Assembly: GCF_032854445.1 (NCBI RefSeq)
Contig: NC_088295.1
Span: forward strand, 13,813,385 to 13,877,384
DNA: 64,000 nt
Origin: Liolophura sinensis
Taxonomy: Eukaryota; Mollusca; Polyplacophora; Chitonida; Chitonidae
Reading direction: 5' to 3'
The notes beneath the pieces are model-generated. The model had not been told where the DNA came from, searched no databases, and was given only the letters and a program-made list of their open reading frames with translations. This document shows positions 1 through 64,000 of this stretch, piece by piece. Numbering within the stretch: the stretch's first letter is position 1; every line of letters begins with the position of its first letter. Made by a program: the position numbers and the translations under genes.

Positions 1-449
1 TTAGCATTTACAACTGATGTCCTAGATAGTGAATATTTTGTTGTCCAGAAATGAGTTGATTGTTTATAATCACATTTATATATGCATATCTTTTATGTAT
101 ATTCTGATACATGTAGCTAATTTTTAACCCAATTGTCTTTTTACAATGCCATTGACATTTAAATTTGCCTTACGTTATAATGGAGCTACCTCCATATGGC
201 ACACTGACAGCTGGTCTGAGAATGGACATATTACTGTCCTCACAGAGATCTTTTTACCGTCTGTACATAAATGTTTTACACATTTTGTGTGACAGATTAA
301 AATGGAATAAATTATTTTATGGAAACGTGTCATTTTTTGGTTCAAATAATAGTTGTATGGGTGCATATATTTCAACAGGATCACATGTTACGTGCTTATT
401 CTGTTTGGTTGATCTTGGAGATGATTGATTCATGTTGGGCCGACTTTGT
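1..449. other. Intergenic, no gene recognised
   Basis: AT-rich sequence leading into the first minisatellite. Short open frames exist on both strands, but none has recognisable domains or splice signals. Confidence 0.5.
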
Positions 450-1170
450 ACTACCTGATACATGTATGCATCATGTATGAGGTGTATGATTTGGCTGTTA
501 CATACATGTATGCATTGTGTATGAGGCATATGATTTGGCTGTTACATACATGTATGCATTGTGTATGAGGCATATGGTTTGGCTGTTACACACATGTATG
601 CATTGTGTATGAGGTGTATGATTTGGCTGTTCCATACATGTATGCATTGTGTATGAGGCGTATGATTTGGCTGTTACATACATGTATGCATTGTGTATGA
701 GGCGTATGATTTGGCTGTTCCATACATGTATGCATTGTGTATGAGGCATATGGTTTGGCTGTTACCCACATGTATGCATTGTGTATGAGGTGTATGATTT
801 GGCTGTTACATACATGTATGCATTGTGTATGAGGCGTATGATTTGGCTGTTACATACATGTATGCACTGTGTATGAGGCGTATGGTTTGGCTGTTACCCA
901 CATGTATGCATTGTGTATGAGGTGTATGGTTTGGCTGTTACACACCTGTATGCATTGTGTATGAGGTGTATGATTTGGCTGTTACACACATGTATGCATT
1001 GTGTATGAGGTGTATGGTTTGGCTGTTACATACATGTATGCATTGTGTGGCGTATGGTTTTGCTGTTACACACATGTATGCATTGTGTATGAGGTGTATG
1101 ATTTGGCTGTCACATACATGTATGCATTGTGTATAAGGTGTATGGTTTGGTTGTTACATACATGTAACAT
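450..1170. repeat. 44-bp minisatellite, about 16 copies
   Basis: Head-to-tail units of about 44 bp built around ACATGTATGCATTGTGTATG and ending in a GATTTGGCTGTTA-type segment. Each well-kept unit contains the perfect 12-bp palindrome CATACATGTATG. Differences between units are mainly substitutions (GGCATATG, GGCGTATG, GGTGTATG variants), and one copy has lost TATGAG near 1048. Open frames here are by-products of the repeat. Confidence 0.93.
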
Positions 1171-1216
1171 GTAGACAACTGAATTACAATTCACTGGTAC
1201 ATCCACAAAAACTTAT

Positions 1217-1221
1217 ATATG

Positions 1222-1256
<35 letters not shown>
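1217..1256. repeat. (TA)n microsatellite
   Basis: An uninterrupted TA-dinucleotide run of roughly 36 bases just 3' of the 44-bp array. Confidence 0.9.
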
Positions 1257-1260
<4 letters not shown>

Positions 1261-1491
1261 CACATTTTTTTATATTTTTGTGATTGTGTTAATCATGTGG
1301 ATAAACTATTAGAGTTTTAGTCAGTGTTAAAGAAACCGTATATGATGTCATAGCTGGACATCTGTTTGACAGCAAACTAAATTTACTGTAGATTGCTACA
1401 TTGAATATACTGGTATAGCTTACTAGGCATAGTATGCGTGAAGTAGTTACATGTTCTTGATTATATATTGTTCAGTTAAGATATTCTGTAG

Positions 1492-2770
1492 CATATGCTG
1501 TGGACATATGTCTCTTATTTGTGCAGTGGACATGCCTCCTGTATGTGCAGTGGACATTTGTCTCCTGTATGTGCAGTGGACGTGTCTCCTATATGTATTG
1601 TGGACATGTCTTCTGTATGTGTTGTGGATGGCTTCTGTAAGTGCTGTGGACAGCTGTCTTCTGTATGCACTGTGGACATGTCTTCTTTATGTGTTGTGGA
1701 CATTTGTCTTCTTTATGTACGTTGGACATTTCTATCATGTGGACATGTCTTCTGTATGTGTTGTGGACATCTGCCTTCAGTATGCACTGTGGACATGTCT
1801 TCTGTATGCACTGTGGACATGCCCTATGTATGCACTGTGGACATGTCTTCTGTATGTGTTGTGGACATCTGTCTTCTGTATGCACTGTGGACATGTCTTC
1901 TGTATGCACTGTGGACATGTCTTCTGTATGTGTTGTGGACATCTGTTCTGTGTGCACTGTAGACATGTCTCCTGTGCGTACCATTGACACCTGTCGCCTG
2001 TATGTACTGTGGACATCTGTCTTCTGTATGTACTGTGAACATTAGCCTCCAGTGTGTAGTGGGCACACGTCCTGTATGTACTGTGGACATCTGTCTCGTG
2101 TAAGTACTGTTGACATCATTATCATGTGTGTGTTATGGACATCTGTTCCCTGTTTACTATGGACATCTGTATCATGTGTGTGTTATGGACATCTGTTCCC
2201 TGTTTACTGTGGACATCTGTATCATGTGTGTGTTATGGACATCTGTTCCCTGTTTACTGTGGACATCTGTATCATGTGTGTGTTATGGACATCTGTTCCC
2301 TGTTTACTGTGGACATCTGTATCATGTATGTGTTAAGGACATCTGTTCTCTGTTTACTATGGACATCTGTATCATGTTTGTGTTGTGGACATCTGTCCCT
2401 GTATGTACTGTGGACATCTGTATTATGTTTGTGTTGTGGACATCTGTTCTCTGTTTACTGTGGCATCTGTATTATGTTTGTGTTGTGGACATCTGTTCTC
2501 TGTTTACTGTGGACATCTGTATCATGTATGTGTTGTGGACATCTGTTCCTCTGTTTACTGTGGACATCTGTATCATGTATGTGTTAAGGACATCTGTTCT
2601 CTGTTTACTATGGACATCTGTATTATGTTTGTGTTGTGGACATCTGTTCCCTGTTTACTATGGACATCTGTGTCATGTTTGTGTTGTGGGACATCTGTCC
2701 CTGTATGCACTGTGGACATCTGTCCCCTGTATGTACTGTGGACATCTGTATCATGTATGTGTTGTGTATA
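1492..2770. repeat. 24-26 bp minisatellite maturing into a 50-bp higher-order repeat
   Basis: Every subunit carries the core TGTGGACAT followed by a CTGTNTTCTGTATG-type segment. From about 1492 to 2110 the subunits are 24-27 bp and irregular. From 2121 a strict 50-bp dimer appears (ATCATGTGTG at 2121, 2171, 2221 and 2271), alternating a GTTATGGACATCTGTTCCC half and a TTTACTGTGGACATCTGT half, and it decays towards 2770. Long cysteine-rich frames in several registers are repeat artefacts. Confidence 0.93.
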
Positions 2771-3725
2771 ATGTCTTGTATTGCAATATTCTCTAGGCGT
2801 ATCTTGTAATATTGAGAACATCTGTTCATGTACAAGTTACCAACATGTCTTGCATATTGTTAGTATGTACCTTACTGTAATGTCATCATGCCCCCTGTGT
2901 ATATTTTGTTAACTTTACACTTTCCTTACACTTTGTATGTGAATGTATGACTGCTGAACTGTCAAAGCAAACTCTTATCTGAGACATACTCTACTCTTTT
3001 ACGTTATGGTGCAAGAAAAGAAGATATTCTTTTAGAGTACATATAGTGTGGTCATTCTAACAATCCCTGGGCATTGAAATGATGATCATTGATTGTAAAA
3101 GCACTAACTTGAGAGTGTGTCATAGTTGTCCAAGAATAACGGAAATCTTATGTTATTGGCCTTTTTTTTTTTTAGTTAAAAAGAGGAATTACAAATTGTC
3201 ATCATTTATTTTCAAAGCATTTGTTTTTTGCTTTAATGTGCACAACATGATTCAGAAAGAAATATCACCAGCTTCCTGGTGTGTTATGTAACATACACAC
3301 CTGAAGAGATTCACGTGTAGACAACGTTATGTCAGGTAATTTTCTCTTCACCTTTTGTTTGCATACACAGATGTTCATAGATTAGCTGAGCAGAAGTGTT
3401 CTGATTTTAGTAAATATGTTCAAATCAAGTTGTATCTGATGTATAAAAAACTTTACTTTCAGAAAATCGATTATGAAAACACCAGATACATAAATCAAAT
3501 ATATCTTATTAATTTTGTTTGTTAATTTGGTTTTTATTATCAGAACATGCAGGGATACAGGTACATGTCCAGTCACTCTATAAGCTCTGTCTATGTGTAG
3601 ATGTTTTCCTTCTCCTTGGTAAATCACTTGTTAATTTTCTCCCCTACAATAAACTCCACTACTGAGATCATAATCTACAGTTAACTTCTGGGCATTGAAA
3701 CAATGATCACTGATCATAAAAGCAC
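2771..3725. other. Intergenic, no gene recognised
   Basis: Unique-looking AT-rich DNA with short poly-T runs. I see no exon, RNA gene or mobile-element end that I can support. Confidence 0.45.
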
Positions 3726-3745
3726 TATATATATATATATATATA
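3726..3745. repeat. (AT)n microsatellite
   Basis: Ten AT dinucleotides in a row. Confidence 0.85.
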
Positions 3746-3963
3746 CCGGTCAACACTAGCTGGAGATGTCGTTAGCTTTGAGGAATACATGACAGATAAG
3801 GAGTTAAGCTACAACTATAGCCAATCCAAAATTAAACTCAGATTAACAGTATAAATCCTGTCTTTGATTAATCTTTGTTGGATGGATGCATCTTGTCTGG
3901 AAAAAATTGTTGTTTTGTTTTACTTCGCTTTGTTCCCTAACCTTAAGGAATAAAACGATATTT

Positions 3964-3965
<2 letters not shown>

Positions 3966-4014
<49 letters not shown>
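3966..4014. repeat. Compound (TA)n(CA)n microsatellite
   Basis: A TA run of about 37 bases passes directly into a short CA run. Confidence 0.92.
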
Positions 4015-4169
4015 GTATGTGTGACTGCTGCGATGAAAATGTGCTTGTGGGATGGAGTATTGTGCTCATATTGTACTTATTGCCAAACAGTGCTGTGATG
4101 CAGGGAAAATAGTTTACAAAATAAAGTTCTTGTGAGTGAGACTGTTTTAAGTTATACCTGTGATTTACA

Positions 4170-4447
4170 CCATCGGGCCGGTCCTCCGTTGCCAGCTGTT
4201 AGCCTGATAGTGCCCCACAATGACACAGGAGCCTCAATATCAATGTGGTCGTGAAGAGTTCAAGTCCATCTAATAGTGGTATCCTCTTCAGGCATACGTA
4301 GGAATGTCTTCAAGCAGCCTGAGGATGGTCATGGGTTTCCCTAGGGTTCTACCTGGTTTCCTCACACTACAATAAAGGCCGCCATCTTACAAGTATGGTT
4401 TTCTTGAATACGGTGTTTTATTTCAAATAAATTTCTTTATTTATTTC
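4170..4447 (+). mobile_element. Diverged tRNA-headed SINE
   Basis: A decayed head contains a box-B-like AGTTCAAGTCC. It is followed by the family core (AGCCTGAGGATGGTCATGGG, then a CACTACAATAAAGGCCGCCAT segment degraded from the usual ACCATAATGCTGGCCGCCGT) and a T/A-rich tail. Compared with the consensus seen in other copies here, the tail is disordered. Old, inactive copy. Confidence 0.7.
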
Positions 4448-4450
4448 ATA

Positions 4451-4590
4451 GGGAGCCTCCGTGGCTCAGTTGGTTAGTGCGCTAGCGCAGCATAATGACC
4501 CAGGAGTCTCTCACCAATGGGGTCGCTGTGAGTTCAAGTCCAGCTCATGCTGGCTTCCTCTCCGGCCGTAACACACCAATCAATTAAATA
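4451..4590 (+). mobile_element. SINE with intact tRNA-like head, body deleted
   Basis: The head shows a good pol III box A (TGGCTCAGTTGG) and box B (AGTTCAAGTCC) about 60 bp apart, then GCTGGCTTCCTCTCCGGCCG. After that the sequence jumps straight to the element's 3' end (CACCAATCAATTAAATAA), so the central domain is missing. It abuts a copy of the same family in the opposite orientation. Confidence 0.85.
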
Positions 4591-4787
4591 ATTTATTTAC
4601 TTATTTGATTGGTGTTTTACGCCGTACTCAAGAATATTTCACTTATACGACGGCGGCCAGCATTATGGTGGGTGGAAACCGGGCAGAGCCCGGGGGCAGG
4701 TTGCTGACAGACCTTTCTGGATTGGTGAGAGACTCTGGGTCATTATGCTGCGCTAGTGCGCTAACCAACTGAGCCACGGAGGCTCCC
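4591..4787 (-). mobile_element. SINE, inverted partner of the preceding copy
   Basis: Read on the minus strand, it starts with the tRNA-like head (GGGAGCCTCCGTGGCTCAGT), runs through CCACCCACCATAATGCTGGC and the CGTATAAGTGAAATATTC core, and ends in CAAATAAGTAAATAAAT. Part of the head, including box B, is deleted. With 4451-4590 it forms a tail-to-tail inverted pair. Confidence 0.87.
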
Positions 4788-7700
4788 ATTTAATAAATAG
4801 GTAAACTATTGAGCTTATGAAAGTAGCTGGTGTATCCAATTTCCTCACTCTTGTTCAGCCTGGAGTACTTTTCATGATTTCAGTTATAGATGACCTGTAT
4901 GATAAGTGACAGAGTATTGCAAGGTTCACGCAAATTTTCGGTCAAATGCATGCTTCCACTTTCCGGCATTGTTGTCAAGGTGATAACATTTATATTAGAG
5001 TTACTGGCAAGCAAGTGTGGCCAAGAAAGGCATTCACTTCTTAGTCCATGGGCCCAAGGCCCAATATTTCACATATTTGTACACCCAGGATGGCCTTGCT
5101 ATTGCTAATCTCCTTGCTATTTTTAAGTTATTACATGTCTTTAGTTCATATTCATATACGATACTGTTGCTCTTGTAGATGGGGTAGCTTTGTATAGGTT
5201 ATACCCCCTTTAACAAACATACTTCTTGTTCAACGTACTAACTCACATATTGCCCACAGTTTGAACCCCAATCATCTCAGGAACATAGGGTTTACCTTTG
5301 AGAATACTTCCTTAAACTAATTCAAGCTAATCTTCTCAAATGACAGGTTTGCTGATGAATGATGGCATTTGATCTCTATCTGGGATGAGAGAGGAGTGAG
5401 CTACAGGGGTGAGAAGGATAGCATCAGTAGTTTTCTTTACAGTCAGAAAACGACAGAAGACATTTTAGGGCATTCTGTCGTGGATGTGTTAGCAATTAAC
5501 TGTTGACTTCAAGTCTAAATATCCAAATGGTAAATTCCAAATGGCACACAGTCTTTTCATGACCCCAAACACCAAAGGAAACTGCAAGACTTGTGATTTT
5601 TCCAGAGGGGCATTCACACTCTCGTTTATCCATCAGTGATTGCTATGGTGGTTTTATCAACGTCATAATTTTAGTTTGGTGTATTAATAGCATGGTGGCT
5701 TTAATTACCGGCACCGTGTGTGTTGGCATTCATTGGTTCTTTGCATGGTCAAGCTGTCTGGAGCAAGGAGGATATCCTGTTCTCATCTGAAAAACAAAGT
5801 AGTGATTCATTCAACTCGCTCTAAACATGACTTAGAATAAGAACATTCTTGTCAGAAGAGGTTTTCATTGTACGTTTTCACTAACTCCTACAGCGTGTTT
5901 CTGTCCCTCGCTTGCACTACTTCTGGAGGAATAAATGAATGAAATAATTTGCTTTTAGGGTCTTTACAGTTAATGCATTTATGGCTCTACACAAGTATTT
6001 CTGTGCTTTTAATGCAGTAATTTAGCCGTCTACATCTGTCAAGTTTCAAAAAAAAGTTTGTGACGTCACTGTTCACAATATGGCCAGAAAAGACCTCTCA
6101 AGTATCCAGTGTTTTAAAGGCAATTTACTCGGTTGTAAAAATTTGAAAAAAAAAAGTATTTCGTCTGACATTCACTTCATAACAGTGTTTTTTGTTCATT
6201 TCCTTCTTTTTTTCGTTTTGCCTAATTTCAAAGTAGACATTTACGCTCTGCAAAGAGTATTACGGAATAATTTAGTCCTTGATCTTAGTGTTTGGAGGAA
6301 CTTCAGTTACAGGTATTCTTGATGGAAAGTCAAAAAATTTGATCCAAGGTTTGCTCTGAAATTGTATTCTCAGACTTGTAGATCACAGATAAGAAAATGA
6401 CACGAACGCTTACTTACCTGAGCTAATCTACCCCAAACCATCGTAATAATGGGCGTAATACACAAGTACATAGCTGGACACACAAACTGTGATAAACTGT
6501 TATCAACCCAACTGAAAACCATGCAAATCTTACAGGTCAACTGAATATTCAGCTAGTAGCGTACATGAAATGTAGACAAAATGTGGACTGCTTAATTTTC
6601 TTTGCTTCATAAACAATACAAACCACCCTTTTAAATTAGTGTTATTATATAATTAACTGAGAGTCCACGATATACTGACGTGAGAAGGTTATCACGTCTA
6701 ATTTACTTCTGCTGACCCAAAGAACATGTTGATACCGATTTTGGCCACCTCAGGTGGTGCCAGGCACCATGTCTGGCTAGTAGAACATTTGCTGAGTTAC
6801 CATTGCAATGTATTGATGCCATGTGGCCTTCATTGTTTTTAATAACGAGTCAATAACATACGATAAAAAAGGTACCAAGGCCTACTTCTAAATTTCCAGT
6901 CTGATGAAATTAATAAATGAATGAAGCCAGTCACTTTTATATGTGGTGGCCGAGAAGGGTCAGCACTTTATGAAGCGCCAGTTGTATAAAATACAAAGGC
7001 GGTATGCGGCCATCTCCCAAACTCTCCATTGCTGCATCTCTCCGTCGTGTCTTGGCATCGCAGTGCTGTATCATTGTCATGTTTTCATATCATCGGGATA
7101 GGCCGCCTTGAGCCGGCCAATAACATGTGTGTGGTATCGAGAGTCCACAGGCCTGTTATAGCTTTGTTTGTTTACAATATTCAGGTAAATGATTTGCAGA
7201 CAACAGCTATAATACAGCATTCAAAACCTTGAAATTATTTTTGGCCTACATTTCGAATTGTGCACGCGTAATACAATAAATCAAGCCTCTTTAATGTTCG
7301 CCATTGTGGTTTAGTTTTGGTGTCAACAACTTTTCTTAGTTTCCACAACAGGCGATCACAAGTATCAGTTTTCTAAAACACTAAATGTTGTACGTGAGCG
7401 AAAACGCATAAAATTCACATAAGCCTTGTTGCTCCTCAGCGCTGAACTTCAGTCTCGGAAGATCAGCGAACGTATCCTTGTGGGCTGGAGGCAAATAGTT
7501 TAAACAGCGATTCTGTACTAGAGATACGGGATCGATGAATTGGTCGAGTGGTGTTTAACGTCATGTGCAGGAGCAAACCAAAATCAGGATTAAAACCACG
7601 GACTTTCGTCAGGTTAGTTACAAACCGTTTGACTTCATGCCCCAGCCTACACAACAAGACATGGATTTGTACACAGGAACCTCACTGGTCGCGTCGTGAT

Positions 7701-8265
7701 GATCATCCGAGCCATGTAGTCTCGTTGTGTTTGAACCACGGGGCCATGAATAAAAGACTGTCATTTTCTGGATTTACTTCGAGTATGTTTCAATGGTAGA
7801 TCTATGTTTGATCTTAGATCTACCTTGTTGTTTATTGTAGTAGTGTCAGAGGTGAACATAAATAAGTCCCACGTCTCCGTGAAGTACTCATGCATCGATC
7901 TATAAGTACTTATAGTTCATCAACTCTGTACAGTTTACGTCCATAGACCAGCTGTCTTTCGAATCAGCCGTTTTGAAGCAAACGGAAATTTAAGAAAGAT
8001 GTATTTATACGTCTAACGTTTTTCTCAAGTGTTAGAGATTCCAGTGTTTCAGTTGTGTAACAGATATATGCCTATTATAAGTGAGAGTTGCAAAACTTAC
8101 GGTACGGTGTAAAGGTTACAAACATGGAGACGTACTGAGTTCATAACCGGCTGATATAGTTACAGCCGATCGCACTATATTTTCATAGAGCTACATACAA
8201 ATGGACCCAATTAATGTCCATTAAGTATTTTATTGCAAACTTTTATATTTTATGGGCCGTGCATA
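4788..8265. other. Intergenic, no gene recognised
   Basis: About 3.5 kb of unique-looking AT-rich sequence. Short open frames (for example 7548-7799 +, 6080-6322 +) have no family signature, credible splice sites or repetition elsewhere in the window. Confidence 0.45.
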
Positions 8266-8271
8266 TTTATT
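8266..8271 (-). terminator. Candidate polyadenylation signal AATAAA
   Basis: AATAAA on the minus strand, about 100 nt downstream of the stop codon at 8368-8370. The distance suits the small secreted-protein gene above it. Confidence 0.4.
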
Positions 8272-8367
8272 ACGAGTAGTATACTTAATGCTGGCGAACA
8301 GTGAAGAGTGAAGAAAACAATTGTCTTTGTGAGCATTTTTTATGAGCATATATAAGTTTAGATAGGA

Positions 8368-8650
8368 TTACCACTTTTTGCACACAGCCACGGTAAAAAC
8401 ACCTTTGCAACCATCTTCTACAAGCAATTTTTTGCCGTCATTTCCTATCTTGAATCGATTTTCGCAGCTGTAATCACAAAGGCTTTCCACCAGCCCAACA
8501 GAACATATGGTGGCTTGAAAGTCACAGATGGATGTAGTTTCTTTCCTTTCTCCGCAGTTAATCCAACGCCTGTGCTAACGGCTTCTTTCTTATCAGAACT
8601 GTCTTCTCCACATATTGCCTCATAGATGATCAACATTCCAGTGCATGGAA
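8368..8650 (-). CDS. Small secreted cysteine-rich protein, exon 2 (apparent frameshift)
   Basis: A good acceptor (TTTATTTTGTTTGTAG) precedes 8650. The first part reads PCTGMLIIYEAICGED and continues to about 8540. A second frame then takes over and runs to TAA at 8368-8370, reading CDFQATICSVGLVESLC, CENRFKIGNDGKK and EDGCKGVFTVAVCKKW, with seven cysteines from the NCGE segment onwards. The ending loosely resembles invertebrate extracellular modules that finish in a GCRGxFxVxxC-like motif (DUF3011-like); that family call is weak. The frame change needs one inserted or two deleted bases, so this is a pseudogene, an allele, an assembly error, or an exon structure I have not resolved. Acceptor phase fits exon 1 at 10628-10712. 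Confidence 0.45.
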
Positions 8651-10261
8651 CTACAAACAAAATAAACATTGTTTTTATCGTCATATTTAAAAGGTGGACA
8701 CAAATCCAAGATCATAACTGCACGTGTTCACGTATAGACATTTCCTTCATTCATTTACCATGCATATATTGACCTATATTTAAGATCTTTTGCCATGCTG
8801 TCAACCTAGCTGCACCCACAGCTACACAATGTCTCACAGTCGTCCTTAATTTGCATAACGTGCACGCGCCTTTTTGTAAATAAAATATCGTGTGTTGGCC
8901 TATCAAACCGAGACTATAGAAAACAGAATGCGCTAATTTAACATTAAAATTACCGGTACGCAGTTTTCAACTTTGACACGTCTACTCAAAATCTCGACAT
9001 TTTAACTTGAGGTCTTACTGAAATTGGTTAGTATATTTTGCACCCGTGTGCGGTTTGGCCAAAGCATCTACACAAAATGAACCTGTAACGTGGGCAACTA
9101 ACTGTGTACGTTTTCACCCTTTTGCTCTGCAGAGATTATCATAGCTGTGTGTCTGAGTTTGAGCTCGGCCTATCGTATCAGCCGAGCTTGAAGAGCATTC
9201 ATTTACAATATCATGTTCGAGCGGCGGCGTAGCCACTGATCCTGACTGGCTGTAGCTACGGTGACTTCACCTGAAATTTTCAAAACGATCAAAGAACATT
9301 CATCATTACGCACCAGTAGAAATTAATGATGAAACTACTTACTGTCGTGAGTGTGTGAGCGCAATTTGTTTTTTGTACTGTTTGACATCCAGTAGATGTT
9401 AAGACAAAATTCTCCGGAAACGGCAAATTTCGGATTCCTGTGACTGTATGGGATTGATCAACATGTGAACATTTACCTACGCGACCTTGTGTTTACGTTG
9501 CTTTGGAATCAAATTTAAGGTTTTTCACTAAGAAGCTCAGTCATATTATTACTAAGCTTTAAGTTAATTTTGGCAGCCGGGATCAAAGTTTGGGCAGTTT
9601 TGATCTTGAAAGTTACATAATTGTCCCCAGACTGTGGAGAACATGCTTGTCGTTTCCTTGTGTGCTTATATGTTATAAATTATTATATTGTTTCTGTGGA
9701 TCATGGTAGGTTATATTAATGGTATGGGCATGGACGTTCATTCCAAGGATAACGCTTAGACGACGGATTGTTTTAGGGCTATATAAGGAGGATAGCAGGA
9801 ATGAGCGGTGTTATACTTCATGTCGCACATAACATGTTTACTTTTACGGCGGAAATAAACTGTTTTTTTTTTCAGGGTTGGGAGGAGCGATGGATTGTGC
9901 TTGGGACTACATAAAGGATACATGAAACACTTGGTTTTTATTTTGTAACATGCAGTTGAGCCTGTGTCCTAACATAAAAGCTTAAAATTCCCAGTATTTT
10001 CGTGCAGTACGTCATTTCCGAACATTTCCCGCAATTGACGGAAAATATGCATAAAAAAGATGTGTTATTAAGAATTATGCCTAAACAACGAAAAAATATC
10101 ATGGCATAACTTTCTTCATTTGCGTTAAAACCATCATCTTCTTTTTGAGTTCATTTTCCTGTGTCCCTTTAGTCAATTATAGCTAAAGGTAATAGGTAGC
10201 ACAGTGTGTGTAAGACAGCTAGGTAAGTCAAACTTCTTTAAGGGATCAATAGACAAGTTAA

Positions 10262-10400
10262 TACAGGTCTACCGGCAACCTGTGGATGGTCGTGGGTTTC
10301 CCGCGTGCTCTAGTTTCCTCACCATAATGTTGGCCGTCGCGGTGAAATAAATGAAAGTGAAATATTCGGCGTAAAACTCAAATCAAATAAATAAATTTAA
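10262..10400 (+). mobile_element. 5'-truncated SINE
   Basis: Core ACCTGTGGATGGTCGTGGGT, then CTCACCATAATGTTGGCCGT, GTGAAATATTC and a CAAATAAATAAAT tail. The tRNA head is absent. It lies about 160 bp from the signal-peptide exon on the opposite strand. Confidence 0.82.
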
Positions 10401-10627
10401 TACCTGGTTTATACCCTAATATACAGTTGTATGAAGAACTGGTCCCATACAAAGTATACCAGTAGCGCTATTTGGCATACTTGTCAATATAAACCTCCTT
10501 CAGGCTCGAGCAAACGTGCCAAAAAGTTCAGCTGACTCGGTACTCAGAAGAAATGATTAGGTTTAGGATATATCTAAGGACAAGAAGGTGTAAGTACGAG
10601 GTACAGATTTTCAAAATATTGACATAC

Positions 10628-10712
10628 TTCTGTATTTCAATTTCGATGGCTTGGCATCTAAGACCAGAATGCCACCGGCCATCACCATTAGCGAGAGCAG
10701 GAAATACTTCAT
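10628..10712 (-). CDS. Small secreted cysteine-rich protein, exon 1 (signal peptide)
   Basis: The ATG at 10712 opens a textbook signal peptide, MKYFLLSLMVMAGGILVLDA, followed by KPSKLKYR and a strong donor (GTATGT) in phase 1. Nine bases upstream of the ATG is an acceptor (TTCTTACAG, exon from 10721), so a 5'-UTR intron probably exists. Phase 1 matches the acceptor at 8650, giving an intron of about 2 kb. Linking the two exons is inference from strand, phase and secretory character. Confidence 0.45.
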
Positions 10713-10721
10713 GTTGTCAAT

Positions 10722-11159
10722 CTGTAAGAATATAAACAAAGAACAGAATCAGAATATCTACAAGAGCATGTTTTCAGTTTTATGTGCCAGATTTGAGGAG
10801 ATGCGTGTCGTGTTCACGGGGTTTAAATATCCGTCCGTGAAACATGTAGATGATGATATAGATACAAATTTTCCAAGGTCTGTGCTTGATTATAGGAGGA
10901 AACTGGCATAAGGAAAGGTAAAGTTTTGAAATGATATGCACTAGGATGTGTATCAAACAGAGTAACGCCACAGTTGTACGTGTATTAAGACTAATGGTAG
11001 TTCAGTGGCGGATTATTTTGCATGGTGTGGCGATAATTTATCATCTTATGCATGCTTTGAAGTAGAACTTTACAGATTTGGTAGAAAGCCTACCAAAGAG
11101 CTCGCCAGTAGGAGAAATATTAATGCAAAACTTCAGCTTTATACATGAAATACTGCAGT
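10722..11159. other. No gene recognised beyond the putative 5'-UTR intron
   Basis: Sequence upstream of the small secreted-protein gene. It should include that gene's first non-coding exon and promoter, but I cannot place them. Confidence 0.3.
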
Positions 11160-11700
11160 GGGGAATTTGGTAATTTACGGTACCGGTAATCAATATGCAC
11201 ACAGATCATCAGCGATTGAATATCCCCCTCGTGTCCACTATACACCATATTCATGTAAAACTTCAGGTCAGTACAGCAGTGTCTCAAAAAACAGTGCCAG
11301 CCCTGACATCTTGTTTGATTCCATTACACAGTACACCAAGTCGTGAATTTTGTAACTTACGGCATTTAATATGCACACAGCAAATCACGATGACTACCCC
11401 CCCCCCCCCCCCCCCCCACCTTTCCAACTTGTGTGATTGTGCTTTAAGTATGTGGAAAACCTGAGCTCAATATATGCAGCACTTTTGAAGATACCAACCC
11501 TAACACTTTGTTTAACATTGACGCATATACAATAAAATGAACTCAGGAATTTTGTAATTTACAGTATTTAATATGAACATATCAAAACACCGATAAAACC
11601 TTTCACTCGCGTGATTGGGCTCTATATGTATGCAAAACCTGAGGACAACACATGCATTAGTTTTTAAGAAACTACCGCTAACATTTTGTTCAACATTGCT
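11160..11700. repeat. Three diverged tandem copies of a ~190-bp unit, with a poly-C tract
   Basis: Landmarks GAATTTTGTAACTTACGGCA, TTTAATATGCACACAG, a segment ending in AAAACCTGAG or AAAACTTCAG, and AACACTTTGTTTAACATTG recur in order starting near 11160, 11345 and 11549. The middle copy contains an uninterrupted run of 21 C (11397-11417). Divergence is high, so the duplication is old. Confidence 0.65.
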
Positions 11701-13760
11701 TTCCCCGCTATTGGACGCTGGCGATGCATGACGCCAGGGGTGGGGATATGACACATACTACATGCAACGTCTGTACTCCGCACAGGCAAGCTAAAATTTA
11801 ACGATTTAAAATTACAGATTCAGAACATTATTTTCGATAAACGCAAAACACTAAAGATTAATTTTAATTTGGTTGGTAGTGGGGATTTTGTTAATGACTA
11901 CTTCACTTGTATTGAGAAATTGTGTTAGTGAATATATAAGCAGGACATATTTAGGTAGAAAAACACGAGCTGAAGTAGATCTAATGTATAAGGATCCAGC
12001 AGAATTTCAATGACTGAACAAATAAAACGTATCTTATTCGTATCGATGGTGCACATAACAATTCCAGAAAAGTACAAAAAGGCTAAATATTACTATGATG
12101 TTGATCTATCCATACTTTGCTTAGATGTGGATAGGGAAGAAAAAGGTTTTACTGGCCGTAACCTTCCCAGTTATATGGCATGTGGTCATGCTAGATTAAG
12201 GGAGGAATATTGTGCTGCTGTTATAAGAATCTAAGGCAAAAAGAATTTAAAATTATGATTATCAGAGGCTAATGAAATGGATAATGAAAAGTAGATGTAT
12301 CGCAACTACACCAGAGGAAAATATAAATGAGGGTGGAAACGTAAGAGAGAAAGGACTGGTACTAAAGTACTCGGAACAGGAATATGAAAAATAATACAAA
12401 GTAAGTGTAGAAGAATATGACCGGGCCTATTATATCGATGCGCTTGATGATTTACCACAAATGGAAAAAAGAAAATGGAATTTGAAGTAGAACTGAACTG
12501 ATAAACAGGATTTCCATAATGAAATAAAATACATTCACCTGTTTTATTGCCTGGCACATATGTTGAAGGTATTGTAATTCTGGCAGAAAATAAGGCATCT
12601 GAGAAAATTGCTAGTTATTACATATCAATTGTGCCGTCACTAACCATAGTTTGTGACACTGTTGACAGGTGAAATGTTCAGAAACGTGAGATATAAGTGA
12701 CATTTATTTGTATATTTGGATCGTGGCACAGTTAATCATGCAAACTATTGTAAGTGACAGGTGAGAAACATTTTGGTGACATTATGAAATTATATGCTAA
12801 TAAAAAGTTTTATTCGACTCGTTTATCCGATTTTTGCTGTAGTACTTATGCATCACTGTTAACGTATGTATATTACCCTTTTTTTCGAATGGATTGTATA
12901 TACAAAAACAAACTACGTATTTGTAAGATGATAATAAGCAGAGAAGCTTTATTGTATGGACATTCACAAACTCATTGATGGTGTTTACGACAAATTCATG
13001 GCAGAAAACGGCGATAATATAGAGGGCCTGGAATCGTATTGATCTGGTATTTAAAGAAGTACAAAGACAGTTTTTCTCTGGAATGTGTTTGCAAATGGTT
13101 ATTATGGTACTTCCGTTGAGACAGTCTTAAATAATTACAATTATGTGCTTAGAAATAGAAAAGCATAAAATCTACATGCTGCGGGGGAAGGGATGGGGTG
13201 AAGTGACATTGAATTGTAACATATAGATTGTTTTTCTCGATCTGTCGACACTAAACCTGTGTTGCAGTCCTACGTTCAGTTTTAAAACGAATAAATATCT
13301 GAAAAGTATCTGACATTTAATTGTATTTGCCTAAATCTGAGCATTCACTGCCCGCAGCTATGTGGTGGCATTCTACCAAGTAGAGATTATCGCCATGAAG
13401 TAGTTGATAAACCCTTACAGGGATAATTAAATTATCACTGGGTTGTAATTTTACCTTCCACTATTAATAAAAGATCATCTCATCATACTGTGTGATCCGA
13501 CACTAACTGTGTGATCCTACCTGTGTGACCCGACACTACGTGTGCAAGGATAATGACCCTAGGGTTTAGTATTTACATCCCTCCAGGAAGCCCTGTTATT
13601 CGCAAAGGAATGCAACATGCCATCTTAACAGTAAAGACCTCAAGTAAAATTCATGGAAATTTTCTTTTTAAAATGGGCTGTAAATATAGACATGTGCATG
13701 AACAAAACGCGTGTCACCTGTTTACCGTCCCGTGATGTACAATGTTTAGTTAATGCCGCT
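11701..13760. other. Intergenic; AT-rich, coding-like but broken stretches
   Basis: Between about 12010 and 13170 several short plus-strand frames have a protein-like look (for example YKKAKYYYDVDLSILCLDVD near 12080 and HKLIDGVYDKFMAENG near 12970), separated by stops and frame changes. I recognise no family. It may be a decayed mobile element or pseudogene. Confidence 0.3.
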
Positions 13761-13773
13761 CATCATAAAACCT
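13761..13773. repeat. Target-site duplication, left copy
   Basis: CATCATAAAACCT, identical to 19363-19375, immediately before the LINE's first base. Confidence 0.88.
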
Positions 13774-14019
13774 GAGTCCCTGGCTGGCCGTGGAACTAGC
13801 CTTTGTGCTCTCAGCTTTTGTTTAGTGGTCACCCAGTCTGAGGGTGGTGCGACATTACGTTCTGTCGCTTTTAGCGGCAGGACCTATTCACTAGCCTCTC
13901 TTTAAATAGCCTGTACATAGTTTAGTGCATTTCCACTTTTTAATATCGTATCTATTTTGCACTCAGCATCCAAACTGTTCCAAGCGCATAGTTGTGGTCC
14001 TCTCTTTAGGGTAGTAGTT

Positions 14020-14054
14020 CTCGCCCTAGCCCACAATGTTGTGGGCAGGGCGAG
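14020..14054 (+). promoter_or_regulatory. Strong hairpin with the ORF1 start codon in its loop
   Basis: CTCGCCCT + A + GCCCACAA pairs with TTGTGGGC + AGGGCGAG. That is 16 base pairs with a single bulged A and two loop bases (TG). The ORF1 ATG at 14036 lies at the apex: its A closes the stem and TG forms the loop. An in-frame TAG sits at 14027-14029, in the left arm. Confidence 0.7.
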
Positions 14055-15528
14055 TAAATAGACCCTTAAGCCTTAAGCTTGTAATACAGGGAGTTGTACA
14101 ACCGGTTGAAGTTTACAATCGGCTAAAGGAGTTAGTGGGGAGTGGGCCTAATGTCTTAAAGGGACTAATCGATGTCTCTAGAGATGTCTGGAATGTTACA
14201 GTGGCTACGCAAACCGTGAAGGAACAGCTGTTGGCTAGCGGCTTCACATTCAAAGGGGTAGATTGTCCAATATATGATGTGGAGGAGCAAAGGCTCCTGG
14301 TTAGATCTCGATGTCCGATCGAGGTGCCCTATGACACTATTCGAGGTTTGATGTCCCGGTATGGCACGGTCCATCACGTCAGCCGGGAAAATTACCTTTT
14401 GATAGGTCACTTGAGAATGTTATACGGCGTATTTACATGAGTGGTGTGACCGAGATCAATCCACAATCAATTTCGGTTGAGAATTTTAGAATTCCTTTGT
14501 GGTACACAGGTCAGGTCCGTGTCTGTCACATCTGTGATAGCACAGAACATTTCAAGGCCGACTGTCCTTTAAAAGATAAATGCCTCAAGTGTAAACAGGC
14601 AGGCCACTTTCAAAAGGACTGCCCGTTGAGCGATGAAAATGACAATGGCGACAATGACGATAACGATTGCAATGATAATGATGATAAAGATAGTAATGTT
14701 TATGAAGTTGAAGGTGACAATAAAGATGAGAATCAAGGTCGAGGAGATGATGATTGTAATTATAGTGAGGGACATGGGGATGATATGGAAATTGGGGTTT
14801 CTGGCAAGTCTGTTCCTTCAAGTCAACAAAATAAGGGGACTTTGGAAGCTGGAGAGTGGCAAGTTGTCTCTAACTCCATGTCCTCCAGCAAAAAGATTCG
14901 AAATAAGCGCATTGATGCTACAAATAAGGTCAGGAAGTTAAGCGAATCGCCAGTAGTAGGTGGGCCCCAGAGCCTTTGCGAGGCATCTCAGACGTCACAT
15001 AGCTCGGAGTGGGTTGTCAGTATGAGTCAAATCTCGAATACCTCCTCACCCCCTAGATCGTCAGAAATTTCGAATACTACACCATCCTGCATTAAGGAGA
15101 CGTAATCCAGTGGCGTGACGCACTCCAAAGGTGCACTTGGTAAGAGCCCGTCCTTATGGGGTAGCACGTTCAGCCATGACCCGTCTACAATGTCACAGTT
15201 AGACACTAGAGATATAGCAGATTGTCTTGATCCTCAGGGAAGCTCTCAGCAATCTGATATGTCTAGGGCTGGTGGAGAATCCAATATGGAGGAATCTCTT
15301 TCGGAAATGGATGTACCCGAAGACTTGCCTGGCTATACCAATGGCAAGGGTGAGGCCTTGGTACCTGTCTCAACATCCCTGGGGTCGTATTATCGCACAT
15401 TGCGACGTGATTCTAAAGTTGACAAGGTTAAAAAGCAGAGGAAGTTGATAACGTTGTCACAGGAGGATTTTGCTGAGCGTAGGGCAGCGATGTATAAAAA
15501 GTCCAGAAAAAAGAAAAAGAACAAATAA
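14036..15528 (+). pseudogene. LINE ORF1, zinc-knuckle nucleic-acid-binding protein, broken
   Basis: The start is fixed by an in-frame TAG at 14027. Reading begins MLWAGRVNRPLSLKLVIQGV, shifts frame around 14420-14440, and contains two perfect CX2CX4HX4C knuckles (CHICDSTEHFKADC near 14523, CLKCKQAGHFQKDC near 14583). An Asp/Asn-rich acidic stretch follows. An in-frame TAA at 15103-15105 interrupts the same frame, which resumes to a lysine-rich C-terminus ending at 15528. ORF1 proteins of this type bind the element RNA. Lesions: one frameshift, one stop. Confidence 0.85.
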
Positions 15529-15537
15529 ATATTAATA

Positions 15538-18500
15538 ATGGCTACTACAAAGATCTTACAGTGGAACTGTATAGGATTGAGGTGTAACCTCGCAGAGCTC
15601 CAGATGTTAGCTCAAGACCTCAATCCTATAGCTTTTAGCTTGCAGGAAACTCTGATGACTGATCCTAGTTATCAATGTCGAGGTTATATATCTCATCACG
15701 CTGTTGCCACGTCTACGAATGGAAAGGCATCAGGGCGTTCTTCTCTTTTGATTAGGCAGGGTGTAATACACAATAGACTGGCACTGAACACCGATTTGCA
15801 GGCGGTGGTGGTGCGTATCACACTGGGTATAGTATTAACAATTTGTTCTATTTATATACCACCTTCTTCTACTCTTCACCAACAAGAGCTGCAAAATTTA
15901 TATGATGAATTCTCTAAACCGTGTCTTCTTTTGGGTGACTTTCATGCCCACAGTGTTCTCTGGAGTGACTCTAAACGTAACCAGAAGGGCTCTGTATTGG
16001 AGGATTTTATATCTAATAACTCTCTATGCGCCTTAAATGATGGCACACATACTTACCTTCATCCTGCAAAGGGCACTTATTCGGTCCTTGATTTAGCTCT
16101 GGCTGATTCAGGGCTAAGGTCGGAATTCAGCTGGAGCGTCCATGATGATCTGTGCGGAAACGACCACTTCCCCACCATACTTAGCCTTGAGGAGCCGGTA
16201 TCTTCCTCCCTTCCACGCTTTAATTATGATAAAGCAGACTGGCCCCGCTTTGTTGTTCTGTGTGTTGAAACAGTTACTAGCGACCTTTTTCTTGATGTAG
16301 TTGATCCTATCCAGTTATTCTCGGATCAGCTAATCGATGTAGCCTCCAAATGTATCCCGAAATCTTGTGCGGTTCCCCGTATTAAGAAACCGTGGTTCAG
16401 AGGACTGTAAACGAGCTAGGCGTTTCAGGAAACGTGCTGAGCGCGTGTACCGATGTAGACCATCTCCTGGTAATTTAGACGATGTTAGGCGTACTCGAGC
16501 TAAAGCCCGTAGGACTATCAAACAGTCCAAACGTGACTCTTGGAAACGTTAGCTTTCTAAGATTAATAATCGTACCCCTATGTCAAAAGTCTGGAATATG
16601 ATCCAACGCATCAAAGGCAAGGGATCCAATGTCACTGTCAATCATCTTAAAGACGGGAATAATTCTTTGACAGAAAAACTTGACATAGCCAATAGGTTGG
16701 GCGCTTCTTTTGCGCCCCATTCGTCTTCAGATAATTACTTGCCTCAGTTCCAGCGTAACAAGGAACGGACCGAGGCAAGTCCTCTTGATTTTACATCCTC
16801 AAATGAAGAATCCTACAATGCTACATTTTCTCTACATGAACTATCCGCATCCCTGAGCAAGGCCCATGACTCAACTCCAGGGCCAGATGATATCCACTAT
16901 CAGCTTTTACGACACCTTCCAGAATCTTCCTTGAGGGTGCTTCTTGGAATTTTTAATACCATTTGGATTTCCGGGAATTTTCCTGCCTCATGGCAAAACG
17001 TTATTATTGTCCCCATCCCAAAGCCCGGAAAGGATTCTACCGTCCTATTTCCTTAACCAGTTGTGTATGCAAGACTATGGAAAGGATGATTAACGATCGC
17101 TTAGTCTGGTTTTTGGAGACTAATGAGTTGATAAGCGACATTCAATGTGGATTTCGAAAGAATCGCAGTACTGTTGATCACCTTGTTCGTCTAGAATCCT
17201 TTATTAAGAACGGTATCGTTAATCGTGACCATGTCGTATCTGTCTTTTTTGATCTGGAAAAGGCATATGACACTACCTGGAAAAATGGCATTATGAAAGA
17301 TATGCATGGATTTGGACTTAGAGGTCGGCTTCCTGACTTTATTCGTAAATTCTTAGACCATCGTCACTTCCAAGTTAGGGTTGGGGCTACCCTATCTGAC
17401 TACTTTGAAGAAGATCAGGGGGTTCCTCAAGGCAGCATTTTATCAGTTACTCTCTTTAGCATTAAGATTCATAGCCTTGCCAGAGTTTTATCTCCTAGTA
17501 TGAATGCGTCCCTTTTTGTGGACGATCTTGGTATCTTTTGTCGAGGCAAAGGTATGCACACTATTGAGAGACAGCTGTAGATTTGCCTTAACAAGATCCA
17601 TGGTTGGGCACTGGAGAACGGATTTAAGTTCTCCAAGTCGAAGACTAACTGTGTACACTTTTGTCGGAAGTACTTCCCCCATGAAGACCCCAAGGTATTT
17701 TTAGATGGGCCCTCCATCAAGGTTGTGCCGGAGGCAAAATTCCTCGGGGTGATCTTCGATAAGCACCTTACATCTAAATCTCACATTAATTATCTTAGAG
17801 CCAGATGCCTAAAGGCGCTTGATATTTTGAAGGTTGTCTCTAGTGCTCGATGGGGAGGGGGTCATGAAACCATACTTCACATCTATCGAGTACTAATTCG
17901 TTCTAAGCTAGACTATGCCTGCAGTGTTTATGGAGGTTCGTCACGCTCCCAGTTGAAGAAACTCAATACTGTGCATCACCAGGCCCTACGGTTGTGCTTA
18001 GGTGCTTTCCGTACCTCTCCTGTGGAGAGTCTGTATGTTAAGGCAAACGAGCCTCCCCTGGAGCTTCGAAGAACTAAACTATCCTTACAGTATATCACCA
18101 AGCGTAAAGCCAATCCATCCAACCCAGCCTTTGATTGTGTCTTCCATCCGGAATTTGAAGACTTATATGCTCAGAAGCCATCCATTGTTCCTCCACTGGG
18201 TGTCCGCATCCAGGAACATGTGCAAGCAGCTGGACTTGGGCTGGATACTATCACTCCCATACGCATCTAGGAAGATCCAACGTGGTTATTTCCTGAGCCT
18301 CAGGTTGATACCTCGCTCTCCTCCCTGAAGAAATCTTCCACCAACCCTTTAGTATACCAACAAGAGTTTAGTAATATGTGTTCAAAGTATCCATTTTATC
18401 ACCGTATATTCACTGACGGTTCCAAGAATGATGATGGCGTGGCTTCTGCCGCTGTCCTTGGGCCCAGAACCATTTCAACTCGGTTTCCAAATTCCTGTTC

Positions 18501-19193
18501 TGTATTTAGTGCGGAAGCCAAGGCAATTTTGTGCGCACTTCGGTCCATTCCAGAGCTAGGAGGTAGCAGATTTCTCATCTGCTCTGACTCCCTTTCCTAC
18601 CTCCAGGCAATTCGGGCTAGTTCGCCTGTACATCCAGACATTCTGTCTATCAGGCAGGTGTTCAAACGACTCAATGAAGACTTTATCATTGTCTTTTGTT
18701 GGGCGACCGGGCATATGGGTATCCCTGGAAATACTGCTGCAGATGAAGCCGCGAAGGCGGCTCTGCATTCCGTTACTACCCAAACTGACGTTCCATATTC
18801 GGACTTGCGTTCACTTATTTGCTCCTATATCAAGCGCTTGTTTCAGGCTCAATGGGTGACCAGACAACCAACAAACTGCATGATACTCGTCAGTTTGTTG
18901 GTCCAGCACCTTCCCTTTCACGGCATCGCCTCTGCTCTTGCATTTTGAGGAGGTGTCGTATCGGTCACACACGTGCTACGCATTGGTATTTGTTGAAAGG
19001 AGAAGATGCTCCTCATTGCTTTGCTTGTGATTAACGGTTCACAGTCAAGCACATATTGCTTGACTGTGGCGACTTTGCTCCTGTACGAGATTCCTTTTAT
19101 CACGTGAGCTCTCTTTCAGAACTTTTCAATTCTGTAGAAAGTGATACTATTTTTGATTTTCTCTCTACCATTGGTATGGCAGGAAAGCTGTGA
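15538..19193 (+). pseudogene. LINE ORF2, endonuclease / reverse transcriptase / RNase H, broken
   Basis: Endonuclease 15538-16410: ILQWNCIGLR, FSLQET, LLGDFHAHSVLW, SVLDLALAD and GNDHFPT mark the active-site blocks. Reverse transcriptase about 16560-18000: PKPGKD, YRPISLTSC, QCGFRKNRSTVDHLV, FDLEKAYDTTW, QGVPQGSILS and the catalytic FVDD near 17515. RNase H 18400-18800: FTDGSKNDDG, AEAKAI, CSDSLSYLQAI, GHMGIPGNTAADEAAK. The terminus has RRCRIGHTRATHWYLLKGED followed by CFAC and HILLDC. Lesions: frameshifts near 16400, 17040 and 18850-18950; stops at 16550, 17578, 18268 and 19032. Confidence 0.9.
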
Positions 19194-19362
19194 TTTTAAA
19201 CTACCGTCTGTGTTTGCTATGTGACTTTTTTGACTGAATAGTAAATGAATTATCCGTAGTAGATCGACTACTTGACGTTTTATTGTCGCGATAAAACTGA
19301 AATATTGTTGAAAGCGACGTTAAAACTTTCACTCAATCACTCACTCACTCACTCACTCACTC

Positions 19363-19375
19363 CATCATAAAACCT
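19363..19375. repeat. Target-site duplication, right copy
   Basis: CATCATAAAACCT directly after the LINE's (ACTC)n tail, identical to 13761-13773. Confidence 0.88.
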
Positions 19376-20139
19376 ACATACAGGCGATAAATTTACACGA
19401 TTCCCAGTATGCCCTAAGGTATCTAAAGTTGTAAGCGAAATTAGAAATGACTGCTTTATTAGACTATAGCTTATTTCTCTCCCTGAAATACTATGTCCAT
19501 ATGCCTCCAGCAATAACATTTTCCACAGTAAAGATAGATTCAACTTACCCGCTGTGATAAATCTTAACCCTTTCACTCTAGAGCTCCAAACCGATATAAC
19601 TCTACCAGTGGGCGGGTATCTTTTATAGGCCATTCTTTCTGATTGGCATATCGCCTGGACTCGCTCTGTTACATTCTATTACCAAGTGATACCATCTTGA
19701 AATAAATTAAAATAATTTGCATGAAGATGTAATTAATCGTTTAACTGATATAGATCATCTCGGTTACAGCATAAGTTCAGCATCGGGAGTTTACCTATTT
19801 TTATCCCAGGTTCACATATACCATATCATCCCTTTATACGACTTACTAAAAGATGCTAAAGATGTGTCGTATATAAAAAGCAAAACCTGTGTCCTCTTTA
19901 AAAAGCTTCACAACATTATCAGTTGAGGGAAAGAAATCGGAATACCAGAGGTAAATCTCCAGGCTTCGTCAGTTACTGACGAAAGGACCTGGTGTGGTAA
20001 GGCGGGGAATCGCACCCAGTATGTTAAAAAACTGTGCACCTCAACAAGCAAAGCTGACTAAAGCTCATGTGAGTGACAGCTGCTGATAGGGCCACTTCGT
20101 TTTTCACTTCCGTTTTACTCTTCTTTTCCTGTTAGATTT
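19376..20139. other. Intergenic, no gene recognised
   Basis: Unique-looking sequence between the LINE and a minus-strand SINE; nothing further supported. Confidence 0.45.
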
Positions 20140-20270
20140 ATTTGATTGTTGATTTTACGCCGTACTCAAGAATATTTCACTTTTGCAACGGCGGTGAGCA
20201 CTGTGGTAGGGGGAAACCGGGCAGTGCCCTGGGGAAACCCACGACCATCTGCAGGTTATATGGCAAGCAT
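20140..20270 (-). mobile_element. 5'-truncated SINE
   Basis: On the minus strand: CTGCAGATGGTCGTGGGTTT, CCCAGGGCACTGCCCGG, a degraded CACAGTGCTCACCGCCGT segment, AAGTGAAATATTCTTGAG, and a CAAATAAA tail. No tRNA head. Confidence 0.85.
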
Positions 20271-20813
20271 GCGACTTATAAAGCTCCAAACAAGCACTGA
20301 AGCGATCTGTAGGTCATAAAATCGAAAAATGGTAGCCTGCTCCAGTCACACTGAAATATCTTCTTTCTGTACTGGACGCTGTAGAGCGGGGAAAATCACT
20401 GCACCACAAATGTAACTTTCTTCAAAATTCTTGAGCACGCTGTTATGCGCCAATCAATCAAATATATGTATTTAACAAATAATAGCTTTTAGTCTCTCAG
20501 CCTTTTATTTCCGCCACGCATGGCCTGTCAATGTATAGGATTCACGTATGGTTTCGCTACAGTTGCCACACGTTACGTAATACCACAGCTTAACAATTGT
20601 AAATTCTAATTTATGATAACACTTATTTAATACAAGACGTCCTATATTTTTACTCACACAAAAATATGTATTTTTGGTGGGTTATTACTAAGCAACCATA
20701 TGTTTTATGGCCATGTAACTTCTATGGATACATGGACCAGTTTTCATACTTCTGATTTGGAAACAGAAGTGTACCGGGATTTCGAAATTTGCACTTTCTT
20801 ATAGTACCTCTCT

Positions 20814-21030
20814 GGGGCCGATTCTCCGCATTGCCGTACCAGGGGTCGATTCAATAGGGCCATTTTTGACTTGTCAGTTTTTGGTAATGTAAGCTAATAT
20901 TTTGACACATTTGTCTTAAGATGAGATTTATGAGGTGGACAAACTTTTAATTTCCGAAGCCCAAAAATAAGCTTTAATACGATATTTTAAATTTTGACTT
21001 GTCAGAAATCGCTTTGTGGAATCGGTCCCC
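20814..21030. mobile_element. MITE-like element with imperfect terminal inverted repeats
   Basis: The left end GGGGCCGATTCT pairs imperfectly with the right end GGAATCGGTCCCC. TTTTGACTTGTCAG occurs twice, near 20865 and 20992. The interior (20912-20995) is closely similar to 49530-49630 in an INTS1 intron, which shows it is dispersed. No coding capacity. Confidence 0.6.
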
Positions 21031-22054
21031 GGTCCTTCCACACGTGTGGCTATGTGTGTACGTGAAACACACCTACTGGTGGAAGACATGTGGCCTTCAG
21101 TGCATGAGACTACAGGTGCATGTCAACACTATAGTTTGCCTAGTCAAAATAATAAGTTTATCCCCTGGAGAATGGTAAGGAATTTGCTGTACATATATTA
21201 TCAATTGGAAATGTAGGGAAAACGTATGTGCCCGGATGTACTATGCGATCACGTAAACAAGTCGCAGATTTGGTTTTTGGTTTCAAACCATCGGCATGAA
21301 ATAGCGCCGCTTCACCATGATAATAGAAAAGGCTTATGGGGATCGATGCCTTAGCTATTTTTAAGCATTCTGGGGGTATGCAGTTGTTAGTTTCGCCAAG
21401 AATTAGAATCATCGAGACATGCCTCGTCAAGTCGGAACTGTTAAACAGAGAGAGCTCATTTAAGTAAAGACAGTTACAAAAATAAAACAACATCGGATTA
21501 ATATTTAAAGCTGAACATTTATAACGATCAGTTAAAATTATAACTTATGATCGCTTCAGTGGTCCTATGGCCCAAATTAACAGATCTAAAGAAATGGCAA
21601 ACCGCAGGAAATGCTCAGTTTACAATAATCGCGGCAGAATTATGCCTTGATGTACAAAATCTGATGCACATGGTTTCATATACTTATACTTAACCTCTCG
21701 GTATATACCTGCTCTGTGAGTCGATGAGTCGAGGAAACCGGAGTGCTGGAGACAACCACTAACCTTTAGTAGGTTATAAAGGAAACTTTCCACCATGTGA
21801 TTGTCAGAACGAGGCCGAAGAGCACTGCATGGTGAGAGACCAGTGATTTCCTAAAACGTATGACAGCTTACATATGTAAAACATATGCAAACAATTAGGA
21901 ATAGCAGTCTTGGAATAATCAGTTCGCATTATTTTTTTCATCTTTTTTTGCATCTTGACCCCGCGGCCACAACTGACTCCCTCTTCTGTAATGGGAGACT
22001 GGAGTTAGAACTATAATGCGCTGGCACGGTATTATATAGTAAATAGGTTTTAAT
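21031..22054. other. Intergenic; one 111-codon minus-strand frame, unassigned
   Basis: A minus-strand frame at 21158-21493 starts with ATG and is the longest non-repeat frame in this gap. It has no recognised domain and no convincing splice context. I do not call it a gene. Confidence 0.3.
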
Positions 22055-22140
22055 TAAAAGGGTCGTTGGTTTCCCCCGGGCTCTGCCCGGTTTACTCCCA
22101 CCATAATACTGGTCTCCGTCGTATAAGTGAAATATTCTTA
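22055..22140 (+). mobile_element. SINE core fragment
   Basis: CGTTGGTTTCCCCCGGGCTC, TGCCCGGTTTACTCCCACCA, TCGTATAAGTGAAATATTCT; head and tail are missing. It abuts the decayed LINE at 22150. Confidence 0.8.
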
Positions 22141-22149
22141 TTGAATTAA

Positions 22150-24010
22150 TATTGAATGAAACACAAAGTGGATTCAGAAAAAGGACGCAGCACATACGAT
22201 CATCTTATGGAATTACAGCATTAAATTCGAAAAGGAATAAGTAGGCATGAGTGCACTCTGGTTGTTTTCACAGACATTGAAAAAGTCTTTGACAATGTAT
22301 GGCAAGAAGGAGTTATGCTCCAGTTTGATAAATTCGGAACTAAAGGTAAAAGCTAACACTGAATAAATGATTTCCTAAGAAATCGGGACTTCAAAGTTAA
22401 ACTTGGACAATCTCTATCTGAGAGACACTCTCTACAAAACTGAACCCCTCAAGGAAGTGTATTAAGACCAATTCTATTTAATATTATGATAACCGTACTA
22501 GCAAATGAAATAGATTGACCCCCCCCCCCCCCACTACAAGTAGAACATTCACTGTTTGCTGATGATGTAGCAATATCGAAGACAAGCAAATCTATAAAGA
22601 AAATAACAAGTGCTATTCAGAAAACATTATACACCATATCAAACTGGGCCGACAAATGGGGATTTAAATTACCCACCACTAAAACACCAGCCATTGTTTT
22701 CACAAACAGAAGACAAGTAAATATGGAACTCTCTCTAGGTGGAAACAAAATAGAATTCAAAGACAAGGTCATCTCCTATCTCTCGATAGCAAATTGACGT
22801 GAAAAGACCATATTGATGACCTCATAATCAGATGTCAACACGACCTCAATCTTATGTGATGCATATCAGGCACAAAATGGGGACCAAACAAAACCACACT
22901 TTTACAAATGTACAGCATCCATGATATAATCTAATTCAACCCAGATAGGTACGGATATCATTTTAGAAAGTTGATTAAGTAAGAGCATTATTGTTAATAG
23001 GAAGTGACGTCATTTCTGATCATCAGAGGGGTAATGCATGTTCGCTGTAAAGTCAACAGGTCAACTACCTTCTATTTTGCGGAAGGCCTGTTGGTCGAGT
23101 GGTCTAGACGGTTGACATGTATTGCTGGCGATTTGGTGCCTGACTCTGAGGTCGCTGGTCCCAAAAGCCGCAGTGGTCTCGACCAAATTTCGACACTAGA
23201 ATCTGTGCTATATTCAGAAAGTGTAATTCCTATCAACGTCAATACTGTTAATTCAACCCAATTCAGAATATGAAAATCTAAAAGAAAAATGGACAAAACA
23301 TCCTGCTCCAATTGGATACAAAATTAACAGATTGCTTGTCAGGTAAGACATTTCCCTGCCAAAGCCTCCAGAAATCACACGCCAACAGCAACCACCGTGG
23401 CTTTTGGTTACTCAACAGATAGACACCCCGCCTCACAGCCCATTTTATATCAAATCAAAGGCTTTAGAGCATATTGACAAATGCTACAGTGATCACCTAA
23501 AAATACATACCGACGGATCTAAATATGTGCAAGGTCAGACAGGATCATCATGTTTAATACCGGAACTTAATATAGCTAAGAATTACAAACTTCCCTACCA
23601 CCTCTCCGTTGATTCCACCGATTCCGCTGGTTGCAATCACCATGGCGAGAGCAAACCAAACCGAATGGCCATACTAAGCGACTCTCTCAGCGGAAAAATC
23701 TCCATTAAAAACTCAAAATCTGAAAGTAGGCCAGAAATCCTACAAGAAATAGAAATTCTAACAACCGAAATACAAAAACAAAAATTTGAACTAACTCTAT
23801 CATGGGTACCAGCGCACATAAACATACGAGGAAATGAAATTGCCGACCATCATGAGAATATATCACGCCTGAGACTAGGGAATACGGGACTCCTAGCACA
23901 TTTGGCAACTATGATCCGCCATACTTCCCGCATTTGCCCAGCCTGTTAGGAACACGACGGAACGATAGATCATTATCTCCTACATTGCACAAAACATAAG
24001 AACGAAAAGT
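22150..24010 (+). pseudogene. Second non-LTR retrotransposon remnant (RT + RNase H)
   Basis: Reverse-transcriptase blocks appear in shifting frames: QSGFRKRRSTYDHLM (22164), VVFTDIEKVFDNVWQEG (about 22260), a degraded TPQGSVLRPILFN block, and the catalytic FADDVAIS (22555). An RNase H domain follows: HTDGSKYVQG (about 23500), AILSDSLSGK (about 23670), LSWVPAHINIRGNEIADH (about 23800), then a cysteine/histidine tail. A run of 14 C (22519-22532) interrupts the RT. It is 5'-truncated, with no endonuclease visible, and differs in sequence from the 13774 element. Confidence 0.82.
23078..23165 (+). mobile_element. tRNA-like SINE head fragment inside the LINE remnant
   Basis: GTTGGTCGAGTGGTCTAGACGG looks like a box-A region of a tRNA with a long variable arm, and GAGGTCGCTGGTCCC resembles a decayed box-B context. 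It sits between the RT and RNase H parts of the LINE remnant, so it probably inserted there. No intact tRNA fold is claimed. Confidence 0.4.
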
Positions 24011-24989
24011 ATTTGTTCAAAGCCTAGAAACACAAATGCATTCACAAAGCATATGCATCTCATGAAAACAATCACCATCTCTATAAAATCATTAGAGGTT
24101 TCATTATTTGTATGTAACTACATATATGGGTCAATATTTGGTTTATGTCGAGTTTTCAAAGGGGCAAACATGTTTTTTTTCAATTTCATATTTCACGGGT
24201 GTTTTGGGTTATATGATCAACGTATAGCATTGAACTACATGATTTTAATAATTTACTCAATTACTTACATAATTTTAATTAATTTTTCCACCTTCAGCGC
24301 TACTAATTAGCATAAAATGTCATCTCCGTCCCGAAATGGATACACATTGCGGTCGTCTGAAATTCTAACATCGTTGCTGTATGTTTTATAGATCTTAAGC
24401 CGGGAAAGCTTGAACATCGAATCTGGCTTCCAAATCTAATTAAATCTACAAAAGGTAAAAATCTAGCGTTATCTTCTCTCGCAAAATGACAACAAGCTCT
24501 AAAATAATCCACTTCACTAACGACTGTCACTCCAGAAATTTGCAATGATCCACCTCATATTTAATTTTGAAAAGCTTGCTGACATGTCGATGTTGCCTTA
24601 TTTGCAGAACATAGTTATTATATCAAGGAAAACGTGTCGTTGATGACAGTTGAAAAGCAAAAGGCAAAGTCTCAGTAGTTATTTGAACTGACTTTAATGC
24701 TTTGGAGTCAATTTAAGTAGTAACAACGACGCTGGTATGTAATACAGCTGTTGTTAGACAATAAAATTAACATGTCAGATGAAAGGCTGTAGATGTGCTC
24801 TTTAACCTCGTCAAGCAATATGAGTTCAACATAGGGGTCAGAAAGAAGAAATCCGTTATGGTTTTTGGGCTTTGTTTTTGGGGTCTGGAAGCCAAGCAAT
24901 CCAGTGAGGTCTTATGAGGTCATTTCTGAGGGGGTGAAAATTGTCATCGATTTATCGATGTCGTTCCAGTTTTAGAGTGTACTTTTTAG
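24011..24989. other. Intergenic, no gene recognised
   Basis: AT-rich DNA after the second LINE remnant. No supported feature. Confidence 0.4.
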
Positions 24990-25196
24990 AGTGCCACAGT
25001 GGCTCAGCTGACTAGCCTGCTAGCTCAGGTTGGCTTCCTCTCCGGCTGTACGAGGGAAGGTCTCAGCAGCCTGTGGATGGTCGTGGGTTTTCACCGGGCT
25101 CTGCCCGGTTACCATAATGCTGGTTGCCGTCGTATAAGAATAAAATATTCTTGAGTACGGTGTAAAACACCAATCAAATCAAACCCATCTAGTTGC
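24990..25196 (+). mobile_element. SINE with internally deleted head
   Basis: GTGCCACAGTGGCTCAGCTG (box A), then GTTGGCTTCCTCTCCGGC, the full core (AGCCTGTGGATGGTCGTGGG, CTCTGCCCGGTTACCATAAT, GTCGTATAAG, TTGAGTACGGTGTAAAACAC) and CAATCAAATCAAA. The segment with box B is deleted. Confidence 0.87.
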
Positions 25197-27412
25197 GTAA
25201 ACCCACCTAGATCACCATTATTGTGAAGCACAATAATTAATTCATTAAATACCTGTCAATTTACGTGTTTTAAAATAAAATTTCATTGTTGTCTGTTCGC
25301 ACTCCTTAGGTGTATGTACGATACAAAATAGACGCATTCCCAGTGATTCGACCAGGTCATGATACTAAAAAAGTGTTTGTTGCGGGTAAGGTGCCTCGAG
25401 TCCCTAAATTCTTGCCGAAGTATTTCTTCCCAGAAATGTGAGAAGTTCTTTCTTCGGGAGACAAAACTGCCTTACTCGCACCACAGCACTTCTCCGATTT
25501 ACAGATATTAGGTTCAGTATTATAGGAACAATTCATTTCATTTACTACGTTACAGCACATTCTTCTTCACACCATGAATGTAGGTCTCAAAAATCTAACA
25601 ATGGCATCACTTAAATCACTAAATTTTTGCTTTTCAGTAAGTATCATACTTGTACCTGTACTACTTATAGTGTTAAAATGACTTTAAATTTGGAAGATAA
25701 TTATTTGGGCTACCGGTATTTTATTTGAAAGCTAAAATTCAATAAGATTTTGCCCGATCGATTTTTTCCGAAAATTTTATGTCTAGTGTGAATTCAATAT
25801 ACAGTGTTATATATACAAATGTCTTCGTACGCAGCAACGTGTGTGCGTTTGTGTCGGTCTGTTTTCACAGACGAGCCATAATGTAACAGTATTTGTCATC
25901 TCCGTAAAGCGAATTGTCATCTAAGTCACGCAAAAATGTGACATAAATAACCGTGGCGCAGATAGCAGAAAACTATGCTACTGGCTTGTGTGGGTCTGGC
26001 CGATTCCCTAGCAGACAGTACTGTTACGTCGTATTATAGAGGTCAACCTATTTTGTCACAGTCAAAATCAGCATTTAATAATTACATTCTTTTTGGCCTT
26101 CGTAGATGGCAAAGAAATGTGAAAAAACCCACATCTATGTAGAGAAGTAGAAATTCTTATAACAAATTGTGGGGAGCCATTAACTTTCCACTTTGTTTTG
26201 AAAAATACTGAGCTGCATGCTGTCAACTTCTGAGGGCCACGTGGTGCCTTTTCCGAACCTGCCTATAATAAGGCAGATCCGCCATCCGCAACGGACAACA
26301 TGACCCGAAATTTGGGGACACCAAAGTTTAAAAACGAAAGACAGATTTTATTCAAAAGTATAAATATAATTGGTGCATTTTCAGTGTAGAAATAAAGTTT
26401 TAATCATACTTCAGTTCCACAAGCACAGTTTTTAGTAATGAACTGAGCATAATCAGAACTATATCAGTGCCCAAACTTTTCGGAGTATATGCTGGGACAT
26501 GCTATTTTGATATACACGAGTGACTTTCGAGGCATAAAAAATAGTTATTACAGTGATATTCCAAGATGTAAATATGTATTTAGTCTTATAAATGTATTAG
26601 CTTGTTAATCGAGCTAAAACACAGTCCAGATCCGACAGAATCAAAATAAGTGTGATATCAAAACTGAAGGACATGAATGCTCGACATTACCGAATATTGA
26701 CCCACACCTATTCATTTAACTTGCTATTTACTTATTTATTTATCGTTTACATATTTTCTCAAGATTTTGGCTGCCATTCGAGCATTAAAAGCACAGATTA
26801 GACCTCAACGGCGATACCTTGATTCTGAGGGCCGATTTCATATACAAAATGCGCGGCGCGAAAATTGAAACTCTCGGAGTTTACAAACAATTTACAATTA
26901 TCAGTTCTGATTATTCTGTTATTCATGTCTTTTGTTATCTGTTTATTTATTTATCTATCGTTTTACCTATTTGTCAAATTTTATATCTACGCAAATATGT
27001 GTACTTGAATACTCGTAAATGAGTGTATGGATGCAGGTGTGTGCATGCGCGGTTATGAAGAAAGGCAATGAAGAAATAAATATCGGTGGATCTAAGAACC
27101 CATGTGACTTATGATTTACCATACAGCTTAAACAAGAGACTCTACAACCACAGGACGTTGAATGGATGAAGCCTGCCATCCTCTCCCCTCTGACATACTT
27201 GTCGCATTTGTTACAGGCACAGATTTTTAGTTTCCTAGACGGTATAAATGACAAAAGCACTCTGCCATCACGTCACATGAGGAGGAAGCAAGGGAACCAT
27301 TATCTATCAACACCTCTATACTTTTGTTCCTGTAAACACTTCTCTAAATTGTTCTTCATCTCAGTTGTTATTCACAAATGTCATAAAATAATTAAGTTCT
27401 AGAATGTATTCC
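25197..27412. other. Intergenic, no gene recognised
   Basis: About 2.2 kb with no recognisable element. A minus-strand frame at 25357-25560 is cysteine-rich at its N-terminus but lacks a signal peptide and splice signals. Confidence 0.4.
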
Positions 27413-27424
27413 AATAATTCAAGC

Positions 27425-27648
27425 TGACCCATGTAGGAGCCTCTCACCAATGCGGTCGCTGTGAGTTCAAGTCCAGCTCATGCTGGCTTCCTCTCCGGCC
27501 GTAAGTGGGAAGGTTTTCCAGCAACCTGCGGATGGTCGTGGGTTTCCCCCGGGCTGTGCTAGTTTTCCACCCACCATAATGCTGGCCACCGTTGTATAAG
27601 TGAAACATTCTTGGGTACGGCGTAAAACACCAATCAAATAAATAAATA
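27425..27648 (+). mobile_element. SINE with 12-bp target-site duplication
   Basis: Starts partway through the head (TGACCCATGTAGGAGCCTCT, box B AGTTCAAGTCC) and continues through the core (AACCTGCGGATGGTCGTGGG, CACCCACCATAATGCTGGCC, TTGGGTACGGCGTAAAACAC) to CAAATAAATAAATAAA. It is flanked by AATAATTCAAGC at 27413-27424 and 27649-27660, so this is a genuine insertion of a 5'-truncated copy. Confidence 0.92.
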
Positions 27649-27839
27649 AATAATTCAAGCATATATCATTGCAATTTTGTAATATCATTATACATCTGAA
27701 AACAGACAAATTTGCACTGTAACACAAACCAAAAGAAAAACAAAAAGAATTGTCAATGTTAATGATTTAGTAAAAGCGATGATACGACAAACCACGATAT
27801 CCGACAGGGAAGTGGCTCCAAAACCAGTATGTTAACATT

Positions 27840-27911
27840 GTACTCAAGAACATTTAACTTAGGCCTATACCATACATTATGGTTGCAGGATACCGGGCAG
27901 AGCCCGAAGAG
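27840..27911 (-). mobile_element. SINE core fragment
   Basis: Minus strand: TTCGGGCTCTGCCCGGTATC, CATAATG, AAATGTTCTTGAGTACA. Strongly decayed. Confidence 0.55.
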
Positions 27912-28071
27912 TATACATCTATGCTCATATATCCATATATTAAGCCTGACGAAGTGTTACATTCCATTCCTTGCATGATAAGAAAAAATCTCTGGCGTAA
28001 TCTCTTTACTGGAACGAGACAACGTGCTGTCAGTTTTAATGCCTCAGTATACAGTAAGGACTCTGGCCGTG

Positions 28072-28180
28072 CGTGGGAAGGTTTGGCAGTAGTTTTTGTC
28101 CTGCTATAATGCTGGCTGCCGTATAAGTGAACTATATAGAGTAGGGCTACGGCGTAAACACCAGTCAAATAAATAAATAC
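28072..28180 (+). mobile_element. 5'-truncated SINE
   Basis: GTGGGAAGGTTTGGCAGTAG, CTATAATGCTGGCTGCCGTA, GGCGTAAACACCAGTCAAAT and an AAATAAAT tail. Confidence 0.75.
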
Positions 28181-29411
28181 CATAATGAAACGCCAAAAAT
28201 GCGGCTTCATTCTTAACGCGGGTATATTCTTATTGGTGTTTTAACAAGAAAATGAGCTGCAATAACGTCTTGTTCTAGTGGCATTTGTGATATCTGAACT
28301 CGATTTTGTCTTTTATTATCACATGAGATATTTTGTGGTCTATTAACAGGCCAGGAAACCAGATTAAAAGTGAAGTCGTACAATAGTTCGCTACATTTGC
28401 CCGTTTATAGTTATTTAATTACTGCATTCCGTTTCCACCTCATAGATAAAGACTCACAAGTATTTTTAATTATCATTCGTTACTTTACAGCTCCAAAAGT
28501 TTGGCTAGGTAAAATGAATACAAATAAATTACATGACATATGATGTCAGTTCAGAAAAACGAGGTGCCCTCCTTCGGCTCCCATATCATTTTTTTTTCAC
28601 CACAATACTTTGATCACACAAAACCATTGACCTTCCTTTGAAATGTAGGTTCAAAACTAGTCATTACCTGAAGCAAATTTATTCCTTAGACCGCATCACT
28701 CTTTCATCATGCAAAGCCGTGCATGACTAATGCAGATAGACAGATGGATAGACAGATAGATAGATAGAAAGATAGATATAGCAATTCGGGGTCGTGTCCT
28801 ATAAAACACTAATTATGTAGGCATGTCTTTGGTTTCACGTCACTCTGCATAACTAAGTATTCGGTAATCCCTACGACAAATACATACTAATAGGGAATGC
28901 ATTAATTAACTAAACATTAATTATTTAATACTTCATTTCACTGACAAAAAACACATGGCTGAGGGCAATTTATCATGAACATCGCAATCATACTACCCTC
29001 CAATGCATGTTGACTACATGCTAATGCATCACTAACATTTTTTTTGTAAGGCGAGATGTTCCGAAATAGCGGCAAGGGTACGCTCATTTTATGCCACAGA
29101 TCTGTGACATACATGTCCAATTAACTTTAGTCTTCCTGCTTGAAAATGGTGAAGAATGATGGATATCCCTTCTTTTATTTATTACAATAGTGTCGTGCTC
29201 TATAACACTTCAGAATATTTAAATGGTCAGGTTAGAAAACCGATACTGTAGATGGCTTTCAGACATCTAAAACATGGATTCAGTTACAAACATTCCACCT
29301 GCATGCATGTAAGGTAATGAACAGAGTGTAAATGTCTGCTTAGCAGAATATGTGAACCTATGCCCAAATATTTTCGTATTTTATACAACGAACTCATACG
29401 TTTGTATGAAC
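28181..29411. other. Intergenic, no gene recognised
   Basis: Contains a GATA-type microsatellite (28734-28780) and otherwise unique AT-rich sequence. Confidence 0.4.
28734..28780. repeat. GATA-type tetranucleotide microsatellite
   Basis: Imperfect run of GATA, GACA and GATG units. Confidence 0.85.
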
Positions 29412-29497
29412 ATGTGAATGGTCATGGGTTTTCTTCTACTACAATGGTGGGCGCCATCATATAAGTGAATTATTCTTGATTACAGGCGTAAAACCCC
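29412..29497 (+). mobile_element. SINE core fragment
   Basis: GAATGGTCATGGGTTTTCTT, CTACAATGGTGGGCGCCATC, ATATAAGTGAATTATTCTTG, GGCGTAAAACCCC. Decayed; no head or tail. Confidence 0.7.
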
Positions 29498-29627
29498 GTT
29501 CCTGAGGCCTCCTTTCCTTAGTGAGTAGCAAGTCAGCGGGTCACAAAGGCTGAAGAGCCGCTAGCCAATGTGGTTGCCATATAGCATTATTAACAGCATA
29601 AGCATATATTTTATGTTCATACATATA

Positions 29628-29735
29628 TATGGTAGTGGGTTTTCTCTCACCATAATGCTGGCCGCAGTCATATAAGTGAAATATTCCTGAGTATTGCGTA
29701 AAAGAACAGATCAAATTAATAAATAAATAATAAAA
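29628..29735 (+). mobile_element. SINE 3' fragment
   Basis: GGTAGTGGGTTTTCTCTCAC, CATAATGCTGGCCGCAGTCA, TATAAGTGAAATATTCCTGA, and a tail of AATAAATAAATAA. Confidence 0.78.
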
Positions 29736-31669
29736 CCCGAATCCAATAAGTAAATAAGTAAATAAATAAATAAATACATTGTTACAGTTTTCTCAATTTT
29801 GATTCGCCACTGTATAATTGTACAGGCCACAATACACAAATGCATCCGCAAAATCTGTTAATGTATCAAATCTGAATTTAACCGTGAGTCTATCCATATT
29901 TTTGACCTTTAGCTTTGTCTCGGAAGACTGAGCCTTGAGGTAGCGTGCTCTAGTTGGATCCGGAGACAGGTATTTTGTCAGGTATAGTACGTGCCGAAGA
30001 GGAATCCACCACAAATGACGAAAACGCCCATTGACTGGTTGTATCGTTTTCCTCTGAGAAAAAACACCTACTCACTATAAAACAATTTATTTTGGTCACA
30101 AAGAGCGAGGACTATTCTTTGGTTGTTCGAAAACTCATAAATTTCCGTGATATAAGTCTTCGAGGCTTATGATATAAGCCTTCGGTAAGTCACAGTGAAG
30201 CAGCACTGGATAAATTTAGCGGAGGAAATCCGTCTAGCAACATGGAGGCACATTACAAGTACATTAAGGGCTCCTTCGTCGTCATATGAATGAAAAATTG
30301 TTACGACGCTAACCTTAAGCACTGGCTCACTGTGTAGCGCATACATTTGAACACCTTACACACTAACCATAATAATTGTAACACTTGAACACTACATACA
30401 CAACTGTAGTTCTAGAAGTTCTGCCGTTGTCAGTATTGATACATTTCTACACTGAACCAATACAAAGTCTAACGTTGCTAGTTGCAATACTCGTTAGTGT
30501 TACACAAAGACACGATATACACTAAAATGGATTAACAGGTCTAATTCGGGCTCTTCCCAATCAAAGTGGAGAAGAGGAAAGCTGCTTTTTTGTACTTAAG
30601 CTAAATACTAAACAATAACCTTTAACAGCATTTGCCAAACATGCATATGACCACGGGTCAGTTTAATGAAGTGGGCTTTATGTACGAAGACCTTATCTTA
30701 GTGCACTTCATTTCTTTACAACTAGTGGTGTAATCAGTCTCTGCTTCTCATGAAAGCAGTATTGGTACTTTAGGAATCTAGAACGCACAGACTTGGACAC
30801 TATGTAAATAGGATTTAACTCTCAGATCTTTTAAGATCATCAGTACCAATAATCCACATACATTGAAACATTATAGTATTCACTGTTGATGTAGTCTTAA
30901 TGTTTTTACCATCCACGGGGAGTCTTCCGAAGAAATAAGACCAATTTACGTTAGTATCAAGTAGACACAGCATTTAAGCACATCATGTCGTCGTGCAAGA
31001 GAACTGAACATGCTCGAAAAACGCACTATACTTGCGAACAGCTTTGACGTTTTCATCATCATTAATTTGATCGATTGGCTCCACCGGGAAGGACAAAAGT
31101 CTCCTGTGTCAGACCCTCTCAAAGCAGTCAAGTCGCATCGACTTTTGAAACTACTTTGGAGACTATCTTTCCTGACTGTGGTGCGTTGGAAGTAACAATT
31201 CGGTTCCTACTCCATATCCATACCCATAGCCAACAGTACACAGTCGTTAAAAGCTGTACACATATGTACCAGATGTATCTGTACACCCCATAGGTATCAC
31301 ATGTATCTGCACGCGTCATACATGGATAAACGTGCACACGTTAAATATGCTGGAAGAACGTGTGCACGCGGTGTATGAACGCCTAACCGTCAAAGTCGTG
31401 AAAGAACGTCAACGTGTCATCCTTGGAGGATGTATCTACACACGCCAAACGTGGTGGCTGAACATCAGCAATCACGTGAAATACTAGATATTCGTGCACA
31501 AGTTAAACGTTATCTTCCCAAGCAGTTACATGTACCCCTGTATTTCAAGCGTTCGGGGTGAACATATGCACTAAACACGCATGCTAAATGTACCGGCATA
31601 TAGCATACATGCTGAATGCACCGGCATATAGCATACATGCTGAATGTACAGGCGTATGAAGTAACCAGC
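29736..31669. other. Intergenic, 3' flank of the P450 gene
   Basis: No gene recognised. Around 31578-31650 there are three imperfect copies of a ~30-bp unit (CATGCTGAATGCACCGGCAT type). The P450 3' UTR must lie at the right end, but I see no clear AATAAA. Confidence 0.4.
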
Positions 31670-31807
31670 CTAACTTGGATTAAAAGGAAACTTTGTATCC
31701 CTCTGTTCTGTTGATATTCCGTGAGGTAGGGGTGATCTCGATTCAAGTGTAATGACCACACCTTGCTTGGGATTCACTGCACCCTGAGATTCAAACTGCA
31801 CAGGAAC
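31670..31807 (-). CDS. P450 exon 13, C-terminus
   Basis: VPVQFESQGAVNPKQGVVIT, LESRSPLPHGISTEQRDTK, FPFNPS, stop TAG at 31670-31672. VVITLESR matches the usual CYP3A ending; the next 20 or so residues are an extension. Confidence 0.92.
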   Translation of the reverse strand, partial: VPVQFESQGAVNPKQGVVITLESRSPLPHGISTEQRDTKFPFNPS

Positions 31808-34800
31808 CTGCCAAAAAAGTATAAGCATCAAGATCAACATATATAAATATATAACTCTCATCATCGTGGAAAGGTTCCTCACTTCAGCGTTATTGCCAGC
31901 ATGGTTCTTGCTGGTTCGGTTGTGGATTTGAGTCAGGGAGTTTATTAGATGTAATGTTTGAGAATTCAAAGGAAACAACGACGGCCAGTAAGCCACCTTT
32001 GTACATCAGAATTCCATTACCCGATTTTACCTTTTGACAGCCTGATTTTGGGCAATGACTGTGTTGACAGGTCCGAATTAGCCTTGGAAACTTCTCAATA
32101 GTATGGAATGACAAATAGGACATTTCTTCACCAACTGCTTTACGCACGTTTAACCACCAAAACATTTATTTAACTGCAGTTTAAGGCCATAAGTTTTCAC
32201 TTCTATGATGACGGTTAGCTTTATGGGTGGAGGACATCGGAGATATACACACCACAATGGTGAAAGAGTGAGTGAGTGAGTGCTTAGAGTTTAACGTCGT
32301 ACTCAATGGTGAAAGACATGTCATCTTCATCGTACGTTAGTTTGCGCAATCGCCCATACGAGTGTCGTCGACAGTTTATTGTCCTCATAGCCCCACAACC
32401 AGTAAGCGCGAGTTAATCGACAAATTTCCTGTCCCTGGTTAGGTTTAAACCCGTACCTCGTGTGTCCTGGGGATTGAAAGACAGATAACTTAACAAATTG
32501 CAATAACTCCCTCTGAGCATTTATGAATATACTTACTTGTGTCTGAGAACATCGATGTAACGTATACTTTTGTAAAATTCGAACAAGAGCAATTTTGGCC
32601 TCCATGACAGCAAACCTCATGCCGATGCAGTTTCTGGGTCCCTCCCCAAAAGGTAAATAGCAGAAGGGTTTGATGTTACCTCTACGCTCCGGCGAGAACC
32701 TGTGTGTAACAAGTGTCAAGGATATCAAAACATGTGTGTATCAAGTGTTAAGAATATCAGAGCCTGTGTGTAACAAGTGTCAAGAATATCAGAACCTGTG
32801 TGTATCAAGTGTTAAGGATATCAGAACCTGTGTGTATCAAGTGTTAAGAATATCAGAACATGTGTGTAACAAGTGTTAAGAATATCAGAACCTGTGTGTA
32901 ACAAGTGTCAAGAATATCAGAACATGTGTGTAACAAGTGTCAAGGATATCTGAGCATGTGTGCATCGAGCGTCTAGAATATGAGAGCCTTTGTGTGTCAA
33001 GACTCAAGAATATATGAGAACCTGTGAATGATAAGTATCAAGGGTATGAGAGACTATGAATGGAAAGTGTCCAGCGTATGAAAACCCGTTTATATCAAGT
33101 GTCGAGGGTATGGGTCGACCAGTCTTTGCACTACCCCCATAATGCACAACACCCAGCAAGGAAGCTACAACTTCTTCATTATTAAGGTCTTAGGTGTGAC
33201 AACACAGGATTGACCCTGGATCTACCGCCCGCAAAGCGGACGCTCTACCAACTGAATCATCTGACAAAATTCTTATGACGTTCTATATGTAATGCACAAG
33301 ACTACATGAGAAGCTGTTCACATATTTAAGCCAATTTAATTGCTCAATCACTTTTTTAGCACATAGTTCAGGGGACTATGGTGTGCGCGGCTTCATCTTA
33401 TATTGCATTCCTTAAATGTTACATTAATACTTATCTTGTCCACGACAACCATTATATCTGTCCAAAGTTCAACGCCTGCTATTTTATTTCAGAACAATGC
33501 TATGAACTGAGAGATTCCAGTTGTTAAAAGCGTTTAGGTGGATATAGGTGTCTACCACAAATACCTGTCGGGGTCGAAGAGATCAGGCTGCGGCCAGTAT
33601 TTAGCGTCATGATGGACCGCCCAGACATGTACCTGAACAGCCATACCTGCCGGCACACGCAGGTGTCTATACGACCAGTCTTTAACCGCCTGGCGGGTAC
33701 ACACCCTAAGAAAAAAACAGACGTTTGATTATTGAACAGACCAAACCTCTGAAGCAGAGTCAAAGATTACTCAATAACTATGTTCTCTGGCTGTTTGGGT
33801 TGGGGGCGGGGCTCGCCATCACGGACATCATCACAAAGGCAATGTTAGCCTATCAGTAATCTTATCTTTATACTTTATCAGCAACGATCAAATTATCAGA
33901 TGTAAATATACGGTATCCATTTTAAGGAAGAATTTGACAGGTATGAGCTTTGATCAGAGAGTTCAAAAGAAAATGATACATGTCGGAAAAGAAAATGGTG
34001 ACAAAAAAAAAAAAAAAAACTCTCCATAAAATTCGTGTATGTACATTTTAGGGATATCCGTGACACAGTGAACTATTGATGTGATATAAAACAATACAAA
34101 TCATACAAAACAGCTTTGACGGAGAAACCGAAAAAAGTTTTGTGCAGAACAATGCACTTTACATCAAGTACCTGTTAAAAGAGGTAAAATATACAGCCGT
34201 ATAAAATCCAGACTCAGCTGAACTTTACATGACTGCCGCTCTGGCTGGACAAAACTCGGTCGTTATGCATTAATAAAATATAGATTTTGAAATAAAGCTG
34301 ACTTACAGTCCAGCGGTGGGGTACATGCGACAAACTTCACAGAAAAACATATCCAGGTAGCGGAGGTTTTGAACAGTCTCATAGCTGACCTCTGTCTGAA
34401 AAACAGGCAAAACATAAACACTGTCACATGTGTGAAAAAAAAAATAATTTACTTAAAATCAATACATTACATGCATATAATAAAGAACAATAACTGCATT
34501 TTTCTAGTCTTGTGAGAAAGCTTAGTTTATTGCCATAAAACTACATATACCAGCTTATATAGCCTAGATGTATTTGGAAATGTTCCGCCATTCTGTATTC
34601 TTCCTCCCCTACTTGCTGAATGTTCGTAAGCAAATATTCAACCAAATAGTCTTGCATATATTTATTCAATTTGCGTAAGATTATCGAGTACGGAGACAGA
34701 CGCACACCAGTCAGATAAATAAATAAATCATCTACAGGATGGTATTCAGATTTATAGGTAGCTAACACCAAATCAACAAGCCTCTCACGTACCTGACAAA

Positions 34801-37800
34801 CCGTATTGAGACTGACGCCCACCCAGCCAGTGGCACATTTCTCGAAGAAATTTTTCACTCGACCAAAATTTAAAAGCTCGATATATATACACATGTAATT
34901 TATGGCCACAGAAGTTAAATTCTGAACAGGTGTCTGTATTTAACACATATTCAGTGCTACCAGTTCTGTCTTCTACAGTCCAAAATAAGTACTTAAATCA
35001 TGTATCAGTTAGAGCTGGCTTTGTGGAATTAGTCTCTGATCTAGATTCGAATATTCCATCCCTGACCAGCGATCCAGTCCCCGGGGCCATTACTACCATA
35101 AGAGGGTAAAAGCACAAAATCTCTTTAAAGGTATCAAGGTAAGCGTATCTTTTCAAGGAAAGTTGTAATAAATAAATGCTTTATTGACTTTGTTCTGTCA
35201 TAGGTATATGTAACAATATTTTTGCTACTTTCTACCCCGCCTGTCTCTCCCACGATGTGTTTTGTCATCATGTTATCTTGACCAGTGCAATTGTATCTGT
35301 AGGTGGGTGTTGTGTTCAAGAGGATAGCGGTGAAGACATGGCTTTTGGCACGCCCTTAAATTCTTTACTTCCAAGATATATATTTTATAAATATCTAGAT
35401 TTACACAGGGGAAGAGGATTTGGGTAATACATAAATGTTGACTTACATCTGCTGTTATGTTTTGGTCAATCTCTCGACAGACCAGTTCTTGGATGTGAGG
35501 ATTGGTAACCAAAGCATAGGCCGCGAAAGCAAGTGTTGTGCTCGTGGTCTCATAACCAGCCAGCAGAAACACAATGCTCTGTGAGATGATCTCCTCCTCG
35601 GTCAATCCCTGGCAGTGGAATGGTTTGTTAAACGCAGGAATGCCGGAGTCATTCGGCGAACAGTCTACGGTCTTCTTGTTTGCGTTTGCCACATCCTCCA
35701 CCATGCTCGTAGAAATTGTCTCCCTTGTTTTGGTAGCATGAATGTGTTTGGGATGAACAAAAGCTTTCGTATCGGAAGCGGATGCAACTTCTGAGTGTAA
35801 CATCAGCTCTATCAGATCTACATAGCCTGTACTTGTCTTTAAATGGAAAAATAAAGAAATACAAATCAGTGTTCGGCAAAATTACAATTCGTATCAAAAA
35901 AGATAATCAGAAATAGGCAGTCAGCATAGAAGCAGGGGATAATTAAATATATTAACTTTCATTGTGGAAACTGTTGAATGCCGTCTTTTAGGCTCAGTAA
36001 TAATATTACCGGACAATACGAATTACACATCAGAAGAAAACAACCGGTTGCATTTTGATGAACATTTAATTAGAATCTGTTCGTGAATGATGGTCGTATC
36101 TGTGGTGAGATACTCACCGGTCGTGACCGCCTCTCCTGAATAACCTCGGTCATTCCCTGGATAAGGAACCGTACCGGGTTTAGCCCAATCAAAGTAACGA
36201 GATTCTTTACACCAACCAATAAGTGGCAGAGAAACGGCATCACCACTGTAATACAGAGAAAGTGAGCCATTGTAAAATACAAGGCCACAAAACCAGAGGT
36301 ACATCACCGCCATACACAAAACCAGGGATACATCACCGCCATACACAGAACCAGGAAAAAGCCATTGCCATACACAGGACCAGGACTATGTCATTGCCAT
36401 ACACAGGGCCAGGGATATGTCATTGCCATACACAGGACCAGGACTATGTCATTGCCATACACAGGGCCAGGGATATGTCATTGCCATACACAGGACCAGG
36501 ACTATGTCATTGCCATACACAGGACCAGGGATATGTCAGTGCCATACACAGGACCAGGGATATGTCATTGCCATACACAGGACCAGGAATATGTCATTGC
36601 CATACACAGGACCAGGGATATGTCAATGCCATACACAGGACCAGGGATATGTCATTGCCATACACAAAATCAGAGATACACCATTGTCACAGACAGAACC
36701 AGGGATGTCTCACTGCCATACAAAAGAACAGGGATACATCACTGTCGTACACATAACCAAGGATAACTCAATGTCACACACAAAACCAGGGATACACCAT
36801 TATCATCCATATAACCAGTGGTACACCATTATCATCCACAAAACCAGGGATACATCATTATCATCCACATAACCAAGGATACACCATTTTCATCAACGTA
36901 ACCAGGAATACACCATTATCCTCAACATAACCAGGAATACATCATTATCCGCCACATAACCAGGGATACACCATGACCATCCACAAAACCAGGGATACAT
37001 CATCATCATCCACATAACCAAGGATACACCATTTTCAACGTAACCAGGAATACACCATTATCCTCAACATAACCAGGGATACATCATTATCATCCACAAA
37101 ACCAGGGGTACATCATTATCCTCAACATAACCAGGGATACATCATTATCATCCACAAAACCAGAGTTACACCATTATCCTCTACATAACCAGGAATACAT
37201 CATTATCCGCCACATAACCAGGGATACACCATGATCATCCACAAAACCAGGGATACATCATTATCATCCACATAACCAAGGACACCATTTTCATCAACGT
37301 AACCAGGAATACACCATTATCCTCAACATAACCAGGGATACATCATTATCATCCACAAAACCAGGGATACATCATCATCATCCACATAACCAAGGATACA
37401 CCATTATCCTCAACATAACCAGGGATACATCATTATCATCCACAAAACCAGAGTTACACCATTATCCTCTACATAACCAGGAATACATCATTATCCGCCA
37501 CATAACCAGGGATACACCATGATCATCCACAAAACCAGGGATACATCATCATCATCCACATAACCAAGGATACACCATTTTCATCAACGTAACCAGGAAT
37601 ACACCATTATCCTCAACATAACCAGGGATACCCTATTACCATCAACATAACCAGGGGTACATCATTATCATCCACAAAACCAGGGATACATCATTATCCT
37701 CAACATAACCAGGGATACACCATTATCATCCACATAACCAGGGATACATCATTATCATCCACATAACCAGGGATACACCATTATCCTCAACATAACCAGG

Positions 37801-40800
37801 GATACATCATTATCATCCACAAAACCAGGGGTACACCATTATCCTCAACATAACCAGGGATACATCATTATCATCCACAAAACCAGAGTTACACCATTAT
37901 CCTCTACAAAACCAGGAATACATCATTATCCGCCACATAATCAGGGATACACCATGATCATCCACAAAACCAGGGATACATCATCATCATCCACATAACC
38001 AAGGATACACCATTTTCATCAACGTAACCAGGAATACACCATTATCCTCAACATAACCAGGGATACCCTATTACCATCAACATAACCAGGGGTACATCAT
38101 TATCATCCACAAAACCAGGGATACATCATTATCCTCAACATAACCAGGGATACACCATTATCATCCACATAACCAGGGATACATCATTATCATCCACAAA
38201 ACCAGGGGTACATCATTATCCTCAACATAACCAGGGATACATCATTATCATCCACAAAACCAGGGGTACACCATTATCCTCAACATAACCAGGGATACAT
38301 CATTATCATTCACAAAACCAGAGTTACACCATTATTTTCTACATAACCAGGAATACATCATTATCCGCCACATAACCAGGGATACACCATGATCATCCAC
38401 AAAACCAGGGATACATCATCATCATCCACATAACCAAGGATACACCATTTTCATCAACGTAACCAGGAATACACCATTATCCTCAACATAACCAGGGATA
38501 CACTATTACCATCAACATAACCAGGGGTACATCATTATTATCCACATAACCGGGGATACACATTTATCATCAACGTAACCATGCATACACCATAACCATA
38601 CATATAACCAGGGATACATAATTTTCAAACATAAAACTTAGATTTGGTAGCATGGTAGAAGGCTATATGATACATGATATGAATGCTAGTTATGCAAAAG
38701 GCCACAACAGAAAAACAACGGCCAAAATTTTGGTCAAAATTTTGATCAAAATCGACGAAAAGGACCAAAACTTGGGGCCGGTTTCATGAGGCATACTTAG
38801 TGTTAAGTAGCCCTTGGCTAGGTGGACTTTATATCTATACAACACACGTCGTCCTGGTAGTAAAGGGTAAACTTTGCTATGTGAGCTTCATGAAACTGGC
38901 CCCAGATCTAATTTGTCACGCTGAAGACATTTACCAAGTTTGAATTCAATACCATTAACTGTTTAGAAAATAAGCCCAGAAAACTGTCAAAGCCTCTCTC
39001 ACACTCCAAAAAACAAAAACCATAATTTTGAAAAGAATGGACGAAACGGCAACACACTCGATCTGTAAGTCATCATGTTGAAGTGGTGTACCAAGTTCAA
39101 TTCAACAGTTCGAAAAACTGTCAACGTACAAAAACGGACATTATTATGCCGAAAATAGACGAAACGGTCAGACTAGGGACGATCTGTAGCTTATATCACC
39201 GTGAATCCATGTACCAAGTTTCAACTGAACGAGATGTTTTGAAAAAGAAGTCCGGAAAACTGATTGACAGACGGACAGTTAAAGAGGCGTAAATCTATAG
39301 TCTCCTCCGGTATCAGTATGGCATTAATATAGGTGTATACTTGAATTACCTGTAAGAAGTTCACGCTCACTAGCCGTCAAATAAATGATTTGTGTGATGA
39401 AGAAAAAAAATCTGCAAAACATTTCAGTTGAGTTATTTATACGTCACAAAGTTAATTCTAAAACGAAACACTGGCAATTGTACTGACTGAGAAATGGCAG
39501 GAGTTTGGATTTGGCCAGACCCTGGAACAAGAATCGGATGTTTCGGAGATACGGGTCATCTGGGTCCTTCTGGCAGGTAAAATTCAAGCCCAGAGCAGAT
39601 CGGCCTATGACGTCCAGCGTCAACCTCTGGAAGGCTCTACAATATAATAAAAGACTTACAGCATAGTGGAAAAAGCGAGGGCAGCGACTACAGTGTGATA
39701 ATTGACAAATGGCCACACCTAAGCGGTGAAATACGGCCTCTTGTCATTTTACCTCAAGTAGGGTTTTATTCTGTTCATGTAAATGTTTAAACTGTCGACA
39801 ACTGCTCGCCCCATATGTGCATATGGTGTACATGTGTATGTGATCAGAGTAGCATGTGATTGAAAACTAATACGTCCAGTGCTTCTCTACTTCAATTTAA
39901 CCGCTAAGCTCACCTCAACGTATGACGTAAGTTTAATTTTGAACAGATAAAACAAGGAAGGTTTCACTACCAGATGCATCCATGGATCGTCCAATATATC
40001 GTTTCACGAATTTATAACACAATTGCCAAATACATCAGCTAATTAATCATTAATAAATGACAAACGACTTACTCGAATATATCATACGGTTCTCCAGTGG
40101 TGGCAGGTTTCTCCATGTTGTCAATCATCTCACTGACGGCTTTGTTAATTATAGGGGACATCTGAACAAAGACAAAAGTACAAAGACAAAAGTAACTGCA
40201 TGGTGATGCACACATTCAATCGATTTTAAAAATTACCTGTAAAATTTGATCTAAGGGAAAAAACTTACAAGATTATATCTTAATTGGACTTGGGTGATAT
40301 TTTTGCTGCTATTGTATATTGTTCACAACAACATGAGATTTCAAAATGTGTTAAATCAACGGCGAAGTTGACAGGAAACAGTATTACAAAAACGATGGAA
40401 AGCATGGTACAGCTTTCCCAGGCGAGTAGTGAACTGAATTCCAAAAACATATCATGGCTAAGTTTGTCAACTTGTTGCTCTAACATCTGAGTGCTGATCA
40501 TGAGCGCCAAGCGAGGCAGAAAAAAGTGCCATTTTTAAAGTCCTAGGTATGACCTCATGTTACATCGTGCCAAAAGCTATGGTTCTTGGAAATTCATTCA
40601 GTTCTTGAAATTAAAGATTTTGGGTAAAGAGTCGATCAAAGCAAATTCAATCCAATTTTTGCCATTGTTTTAGAATAGCCCTAACAACTATACCGTTTAC
40701 AAAAAATTATCCTCGTCTGTGCACGTGTTACTGCTCACAATCGGTAATAAATCAAGTCCCTAAAATTCACACAGAGGGTCACATTATAACGTGTTCAAAC

Positions 40801-43800
40801 TTTAGAATTATTAAAGGCTATACACGTATAGTGGTATATAGGCACCTGTCTAATATATTCACTGTAAGGCAACCATTTGACCTATTCTAGATAAATACAG
40901 AAAAATTGATTTGATTACGGAATATGGTTTTTTTTTTTTTTGGCCAAAAATCTAAGGATTATATAGGCTCTTTAAGTGCGTTGAAAGCTTATAAAGAAAT
41001 CGGTTTAATGCTATCAGTCGACTGACCTGCTTCATTCTGGCAGAGCTGAACGCCGGACTGAGGATGTTCCGGATCCTTTTCCACTTCCCACCACGGGCAA
41101 GGAAGAGTGCGTGAGTCTTGCGTGGAGCCATAGGGTAAGGCTGGTAAAAAGAGAAAAAAAACAAAAGTTCGAATATCCCAGAAAAAAACCGAATAATAAA
41201 AGAATAGACCTAAACATTTTATTACATTAAATACAAGTATGTGGACGAGTATATTCGGCTATGCAGAGGTTTTACTACTACTAATAAACACAGGACGAGT
41301 TGTGCCAATTTATACATGGTGTTATGAACTTTTCAACTGTTCCCATCACGTGTGTGTAATATCTGATGATGGGAGCAGTTGTTCTCGAAATGTCAGATCA
41401 ATAACACCACCTACAGACTGGTACAACTCGTCCTGTATATATGGAAGAACTCCGACGAAAATTTGGGTAAATGGTAATACATAGTTATATTCTTAACGAC
41501 AAGGTCTCTCGGGCACATGCACATACAGTTTAATATAGTTTACTACTTTGCGTGTCTAGAAAAAAATACATTTACCTTTCTGTTGGGAAAATAGTCGAAA
41601 AAGTCCTTCACAAGCACTTGTTTAATGACGTCAGCATCCGATACAACAACTACGGGAGTGTGGCCTTCAAAATACCTGCAAATACAGCAAATATATATCT
41701 CAAGTTCGAAGAACATTTTTTCATAACAGAAAACTGTGGAAACGATTACTAATATTTCGTAGAAGTAAAATAAATATCCATGAGAATGGCTTTCAACTTT
41801 AACCAAATAAAAAAATAAATAAAAAAGCGAATAAATGAATAAATAAATATATAAATAAATATTTTTAAGCTATATACATGTTTACATGAAATTTAGTAAT
41901 CAAGTAGTATATTTGGTAAATAATGTTACATAAATGTAATAATGAAAATAATGGTACATAAATAAAAAAAAATGTTTAAACTGTTGTGCAATTTAAATTT
42001 AACAACAAGGGATCAGAATGCTTAAAATCTTTTGGAGCGCGCGAGCTAAATGCGTGTACACACAGAATTGTTTTAAGAAGTAGCACCAAAGTCACCACAA
42101 ATATGCAAAACATATATTTAGCAAACTACACGTAACAGACCCGTAGAATATTATGCAAATGACTTACCCAAAAGCATCTCCGTACTGACCATGCCAGTCC
42201 AAAAGAGCTTGGAAGGAACCCTGCAACAATATGGACTAAATATGCACAATACAGGAATCACAGTATTTATTAAAATTACGACCGGACATCCTTGCTTCCA
42301 AGATCCACATTGCCATCACAAGACATAAAGAGGATCTAACATGTACTTAGTTGTCGAGCGTTTCATGTTATACCAACGCAGACCGAATGAAGTAATGTTA
42401 GGAATTATTGTAATTTAAATGACGCATTATAACAAAAAAAACAAAATAATAATCTTCGACACGTACAAAAACACGCACAAGAAATAACACTCAGTTTTGG
42501 GCCAGAACTGTCGTTTCATTTTTTCAAAAGCTATACATTTATTTCTGACAGACACTACAGGCCAATGTACTTAGCAATATTTCTACTGGCGAAATACCTA
42601 TTATCAGTTTAGCAAGCTTACGTCTATAGGCATACGTTTTCCCAATTCATTATATGCAGATATATCGTGAATAGGAGCATTTTACTCTATACATCAAACT
42701 GTACTGTCCGTCTTATCATTCACACAAAATTGAGGCTTTTTTTCTTCAGTTAATATACGATTATGGCGCAGTTTTTCAGCCAAAAAAATTGTTTCCAGGT
42801 AAAATCAAGTTTGCGATTCCGGGGGCAAAAGTCACTATATACAGGGCCTATGTTTGTATTAATTTGTGCTGAAACATTTGTCTGTAAAGTTGTTCCCCAT
42901 GTATACTTTAAGTCTTCTAATTTTTAGGACAGATATTAGAAGTGCCGAGAGCAAAAAATTACATTTCTCCCTTAATTCTTTTCAGAAAAACAAAAAATAT
43001 CTACATGTTGTTCATTAAATGGACTAATCTTGTGACAAAAGAGACACTATATATTCCTGCTACAATTACATGTCTACTGGCCAAAATGAGTAGGCTAAAT
43101 GTCCCAAAATTTAGAAAAATTGCAGCACATAACAGCATGCTATAGACTAAAATAAAAAACAAGTATAAAAAGCGCTATGCATTTAACTGAAAATAATGTG
43201 AAAAATGCACCACAAAGAGACATCCAAGAAATGCATGTGAATCAATATTTGCGTGTCTTGTAAACTGAATTTCAGCAAAGATATGGCATTACCTTGCTCA
43301 GAATTTCTCTAATGTTCCCCAAGACTAAGGTTGGTTCGGGTCCGGGAATTCCCAGTCTTTGAAATACTGCAAAATGATATCTGAGCCAGCTGAAATCGAA
43401 TCAAAATTAAACGTATACAGAACGGAAGATCAGTATGTGCGATATAGGTCTACGTTTATTTATTTGTTAAGCAAATGTACTTCTGTAGATGGTCGTGGGT
43501 TTCCCCCGGGCCCTGCCCGGTTTAATCCTGCCATAATGATAACCGCCGTCGTATATGTGAAATATTCTGAGTGCATCATAAACACAATCAAGGTGTGCAG
43601 TTTCATGGGTTGAGGGAACTGGAGTAAATTTAAGGCCGCTACCAGCGTGTCCGCTGAACACAAAGTAACGCGAAAAGGTAACGGAGTTAAACCTGTATGG
43701 GTTCAACGAGATCAGTAGAAGAATCTTGTTTATAAGGTTCAGTTAGACATTTACAGATGTGAATGCAACACTGCCTGTGACTGGGACAGAACCTACATCG

Positions 43801-44509
43801 CATGTGTGTGACGGTTAGGGGTCTGCGTTAGAAGCTGTGTTGTTCTTTCATGTGCTAAATACAGCAATATGTATAAAAACGTATAAAAACTTTCCGGTTT
43901 CCCAGAAACAGGTCACAAAATGTTACAAAATGCTTCCTTGTAGTTGTGGCACAATAGACACTCTGACTATTACATGTAATATATAAAGTATAAGACTACA
44001 GTGTGAATAGTAAAACCAGTGCAGCCACGACAGTGATAGATAGTTGACAAATGATCACACGTAACGGGTGAAATGGAGACTCTTGTCAATAAAATAACAT
44101 CACTTTTTACTCTAACCGCTCTAAATAATATACTGTGATGTCAATTGCAATATATTATAGAGTGAGTGAGTGCTTGGGGTTTAACGTCGTGCTCAACAAT
44201 TTCAATATATTATAGAAGTCCCTGGTCTAGAATTATACTCAAAATGTGTTGTCATCACATTTTATAAAGGGCTTATTAAAAAAGGGAACTGGAATGAAAA
44301 AAAAATGTGACCATTGCATGCGAACGCACCAATTCTCTTAATAAAAATGAACGAATGTATGAATGAGTGAATATTGGTTTGACGCCACATCGGCAATATT
44401 TCAGCCCTATCGTCGCGAGAACATGTTTTAAACAGGCAGTGAATAGTTTTCGATATTATGATGAAAGCATCCAGAAAAGGACAAAAAGAGACAGACATGT
44501 TTATATATA

Positions 44510-44564
<55 letters not shown>

Positions 44565-45043
44565 CCAATTAAGAAGAACTAAACCACACTTAATAAAAAT
44601 TACTATGCATATACATTAACTACATACGGAGTGTCTTTTGCAGAGGAAAGTAAAGCAGATCTTATTAGACCATTAGTCATTGTTGGCAACAATAACCGTC
44701 CATCCCCCACCTTCCTCCTTGTTTTTCCTGCCATTAAAATTCTTTTTTGTCTGCTCATTGCTTGCTGGCAATTTTCACCTAAAAACTATGATTCGGCTTC
44801 ACTTCAATACAGCTATGTAAATTACATATAAAGATGACCACAACTGCAATTTTCGGACACACTCCGACTTCTTGGTTTAGTAAAACTGTTCTGATCAGTG
44901 CAGCTTTCACAGAAGAACTGTCAGTGTCATTTCAATACATCTGTAATATCAACATGCCATATCCGCACCGACTTGAAGTCACATAATACGTACCTGTAGG
45001 CCAGTAGGAGTGCAGTTATAATCAACAGGAGTAGAATCAACAT
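31670..45043 (-). CDS. CYP3-clan cytochrome P450 monooxygenase (13 exons, whole gene)
   Basis: Heme-thiolate monooxygenase, expected to be ER-anchored and to oxidise lipophilic compounds using NADPH-P450 reductase. Joining 45043-44994, 43356-43293, 42220-42168, 41675-41576, 41140-41027, 40161-40073, 39636-39488, 36245-36118, 35836-35447, 34395-34307, 33705-33565, 32699-32537 and 31807-31670 gives 555 residues in one frame with matching phases. Landmarks: N-terminal hydrophobic anchor; proline hinge GIPGPEP; I-helix AGYETT (about 342-347); K-helix EVCR (about 399-402); FDPDRFSPERR; heme loop FGEGPRNCIGMRFA with axial Cys near 480. The layout follows vertebrate CYP3A. It is about 50 residues longer because of an insertion before the I-helix and an extended C-terminus. 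The exon 1-2 junction is uncertain. Confidence 0.93.
32266..32310 (-). mobile_element. LINE 3'-end fragment in P450 intron 12
   Basis: On the minus strand GAGTACGACGTTAAACTCTA followed by CACTCACTCACTCAC. It resembles the last ~45 bases of the 13774-19362 LINE. Confidence 0.65.
32537..32699 (-). CDS. P450 exon 12, heme-binding loop
   Basis: FSPERRGNIKPFCYLP, FGEGPRNCIGMRFAVMEAK, IALVRILQKYTLHRCSQTQ. The cysteine in PRNCIG is the heme ligand. The acceptor GTTACACACAG is itself the first unit of a tandem array running upstream into the intron. Donor CAA|GTAAGT in phase 0. Confidence 0.96.
32695..33115 (-). repeat. 32-bp minisatellite built on the exon 12 splice acceptor
   Basis: In gene orientation the unit is TTGACACTTGTTACACACAG|GTTCTGATATTC. 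The true junction is TTGACACTTGTTACACACAG|GTTCTCGCCG, so the unit contains the acceptor and the first five exon bases. About nine clear units lie upstream and become irregular beyond 32985. The AG is kept in some units (near 32759, 32791, 32823, 32887, 33017) and lost in others (ACATG instead of ACCTG on the plus strand). Confidence 0.9.
33195..33265 (-). mobile_element. tRNA-like SINE head, second family
   Basis: Minus strand: GATTCAGTTGGTAGAGCGTC (box A), CGCTTTGCGGGCGGTAGATC (anticodon region), CCAGGGTCAATCCTG (box-B-like). It differs from the main SINE head. An aminoacyl-stem match was not found, so this is probably a SINE, not a tRNA gene. Located in P450 intron 11. Confidence 0.6.
33565..33705 (-). 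CDS. P450 exon 11
   Basis: VCTRQAVKDWSYRHLRVPAG, MAVQVHVWAVHHDAKYWPQ, PDLFDPD. Donor ACAG|GTATTT in phase 2, so an arginine codon spans the junction with exon 12. Confidence 0.95.
34307..34395 (-). CDS. P450 exon 10, K-helix
   Basis: TEVSYETVQNLRYLDMFF then CEVCRMYPTAG. The ExxR motif is EVCR. Donor CT|GTAAGT in phase 2. Confidence 0.95.
34685..34732 (+). mobile_element. SINE 3'-tail fragment
   Basis: CGAGTACGGAG, GCACACCAGTCAGATAAATA, AATAAAT; in P450 intron 9. Confidence 0.55.
35447..35836 (-). CDS. P450 exon 9, G-H insertion and I-helix
   Basis: 130 codons. STGYVDLIELMLHSE is followed by a low-similarity polar stretch of about 50 residues (includes ATKTRETISTS and ANANKKTVDCSPNDSG) that CYP3A proteins lack. 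Then LTEEEIISQSIVFLLAGYET, TSTTLAFAAYALVTNPHIQ. The AGYETT oxygen-activation motif is intact. Phase 0 both ends. Confidence 0.95.
36118..36245 (-). CDS. P450 exon 8, F/G region
   Basis: VMPFLCHLLVGVKNLVTLIG, LNPVRFLIQGMTEVIQERR, SRP. Acceptor CTCTGTATTACAG, donor CCG|GTGAGT in phase 0. It is separated from exon 7 by a 3.2-kb intron that is mostly minisatellite. Confidence 0.9.
36283..38635. repeat. 29-bp minisatellite filling most of P450 intron 7
   Basis: About 80 units of the type CCAGGGATACATCATTATCA + TCCACATAA. The proximal third (to about 36760) is a TCATTGCCATACACAGGAC variant. The rest alternates CATCCACAAAA, CTCAACATAA and CGCCACATAA endings, and a multi-unit block marked by CCAGAGTTACACC recurs four times (near 37160, 37449, 37880, 38329), showing higher-order structure. 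Open frames here are artefacts of the period. Confidence 0.94.
38773..38904. mobile_element. 132-bp MITE with ~17-bp terminal inverted repeats
   Basis: TGGGGCCGGTTTCATGA at the left matches the reverse complement of TCATGAAACTGGCCCCA at the right with one mismatch. No coding capacity. Inside P450 intron 7. I do not see a clear target-site duplication. Confidence 0.8.
39488..39636 (-). CDS. P450 exon 7
   Basis: AFQRLTLDVIGRSALGLNF, QKDPDDPYLRNIRFLFQG, LAKSKLLPFL. Acceptor ATATTGTAG. The donor CTCA|GTCAGT is weaker than its neighbours but is the only one giving phase 1, which exon 8 needs. Confidence 0.9.
40073..40161 (-). CDS. P450 exon 6
   Basis: MSPIINKAVSEMIDNMEKPA then TTGEPYDIF. Donor GA|GTAAGT in phase 2. 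Confidence 0.92.
41027..41140 (-). CDS. P450 exon 5, C-helix
   Basis: PYPMAPRKTHALFLARGGK, then the C-helix WKRIRNILSPAFSSARMKQ with the conserved W-x-x-x-R type heme-propionate contact. Phase 0 at both ends. Confidence 0.93.
41576..41675 (-). CDS. P450 exon 4
   Basis: YFEGHTPVVVVSDADVIKQ then VLVKDFFDYFPNRK. Acceptor TTTGCAG, donor AAG|GTAAAT in phase 0. Confidence 0.93.
42168..42220 (-). CDS. P450 exon 3
   Basis: GSFQALLDWHGQYGDAF. Acceptor ATTGTTGCAG, donor GG|GTAAGT in phase 2. Corresponds to the CYP3A segment ending YGKVWG. Confidence 0.9.
43293..43356 (-). CDS. P450 exon 2, proline-rich hinge
   Basis: Encodes LGIPGPEPTLVLGN and IREILSK. The first upstream AG (TTTTGCAG, exon from 43366) has the better acceptor but leaves exon 1 out of phase. 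The acceptor at 43357 (TTTCAAAG) restores the frame. Donor AAG|GTAATG is in phase 0. Confidence 0.72.
43481..43590 (+). mobile_element. SINE core fragment in P450 intron 1
   Basis: AGATGGTCGTGGGTTTCCCC, CGGGCCCTGCCCGGTTTAAT, ATAATGATAACCGCCGTCGT, ATATGTGAAATATTCTGAGT. Confidence 0.8.
44160..44200 (-). mobile_element. LINE 3'-end fragment in P450 intron 1
   Basis: Minus strand TTGAGCACGACGTTAAACCC then CAAGCACTCACTCACTCT, the same 3' terminus as at 32266-32310. Confidence 0.65.
44501..44559. repeat. (TA)n microsatellite
   Basis: Nearly pure TA run with one register break at 44517. Confidence 0.93.
44994..45043 (-). CDS. P450 exon 1, membrane anchor
   Basis: MLILLLLIITALLLAY, then donor AG|GTACGT in phase 2. 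Short compared with the CYP3A N-terminus (about 30 residues before the proline hinge), so another first exon is possible. Confidence 0.6.
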
Positions 45044-45104
45044 GCCTTTGGCTAGCTACCTAAGAACCCATACAGTTAATCCTGCCAATCGATGCCGGCA
45101 CAAT

Positions 45105-45165
45105 AAATAGTTCAAGGGGACAGAGGTCCAACATACCCTGTTATACTACCGCGGACCACGTGCTC
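45105..45165 (-). promoter_or_regulatory. Possible P450 core promoter
   Basis: Minus-strand TATAA at 45145-45141 lies about 100 nt upstream of the ATG, with an E-box CACGTG at 45157-45162. Plus-strand AGTTCA (45109-45114) and AGGTCC (45124-45129) resemble nuclear-receptor half-sites, spaced 9. Motifs this short occur by chance, so the call is tentative. Confidence 0.22.
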
Positions 45166-46764
45166 GTTATCAAATTTTATATTCAAAAAGGTAAAGGGCG
45201 GATCTCCCAGGAAAACACCCATTGGCTACTTGACGTCCATTCACGACATTCTGTATATAGTCGAAGTTGCATGTCCTTTACTTCGTTTAATTCTCCATAC
45301 TCTGATGCCAAAAAAAACGTATTAAATTCATACGTTCAATTCATGTAAAGCTTAGAATAATAATGTAAGTATAATATAGTAATACAACAGGTTTTTCAGA
45401 ACGTCAAAACATTGTGAATGTGTCGCTCACCATCTCTATTATGAAAGTTAGTCGGCCAAATCAGACAATTTCCACACCTAAGACCACACGGGAAGAGGAA
45501 ATTGTGGATTGTTGTAGTTAAAATAAAATATAGTTGAGCTTCTTGAATAAAAAAAAAAATTAAATACGTTTGAATTTTAATTGACCACGTCCACACAAAA
45601 AAACCTACACCAACGGAAGAGACACTCACTAAGTACTATGTCTGCAGTCAAAAATATGGAAAGATCATGAGAAAAGTTTCCAGTTCTATTAGTAAACAAA
45701 ATATTGCCAAAAACCGAGATTCGTATCATTGTGCTTTACATATATGTAATACCTGAGCTCATTACATGCAGTACTTGTTCCAAGAGAACGCCTACCGGTA
45801 CGCTAAAAATATATCATTGTCATTGCTGCTCCGGTATTCGTAAATATTATTTAACTTAAGGTAAACCTGAAGTAAGGACCTAACTGAATTCTCTCGCGAG
45901 GAAGAACAAATCAGGTCAGATGCCAACATTTGTGGGATCAGAAGATTTGAATGAACGAAAAGTTATGAGTGTCTTTCACATTTTCTGCAGGTAGTTTAAA
46001 CCTATATTGGTCTTCCATACTCTGGTATTTTACCACTGTACAAAAGGTGCCAATGACAATCATGGAAATCTCACCTAGTACCTTTTATATACGAGGTCAT
46101 TTATTTGCTATAGTCGTCAGATGTCGCTTTCTTTCCCAGACGAAATGGAGAAGCAGATTTGAGATCACTGAAAAGTTTTCCAAACTTGTGGATGTCTTTT
46201 CTTCAACACTCATCTGATTAGCTTTTCCTTAATACTTCCAGTTAATTTTGCGGTACCATCTGTGCTGTTCTTTTGTTTGTTGAAAGCAACAAAATTATAT
46301 TTTCACTCTGAAATAATTTTGTTTATACGCTTCTGGTCCGAGTTTTCACAAATGTATTAAAGACGGTCCTATTGGACACATGGCCATGGCCTTCTTAATG
46401 TTGGCAGTGATTCATATCTAAAATGCCCCCAAAATACACAAAACTGATAGTAGCAGAAATATATTGTTTTATAAACATTCAAAATGATTTTAATACATCA
46501 TTGAAGCAATTATGCTTTGGCAAGCACTGTCACTGTCTCTGTTGATTTTCAGTGACTTTGACAATTTCACATTTCAAACACTGATTTTTTCCATGGCAAG
46601 AAAGTTTTTTCGCCGCAGAACAACACTGTATGAAGTCTTTCCAGAGTTTTCCAGACTTGGTGATGACAAATGTTTCCTCAATTTGATGCCCAGAATGTCA
46701 ATTTGATTTGTACATATACAATGTCCATGTAGTACTAGGTTGGTGCCCTTGTCCCCTGTACACC
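45166..46764. other. Spacer between the P450 and INTS1, incl. INTS1 3' UTR
   Basis: No further gene recognised. Minus-strand AATAAA at 46105-46100 is a candidate INTS1 polyadenylation signal, about 660 nt past the stop. Two stretches (46170-46206 and 46642-46681) share an AGTTTTCCARACTTG-like segment; meaning unknown. Confidence 0.35.
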
Positions 46765-46877
46765 TTAAGGGCTCTCCATGTTCAGCAGTTGTAATGCTTC
46801 AGCAATGTAGGTGTGTGTTTCTACTGTTGTGGTTATACCAACTGTGAAGGCCCTTTGGAGTAAGCTGCAGGCATGAC
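46765..46877 (-). CDS. INTS1: INTS1 terminal exon
   Basis: HACSLLQRAFTVGITTTVET, HTYIAEALQLLNMESP, stop TAA at 46765-46767. Acceptor TTTCTGCAG in phase 1. The end aligns with the HRAFLVGM...ISEALRILHME terminus of animal INTS1. Confidence 0.95.
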
Positions 46878-49800
46878 CTGCAGAAATAAAAGGCAAGAAA
46901 AAAATACATTTTTTTAATGAAGAGCATAGTCGTCAAAACAATTCTATACGATACATTTTTTTGGGGGAGGGGGGTGGGGGTGCTGGCTTCTAACATGACA
47001 AACAAATAATTTAGGTCACATTGTCACAATGTCTAATAGTGACTACGTGTCACTGAGCACAGCATAGCAGACTTTGCCAGTAAGCAGACAAGAAACATCA
47101 GGCTCTTCATGTAATCTTTGCCCCTGGCAATGGGAACAAAGTAAGGTGGTAACCCAGATCACAATGATAATCCAGCAATCTGATGTTGATAATCCGTCTT
47201 CTGTTCATTAAAACTGCCATTTTTTTCTTCTCCTTTTTGAAAACATCAAATCCCTTTGTGCTGAGAACCAAGGAAGTCTCTGCCTCAGATAGAACACTTA
47301 TGTAAAAAAACACAAAAAACAACTAAAGAACAATAATCTTGAAAAACAGGTGAGAAACCTAACAGAAAATGAGTGAATGTTTGACAGAAGGAATTAATAA
47401 AACAGGACAAACCTTGGCAGAGAACAGCAAACTCTGGGAGATTTCTGAGAGCTGAGTTAATAAGGTCAGGACTTTGACTATCCAGGCAATGGAGGAAAGC
47501 AGGTAATACACTTGGTGCAGACCTAACACATAAAAATAGAATAAAATCATTGGCACGAAGTATAACATTGTACTGTGCTGTCTGATTGAAGGGTCTGCCA
47601 GCAAACTGCAGACAGTTGTGGATTTCCTCCCACAATAATGCTGGCTATAATGAAATATTCTAGATTACATCATAAAACAGCAACCAAGATAAATAAATAA
47701 ATAAATATCTCACAGAAGCAACCATGTTTCACACATTAATGTTTACTGATGTTCAAATAAATTTTTAAACAACATTCAATGTAACTGTAAACTCAGTGTA
47801 TTACACATTTTCATATTCTCATAACGGTAACCAAAGTGATTCAATTTTTTACTACACTGATATAGGTAAAAGTGTAAATAGATTAGTAAGAATAAACATG
47901 TAATAGAGAAGAATATTAACCCATATTTGTATGTCACTATCAACAAACCACACTGTAAATAAATGAATAGCCTACCCTGGTGAGTGGCGGATATGCCGAA
48001 GTAGAAGTGCAAAGGCAGTATTTCTGCAGCGGTCATTTTGCACCACGAGGAGTCGCTTTAAATCCTCCTACAATCAGGCATATTGTCTCAAGTACAATTA
48101 TCAGAGAACAAAATCAATCTACATTAATATATGCTGATATATAGATGAGTATCCTAAAATACAGTACCCCCCCATGACAAACAATCTACACTCTACACCT
48201 TTTAGAAGGTGACAGAATCCAGTAGTTTTGAGTCACAAATGCTTAACATACCGGATACAAATGCATCAACCTGAAAGTGGCATGGATTGAGCATTCGGCT
48301 TTCAGGGAGAACATCTTGACACGCGACATGAGGCCTTGTCTTTTAAAAAATAAGTGTTTTTAACACGCAAAGTCTTACTGGTAAAACTAGGCCTACACTA
48401 TCTATGTACATGTATTCTTTCTGGTATCGTCTTTTTCTATCTTTCAGAACATATTTTCATTCAGAGTCAAAGTAGATAGTTCAGTCAATTGATCTTCTTT
48501 CTAATGTATGTATGCCATGTTGATAGAAATAGATATATTCAGTGTATCAATATCTGGCAATACAGAGTTGCATGTTTGCATGAGTTGTCAAATTCTGTTG
48601 TCAAAAGGAACAAGAAGTCGAACAGACATTGTCCAGTGCGACCAAACTTACAATGTAATATTGTAGGATGTAAACCTTCCTCTTTGAGGCCTCATCCAAG
48701 TCATGAAGCACTTCAAACACATCTGAAACCAATCAAGATAACATCACACATTACACCTTCTTTCATCTTTGATTATGGCAAACATCAATCGATATTTGCA
48801 GATAAACAGGTTACAAGACGTTCAACTAGAGATAAATTTTGGGGCCATGATCATACTGTATCAGTGAACTGATGTTTATCTATACTTGGCCACAGGTATG
48901 ACCTTTGTGAGAATGTGTCCCCAATTTTGGACAGTCTGTACCTATTTTTCTGTGCTGATGGTACGTGAAGAGAGGCTGATACAGCTCTCACAGGTGAAGT
49001 GACAGATAACAGCCTATTACCAGGTACTCACACACCGTCAAGCCAACACACTATCGTGTCTCTGTGATATGTTTGTCTCTGGCAGACAAGAGGGAAGCTT
49101 AAAAACACAACAAAAAACAACAGCTCATTTTCAAACTCTGAGACAAGTCAATAAATATTTCCACAGGACTGAGTAATATGATAGAATGTTTCTTTTGGGA
49201 TATACCGTGTAAAATTGTTACACTGATTAAAGCTTTTTCACAAACTGTCTTCCACTGATCAAAGTTTGTCTACAAACAGCTCCAGTCTGGACTTGAACCA
49301 CCAACCGTTATTATGTTCAGCTCTGACTTGAGCCACCAACCACCATTATGCACACCTCTGATTTGGACTTGAATCACTCAAACTAAACCACCATCATGCA
49401 CAGCTCTGGTCTGGACTCGGACCGCTTGGACTAAGCCACCATCATGCACAGCTCTGGTTTGGACTCGAACCGCTTGTACTAAACCACCATCATGCACAGC
49501 TTTGGTTTGGTACAGTATGTTGAAATTTGAACACTTTTGTCTTAAGATGCAATTTATGAGAAGGGCAAAATTTTAATACCTAAAGCCCCAAATTAAGCTT
49601 TATAAGTATTTCATTATTATATTCAACTTTGACTTTAAGCAAACCTCCATTTCATCATAAATGTACAACTCTGACATACTACATTATGAATATATCATCT
49701 GAAGATATCCTAGGCTACCCACATCTATAAAATGTGGTTCAAGATGGTTTCTTTGCACCTGCATTTTTCACCATTGCATAAACTGGTTGAAAATGTCCTT

Positions 49801-52800
49801 CATTTGCATACATTCCAGATGACTTTTAATATGTATAACCTACATGTATACTGTAGTCATCTGCAGGCTTGAAGTGAAGTAGCATTACCCTGTGACCCAC
49901 AATATGAGGTTAACAAATTCTAGGTGAGACCATGTGCGTCCAAAAACTGGGACATCTACCCTCAATCGGAAGTCACTGGCAGGTTAGTCTGTGCTATCTC
50001 CTCCAGCCAGTAGTATACAAGGTGAAGTGTAGCTTACAGTCATGTTCATTGTACTGGTATACATAATTGGAGAATTGTCCACACATGTACCCTGATCTAC
50101 ACAGCAGTACTCAGAGACATTGTCTCATTAAATCACTCCAGTCTTGTGCAGGAAAATAAGATTACAAATACTATTACACTGTATTCTGAAAAATGTTCGT
50201 AGTGAAAGATAAGAGGATATGTATGCTATTATTTAATTATTATTATTTATTATAAATTAAGATTTCACAAATTTATGCCAGCTGTCTGATGTCATGCATT
50301 TTTAGCTGTACAGAAAAGGTACAGTATACTTCAAAACTTCCACTCTTAACAGAATGATAAAGTAATATAACATTTTAACTTACAAAAAATTACAAACCTA
50401 AACAAACAAATCAAAATTTTCAGACTTTACTGACAGAAACCTATGATCATCAAACAATAACTGCTTAATTTACATGTACTATGTGCTAATATAAAATAAG
50501 CTCGACAAAACCTTAACTATACTGGTACCAAAATATAGAAAATTCTGCCCGAAAGCCCCAAAAGCCTCCAATCACTTAGTTAAGACTCGTCTTTTGAGGT
50601 CCGTTTTTTCATAAATGAGATGAGATATAGTTAATTCTCTTCTAAAATGTGTACCAACCATTTCCGTTCAATTTTTGGCAGTTATTAAACATTATTCCTT
50701 GTAAACATACATATTTTTCTGTTCTAACAAAGCTGTTTGTGTGCTTAAATACCAATGTTTACCAATGTATTATATGTCAGAGTGAGGTGTGAGTGAACTC
50801 CAAACTGACCGGTTCACTGCTAATATGCTTATTATCTTGCTGTTTAGGTCATGTTTTTGGATGTATAGCTCAACGTAGGCAGGTATAGAACAGGTGAGAT
50901 TAAAAACCCAACTGGACCTGAGAACATTTAGTATGAATCAGATGTTCTCTGGATGCACAACACCTGGACAGATTCCTTATCAGCACCATACCTGCCCGAC
51001 CTTTGGAAACTGATAAAGCTAAATTTATACACAGATTAAAGGGAAATTACAAAAATAAAATATTTCATGCCAAAAATAGATATATCTGACCAAAAATAGA
51101 TGATCCTGTCTAAAATCATCACCATAATATTAACTTCCAGAAAAAAAGAAAATATGTATGTGTCCAAAATCCAGGACACATGACACATATGCTAAATATT
51201 ATCTTATCTGTTTGTACACCACAACATTAATTCACACCAAAACTGCAATCAGGTGTTCAGCTTACACTAGAAGGCATAAACTATGTTCCAAAGATCTCTT
51301 ACGTAACACCAAAAATTTATGTTGGGTATGTACAGTAAATCATTTATCAATGCCTCAAAATTTTCACAAACCAAATCATCCTGCTGTACTAAGTTAATGA
51401 AAATAAGTTCAAATTATTTATGCTTTAGAGTAAATCATAACTGTCATTTTTCCACTCCTCTGTACTATAGCTTGCCAAGCTGAACTTTGTTCATATAATC
51501 CATAAACATATTGTTGATCAAACTGGAATATCTCACACCAAAGGCAAAGGCTGAGTATGTTTATAAACAATTTATCAAAGAGAGACTAATGTTTCAGAAA
51601 TTCAAAAAGGCCAATATGTAAGTCTGTTTACAAAAAGCAATTTGAATCTGCCCCTACAATCAAGGATTCTTGCCAATTGGATTGAAGCCTTCTTTATGAC
51701 ACGTCGTGTGACAATGCAGATCATTTTGTTCAATCAAAATAATTAGTCCAAACTTTACTTTGGATTGGACATGAAACGATGTCAGAATTTCACAGTACCA
51801 ACTGCATGAGAGATGTCAACTTGTTATACAATGTTAATATCACACTATTTCATCACCATCAGTTTAAATCCATGGTTGCTTTCACTTTCACAATATATTT
51901 CACAATATTATTATATTTCAACTTCTGAAACTCATCCTCCTCCACAGAATGTGAGGGCAATATTAAGAATTAACAATTGAAAATGTGACCCTTATAACAC
52001 AAACAGACGTGGGTCACCCATTTCTATGGCTTTTCTACAAAACACTCTGAAGCTTACAATTTGGTCACATCAATGGATGAATTATTTAACATTTCAGCAA
52101 AATTATTAGAAAATGTGAATGCTTCCTCAACCACCTGACAATCTCCTACCCAATGTATAATTTACTTTATTACCATTTGCTGCTTACCATCCATGTTATC
52201 TCTCTTGAGTTTTTTGTGGAAAGGCTCCAGCTGAGCAGTGGTCCATGGAGAGGCAGGCCGAGCTGGTGTGACAGATGGAGTGGTCTCCCCTGAAGAGAAT
52301 TCTCCCTCACTTGTATTCTGCCTAGGTAAAGTCAGACCAGCAAGCAGTGATTTCAGAATGGCCAATTCGGGATACTGATTGGATACTTGACTGAAATAGA
52401 AGAGATTTACATTCAAGCTATAATTTGCATTTCCCTGTGAAATAAAATTTCTATTTTCAAGTTGTCCAGCAAGTTATGTCATTCCTCATCTATATCAACA
52501 TGCTGGGATAAACTGTCACTATGACCTCACACAGGTGACACTATCAACTAGAAAGTCGTACGTGGGAAGGTCTGCCAGCAACCTGCGGATGGTCGTGGGT
52601 TTCCCCGGGGTACTACTTGGGTTTCCACCCACCATAATGCTGGCCGCCGTCGTGTAAGTAGCAGGTAGTTAGAAACCTGTACTAGCACTTAAATACATTG
52701 GACACTTGCAGTGGTGCAAGGCAAAATAGCCCCTTGAAGTTAGATTTGATTGTTATCACACAGACTTGTGTTGATATGTTTGGGATGTCACCTTACACAT

Positions 52801-53058
52801 ATGTAATAAATGTAACGCCCCAGACTTGCCCCTCCCACTCCATCTCCAGCAACCCTTCATCAGACGGGAGAGTGGACATACCTGAGCAGCTGGACATGTT
52901 GCTGTAAGTACTTGCCAGCCCTCTGGGGCTCCTGACTGATAAACTGATGGAGGAATGTCATGAACTTGACAATGACAGACACCATCTGCTTCTGCATACC
53001 ATGAGCCTGTAATTATCAACATGCACAACAGCAATCAGCAAAAGTTAATATTTCATGG

Positions 53059-53091
<33 letters not shown>

Positions 53092-56000
53092 ACTGAAGCA
53101 AATATTGGGGAAAAAAACAAAATAAACTGGTAAGGCTCGGGTTTACATTTAATTTCAAAGATTTCCCTGCTGTAACAATGATTTACTGCATGACTGACCC
53201 AAATTTTATTGGAAATATACAATCTACAGTATTTAGTAATGTATTTGTCTGACACATATTTCATGGCAAACTCTAGAAAAGATTTACTTTCATCATGACA
53301 TTGATGTTTAAGTATAAAAGAAACACTTGGAAATCAGGACTGCTCTTTGATATGACATACAGACACAGACAGATCTACATAAATGGCTACACTCATAAGA
53401 TAAGGCACAAGTTTACACTGTACTCATGAACCAATTATTAATGTTATTAACACACGGTTGCAAGAATGCTGCTTGAAAATCACATAATTAATTTTTTTGA
53501 GGCTGAACATATTGAGAATCCTGCACCCCAAAGCATCACAGTTGTCGCATTTGCGATCTTTCAGATTGATGAAAAAGGCAACACTTCAAAATGTTGGTGC
53601 TGCAATATAGAAAACCTAAAAGTTCACCTGGATGAGATCAAAGAAGAGCCCGAGCAGATCCTCCAAAGCTGTGAACTCTTTACGAAAGATGTGGGGCTGT
53701 AACAACTCCAGTAGACCCAGGACATGGGTGAAAAACAGGAGATAGTTACGATGCCGCATCTCTCCAAAGGTGAATTGAGTTCTACCCTTCAGCAGGGCTG
53801 CCAACATGGGCAGCTGCCTGCAATAGATGGTAAATAAGACATTTATATTGCGTGCTCTATGTCAGGTAATATGTATAAAACTGAAATAGCCAGTGTTTCC
53901 AATGGAAAGATGAATGCATGTGGCATACACTGCAACTTCATTCCAAAATAATTACAGTAACAAGTGTTTGTACATGTATTTTACATGACAGAAACATCAA
54001 AAATCTGACTACCAAGCTGCTTTTTCATAACATTTTAATCAGATTTATTTATTTATTTGACAATTATTTAATGCCACATTAAAACAATTTCACTTTTACA
54101 ATGGCAGTCAGCCTTATGTATGTAGGATAATAGAGTACCTGAGACAAACACCCAACCTTTGGCAAGTTACCAACAAACTTTCCCACATGTGACCTATAGA
54201 TATGCAAACCATATCGCTGGAAGATAAGTGGGCAAACTGCCATACAGGCGTTGTCACCAACACACACCTCCTACAGCTTTAGGTGTCTTACACAGATGGC
54301 TAACATACCTGGGATACCTGGAAACAGACGTGTTTCCTACAGGTTTAGGTCTTACAGATGGCTAACTTACATGGAAATCAGGTGAAGGTGATGGGCTGCC
54401 AGTTTTCTGCAGGTTTAGGTCTCACAGACGGCTAACATACCCGAGAAACAGACGTGGGTGTTGGGCGGCGAGTTTCCTACAGGTTTAGGTCTCACAGATG
54501 GCTAACCTACATGGAAATCAGGCGAGGGTGATGGGACGCCAGTCTTCTGCAGGTTTAGGTCTCACAGACAGCTAATATACCCGAGAATCAGACGTGGGTG
54601 TTGGGCGGCGAGTTTCCTACAGGTTTAGGTCTCACAGATGGCTAACCTACATGGAAATCAGGCGATTGTGATGGGCCGCCAGTTTTCTGCAGGTTTAGGT
54701 CTCACAGACGGCTAACATACCCGAGAACCAGACGTGGGTGTTGGGCGGCAAGTTTCCTACAGGTTTAGGTCTCACAGATGGCTAACCTACATGGAAATCA
54801 GGCGAGGGTGATGGGCCGCCAGTTTTCTGCAGGTTTAGGTCTCACAGACAGCTAACATACCCAAGAATCAGGTGAGGGTCTTGAGCTGCCAGTTTCCTAC
54901 AGGTTTAGGTCTCACGGATGGCTAACCTACATGGAAATCAGGTGAAGGTGATGGGCCGCCAGTTTTCTGCAGGTTTAGGTGTCTTACACAGATGGCTAAC
55001 CTACCTGAGAATCAGACGAGGGTGTGGGGCCACTAGTTTCCTACAGGTTTAGGTGTCTTTATACACAGATGGTTTTTAATAACATACCTGAGAATCAGAA
55101 GAGGATGTTGGACCACCAATTTCCTACAGGTATATGTGTCTTACACAGATGGCTAACCTACCTGAGAATCAAAAGAGGGTGCTGAGCTGAGAGTTTCCTG
55201 CAGGCAATGTTAGCATCTCTCATGCGATTCTCAGCCTGCTTCCCAGCCACAGCCTGACCCAGGGTTGTGATCAGCCGGTGAGAGATCATGTCCAGCTACA
55301 ACCCAATAACAGCAAAAACCAGTGTTATTGTCTTATCAATGCTGTACAGGGGTTTACACTGTGGAATGTAAACAATCTCTCAGCATGCCAAAAAGAGCTA
55401 GAATTGATCAATTCCCACACAACTAAAGCCAGCTAACTGAGTGCTCAGGGAGCACCAAATGGCTTTATTTACATTCCAAATGAGAAACCGCAAAGCCGTG
55501 GATCTGTTTATTAATCTTCACTATTTGCATGTCTATTCATATCAAAATATATTTGTTTACTTCTTTAGATGTCACTACAACACTAATTATATTTAAACGC
55601 TATTCGAATCCAACCAAGATTAATGTACTGTTGTAACTGAGCACTATCTACAAATTGAAAGCTACACACTTTGCCCAGTTCCACTGTATTCTGTTAGAAA
55701 TGGGAGCAAAACACATAGAACTTGTTATTATCGTTATTACCACAAACACAATGATTAATCCAAACCTATCTATAGGTACCTTTCAGAACAACAAATGGAA
55801 ACAGCTTTGAATGTACACATCACTAAGAACATGTTAAACTTGACTGACGTGTGGGAGAGTGCGAGATCAACATATCAGCTGCATACATGTATTTTCTTTA
55901 CACTGCTGACAAAGACCCATTTCACAAAATCTTTTTTCTTTCACACATCTGGCAACCAATAGTGCAGGGAGTACAATGCTGCACAGGATATAAGAAGCAA

Positions 56001-59000
56001 GCCCTTGGTCAGCATGAGCAGGCTAAGGTTACCTGGCTGTGTCCTCTCTGTGTGGACTGGGTGTCCATGATGTACGGGCAGTTTTCCTCCAGCCATGAGC
56101 CGATGTACGGGTATTGTAAGTAGAGCTCTACCAACAGCTGACCATACAACTGGCTTAGGTCGCTGAAATATACAATATTAAAGTGATGTGAAATAATCAC
56201 AACAGGTGAAATAATCACAACCAGTGCAAGTGAACTTTATACAATATGTTCATGATCAACATAACTAATGTGAGTCACCAGGAATGGCAGTGCACAACAT
56301 TCAAGATAACTACATGTAGTTCACACTGGTCAGTATATGTAATACCAGTGTCATTTGTCTATTGCCGAACATCAGTTTAATATAATACTCTACTGGGCCA
56401 TGACTCTATTTCATTCACGTGATGGCTAAAATTGTTTACAGGAGATCAGATATTGGTGGTAGAAAGAGTACACCTGATAAAACATATTAATGTCAAGCAA
56501 CAGTCAAGACAGCGTAATCTGACTTACCTGTCCTCTTTGAGCTTCCACTGGACATGGTTCACAACCACCTTCAGCTTGTTCTCTCTGCCACACAGACAGC
56601 ACTTGATCAATTCTGTGCGACTATTCATCACATCTGACACTTCCACAGGTACATGTACCTTGACATGTGACCCAGCCGAGGACGCTGACTGGTTCATGTT
56701 GCCCTCTGCCACTATAGTGTCAGCCAAACAGATGAGCTGAGAGTCCGTCAAACCCAGAACATCTTCTGGAGTATAGTTCTGACAACATGTGAAATGGTGA
56801 TTCATGTAACTTTAACACAGAGTAAATGCAGTGCTACAACATTATCTTATGTATTTTACAAATAACTAAAGACTGTCTTGCAACCATTTTGTAATTTTAC
56901 TTAAACTGAGGTGTGTTTTTCTGTGACACTAAAGGAAATGTCAGTTAAGTGACACAGGTCATGGCACAGGAAACTGACAACATCTGACAAATTGCAAACC
57001 ACTGCTCCTACATACACCTATCAAACACTGAAGCACATGGACCTCATTGGTCATGCTTCTGCAGAAAAGAACTCATCTGCTGACAAAACCTCAAACACCT
57101 ATCAAACACTGGAGCACATGGACCTCATTGGTCATGCTTCTGCAGAAAAGAACTCATCTGCCGACAAAACCTCAAACACCTATCAAACACTGGGGCACAT
57201 GGACCTCATTGGTCATGCTTCTGCAGAAAAGAACTCATCTGCCGACAAAACCTCATACACCTATCAAACACTGGGGCACATGGACCTCATTGGTCATGCT
57301 TCTGCAGAAAAGAACTCATCTGCCGACAAAACCTCATACACCTATCAAACACTGGAGCACATGGACCTCATTGGTCATGCTTCTGCAGAAAAGAACTCAT
57401 CTGCTGACAAAACCTCATACACCTATCAAACACTGGGGCACATGGACCTCATTGGTCATGCTTCTGCAGAAAAGAACTCATCTGCCGACAAAACCTCATA
57501 CACCTATCAAACACTGGAGCACATGGACCTCATTGTTCATGCTTCTGCGGAAAAGAACTCATCTGCTGACAAAACCTCATACACCTATCAAACACTGGAG
57601 CACATGGACCTCATTGGTCATGCTTCTGCAGAAAAGAACTCATCTGCCGACAAAACCTCATACACCTATCAAACACTGGGGCACATGGACCTCATTGGTC
57701 ATGCTTCTGCAGAAAAGAACTCATCTGCCGACAAAACCTCATACACCTATCAAACACTGGAGCACATGGACCTCATTGTTCATGCTTCTGCGGAAAAGAA
57801 CTCATCTGCTGACAAAACCTCATACACCTATCAAACACTGGAGCACATGGACCTCATTGTTCATGCTTCTGTGGAAAAAAACTCATCTGCTGACAAAACC
57901 TCATACACCTATCAAACACTGGGGCACATGGACCTCATTGTTCATGCTTCTGCGGAAAAAAACTCATCTGCTGACAAAACCTCATACACCTATCAAACAC
58001 TGGGGCACATGGACCTCATTGGTCATGCTTCTGCAGAAAAGAACTCATCTGCCGACAAAACCTCATACACCTATCAAACACTGGGGCACATGGACCTCAT
58101 TGGTCATGCTTCTGCAGAAAAGAACTCATCTGCCAACAAAACCTCATACGCCTATCAAACACTGGAGCACATGGACCTCATTGGTCATGCTTCTGCGGAA
58201 AAGAACTCATCTGCCAACAAAACCTCATACACCTATCAAACACTGGAGCACATGGACCTCATTGGTCATGCTTCTGCGGAAAAGAACTCATCTGCCAACA
58301 AAACCTCATACGCCTATCAAACACTGGAGCACATGGACCTCATTGGTCATGCTTCTGCGGAAAAGAACTCATCTGCCAACAAAACCTCATACGCCTATCA
58401 AACACTGGAGCACATGGACCTCATTGGTCATGCTTCTGCGGAAAAGAACTCATCTGCCGACAAAACCTCTCTAAGTGCTGAACATGATGGAGAGTTTGCA
58501 GGCAGCTAGAAGAAAATTGTACAAATGACATATTTTATAGCTGGATGTTTTGTTTTATTTATTTGATTCGTGTTTTCTGCCGAACTCAAAAGTATTTCAG
58601 TAATACTATGGCGGCCAGCATTATGATGGGAGGAAATCGGGCAGAGTCCAGGGGAAACCCACGACCATCCGCAAGTTGCTTCCACGTACAGACGCAGAGG
58701 AAGCCAGCATATGCTGGACTTGAACTCACAACGGCCACATTGGAGAGAGGCTCCTGGGTCATTGCGCTGCCTTACCCCCTCGGCCTGAATGTTTTGATGT
58801 TGACAGTCCTAGAAATTACAAATGTCACACTAGTAAGAAGCAACTTTCTTTCACCTACCTTAGGTAATTTCCGGTCTCTGCCTTGCCATATCTTGGGAAT
58901 GTTGTAGCAGGCCCACAGGAAGTCTAGCACACAGGTCGGGTCATACCTACAAGGAGGGACAGCTATATCTGAGACACAATGTGGAAAAAAGCACATGTAC

Positions 59001-62000
59001 ATACAATAATACAGGGTCACAGGTTTAGATAATCATTTGTTTGTGTTGATCCCCTGTGATCACTGTATTAGCTATAATAGATCCCCCCCACTTACATCAA
59101 AGTTCAATATTTTAGAACATTTTCATGTTTGATGCTCAAAAGAGGAACTAAAACCACTTTTGTATGATTTGTGCTGGAGGCAATTGAATTAACTGGTACA
59201 CATGGTGAATGATACCAAAGTCCTTTCATCAATGGGTCAAAACTTCCTTATCATTTCATCACATTCTTCAGCGAATACATATATTTAAACATACATATGT
59301 AAGGTCAGATGACATTTAATCTCTGACATAGACGAATTTTTAATGAGCAATTTAAGAGAAAAACAGAATACTTCAAAAGAAAAGAGAGGCTATTTCCCCA
59401 CAATTACCTGTTTATGTCCTCCACACGCAGCAGTAAGTCCATGCACTGCCTCAGGGTGCTCCAGCTGCTCTGGTGAGTGAGTAAAGCCAGTAGGTAGGGC
59501 TGGTTACTTCCCCTGTCCCTCTCCTGATCTTGTCCACCAGGCTGCCTCCCGAAGATCAACATTCTCTGTAGCTCTGGAGTGGACTGGATGACCTCTGGGT
59601 CAAGCAGCTCCAGCCAATCAGTAAGCAGATTAGCTGCTGATGTTGGCAATTTTAATCTGCACAAAATGAAACAGGATTATACCAGTCATCAACTTTCGAA
59701 CAAGAAAAGAAATGTTTTACAGTAGTAAAACTTGACCCGGTAGGTGATGAAGGAACTGAATATGTGCAGGCATTTCTAAATCCTTACAAGATATGTGTCA
59801 AGACACAAAAGGCTTTCTTTGTGTTACAGATGTAAATTAAATAATACAATATATATAACATCATATTTCTAACATTCAAATGAAATGATCATTTTAATAC
59901 ATTACTATCAATACCACTTATGATCATAAACCATGAAATGTCTCCAAATTTCTAGGACTACAAAACTTTTTAGGAATGCACAGAAGTCTTACCCACTTCA
60001 AATTTACACAACCGAACAATCCTGTAATAAACATTTTTCACATTTGAATGTCAAAAGTTTCAAGAAGTAGGAGACTTACCCTGTTTCAGAATGCAGCATG
60101 AGTTTACAGGCCAGCTGTGTGCCTGCAGCTCTGCCCCGCTCCACAGCACTCTTCATCCGTCTCTCTATCACCTTACCTAGGCTGGGGTTACCCTCACCAT
60201 CCAGTCTCTGCAGCTCTGAACACAAGCAACACACAGATCAAAAGGATTAAAACTAGCATTACCCTTTGACATTATTCTTGTTAACTTCAACTTCTTGGTC
60301 CATTAGCAAATGTCAATATAAAAGACTACAGCATAGTAACACCTAAGATTAAGATATCATCTCTTAATCCCAGGTCACACAACTCATGACCCCCTTCTGG
60401 AACTCATTCTTATATTTTGTATCCAACTCAAATTTACACTGTAACAAGGTATACTGGCATTTATTTTATTATGTTCTGTATTACATGCCACAAAGCTTCC
60501 TATAACAGGTATTTTATTACCTGACTATTAAAACATAATCACTTGAGAGATGAATTATTTTGTGAGCTTAGGAGTGTTTTGGAATGACAAGTCTTGTACC
60601 TCTGATAATGCTGCTCTCGTCCTCCTTTTCCGTCTTTTCCTTCGTGTCTCGTTTTGTTTCAACTTTCTTTGAACCTTCTTTTTGAACTTGTCGTTTACAA
60701 GATGTCAAGTATTGGTTAACAACAGCTGAGAATCCTGACCTTTGACCTCCAGACATGGATGCAATCTTCTCAAACAAATGGGCAAGTTGCTGACTAGTAC
60801 CCTCAGGCTGTCAAGCAAGAAATTCAAACCATGCAGCACAACACACAATCAATCAAACTGAAAACATGCCATGTACATTTCACACACATTTTATACACAA
60901 AAGCTTACACACAGAAGAATGTACAATTAAAGAAGACATGTAGTTTAATTTAGCACCTCAGTAAATGAAAAATACAGGTATAAAAATTGTTTATTAAAAT
61001 CTTAAGTTACATGATAAACAATTCAGGGGATGACACTGATCATCATACAAAATAAGGGCTCTTTATGTCCAAAATCTTTGGTACTGGTTATATAGCTTTA
61101 TTTTCGGTTTAATGTCACCAATAACCAGCAATAGTGTCACAGGTTTTGAAGTGGTAACAAGACCAACATCAACAGAAATGTAAGGTCTTTCATTCTCTAG
61201 CATTCTCTTACCTGTTTAGCAGAGAGCAGCCTAACAAGGGGGCAGGACAGGTGAATCAGTCTGTGTAGACTAGCCAGGAAAACTTTGCCTTCTCTGTCTG
61301 ATAATACCTGTTCAGATAAAACCAACACAAAGATAATTCACACCAAGGTACACACAGATAACTGAAATATAACATACGTGTGATTTCATCACATTCTCAC
61401 TATTCACAAAAAGTAATTAACACTGTCCATGAGTTCCAGGAGTTTTTCAAAACAAAAATTTGGGGACCAAAATCTATATAAATATATGTGTAAGTAATGC
61501 TGATGAAAATGTATGCTTTTCCAGGAGAATTTCATGTAGGTTTACTCCACTCAATGTAACCAGCTCTTACATACATATATATGTAGTACCTGTGATACAA
61601 CTGTGGTGGGTTTGGTTATTGGTGCACGGACACTTTGATAAACATAAGGTTTGTAGCCCCAGAACAAAAATACACTCAACCTACCGTGTTAAACGCTTCA
61701 ATAAGCACATCTGGAAAGTCACCTGCCAGCGTCAATTTCTGAAAAGTATACAGGTTACTATTTATACTTATTACTTTCAATGCTACCCATGACATTCTTA
61801 AGTTTTTAACACTTGCATCATCATAGAACAAAAATGTATATAACAGTTATAATCCTCCATAAAATAGTTCCACAAAGTTTTATTATTTTGTTGTTTGTGT
61901 TTTCTTTTTTTTTGTTTAATGACATTCTCAAGAATTGTCTATTTATAGGATAGTGGCTGTCTATTATGGGTAAGGGAAACCACTGTGACGGGAGTAAACC

Positions 62001-64000
62001 ATCACAACCTGGCAAGTTAACTTGACAAATTTTGCACACATTAAAGGCAATCTACACATTTATTTGGCTGCTCAAGTATATTTCAAGCTTTCTGCCTATA
62101 ACATGTCAATGAACTTTAATTGTGACATGCAATTCATACCTCTATCAAAACATACTGATGCACTAGAAAAGGTCAAAACACAATGTAAATATATCAAAAA
62201 CTGAACAGAATACAGTGGACTGTGCATAAAGTTCTAGCCACTACAGAAGTTTTTGGAGTCGTTGCCGTTCAAAGTTCTTAAATATGCTCACAGCACAGCT
62301 TGCAACTAAACATCAGTCATTTGTTTTTTTGTTCATTCATATCACTATTTGATCATAATAATTCCCCCCTCCAACCCCCAAAATCAAAAACCCCACCTGA
62401 GAGAACATCTAGACCACTTTTCCTTGGCATCATACCTTCATCAGCTGGCTGTGTAATGGAGGTCTGGCACTTACAGAAGGCCCACCACTCAGGAAAATCT
62501 ACACAAGGGAAAATACAAAACACATATTCCCTATATCCTTAACATATGAAAGAGCAACTTTCAGTGCCAATAGTGCACATTTATAATTGATTTTGGAAAC
62601 AAAACTACACTGGCTGGATGGGCCAATTTCAGGGCTTGATGAAAGGTATAATTTTAACAGTCTACAAAGGATAATGACTTCAAAATATGCTTGATTAAAC
62701 TCTTTGATAACATGCAAAAAGATTGAAGAATTACAGTACAGTACAGTACAGTGCAGTAGTAAATTCTTGACATACTGACTGATGTACTCAAGGACTTTTT
62801 AATGATAAAATGGATGTCATTTTTATGGGAACAGAAAAGCCAGCAGAGAACCCAAAGTAAACCACTGGTCATTAGCAAATAACTGACAAACTTTCCAACG
62901 GTTAACACACAGACTTTTACCCCCAAAGCATGCTCATGGTGTAGGCCTATGCCGTGAAATTGGATTGACAGGTAAATCATGTCAACAATCTTCCCGTAAC
63001 ATCACTAAAACAGGTGTACGAGAGCTGTCAACATTTACTGTCGATGAAACTCTGATAACAGAGACGGATAGAGAATATTAAGAATCTCTTACTGGCATTC
63101 AGCAAAACAACTTGTGTGTCCTAGCAATGGAAATAACTAACGAATGATTGTGCCATAACGCCATGTCAACATACATGTGCTAGCAATTGAAAGACAAACA
63201 TCTTAATCGCTCATCCAAGACTCGCTTTTACATGTGCCATAATGTGATCCAGCTCGTTCACCAAAAATCAGAAAACATAAAGGGTTTAACTCCAGCTGAA
63301 CTCTGAGATTTTTGCTAAATCTCTGACAAGATTGAGATCAAAGGTGATTAAAATCTGGAGAACAATCTTAACAATTTAGAGACCCGCATAATCATGCAGT
63401 GTGATGTCAAAAAGTGAATAAAATGACATATACAGAAAATGGTTCCAGCCATTGTTTCAGAGTCTTGATGCACAATATTACATCAATAACCTCCTACCAT
63501 TTTCAAACACTCCACAGCTTCTGGTACAGTTTTCAATAATTGTTCTTTAGTGTGTCTGGTATCAGTGACCAACACTGGCTTCTCTACACACTTTTTCTCC
63601 TCCTCCATGGCAACTAGATAAAACACAGAAGAAAATTTTGTGAAACATCAGCTGAATAGAGGAATGGAAGTATTATTAAATGATGAGTTATTACAAGCAT
63701 TTATAATTCAGATATGATACAATGAAATTCCTTCAGAAAAGATGTTATTAAGTTGAAAGGAGCATGAATTAAATTATTAAGCTCCTTCAACTGAAGTAAG
63801 CAGTATCCAACAAACAGTATATCCTTAGCAATCCAGTGACTCGTCTGCAAAGAAACAATGAAATGACTGGAACTTGTCCATTACCTGGAGGTGGTTTTGG
63901 AGCGCCTTGTGTCAGCAGATGGTAGAAGCGATCCCCCCCACTTGCCCCTCGCATCTGCTGAATCTCAATCAGCTGTGCCATGTAACCTTTATCTATTACA
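46765..64000 (-). CDS. INTS1: Integrator complex subunit 1, 3' part of gene (19 exons)
   Basis: INTS1 is the large nuclear scaffold of Integrator, which cleaves snRNA and nascent Pol II transcripts. The exons listed separately join to 847 codons plus stop without a phase conflict. Landmarks that I recognise from animal INTS1, in order: IDKGYMAQLIEIQQMRG, LKLPTSAANLLTDWLELLDP, LDMISHRLITTLGQ, ACRKLSAQHPLLIL, FFTHVLGLLELLQPHIFRKE, ELAILKSLLAGLTLPRQ, LINSALRNLPEFAVLCQ and a terminal AEALQLLNMESP. Human INTS1 has about 2,190 residues, so roughly the C-terminal 40% is here and the 5' part lies beyond the right edge. Several introns hold minisatellites and SINEs. Confidence 0.95.
47413..47522 (-). 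CDS. INTS1: INTS1 exon
   Basis: SAPSVLPAFLHCLDSQSPDL, INSALRNLPEFAVLCQ. Donor G|GTTTGT in phase 1. Confidence 0.96.
47608..47708 (+). mobile_element. SINE 3' fragment in INTS1 intron
   Basis: GCAGACAGTTGTGGATTTCC, TCCCACAATAATGCTGGCTA, and a GATAAATAAATAAATAAAT tail. Decayed. Confidence 0.65.
47976..48067 (-). CDS. INTS1: INTS1 exon
   Basis: EDLKRLLVVQNDRCRNTAFA, LLLRHIRHSP. Donor GG|GTAGGC in phase 2. Confidence 0.94.
48652..48722 (-). CDS. INTS1: INTS1 exon, 23 codons
   Basis: VFEVLHDLDEASKRKVYILQ + YYI, aligning with the conserved DLLEVLSDIDEMSRRRPEIL segment. Acceptor TTGGTTTCAG in phase 1, donor ATT|GTAAGT in phase 0. Confidence 0.93.
49268..49510. repeat. ~48-bp tandem repeat containing a pol III box-B motif
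   Basis: About five copies of CACCATCATGCACAGCTCTG + GTTTGGACTCGAACCGCTTG. On the minus strand one copy reads GGTTCGAGTCC (49471-49461), an exact match to the tRNA box-B consensus; the others differ by 1-3 bases. Confidence 0.75.
49530..49640. repeat. Dispersed repeat related to the 20.9-kb MITE interior
   Basis: TTTGTCTTAAGATGCAATTT, AAAGCCCCAAATTAAGCTTT parallel TTTGTCTTAAGATGAGATTT and GAAGCCCAAAAATAAGCTTT at 20912-20990. Terminal repeats are not recognisable here. Confidence 0.65.
52188..52390 (-). CDS. INTS1: INTS1 exon with variable Ser/Pro-rich linker
   Basis: QVSNQYPELAILKSLLAGLT, LPRQ, then NTSEGEFSSGETTPSVTPAR, then LEPFHKKLKRDNMD. Donor G|GTAAGC in phase 1. Confidence 0.96.
52558..52665 (+). 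mobile_element. SINE core fragment in INTS1 intron
   Basis: GTACGTGGGAAGGTCTGCCA, AACCTGCGGATGGTCGTGGG, CACCCACCATAATGCTGGCC, GCCGTCGTGTAAGT; both ends missing. Confidence 0.87.
52882..53006 (-). CDS. INTS1: INTS1 exon
   Basis: AHGMQKQMVSVIVKFMTFLH, QFISQEPQRAGKYLQQHVQ. Acceptor AATTACAG, donor AG|GTATGT in phase 2. Confidence 0.95.
53059..53089. repeat. Poly-A tract (31 bp)
   Basis: A pure A run on the plus strand, which is poly-U in the INTS1 transcript, about 55 nt upstream of an exon acceptor. Confidence 0.9.
53628..53817 (-). CDS. INTS1: INTS1 exon
   Basis: QLPMLAALLKGRTQFTFGEM, NYLLFFTHVLGLLELLQPHI, FRKEFTALEDLLGLFFDLIQ. Acceptor CTATTGCAG in phase 2, donor CAG|GTGAAC in phase 0. Confidence 0.97.
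54043..54185 (-). mobile_element. Diverged SINE in INTS1 intron
   Basis: Minus strand: GTTGGTAACTTGCCAAAGGT, AAGGCTGACTGCCATTGTAA, AAGTGAAATTGTTTTAATGT, and a CAAATAAATAAATAAA tail. It borders the 70-bp array. Confidence 0.68.
54272..55161 (-). repeat. 70-bp (140-bp dimer) minisatellite built on an INTS1 exon end and donor
   Basis: In gene orientation each unit is about 36 bases like the exon end plus 34 intron bases (GTATGTTAGCCATCTGTGAG + ACCTAAACCTGTAG). Two unit types alternate, giving a 140-bp period (landmark AGTTTCCTAC at 54471, 54611, 54751). Type A reads KLAAQHPRLIL and ends GG|GTATGT; type B reads KLASHHPRLIS and ends AT|GTAGGT. Roughly 12 monomers, irregular at both ends. Confidence 0.92.
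55162..55295 (-). CDS. INTS1: INTS1 exon whose 3' end seeded a minisatellite
   Basis: LDMISHRLITTLGQAVAGKQ, AENRMRDANIACRKLSAQH, PLLIL. Acceptor GGGTTGTAG, donor AG|GTAGGT in phase 2. The last 36 bases (KLSAQHPLLIL region) and the donor recur about a dozen times downstream in the intron. Confidence 0.96.
56033..56162 (-). CDS. INTS1: INTS1 exon
   Basis: DLSQLYGQLLVELYLQYPYI, GSWLEENCPYIMDTQ, STQRGHSQ. Donor CAG|GTAACC in phase 0. Confidence 0.94.
56528..56778 (-). CDS. INTS1: INTS1 exon
   Basis: NYTPEDVLGLTDSQLICLAD, a Ser/Asn-rich linker, then ELIKCCLCGRENKLKVVVNH and VQWKLKED. The CCLC pair is notable but I assign no zinc site. Acceptor ATGTTGTCAG, donor AG|GTAAGT in phase 2. Confidence 0.93.
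57000..58480. repeat. 81-bp minisatellite (~18 copies) in an INTS1 intron
   Basis: Unit: CACCTATCAAACACTGGRGC, ACATGGACCTCATTGGTCAT, GCTTCTGCAGAAAAGAACTC, ATCTGCCGACAAAACCTCAT. The period is 27 codons, so two plus-strand frames stay open for about 500 and 475 codons; one reads YQTLGHMDLIGHASAEKNSS repeatedly. On the minus strand (INTS1 sense) each unit has GAGTTCTTTTCTGCAG|AAG, an acceptor-like motif. Variants (GGGCAC/GAGCAC, GGTCAT/GTTCAT, GCCGAC/GCCAAC) are arranged in blocks. Confidence 0.95.
58545..58552. repeat. SINE flanking direct repeat, left
   Basis: ATGTTTTG, matching 58789-58796 on the other side of the SINE. Confidence 0.55.
58553..58788 (-). mobile_element. Near full-length SINE in INTS1 intron
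   Basis: Minus strand: decayed 5' head (AGCGCAATGACCCAGGAGCC), box-B region GAGTTCAAGTCCAGCATATG, CTGGCTTCCTCTGCGTC, core CTTGCGGATGGTCGTGGGTT, CCCATCATAATGCTGGCCGC, and an AAATAAA tail. Flanked by an 8-bp direct repeat. Confidence 0.9.
58859..58946 (-). CDS. INTS1: INTS1 exon
   Basis: YDPTCVLDFLWACYNIPKIW then QGRDRKLPK. Acceptor CTCCTTGTAG, donor AAG|GTAGGT in phase 0. Confidence 0.94.
59408..59656 (-). CDS. INTS1: INTS1 exon
   Basis: LKLPTSAANLLTDWLELLDP, EVIQSTPELQRMLIFGRQ, LLALLTHQSSWSTLRQCMDL. Acceptor TTTTGTGCAG, donor AG|GTAATT in phase 2. Confidence 0.95.
60080..60215 (-). CDS. INTS1: INTS1 exon
   Basis: LQRLDGEGNPSLGKVIERRM, KSAVERGRAAGTQLACKLML, HSET. Acceptor GTGTTCAG in phase 1, donor GG|GTAAGT in phase 2. 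Confidence 0.93.
60600..60807 (-). CDS. INTS1: INTS1 exon with charged low-complexity stretch
   Basis: PEGTSQQLAHLFEKIASMSG, FSAVVNQYLTSCKRQ, then a Lys/Glu-rich segment (ETKRDTKEKTEKEDES). Acceptor TTGACAG; donor G|GTACAA in phase 1, weaker than the others. Confidence 0.9.
61212..61307 (-). CDS. INTS1: INTS1 exon, 32 codons
   Basis: VLSDREGKVFLASLHRLIHL, SCPLVRLLSAKQ. Donor CAG|GTAAGA, phase 0 at both ends. Confidence 0.93.
61685..61738 (-). CDS. INTS1: INTS1 exon, 18 codons
   Basis: KLTLAGDFPDVLIEAFNT. Acceptor ACTTTTCAG, donor ACG|GTAGGT, phase 0 at both ends. Confidence 0.9.
61900..62040 (-). mobile_element. Highly diverged SINE in INTS1 intron
   Basis: Minus strand retains AACTTGCCAGGTTGTGATGG, GTTTACTCCCGTCACAGTGG, ATTCTTGAGAATGTC. 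It is identified mainly by the order of these remnants. Confidence 0.45.
62436..62498 (-). CDS. INTS1: INTS1 exon, 21 codons
   Basis: IFLSGGPSVSARPPLHSQL + MK. Acceptor CTTGTGTAG, donor AAG|GTATGA, phase 0 at both ends. Confidence 0.88.
63498..63613 (-). CDS. INTS1: INTS1 exon
   Basis: AMEEEKKCVEKPVLVTDTR, HTKEQLLKTVPEAVECLKM. Acceptor TTTATCTAG in phase 1, donor ATG|GTAGGA in phase 0. Confidence 0.9.
63885..64000 (-). CDS. INTS1: INTS1 exon (partial, at window edge)
   Basis: VIDKGYMAQLIEIQQMRGA, SGGDRFYHLLTQGAPKPPP; donor G|GTAATG in phase 1. Open at the right edge. Confidence 0.93.

What the first reader, a model, noticed from the sequence alone, without database searches (positions are those of the whole stretch)
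54272..55295. INTS1 intron array made of tandem ghost copies of the upstream exon's last 36 bases and its splice donor
Each 70-bp monomer consists of about 36 bases resembling the 3' end of exon 55162-55295 plus 34 bases of intron. In the units read, the 36-base part kept its length and carried no stop: exon KLSAQHPLLIL, type A KLAAQHPRLIL, type B KLASHHPRLIS. Each unit starts after an AG (CTGTAG or CTGCAG, with a branch-point-like CCTAAAC) and ends at a GT (GTATGT or GTAGGT). Any one used as a cassette exon would add 12 residues in frame to a core Integrator subunit. The 34-base spacer is too short to be an intron, so adjacent units could not both be spliced. I know of no described minisatellite of this junction-derived design in INTS1.
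Basis: partly seen in the sequence, partly recalled or inferred. Interest (0 to 1): 0.86.

Follow-up and report, generated by a model that had tools for sequence, protein, structure and literature searches.

The report
Minisatellite copied from an exon-intron junction
An intron of the INTS1 gene holds about twelve decaying tandem copies of the end of the neighbouring exon plus its splice donor; they look like ordinary slippage products without convincing acceptor sites, although this genome holds other arrays of the same kind, one of which looks more spliceable.

Summary
On the minus strand, just after the INTS1 exon 55295-55162, the intron holds 11 full tandem units and one rearranged unit (54271-55123). 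Each full unit copies the exon's last 36 bases (22-28 of 36 identical) plus 34-47 bases of intron start. All 11 keep the 36-base length, carry no in-frame stop, and lie between CTG(C/T)AG and a GTA donor.

The cassette-exon reading is not supported. The exon-like half changes faster than the intron half (33 versus 13 inferred changes, P=0.004), without significant codon-position bias; zero stops is expected by chance 29-37% of the time. Ghost acceptors score like random intronic AGs. Donors are strong by descent.

Best explanation: a minisatellite seeded by tandem duplication across a splice junction, partly homogenised as a 140-bp A/B dimer, and removed with the intron. Minisatellites cover 18% of a 200-kb sample of this genome. 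Of 12 sampled arrays that I read, 3 are junction-derived, two of them in a TMF1-like gene. One has nine 57-base in-frame exon-like units, strong donors, modest acceptors and 69-base spacers. The class is more interesting than the INTS1 case. No RNA or related species could be examined.

The parts
55162..55295 (-). INTS1 exon whose 3' end seeded the array (134 nt, ends ..CTCAG, followed by a phase-2 intron)
   Evidence: spliced frame open; Integrator subunit 1, E 3e-89
55162..55197 (-). Unit 0: last 36 bases of the exon, starting after an exon-internal CTGCAG
55124..55161 (-). Unit 0 spacer: first 38 bases of the intron, donor CAG|GTAGGT
55041..55123 (-). Ghost unit 1 (36 + 47), donor CAG|GTATGT
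54967..55040 (-). Ghost unit 2 (36 + 38), donor CAG|GTAGGT as at the real junction
54897..54966 (-). Ghost unit 3 (type B, 70)
54827..54896 (-). Ghost unit 4 (type A, 70)
54757..54826 (-). Ghost unit 5 (type B, 70)
54687..54756 (-). Ghost unit 6 (type A, 70)
54617..54686 (-). Ghost unit 7 (type B, 70)
54547..54616 (-). Ghost unit 8 (type A, 70), donor weakened to GTATAT
54477..54546 (-). Ghost unit 9 (type B, 70)
54407..54476 (-). Ghost unit 10 (type A, 70)
54337..54406 (-). Ghost unit 11 (type B, 70), donor CAT|GTAAGT
54271..54336 (-). Unit 12: rearranged distal unit (66 nt), exon-like part shortened; keeps the long spacer form
53818..55161 (-). The whole intron, 1344 nt, real acceptor at 53818 before the exon 53817-53628

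Best explanation
It is an intronic minisatellite that arose when a segment spanning an exon-intron junction (the last 36 exon bases plus the first 38 intron bases) was duplicated in tandem. A likely route is slippage or unequal exchange between CTGCAGGA inside the exon and CTGTAGGA in the intron. The array then expanded and was partly homogenised as a 140-bp A/B dimer. The AG-to-GT framing of every unit is a by-product: the exon-internal CTGCAG forms the unit start and the real donor was copied with it. The ghosts are not selected as exons. The real donor at 55161 is spliced to the real acceptor at 53818 and the array leaves with the intron. Shown here: descent from the junction, dimer structure, no sign of coding constraint in the ghosts, background-level acceptor scores. 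Inferred: the duplication route, homogenisation, normal splicing and absence of function.
For: Descent: all 11 ghosts beat all 300 shuffles each. Borders read CCTGCAGGAAACT in the exon, CTAAAGCTGTAGGAGG at the distal end, and CTAAACCTGTAGGAAACT (units 1/2) or CTAAACCTGCAGAAAACT (units 2/3) inside, as expected if intron sequence was joined to exon sequence at the shared CTG(C/T)AGGA. The 38-base spacer form sits towards the ends (units 0, 2, 12) and the 34-base form in the middle (units 3-11), as homogenisation by unequal exchange predicts. No coding constraint: exon-like part 33 parsimony steps in 36 columns against 13 in 34 spacer columns, P=0.004; without CpG columns 20 in 27 against 9 in 30, P=0.016; codon-position steps 7/10/13, P=0.41. 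No in-frame stop has probability 0.29-0.37 under neutral simulation, and a second frame is open in all 11 too. Acceptors: -6.4 to -3.8, 32nd-50th percentile of 353 background AGs, below all 8 real acceptors (-1.0 to 6.7). Branch-point-like As lie 7-9 nt from the end of the AG. Genome background: 59 arrays cover 36,911 of 200,000 sampled bases. RNA fold z=0.53.
Against: The spacer half is better conserved than the ghost half; a mutational or conversion bias is assumed, not shown. For all 11 ghosts the proportion of synonymous differences from the exon (0.42-0.63) exceeds that of non-synonymous ones (0.09-0.30), for example 5 to 2 for unit 8. I ascribe this to selection on the real exon, but unit 4 against units 6, 8 and 10 also shows 6 synonymous to 2-3 non-synonymous, which that does not explain. 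Nine of the 11 full ghosts have donors at the 99th percentile or above of intronic GTs. No RNA data were available. The matching borders could also be the cut end of a further repeat copy rather than the original microhomology.
Confidence: 0.84

Rival explanations
1. Cassette microexons: individual ghosts are spliced in at times and add 12 residues to INTS1, at most every second unit because the 34-base spacer is too short to be an intron.
For: 36-nt length kept and no stop in 11 of 11 full ghosts; phase-2 intron so insertion stays in frame; donors at the 92nd-100th percentile of intronic GTs; synonymous-weighted differences among some ghosts (unit 4 against 6, 8, 10).
Against: Acceptors are at background level and below all 8 real ones; the exon-like half is the less conserved one; no significant codon-position bias; open frame expected by chance at 0.29-0.37; branch-point-like A very close to the AG (the minimum distance is recalled).
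Confidence: 0.04
2. Donor decoys: the row of about a dozen donor-like sites binds U1 snRNP after the true donor and tunes INTS1 splicing, intron retention or premature 3'-end formation. Use of any ghost donor without a ghost acceptor reads through the true donor into an immediate stop (AGG TAG), so it would lower INTS1 output.
For: Donors of units 1, 2 and 12 score like the true one (5.9, 6.3, 5.9 against 6.3); the ORF list shows the exon frame ending right after the true donor; the intron-derived half is the better conserved half.
Against: Donor hexamers are not better conserved than the rest of the spacer (4 of 13 steps in 6 of 34 columns) and unit 8 has decayed to GTATAT. Donor-like sites occur at 0.65 or more per copy in 16 of 59 arrays of a 200-kb sample, so such rows are common here.
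Confidence: 0.1
3. Chance resemblance: the monomer is unrelated to the exon.
For: Identity of single ghosts to the exon is only 61-78%.
Against: All 11 exceed 300 shuffles each; similarity continues through the donor into the intron; blastn of 8 window arrays against 9 INTS1 exons gives E below 0.01 only for this array and this exon.
Confidence: 0.01

Closest known systems
Tandem repeats at exon-intron boundaries in human segmental duplications (De Grassi and Ciccarelli 2009, PMC2812944; outline and passages seen)
   Same: Minisatellite-like repeats lie across exon-intron boundaries and can bring splice signals with them.
   Different: Those have RNA support for novel introns and average 30-bp units repeated 4 times; here the unit is 70 bp, the copies lie inside an existing intron, and no transcript was available.
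Intron gain by tandem genomic duplication of AGGT-bearing segments (reviewed in PMC3443670; Drosophila cases in PMC2891723; passages seen)
   Same: A tandem copy carries an AG|GT site and so creates candidate donor and acceptor pairs.
   Different: There a coding segment is duplicated and becomes an intron; here the junction of an existing intron is duplicated and the 34-47 base GT..AG stretches are too short to be animal introns (recalled limit).
Human alternatively spliced introns from tandem arrays (Zhuo et al. 2007; seen only as a reference in PMC2812944; paper not held)
   Same: Splice sites repeated in tandem by array growth (recalled).
   Different: Not read; no comparison tested.
Intronic minisatellite CeRep25B linked to alternative splicing in C. 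elegans (PMC4039745; passages seen)
   Same: Intronic minisatellite with possible splicing effect.
   Different: That repeat is palindromic and occurs in clusters on chromosomes III and II; this one is a single locus derived from its own exon.
Tandem (mutually exclusive) exon arrays (PMC6071210; search listing and start of abstract only)
   Same: In-frame exon-like units in tandem, with spacers too short for neighbours to be spliced together (recalled principle).
   Different: Background-level acceptors and no sign of coding constraint in the INTS1 units. The TMF1-like array in L003 fits this kind better on splice sites.

Membership tests
Minisatellite | Head-to-tail units of roughly 10-100 bp | tested here: met
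   70-bp units, 10.3 copies by TRF; dimer period 140
Minisatellite | Copy number varies between individuals | not testable with these tools
   One assembly, one locus found in it
Junction-derived tandem repeat | Unit contains both the exon end and the intron start of the adjacent gene in register | tested here: met
Tandem cassette or mutually exclusive exon array | Each unit has an acceptor in the range of real ones | tested here: not met
   11 of 11 full ghosts below all 8 real acceptors, 32nd-50th percentile of 353 background AGs
Tandem cassette or mutually exclusive exon array | Each unit has a usable donor | tested here: met
   92nd-100th percentile of 460 background GTs; weakest is unit 8, score about 0, below all 8 real donors (3.0-8.9)
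Tandem cassette or mutually exclusive exon array | Coding constraint on the units | tested here: not met
   Exon-like part changes more than spacer, no significant codon-position bias; some deep ghost pairs are synonymous-weighted
Tandem cassette or mutually exclusive exon array | Inclusion seen in RNA | not testable with these tools
   No transcripts available
Intron gain by tandem genomic duplication | Duplicated segment carries an AG|GT proto-splice site | tested here: met
   Exon unit and ghosts 1-2 end CAG|GT; the later types A and B end GG|GT and AT|GT
Intron gain by tandem genomic duplication | A new intron is spliced | not testable with these tools
   No RNA; GT..AG stretches are 34-47 nt, the shortest of 8 INTS1 introns mapped is 365 nt
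Decoy exon | Strong donor and strong acceptor around a rarely used exon (definition recalled) | tested here: not met
   Donors strong, acceptors at background

The most novel reading that the evidence does not exclude
In this genome minisatellites repeatedly seed themselves on splice junctions and act as a nursery of exons. Junction copies arise in tandem, most decay like the INTS1 array, and some become spliceable arrays of in-frame exons. An example is the 126-bp array of 57-nt units in the TMF1-like gene, which could give coiled coils of variable length.
Probability: 0.22. Interest if true: 0.68.

Novelty: new member of a known kind. Interest (0 to 1): 0.38.

Why it matters
By itself the INTS1 array is a clear example of how a minisatellite can be born across a splice junction, with exon, first copies and homogenised centre all still readable. 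It warns that in-frame, stop-free, AG-to-GT repeats need not be exons. If the class is common, this animal would be a good system to watch tandem junction copies turn into, or fail to turn into, new exons.

Tried and rejected
RNA structure of the array: folds no better than shuffles, z 0.53, 14 of 20 shuffles as good or better. A gene on the other strand: of ORFs of 40 codons or more over the array, the longest on the plus strand has 53. A dispersed satellite: the only genome matches are the locus itself and its own exon-side copy, with the tool's caveat that common words are skipped. Other window arrays as exon-derived: none of the other 7 tested matches any of 9 INTS1 exons at E below 0.01; the best is 0.025 (a first blastn was set too strictly and found nothing, not even this array). 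Pfam on the three forward frames of L003 found nothing, and on those of L006 gave RRM_1 (E 7e-5) plus two weak matches, not followed up. The TMF1 label rests on one PF12325 match about 3.2 kb past the end of L003 on the same strand and on recall of the TMF1 protein; the sample pieces themselves carry no annotation. Nine sampled arrays that I read do not look like junction copies: three in L004, one each in L009, L011 and L019, two in L018, and L003:2474-2601. This was by eye. Six of the 16 donor-rich arrays were not read (L001:5603, L003:1403, L007:6403, L009:6144, L010:1631, L013:5322). Related species: no eukaryotic collection is offered, so presence elsewhere was not tested. Papers: nine searches ran. 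Two gave no paper holding all terms: INTS1, minisatellite and intron; minisatellite, exon-intron, donor splice site and tandem repeat unit. Passages of PMC12783039 (earthworm metallothionein, minisatellites in the first intron, fourth-exon duplications not seen in transcripts) and PMC3045353 (sea bream myostatin-2) were seen and not found to describe junction copies in those passages.

Limits: splice matrices are recalled human-like frequencies; only eight real introns served as a yardstick. Substitution counts are parsimony steps on one tree built from the same units, without support values; conversion between units breaks the tree assumption, so P-values are nominal and one-sided. Unit 12 was left out of all unit counts, and columns with gaps were left out of the spacer count (34 columns kept). 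The prevalence sample is 20 pieces from the first 14 Mb of one 96-Mb contig, and arrays cut by piece ends are included.

Full report
What is there. The window carries INTS1 on the minus strand. Nine exons were joined in one open frame, and the protein matches the solved Integrator complex subunit 1 chain 7cun_A (human, by recall) at E 3e-89 over query residues 52-498. The exon 55295-55162 ends ..CATTGCCTGCAGGAAACTCTCAGCTCAGCACCCTCTTTTGATTCTCAG and is followed by a phase-2 intron of 1344 nt (55161-53818). The chain reads ACRKLAVAHPLLLLRHLPM where this protein reads ACRKLSAQHPLLILRQLPM across the junction, so the junction is well placed.

The array. Cutting at CTG(C/T)AG gives the exon's own 36-base end, 11 complete ghosts and a rearranged twelfth. 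Ghost-to-exon identity is 26, 27, 23, 27, 24, 26, 22, 28, 22, 27 and 24 of 36; all 11 score above every one of 300 shuffles. Spacers are 47 and 38 bases in units 1 and 2 and 34 in units 3-11. Types alternate: B in units 3, 5, 7, 9, 11 (ending CAT, then GTAGGT or GTAAGT) and A in 4, 6, 8, 10 (ending in GG, then GTATGT or GTATAT), and the 140-bp period fits better than the 70-bp one. The tree of whole units groups B and A as two clades apart from units 0, 1 and 2; in the tree of the 36-base part alone, unit 4 falls outside the A group. Only this locus was found in the assembly.

How it probably arose. The exon border reads CCTGCAGGAAACT, the far end of the array CTAAAGCTGTAGGAGG, and interior borders CTAAACCTGTAGGAAACT or CTAAACCTGCAGAAAACT; the first border (units 0/1) has changed to CATATACCTGTAGGAAATT. 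Interior borders thus look like the intron's CTAAA joined to the exon's CCTG(C/T)AG. The two border words share 7 of 8 bases (CTGCAGGA, CTGTAGGA); at one fixed register chance gives 7 or more of 8 with probability 0.0004, but a truncated further copy would look the same, so this step is inferred. The exon-internal CTGCAG explains why every unit begins after an AG, and the copied donor explains why it ends at a GT. The long spacer form towards the ends (units 0, 2, 12) and the short form in the middle fit homogenisation of the centre.

Is it maintained as exons? Four tests say no. First, the exon-like half changed more than the spacer half: 33 steps in 36 columns against 13 in 34, P=0.004; without CpG columns 20 in 27 against 9 in 30, P=0.016. 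Second, codon positions 1/2/3 carry 7/10/13 steps, P=0.41. Third, the absence of stops has probability 0.37 or 0.29 under neutral simulation on two trees (mean 2.6 and 2.8 ghosts with a stop), and another frame is equally free of stops in all 11 ghosts. Fourth, ghost acceptors score -6.4 to -3.8, at the 32nd to 50th percentile of 353 background AGs, while the eight real acceptors score -1.0 to 6.7; the As of the CCTAAAC motif are 7-9 bases from the end of the AG. Against this stands a weighting of exon-versus-ghost differences to synonymous sites in all 11 ghosts (proportions 0.42-0.63 against 0.09-0.30; unit 8: 5 to 2; but units 7 and 9: 5 to 7), and the same weighting between unit 4 and units 6, 8 and 10 (6 to 2 or 3), while younger pairs show none (for example units 5 and 7: 0 to 2). 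I read it as selection on the real exon, perhaps with repeated copying from it, but it is not fully explained.

Donors. Ghost donors score -0.0 to 6.3, at the 92nd to 100th percentile of 460 GTs in the same introns, 9 of 11 at the 99th or above; units 1, 2 and 12 are about as strong as the true donor. They are not better conserved than the rest of the spacer (4 of 13 steps in 6 of 34 columns). Reading past the true donor meets a stop at once. A decoy role is possible but unsupported.

Context in the genome. In 20 pieces of 10 kb from the first 14 Mb of the same contig, 59 arrays of period 25-250 and 3 or more copies cover 36,911 of 200,000 bases, and 16 of 59 carry 0.65 or more donor-like sites per copy on a strand. 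I read the sequence of 12 of these 59 arrays by eye, 10 of the 16 donor-rich ones and 2 neighbours; 3 of the 12 look junction-derived. In L003 there are two, in a gene with one PF12325 match about 3.2 kb past the end of the piece on the same strand (E 9e-12; TMF1 by recall). One repeats the end of an exon (..ATCACAGAGAGGCTAG then GTAAGG): six donors, the exon's own and five copies, 80-89 bases apart. The other has an upstream exon copy, nine 57-nt units IEAIQQSLSQEISELKREK (with variants) and a 33-nt last copy, separated by ten 69-nt spacers; donors score 7.9-8.7 and the 10 spacer-borne acceptors -2.6 to 0.0, 9 of 10 within the range of the real INTS1 acceptors and at the 57th to 76th percentile of the INTS1 background. 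Its exon-like part varies at 5 of 57 columns and its spacers at 8 of 69, so coding constraint is not shown there either. L006 carries four identical acceptors TTTCTACAG followed by GTGGAGTTA, three in the array and a last one before a 58-nt stretch, open in two of three frames, that looks like an exon; each scores 10.1. With such array density, arrays on splice junctions are to be expected; whether they exceed chance was not tested.

Literature. Repeats across exon-intron boundaries with splicing effects are described in human segmental duplications (PMC2812944: outline and passages). Tandem duplication as a source of introns is reviewed in PMC3443670 and reported for Drosophila in PMC2891723 (passages). 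The INTS1 array is therefore a new member of a known kind. The searches found no paper with their combined terms; most subscription journals are not in that library.

Verdict. Observation confirmed; descent from the junction supported; cassette-exon function not supported by sequence. The wider class, especially the TMF1-like array, deserves the RNA check first.

Noticed in passing
L003:3988-5280 (G000:C1:1903988-1905280): TMF1-like gene: tandem array of 126-bp repeats, nine 57-nt in-frame units (IEAIQQSLSQEISELKREK and variants) after an upstream exon copy, ten 69-nt spacers, strong donors (7.9-8.7) and modest acceptors (-2.6 to 0.0); looks more spliceable than the INTS1 array.
   Followed up: partly
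L003:2760-3270: Second junction-derived array in the same gene: six donors GTAAGG or GTGAGG, the exon's own and five copies of the exon end.
   Followed up: partly
L006:830-1281: Acceptor-side junction array: four identical strong acceptors TTTCTACAG followed by GTGGAGTTA, the last before a 58-nt stretch that looks like an exon.
   Followed up: partly
57011-58469: 81-bp array, 18 copies, 97% matches, inside another INTS1 intron (58858-56779); 81 is 27 codons and open frames of 505 and 475 codons run over it on the plus strand.
   Followed up: no
G000:C1, 20 sampled pieces L001-L020: Minisatellites are very dense: 59 arrays cover 36,911 of 200,000 bases.
   Followed up: partly
58800-58560 and 52640-52580, L004:4040-5150: SINE-like sequence (GTGGGTTTCCCC.. 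TTTCCTCCCACCATAA and relatives) in two INTS1 introns and repeated in a long degenerate array in L004; seen by eye, and the link to known lophotrochozoan SINEs is recalled.
   Followed up: no
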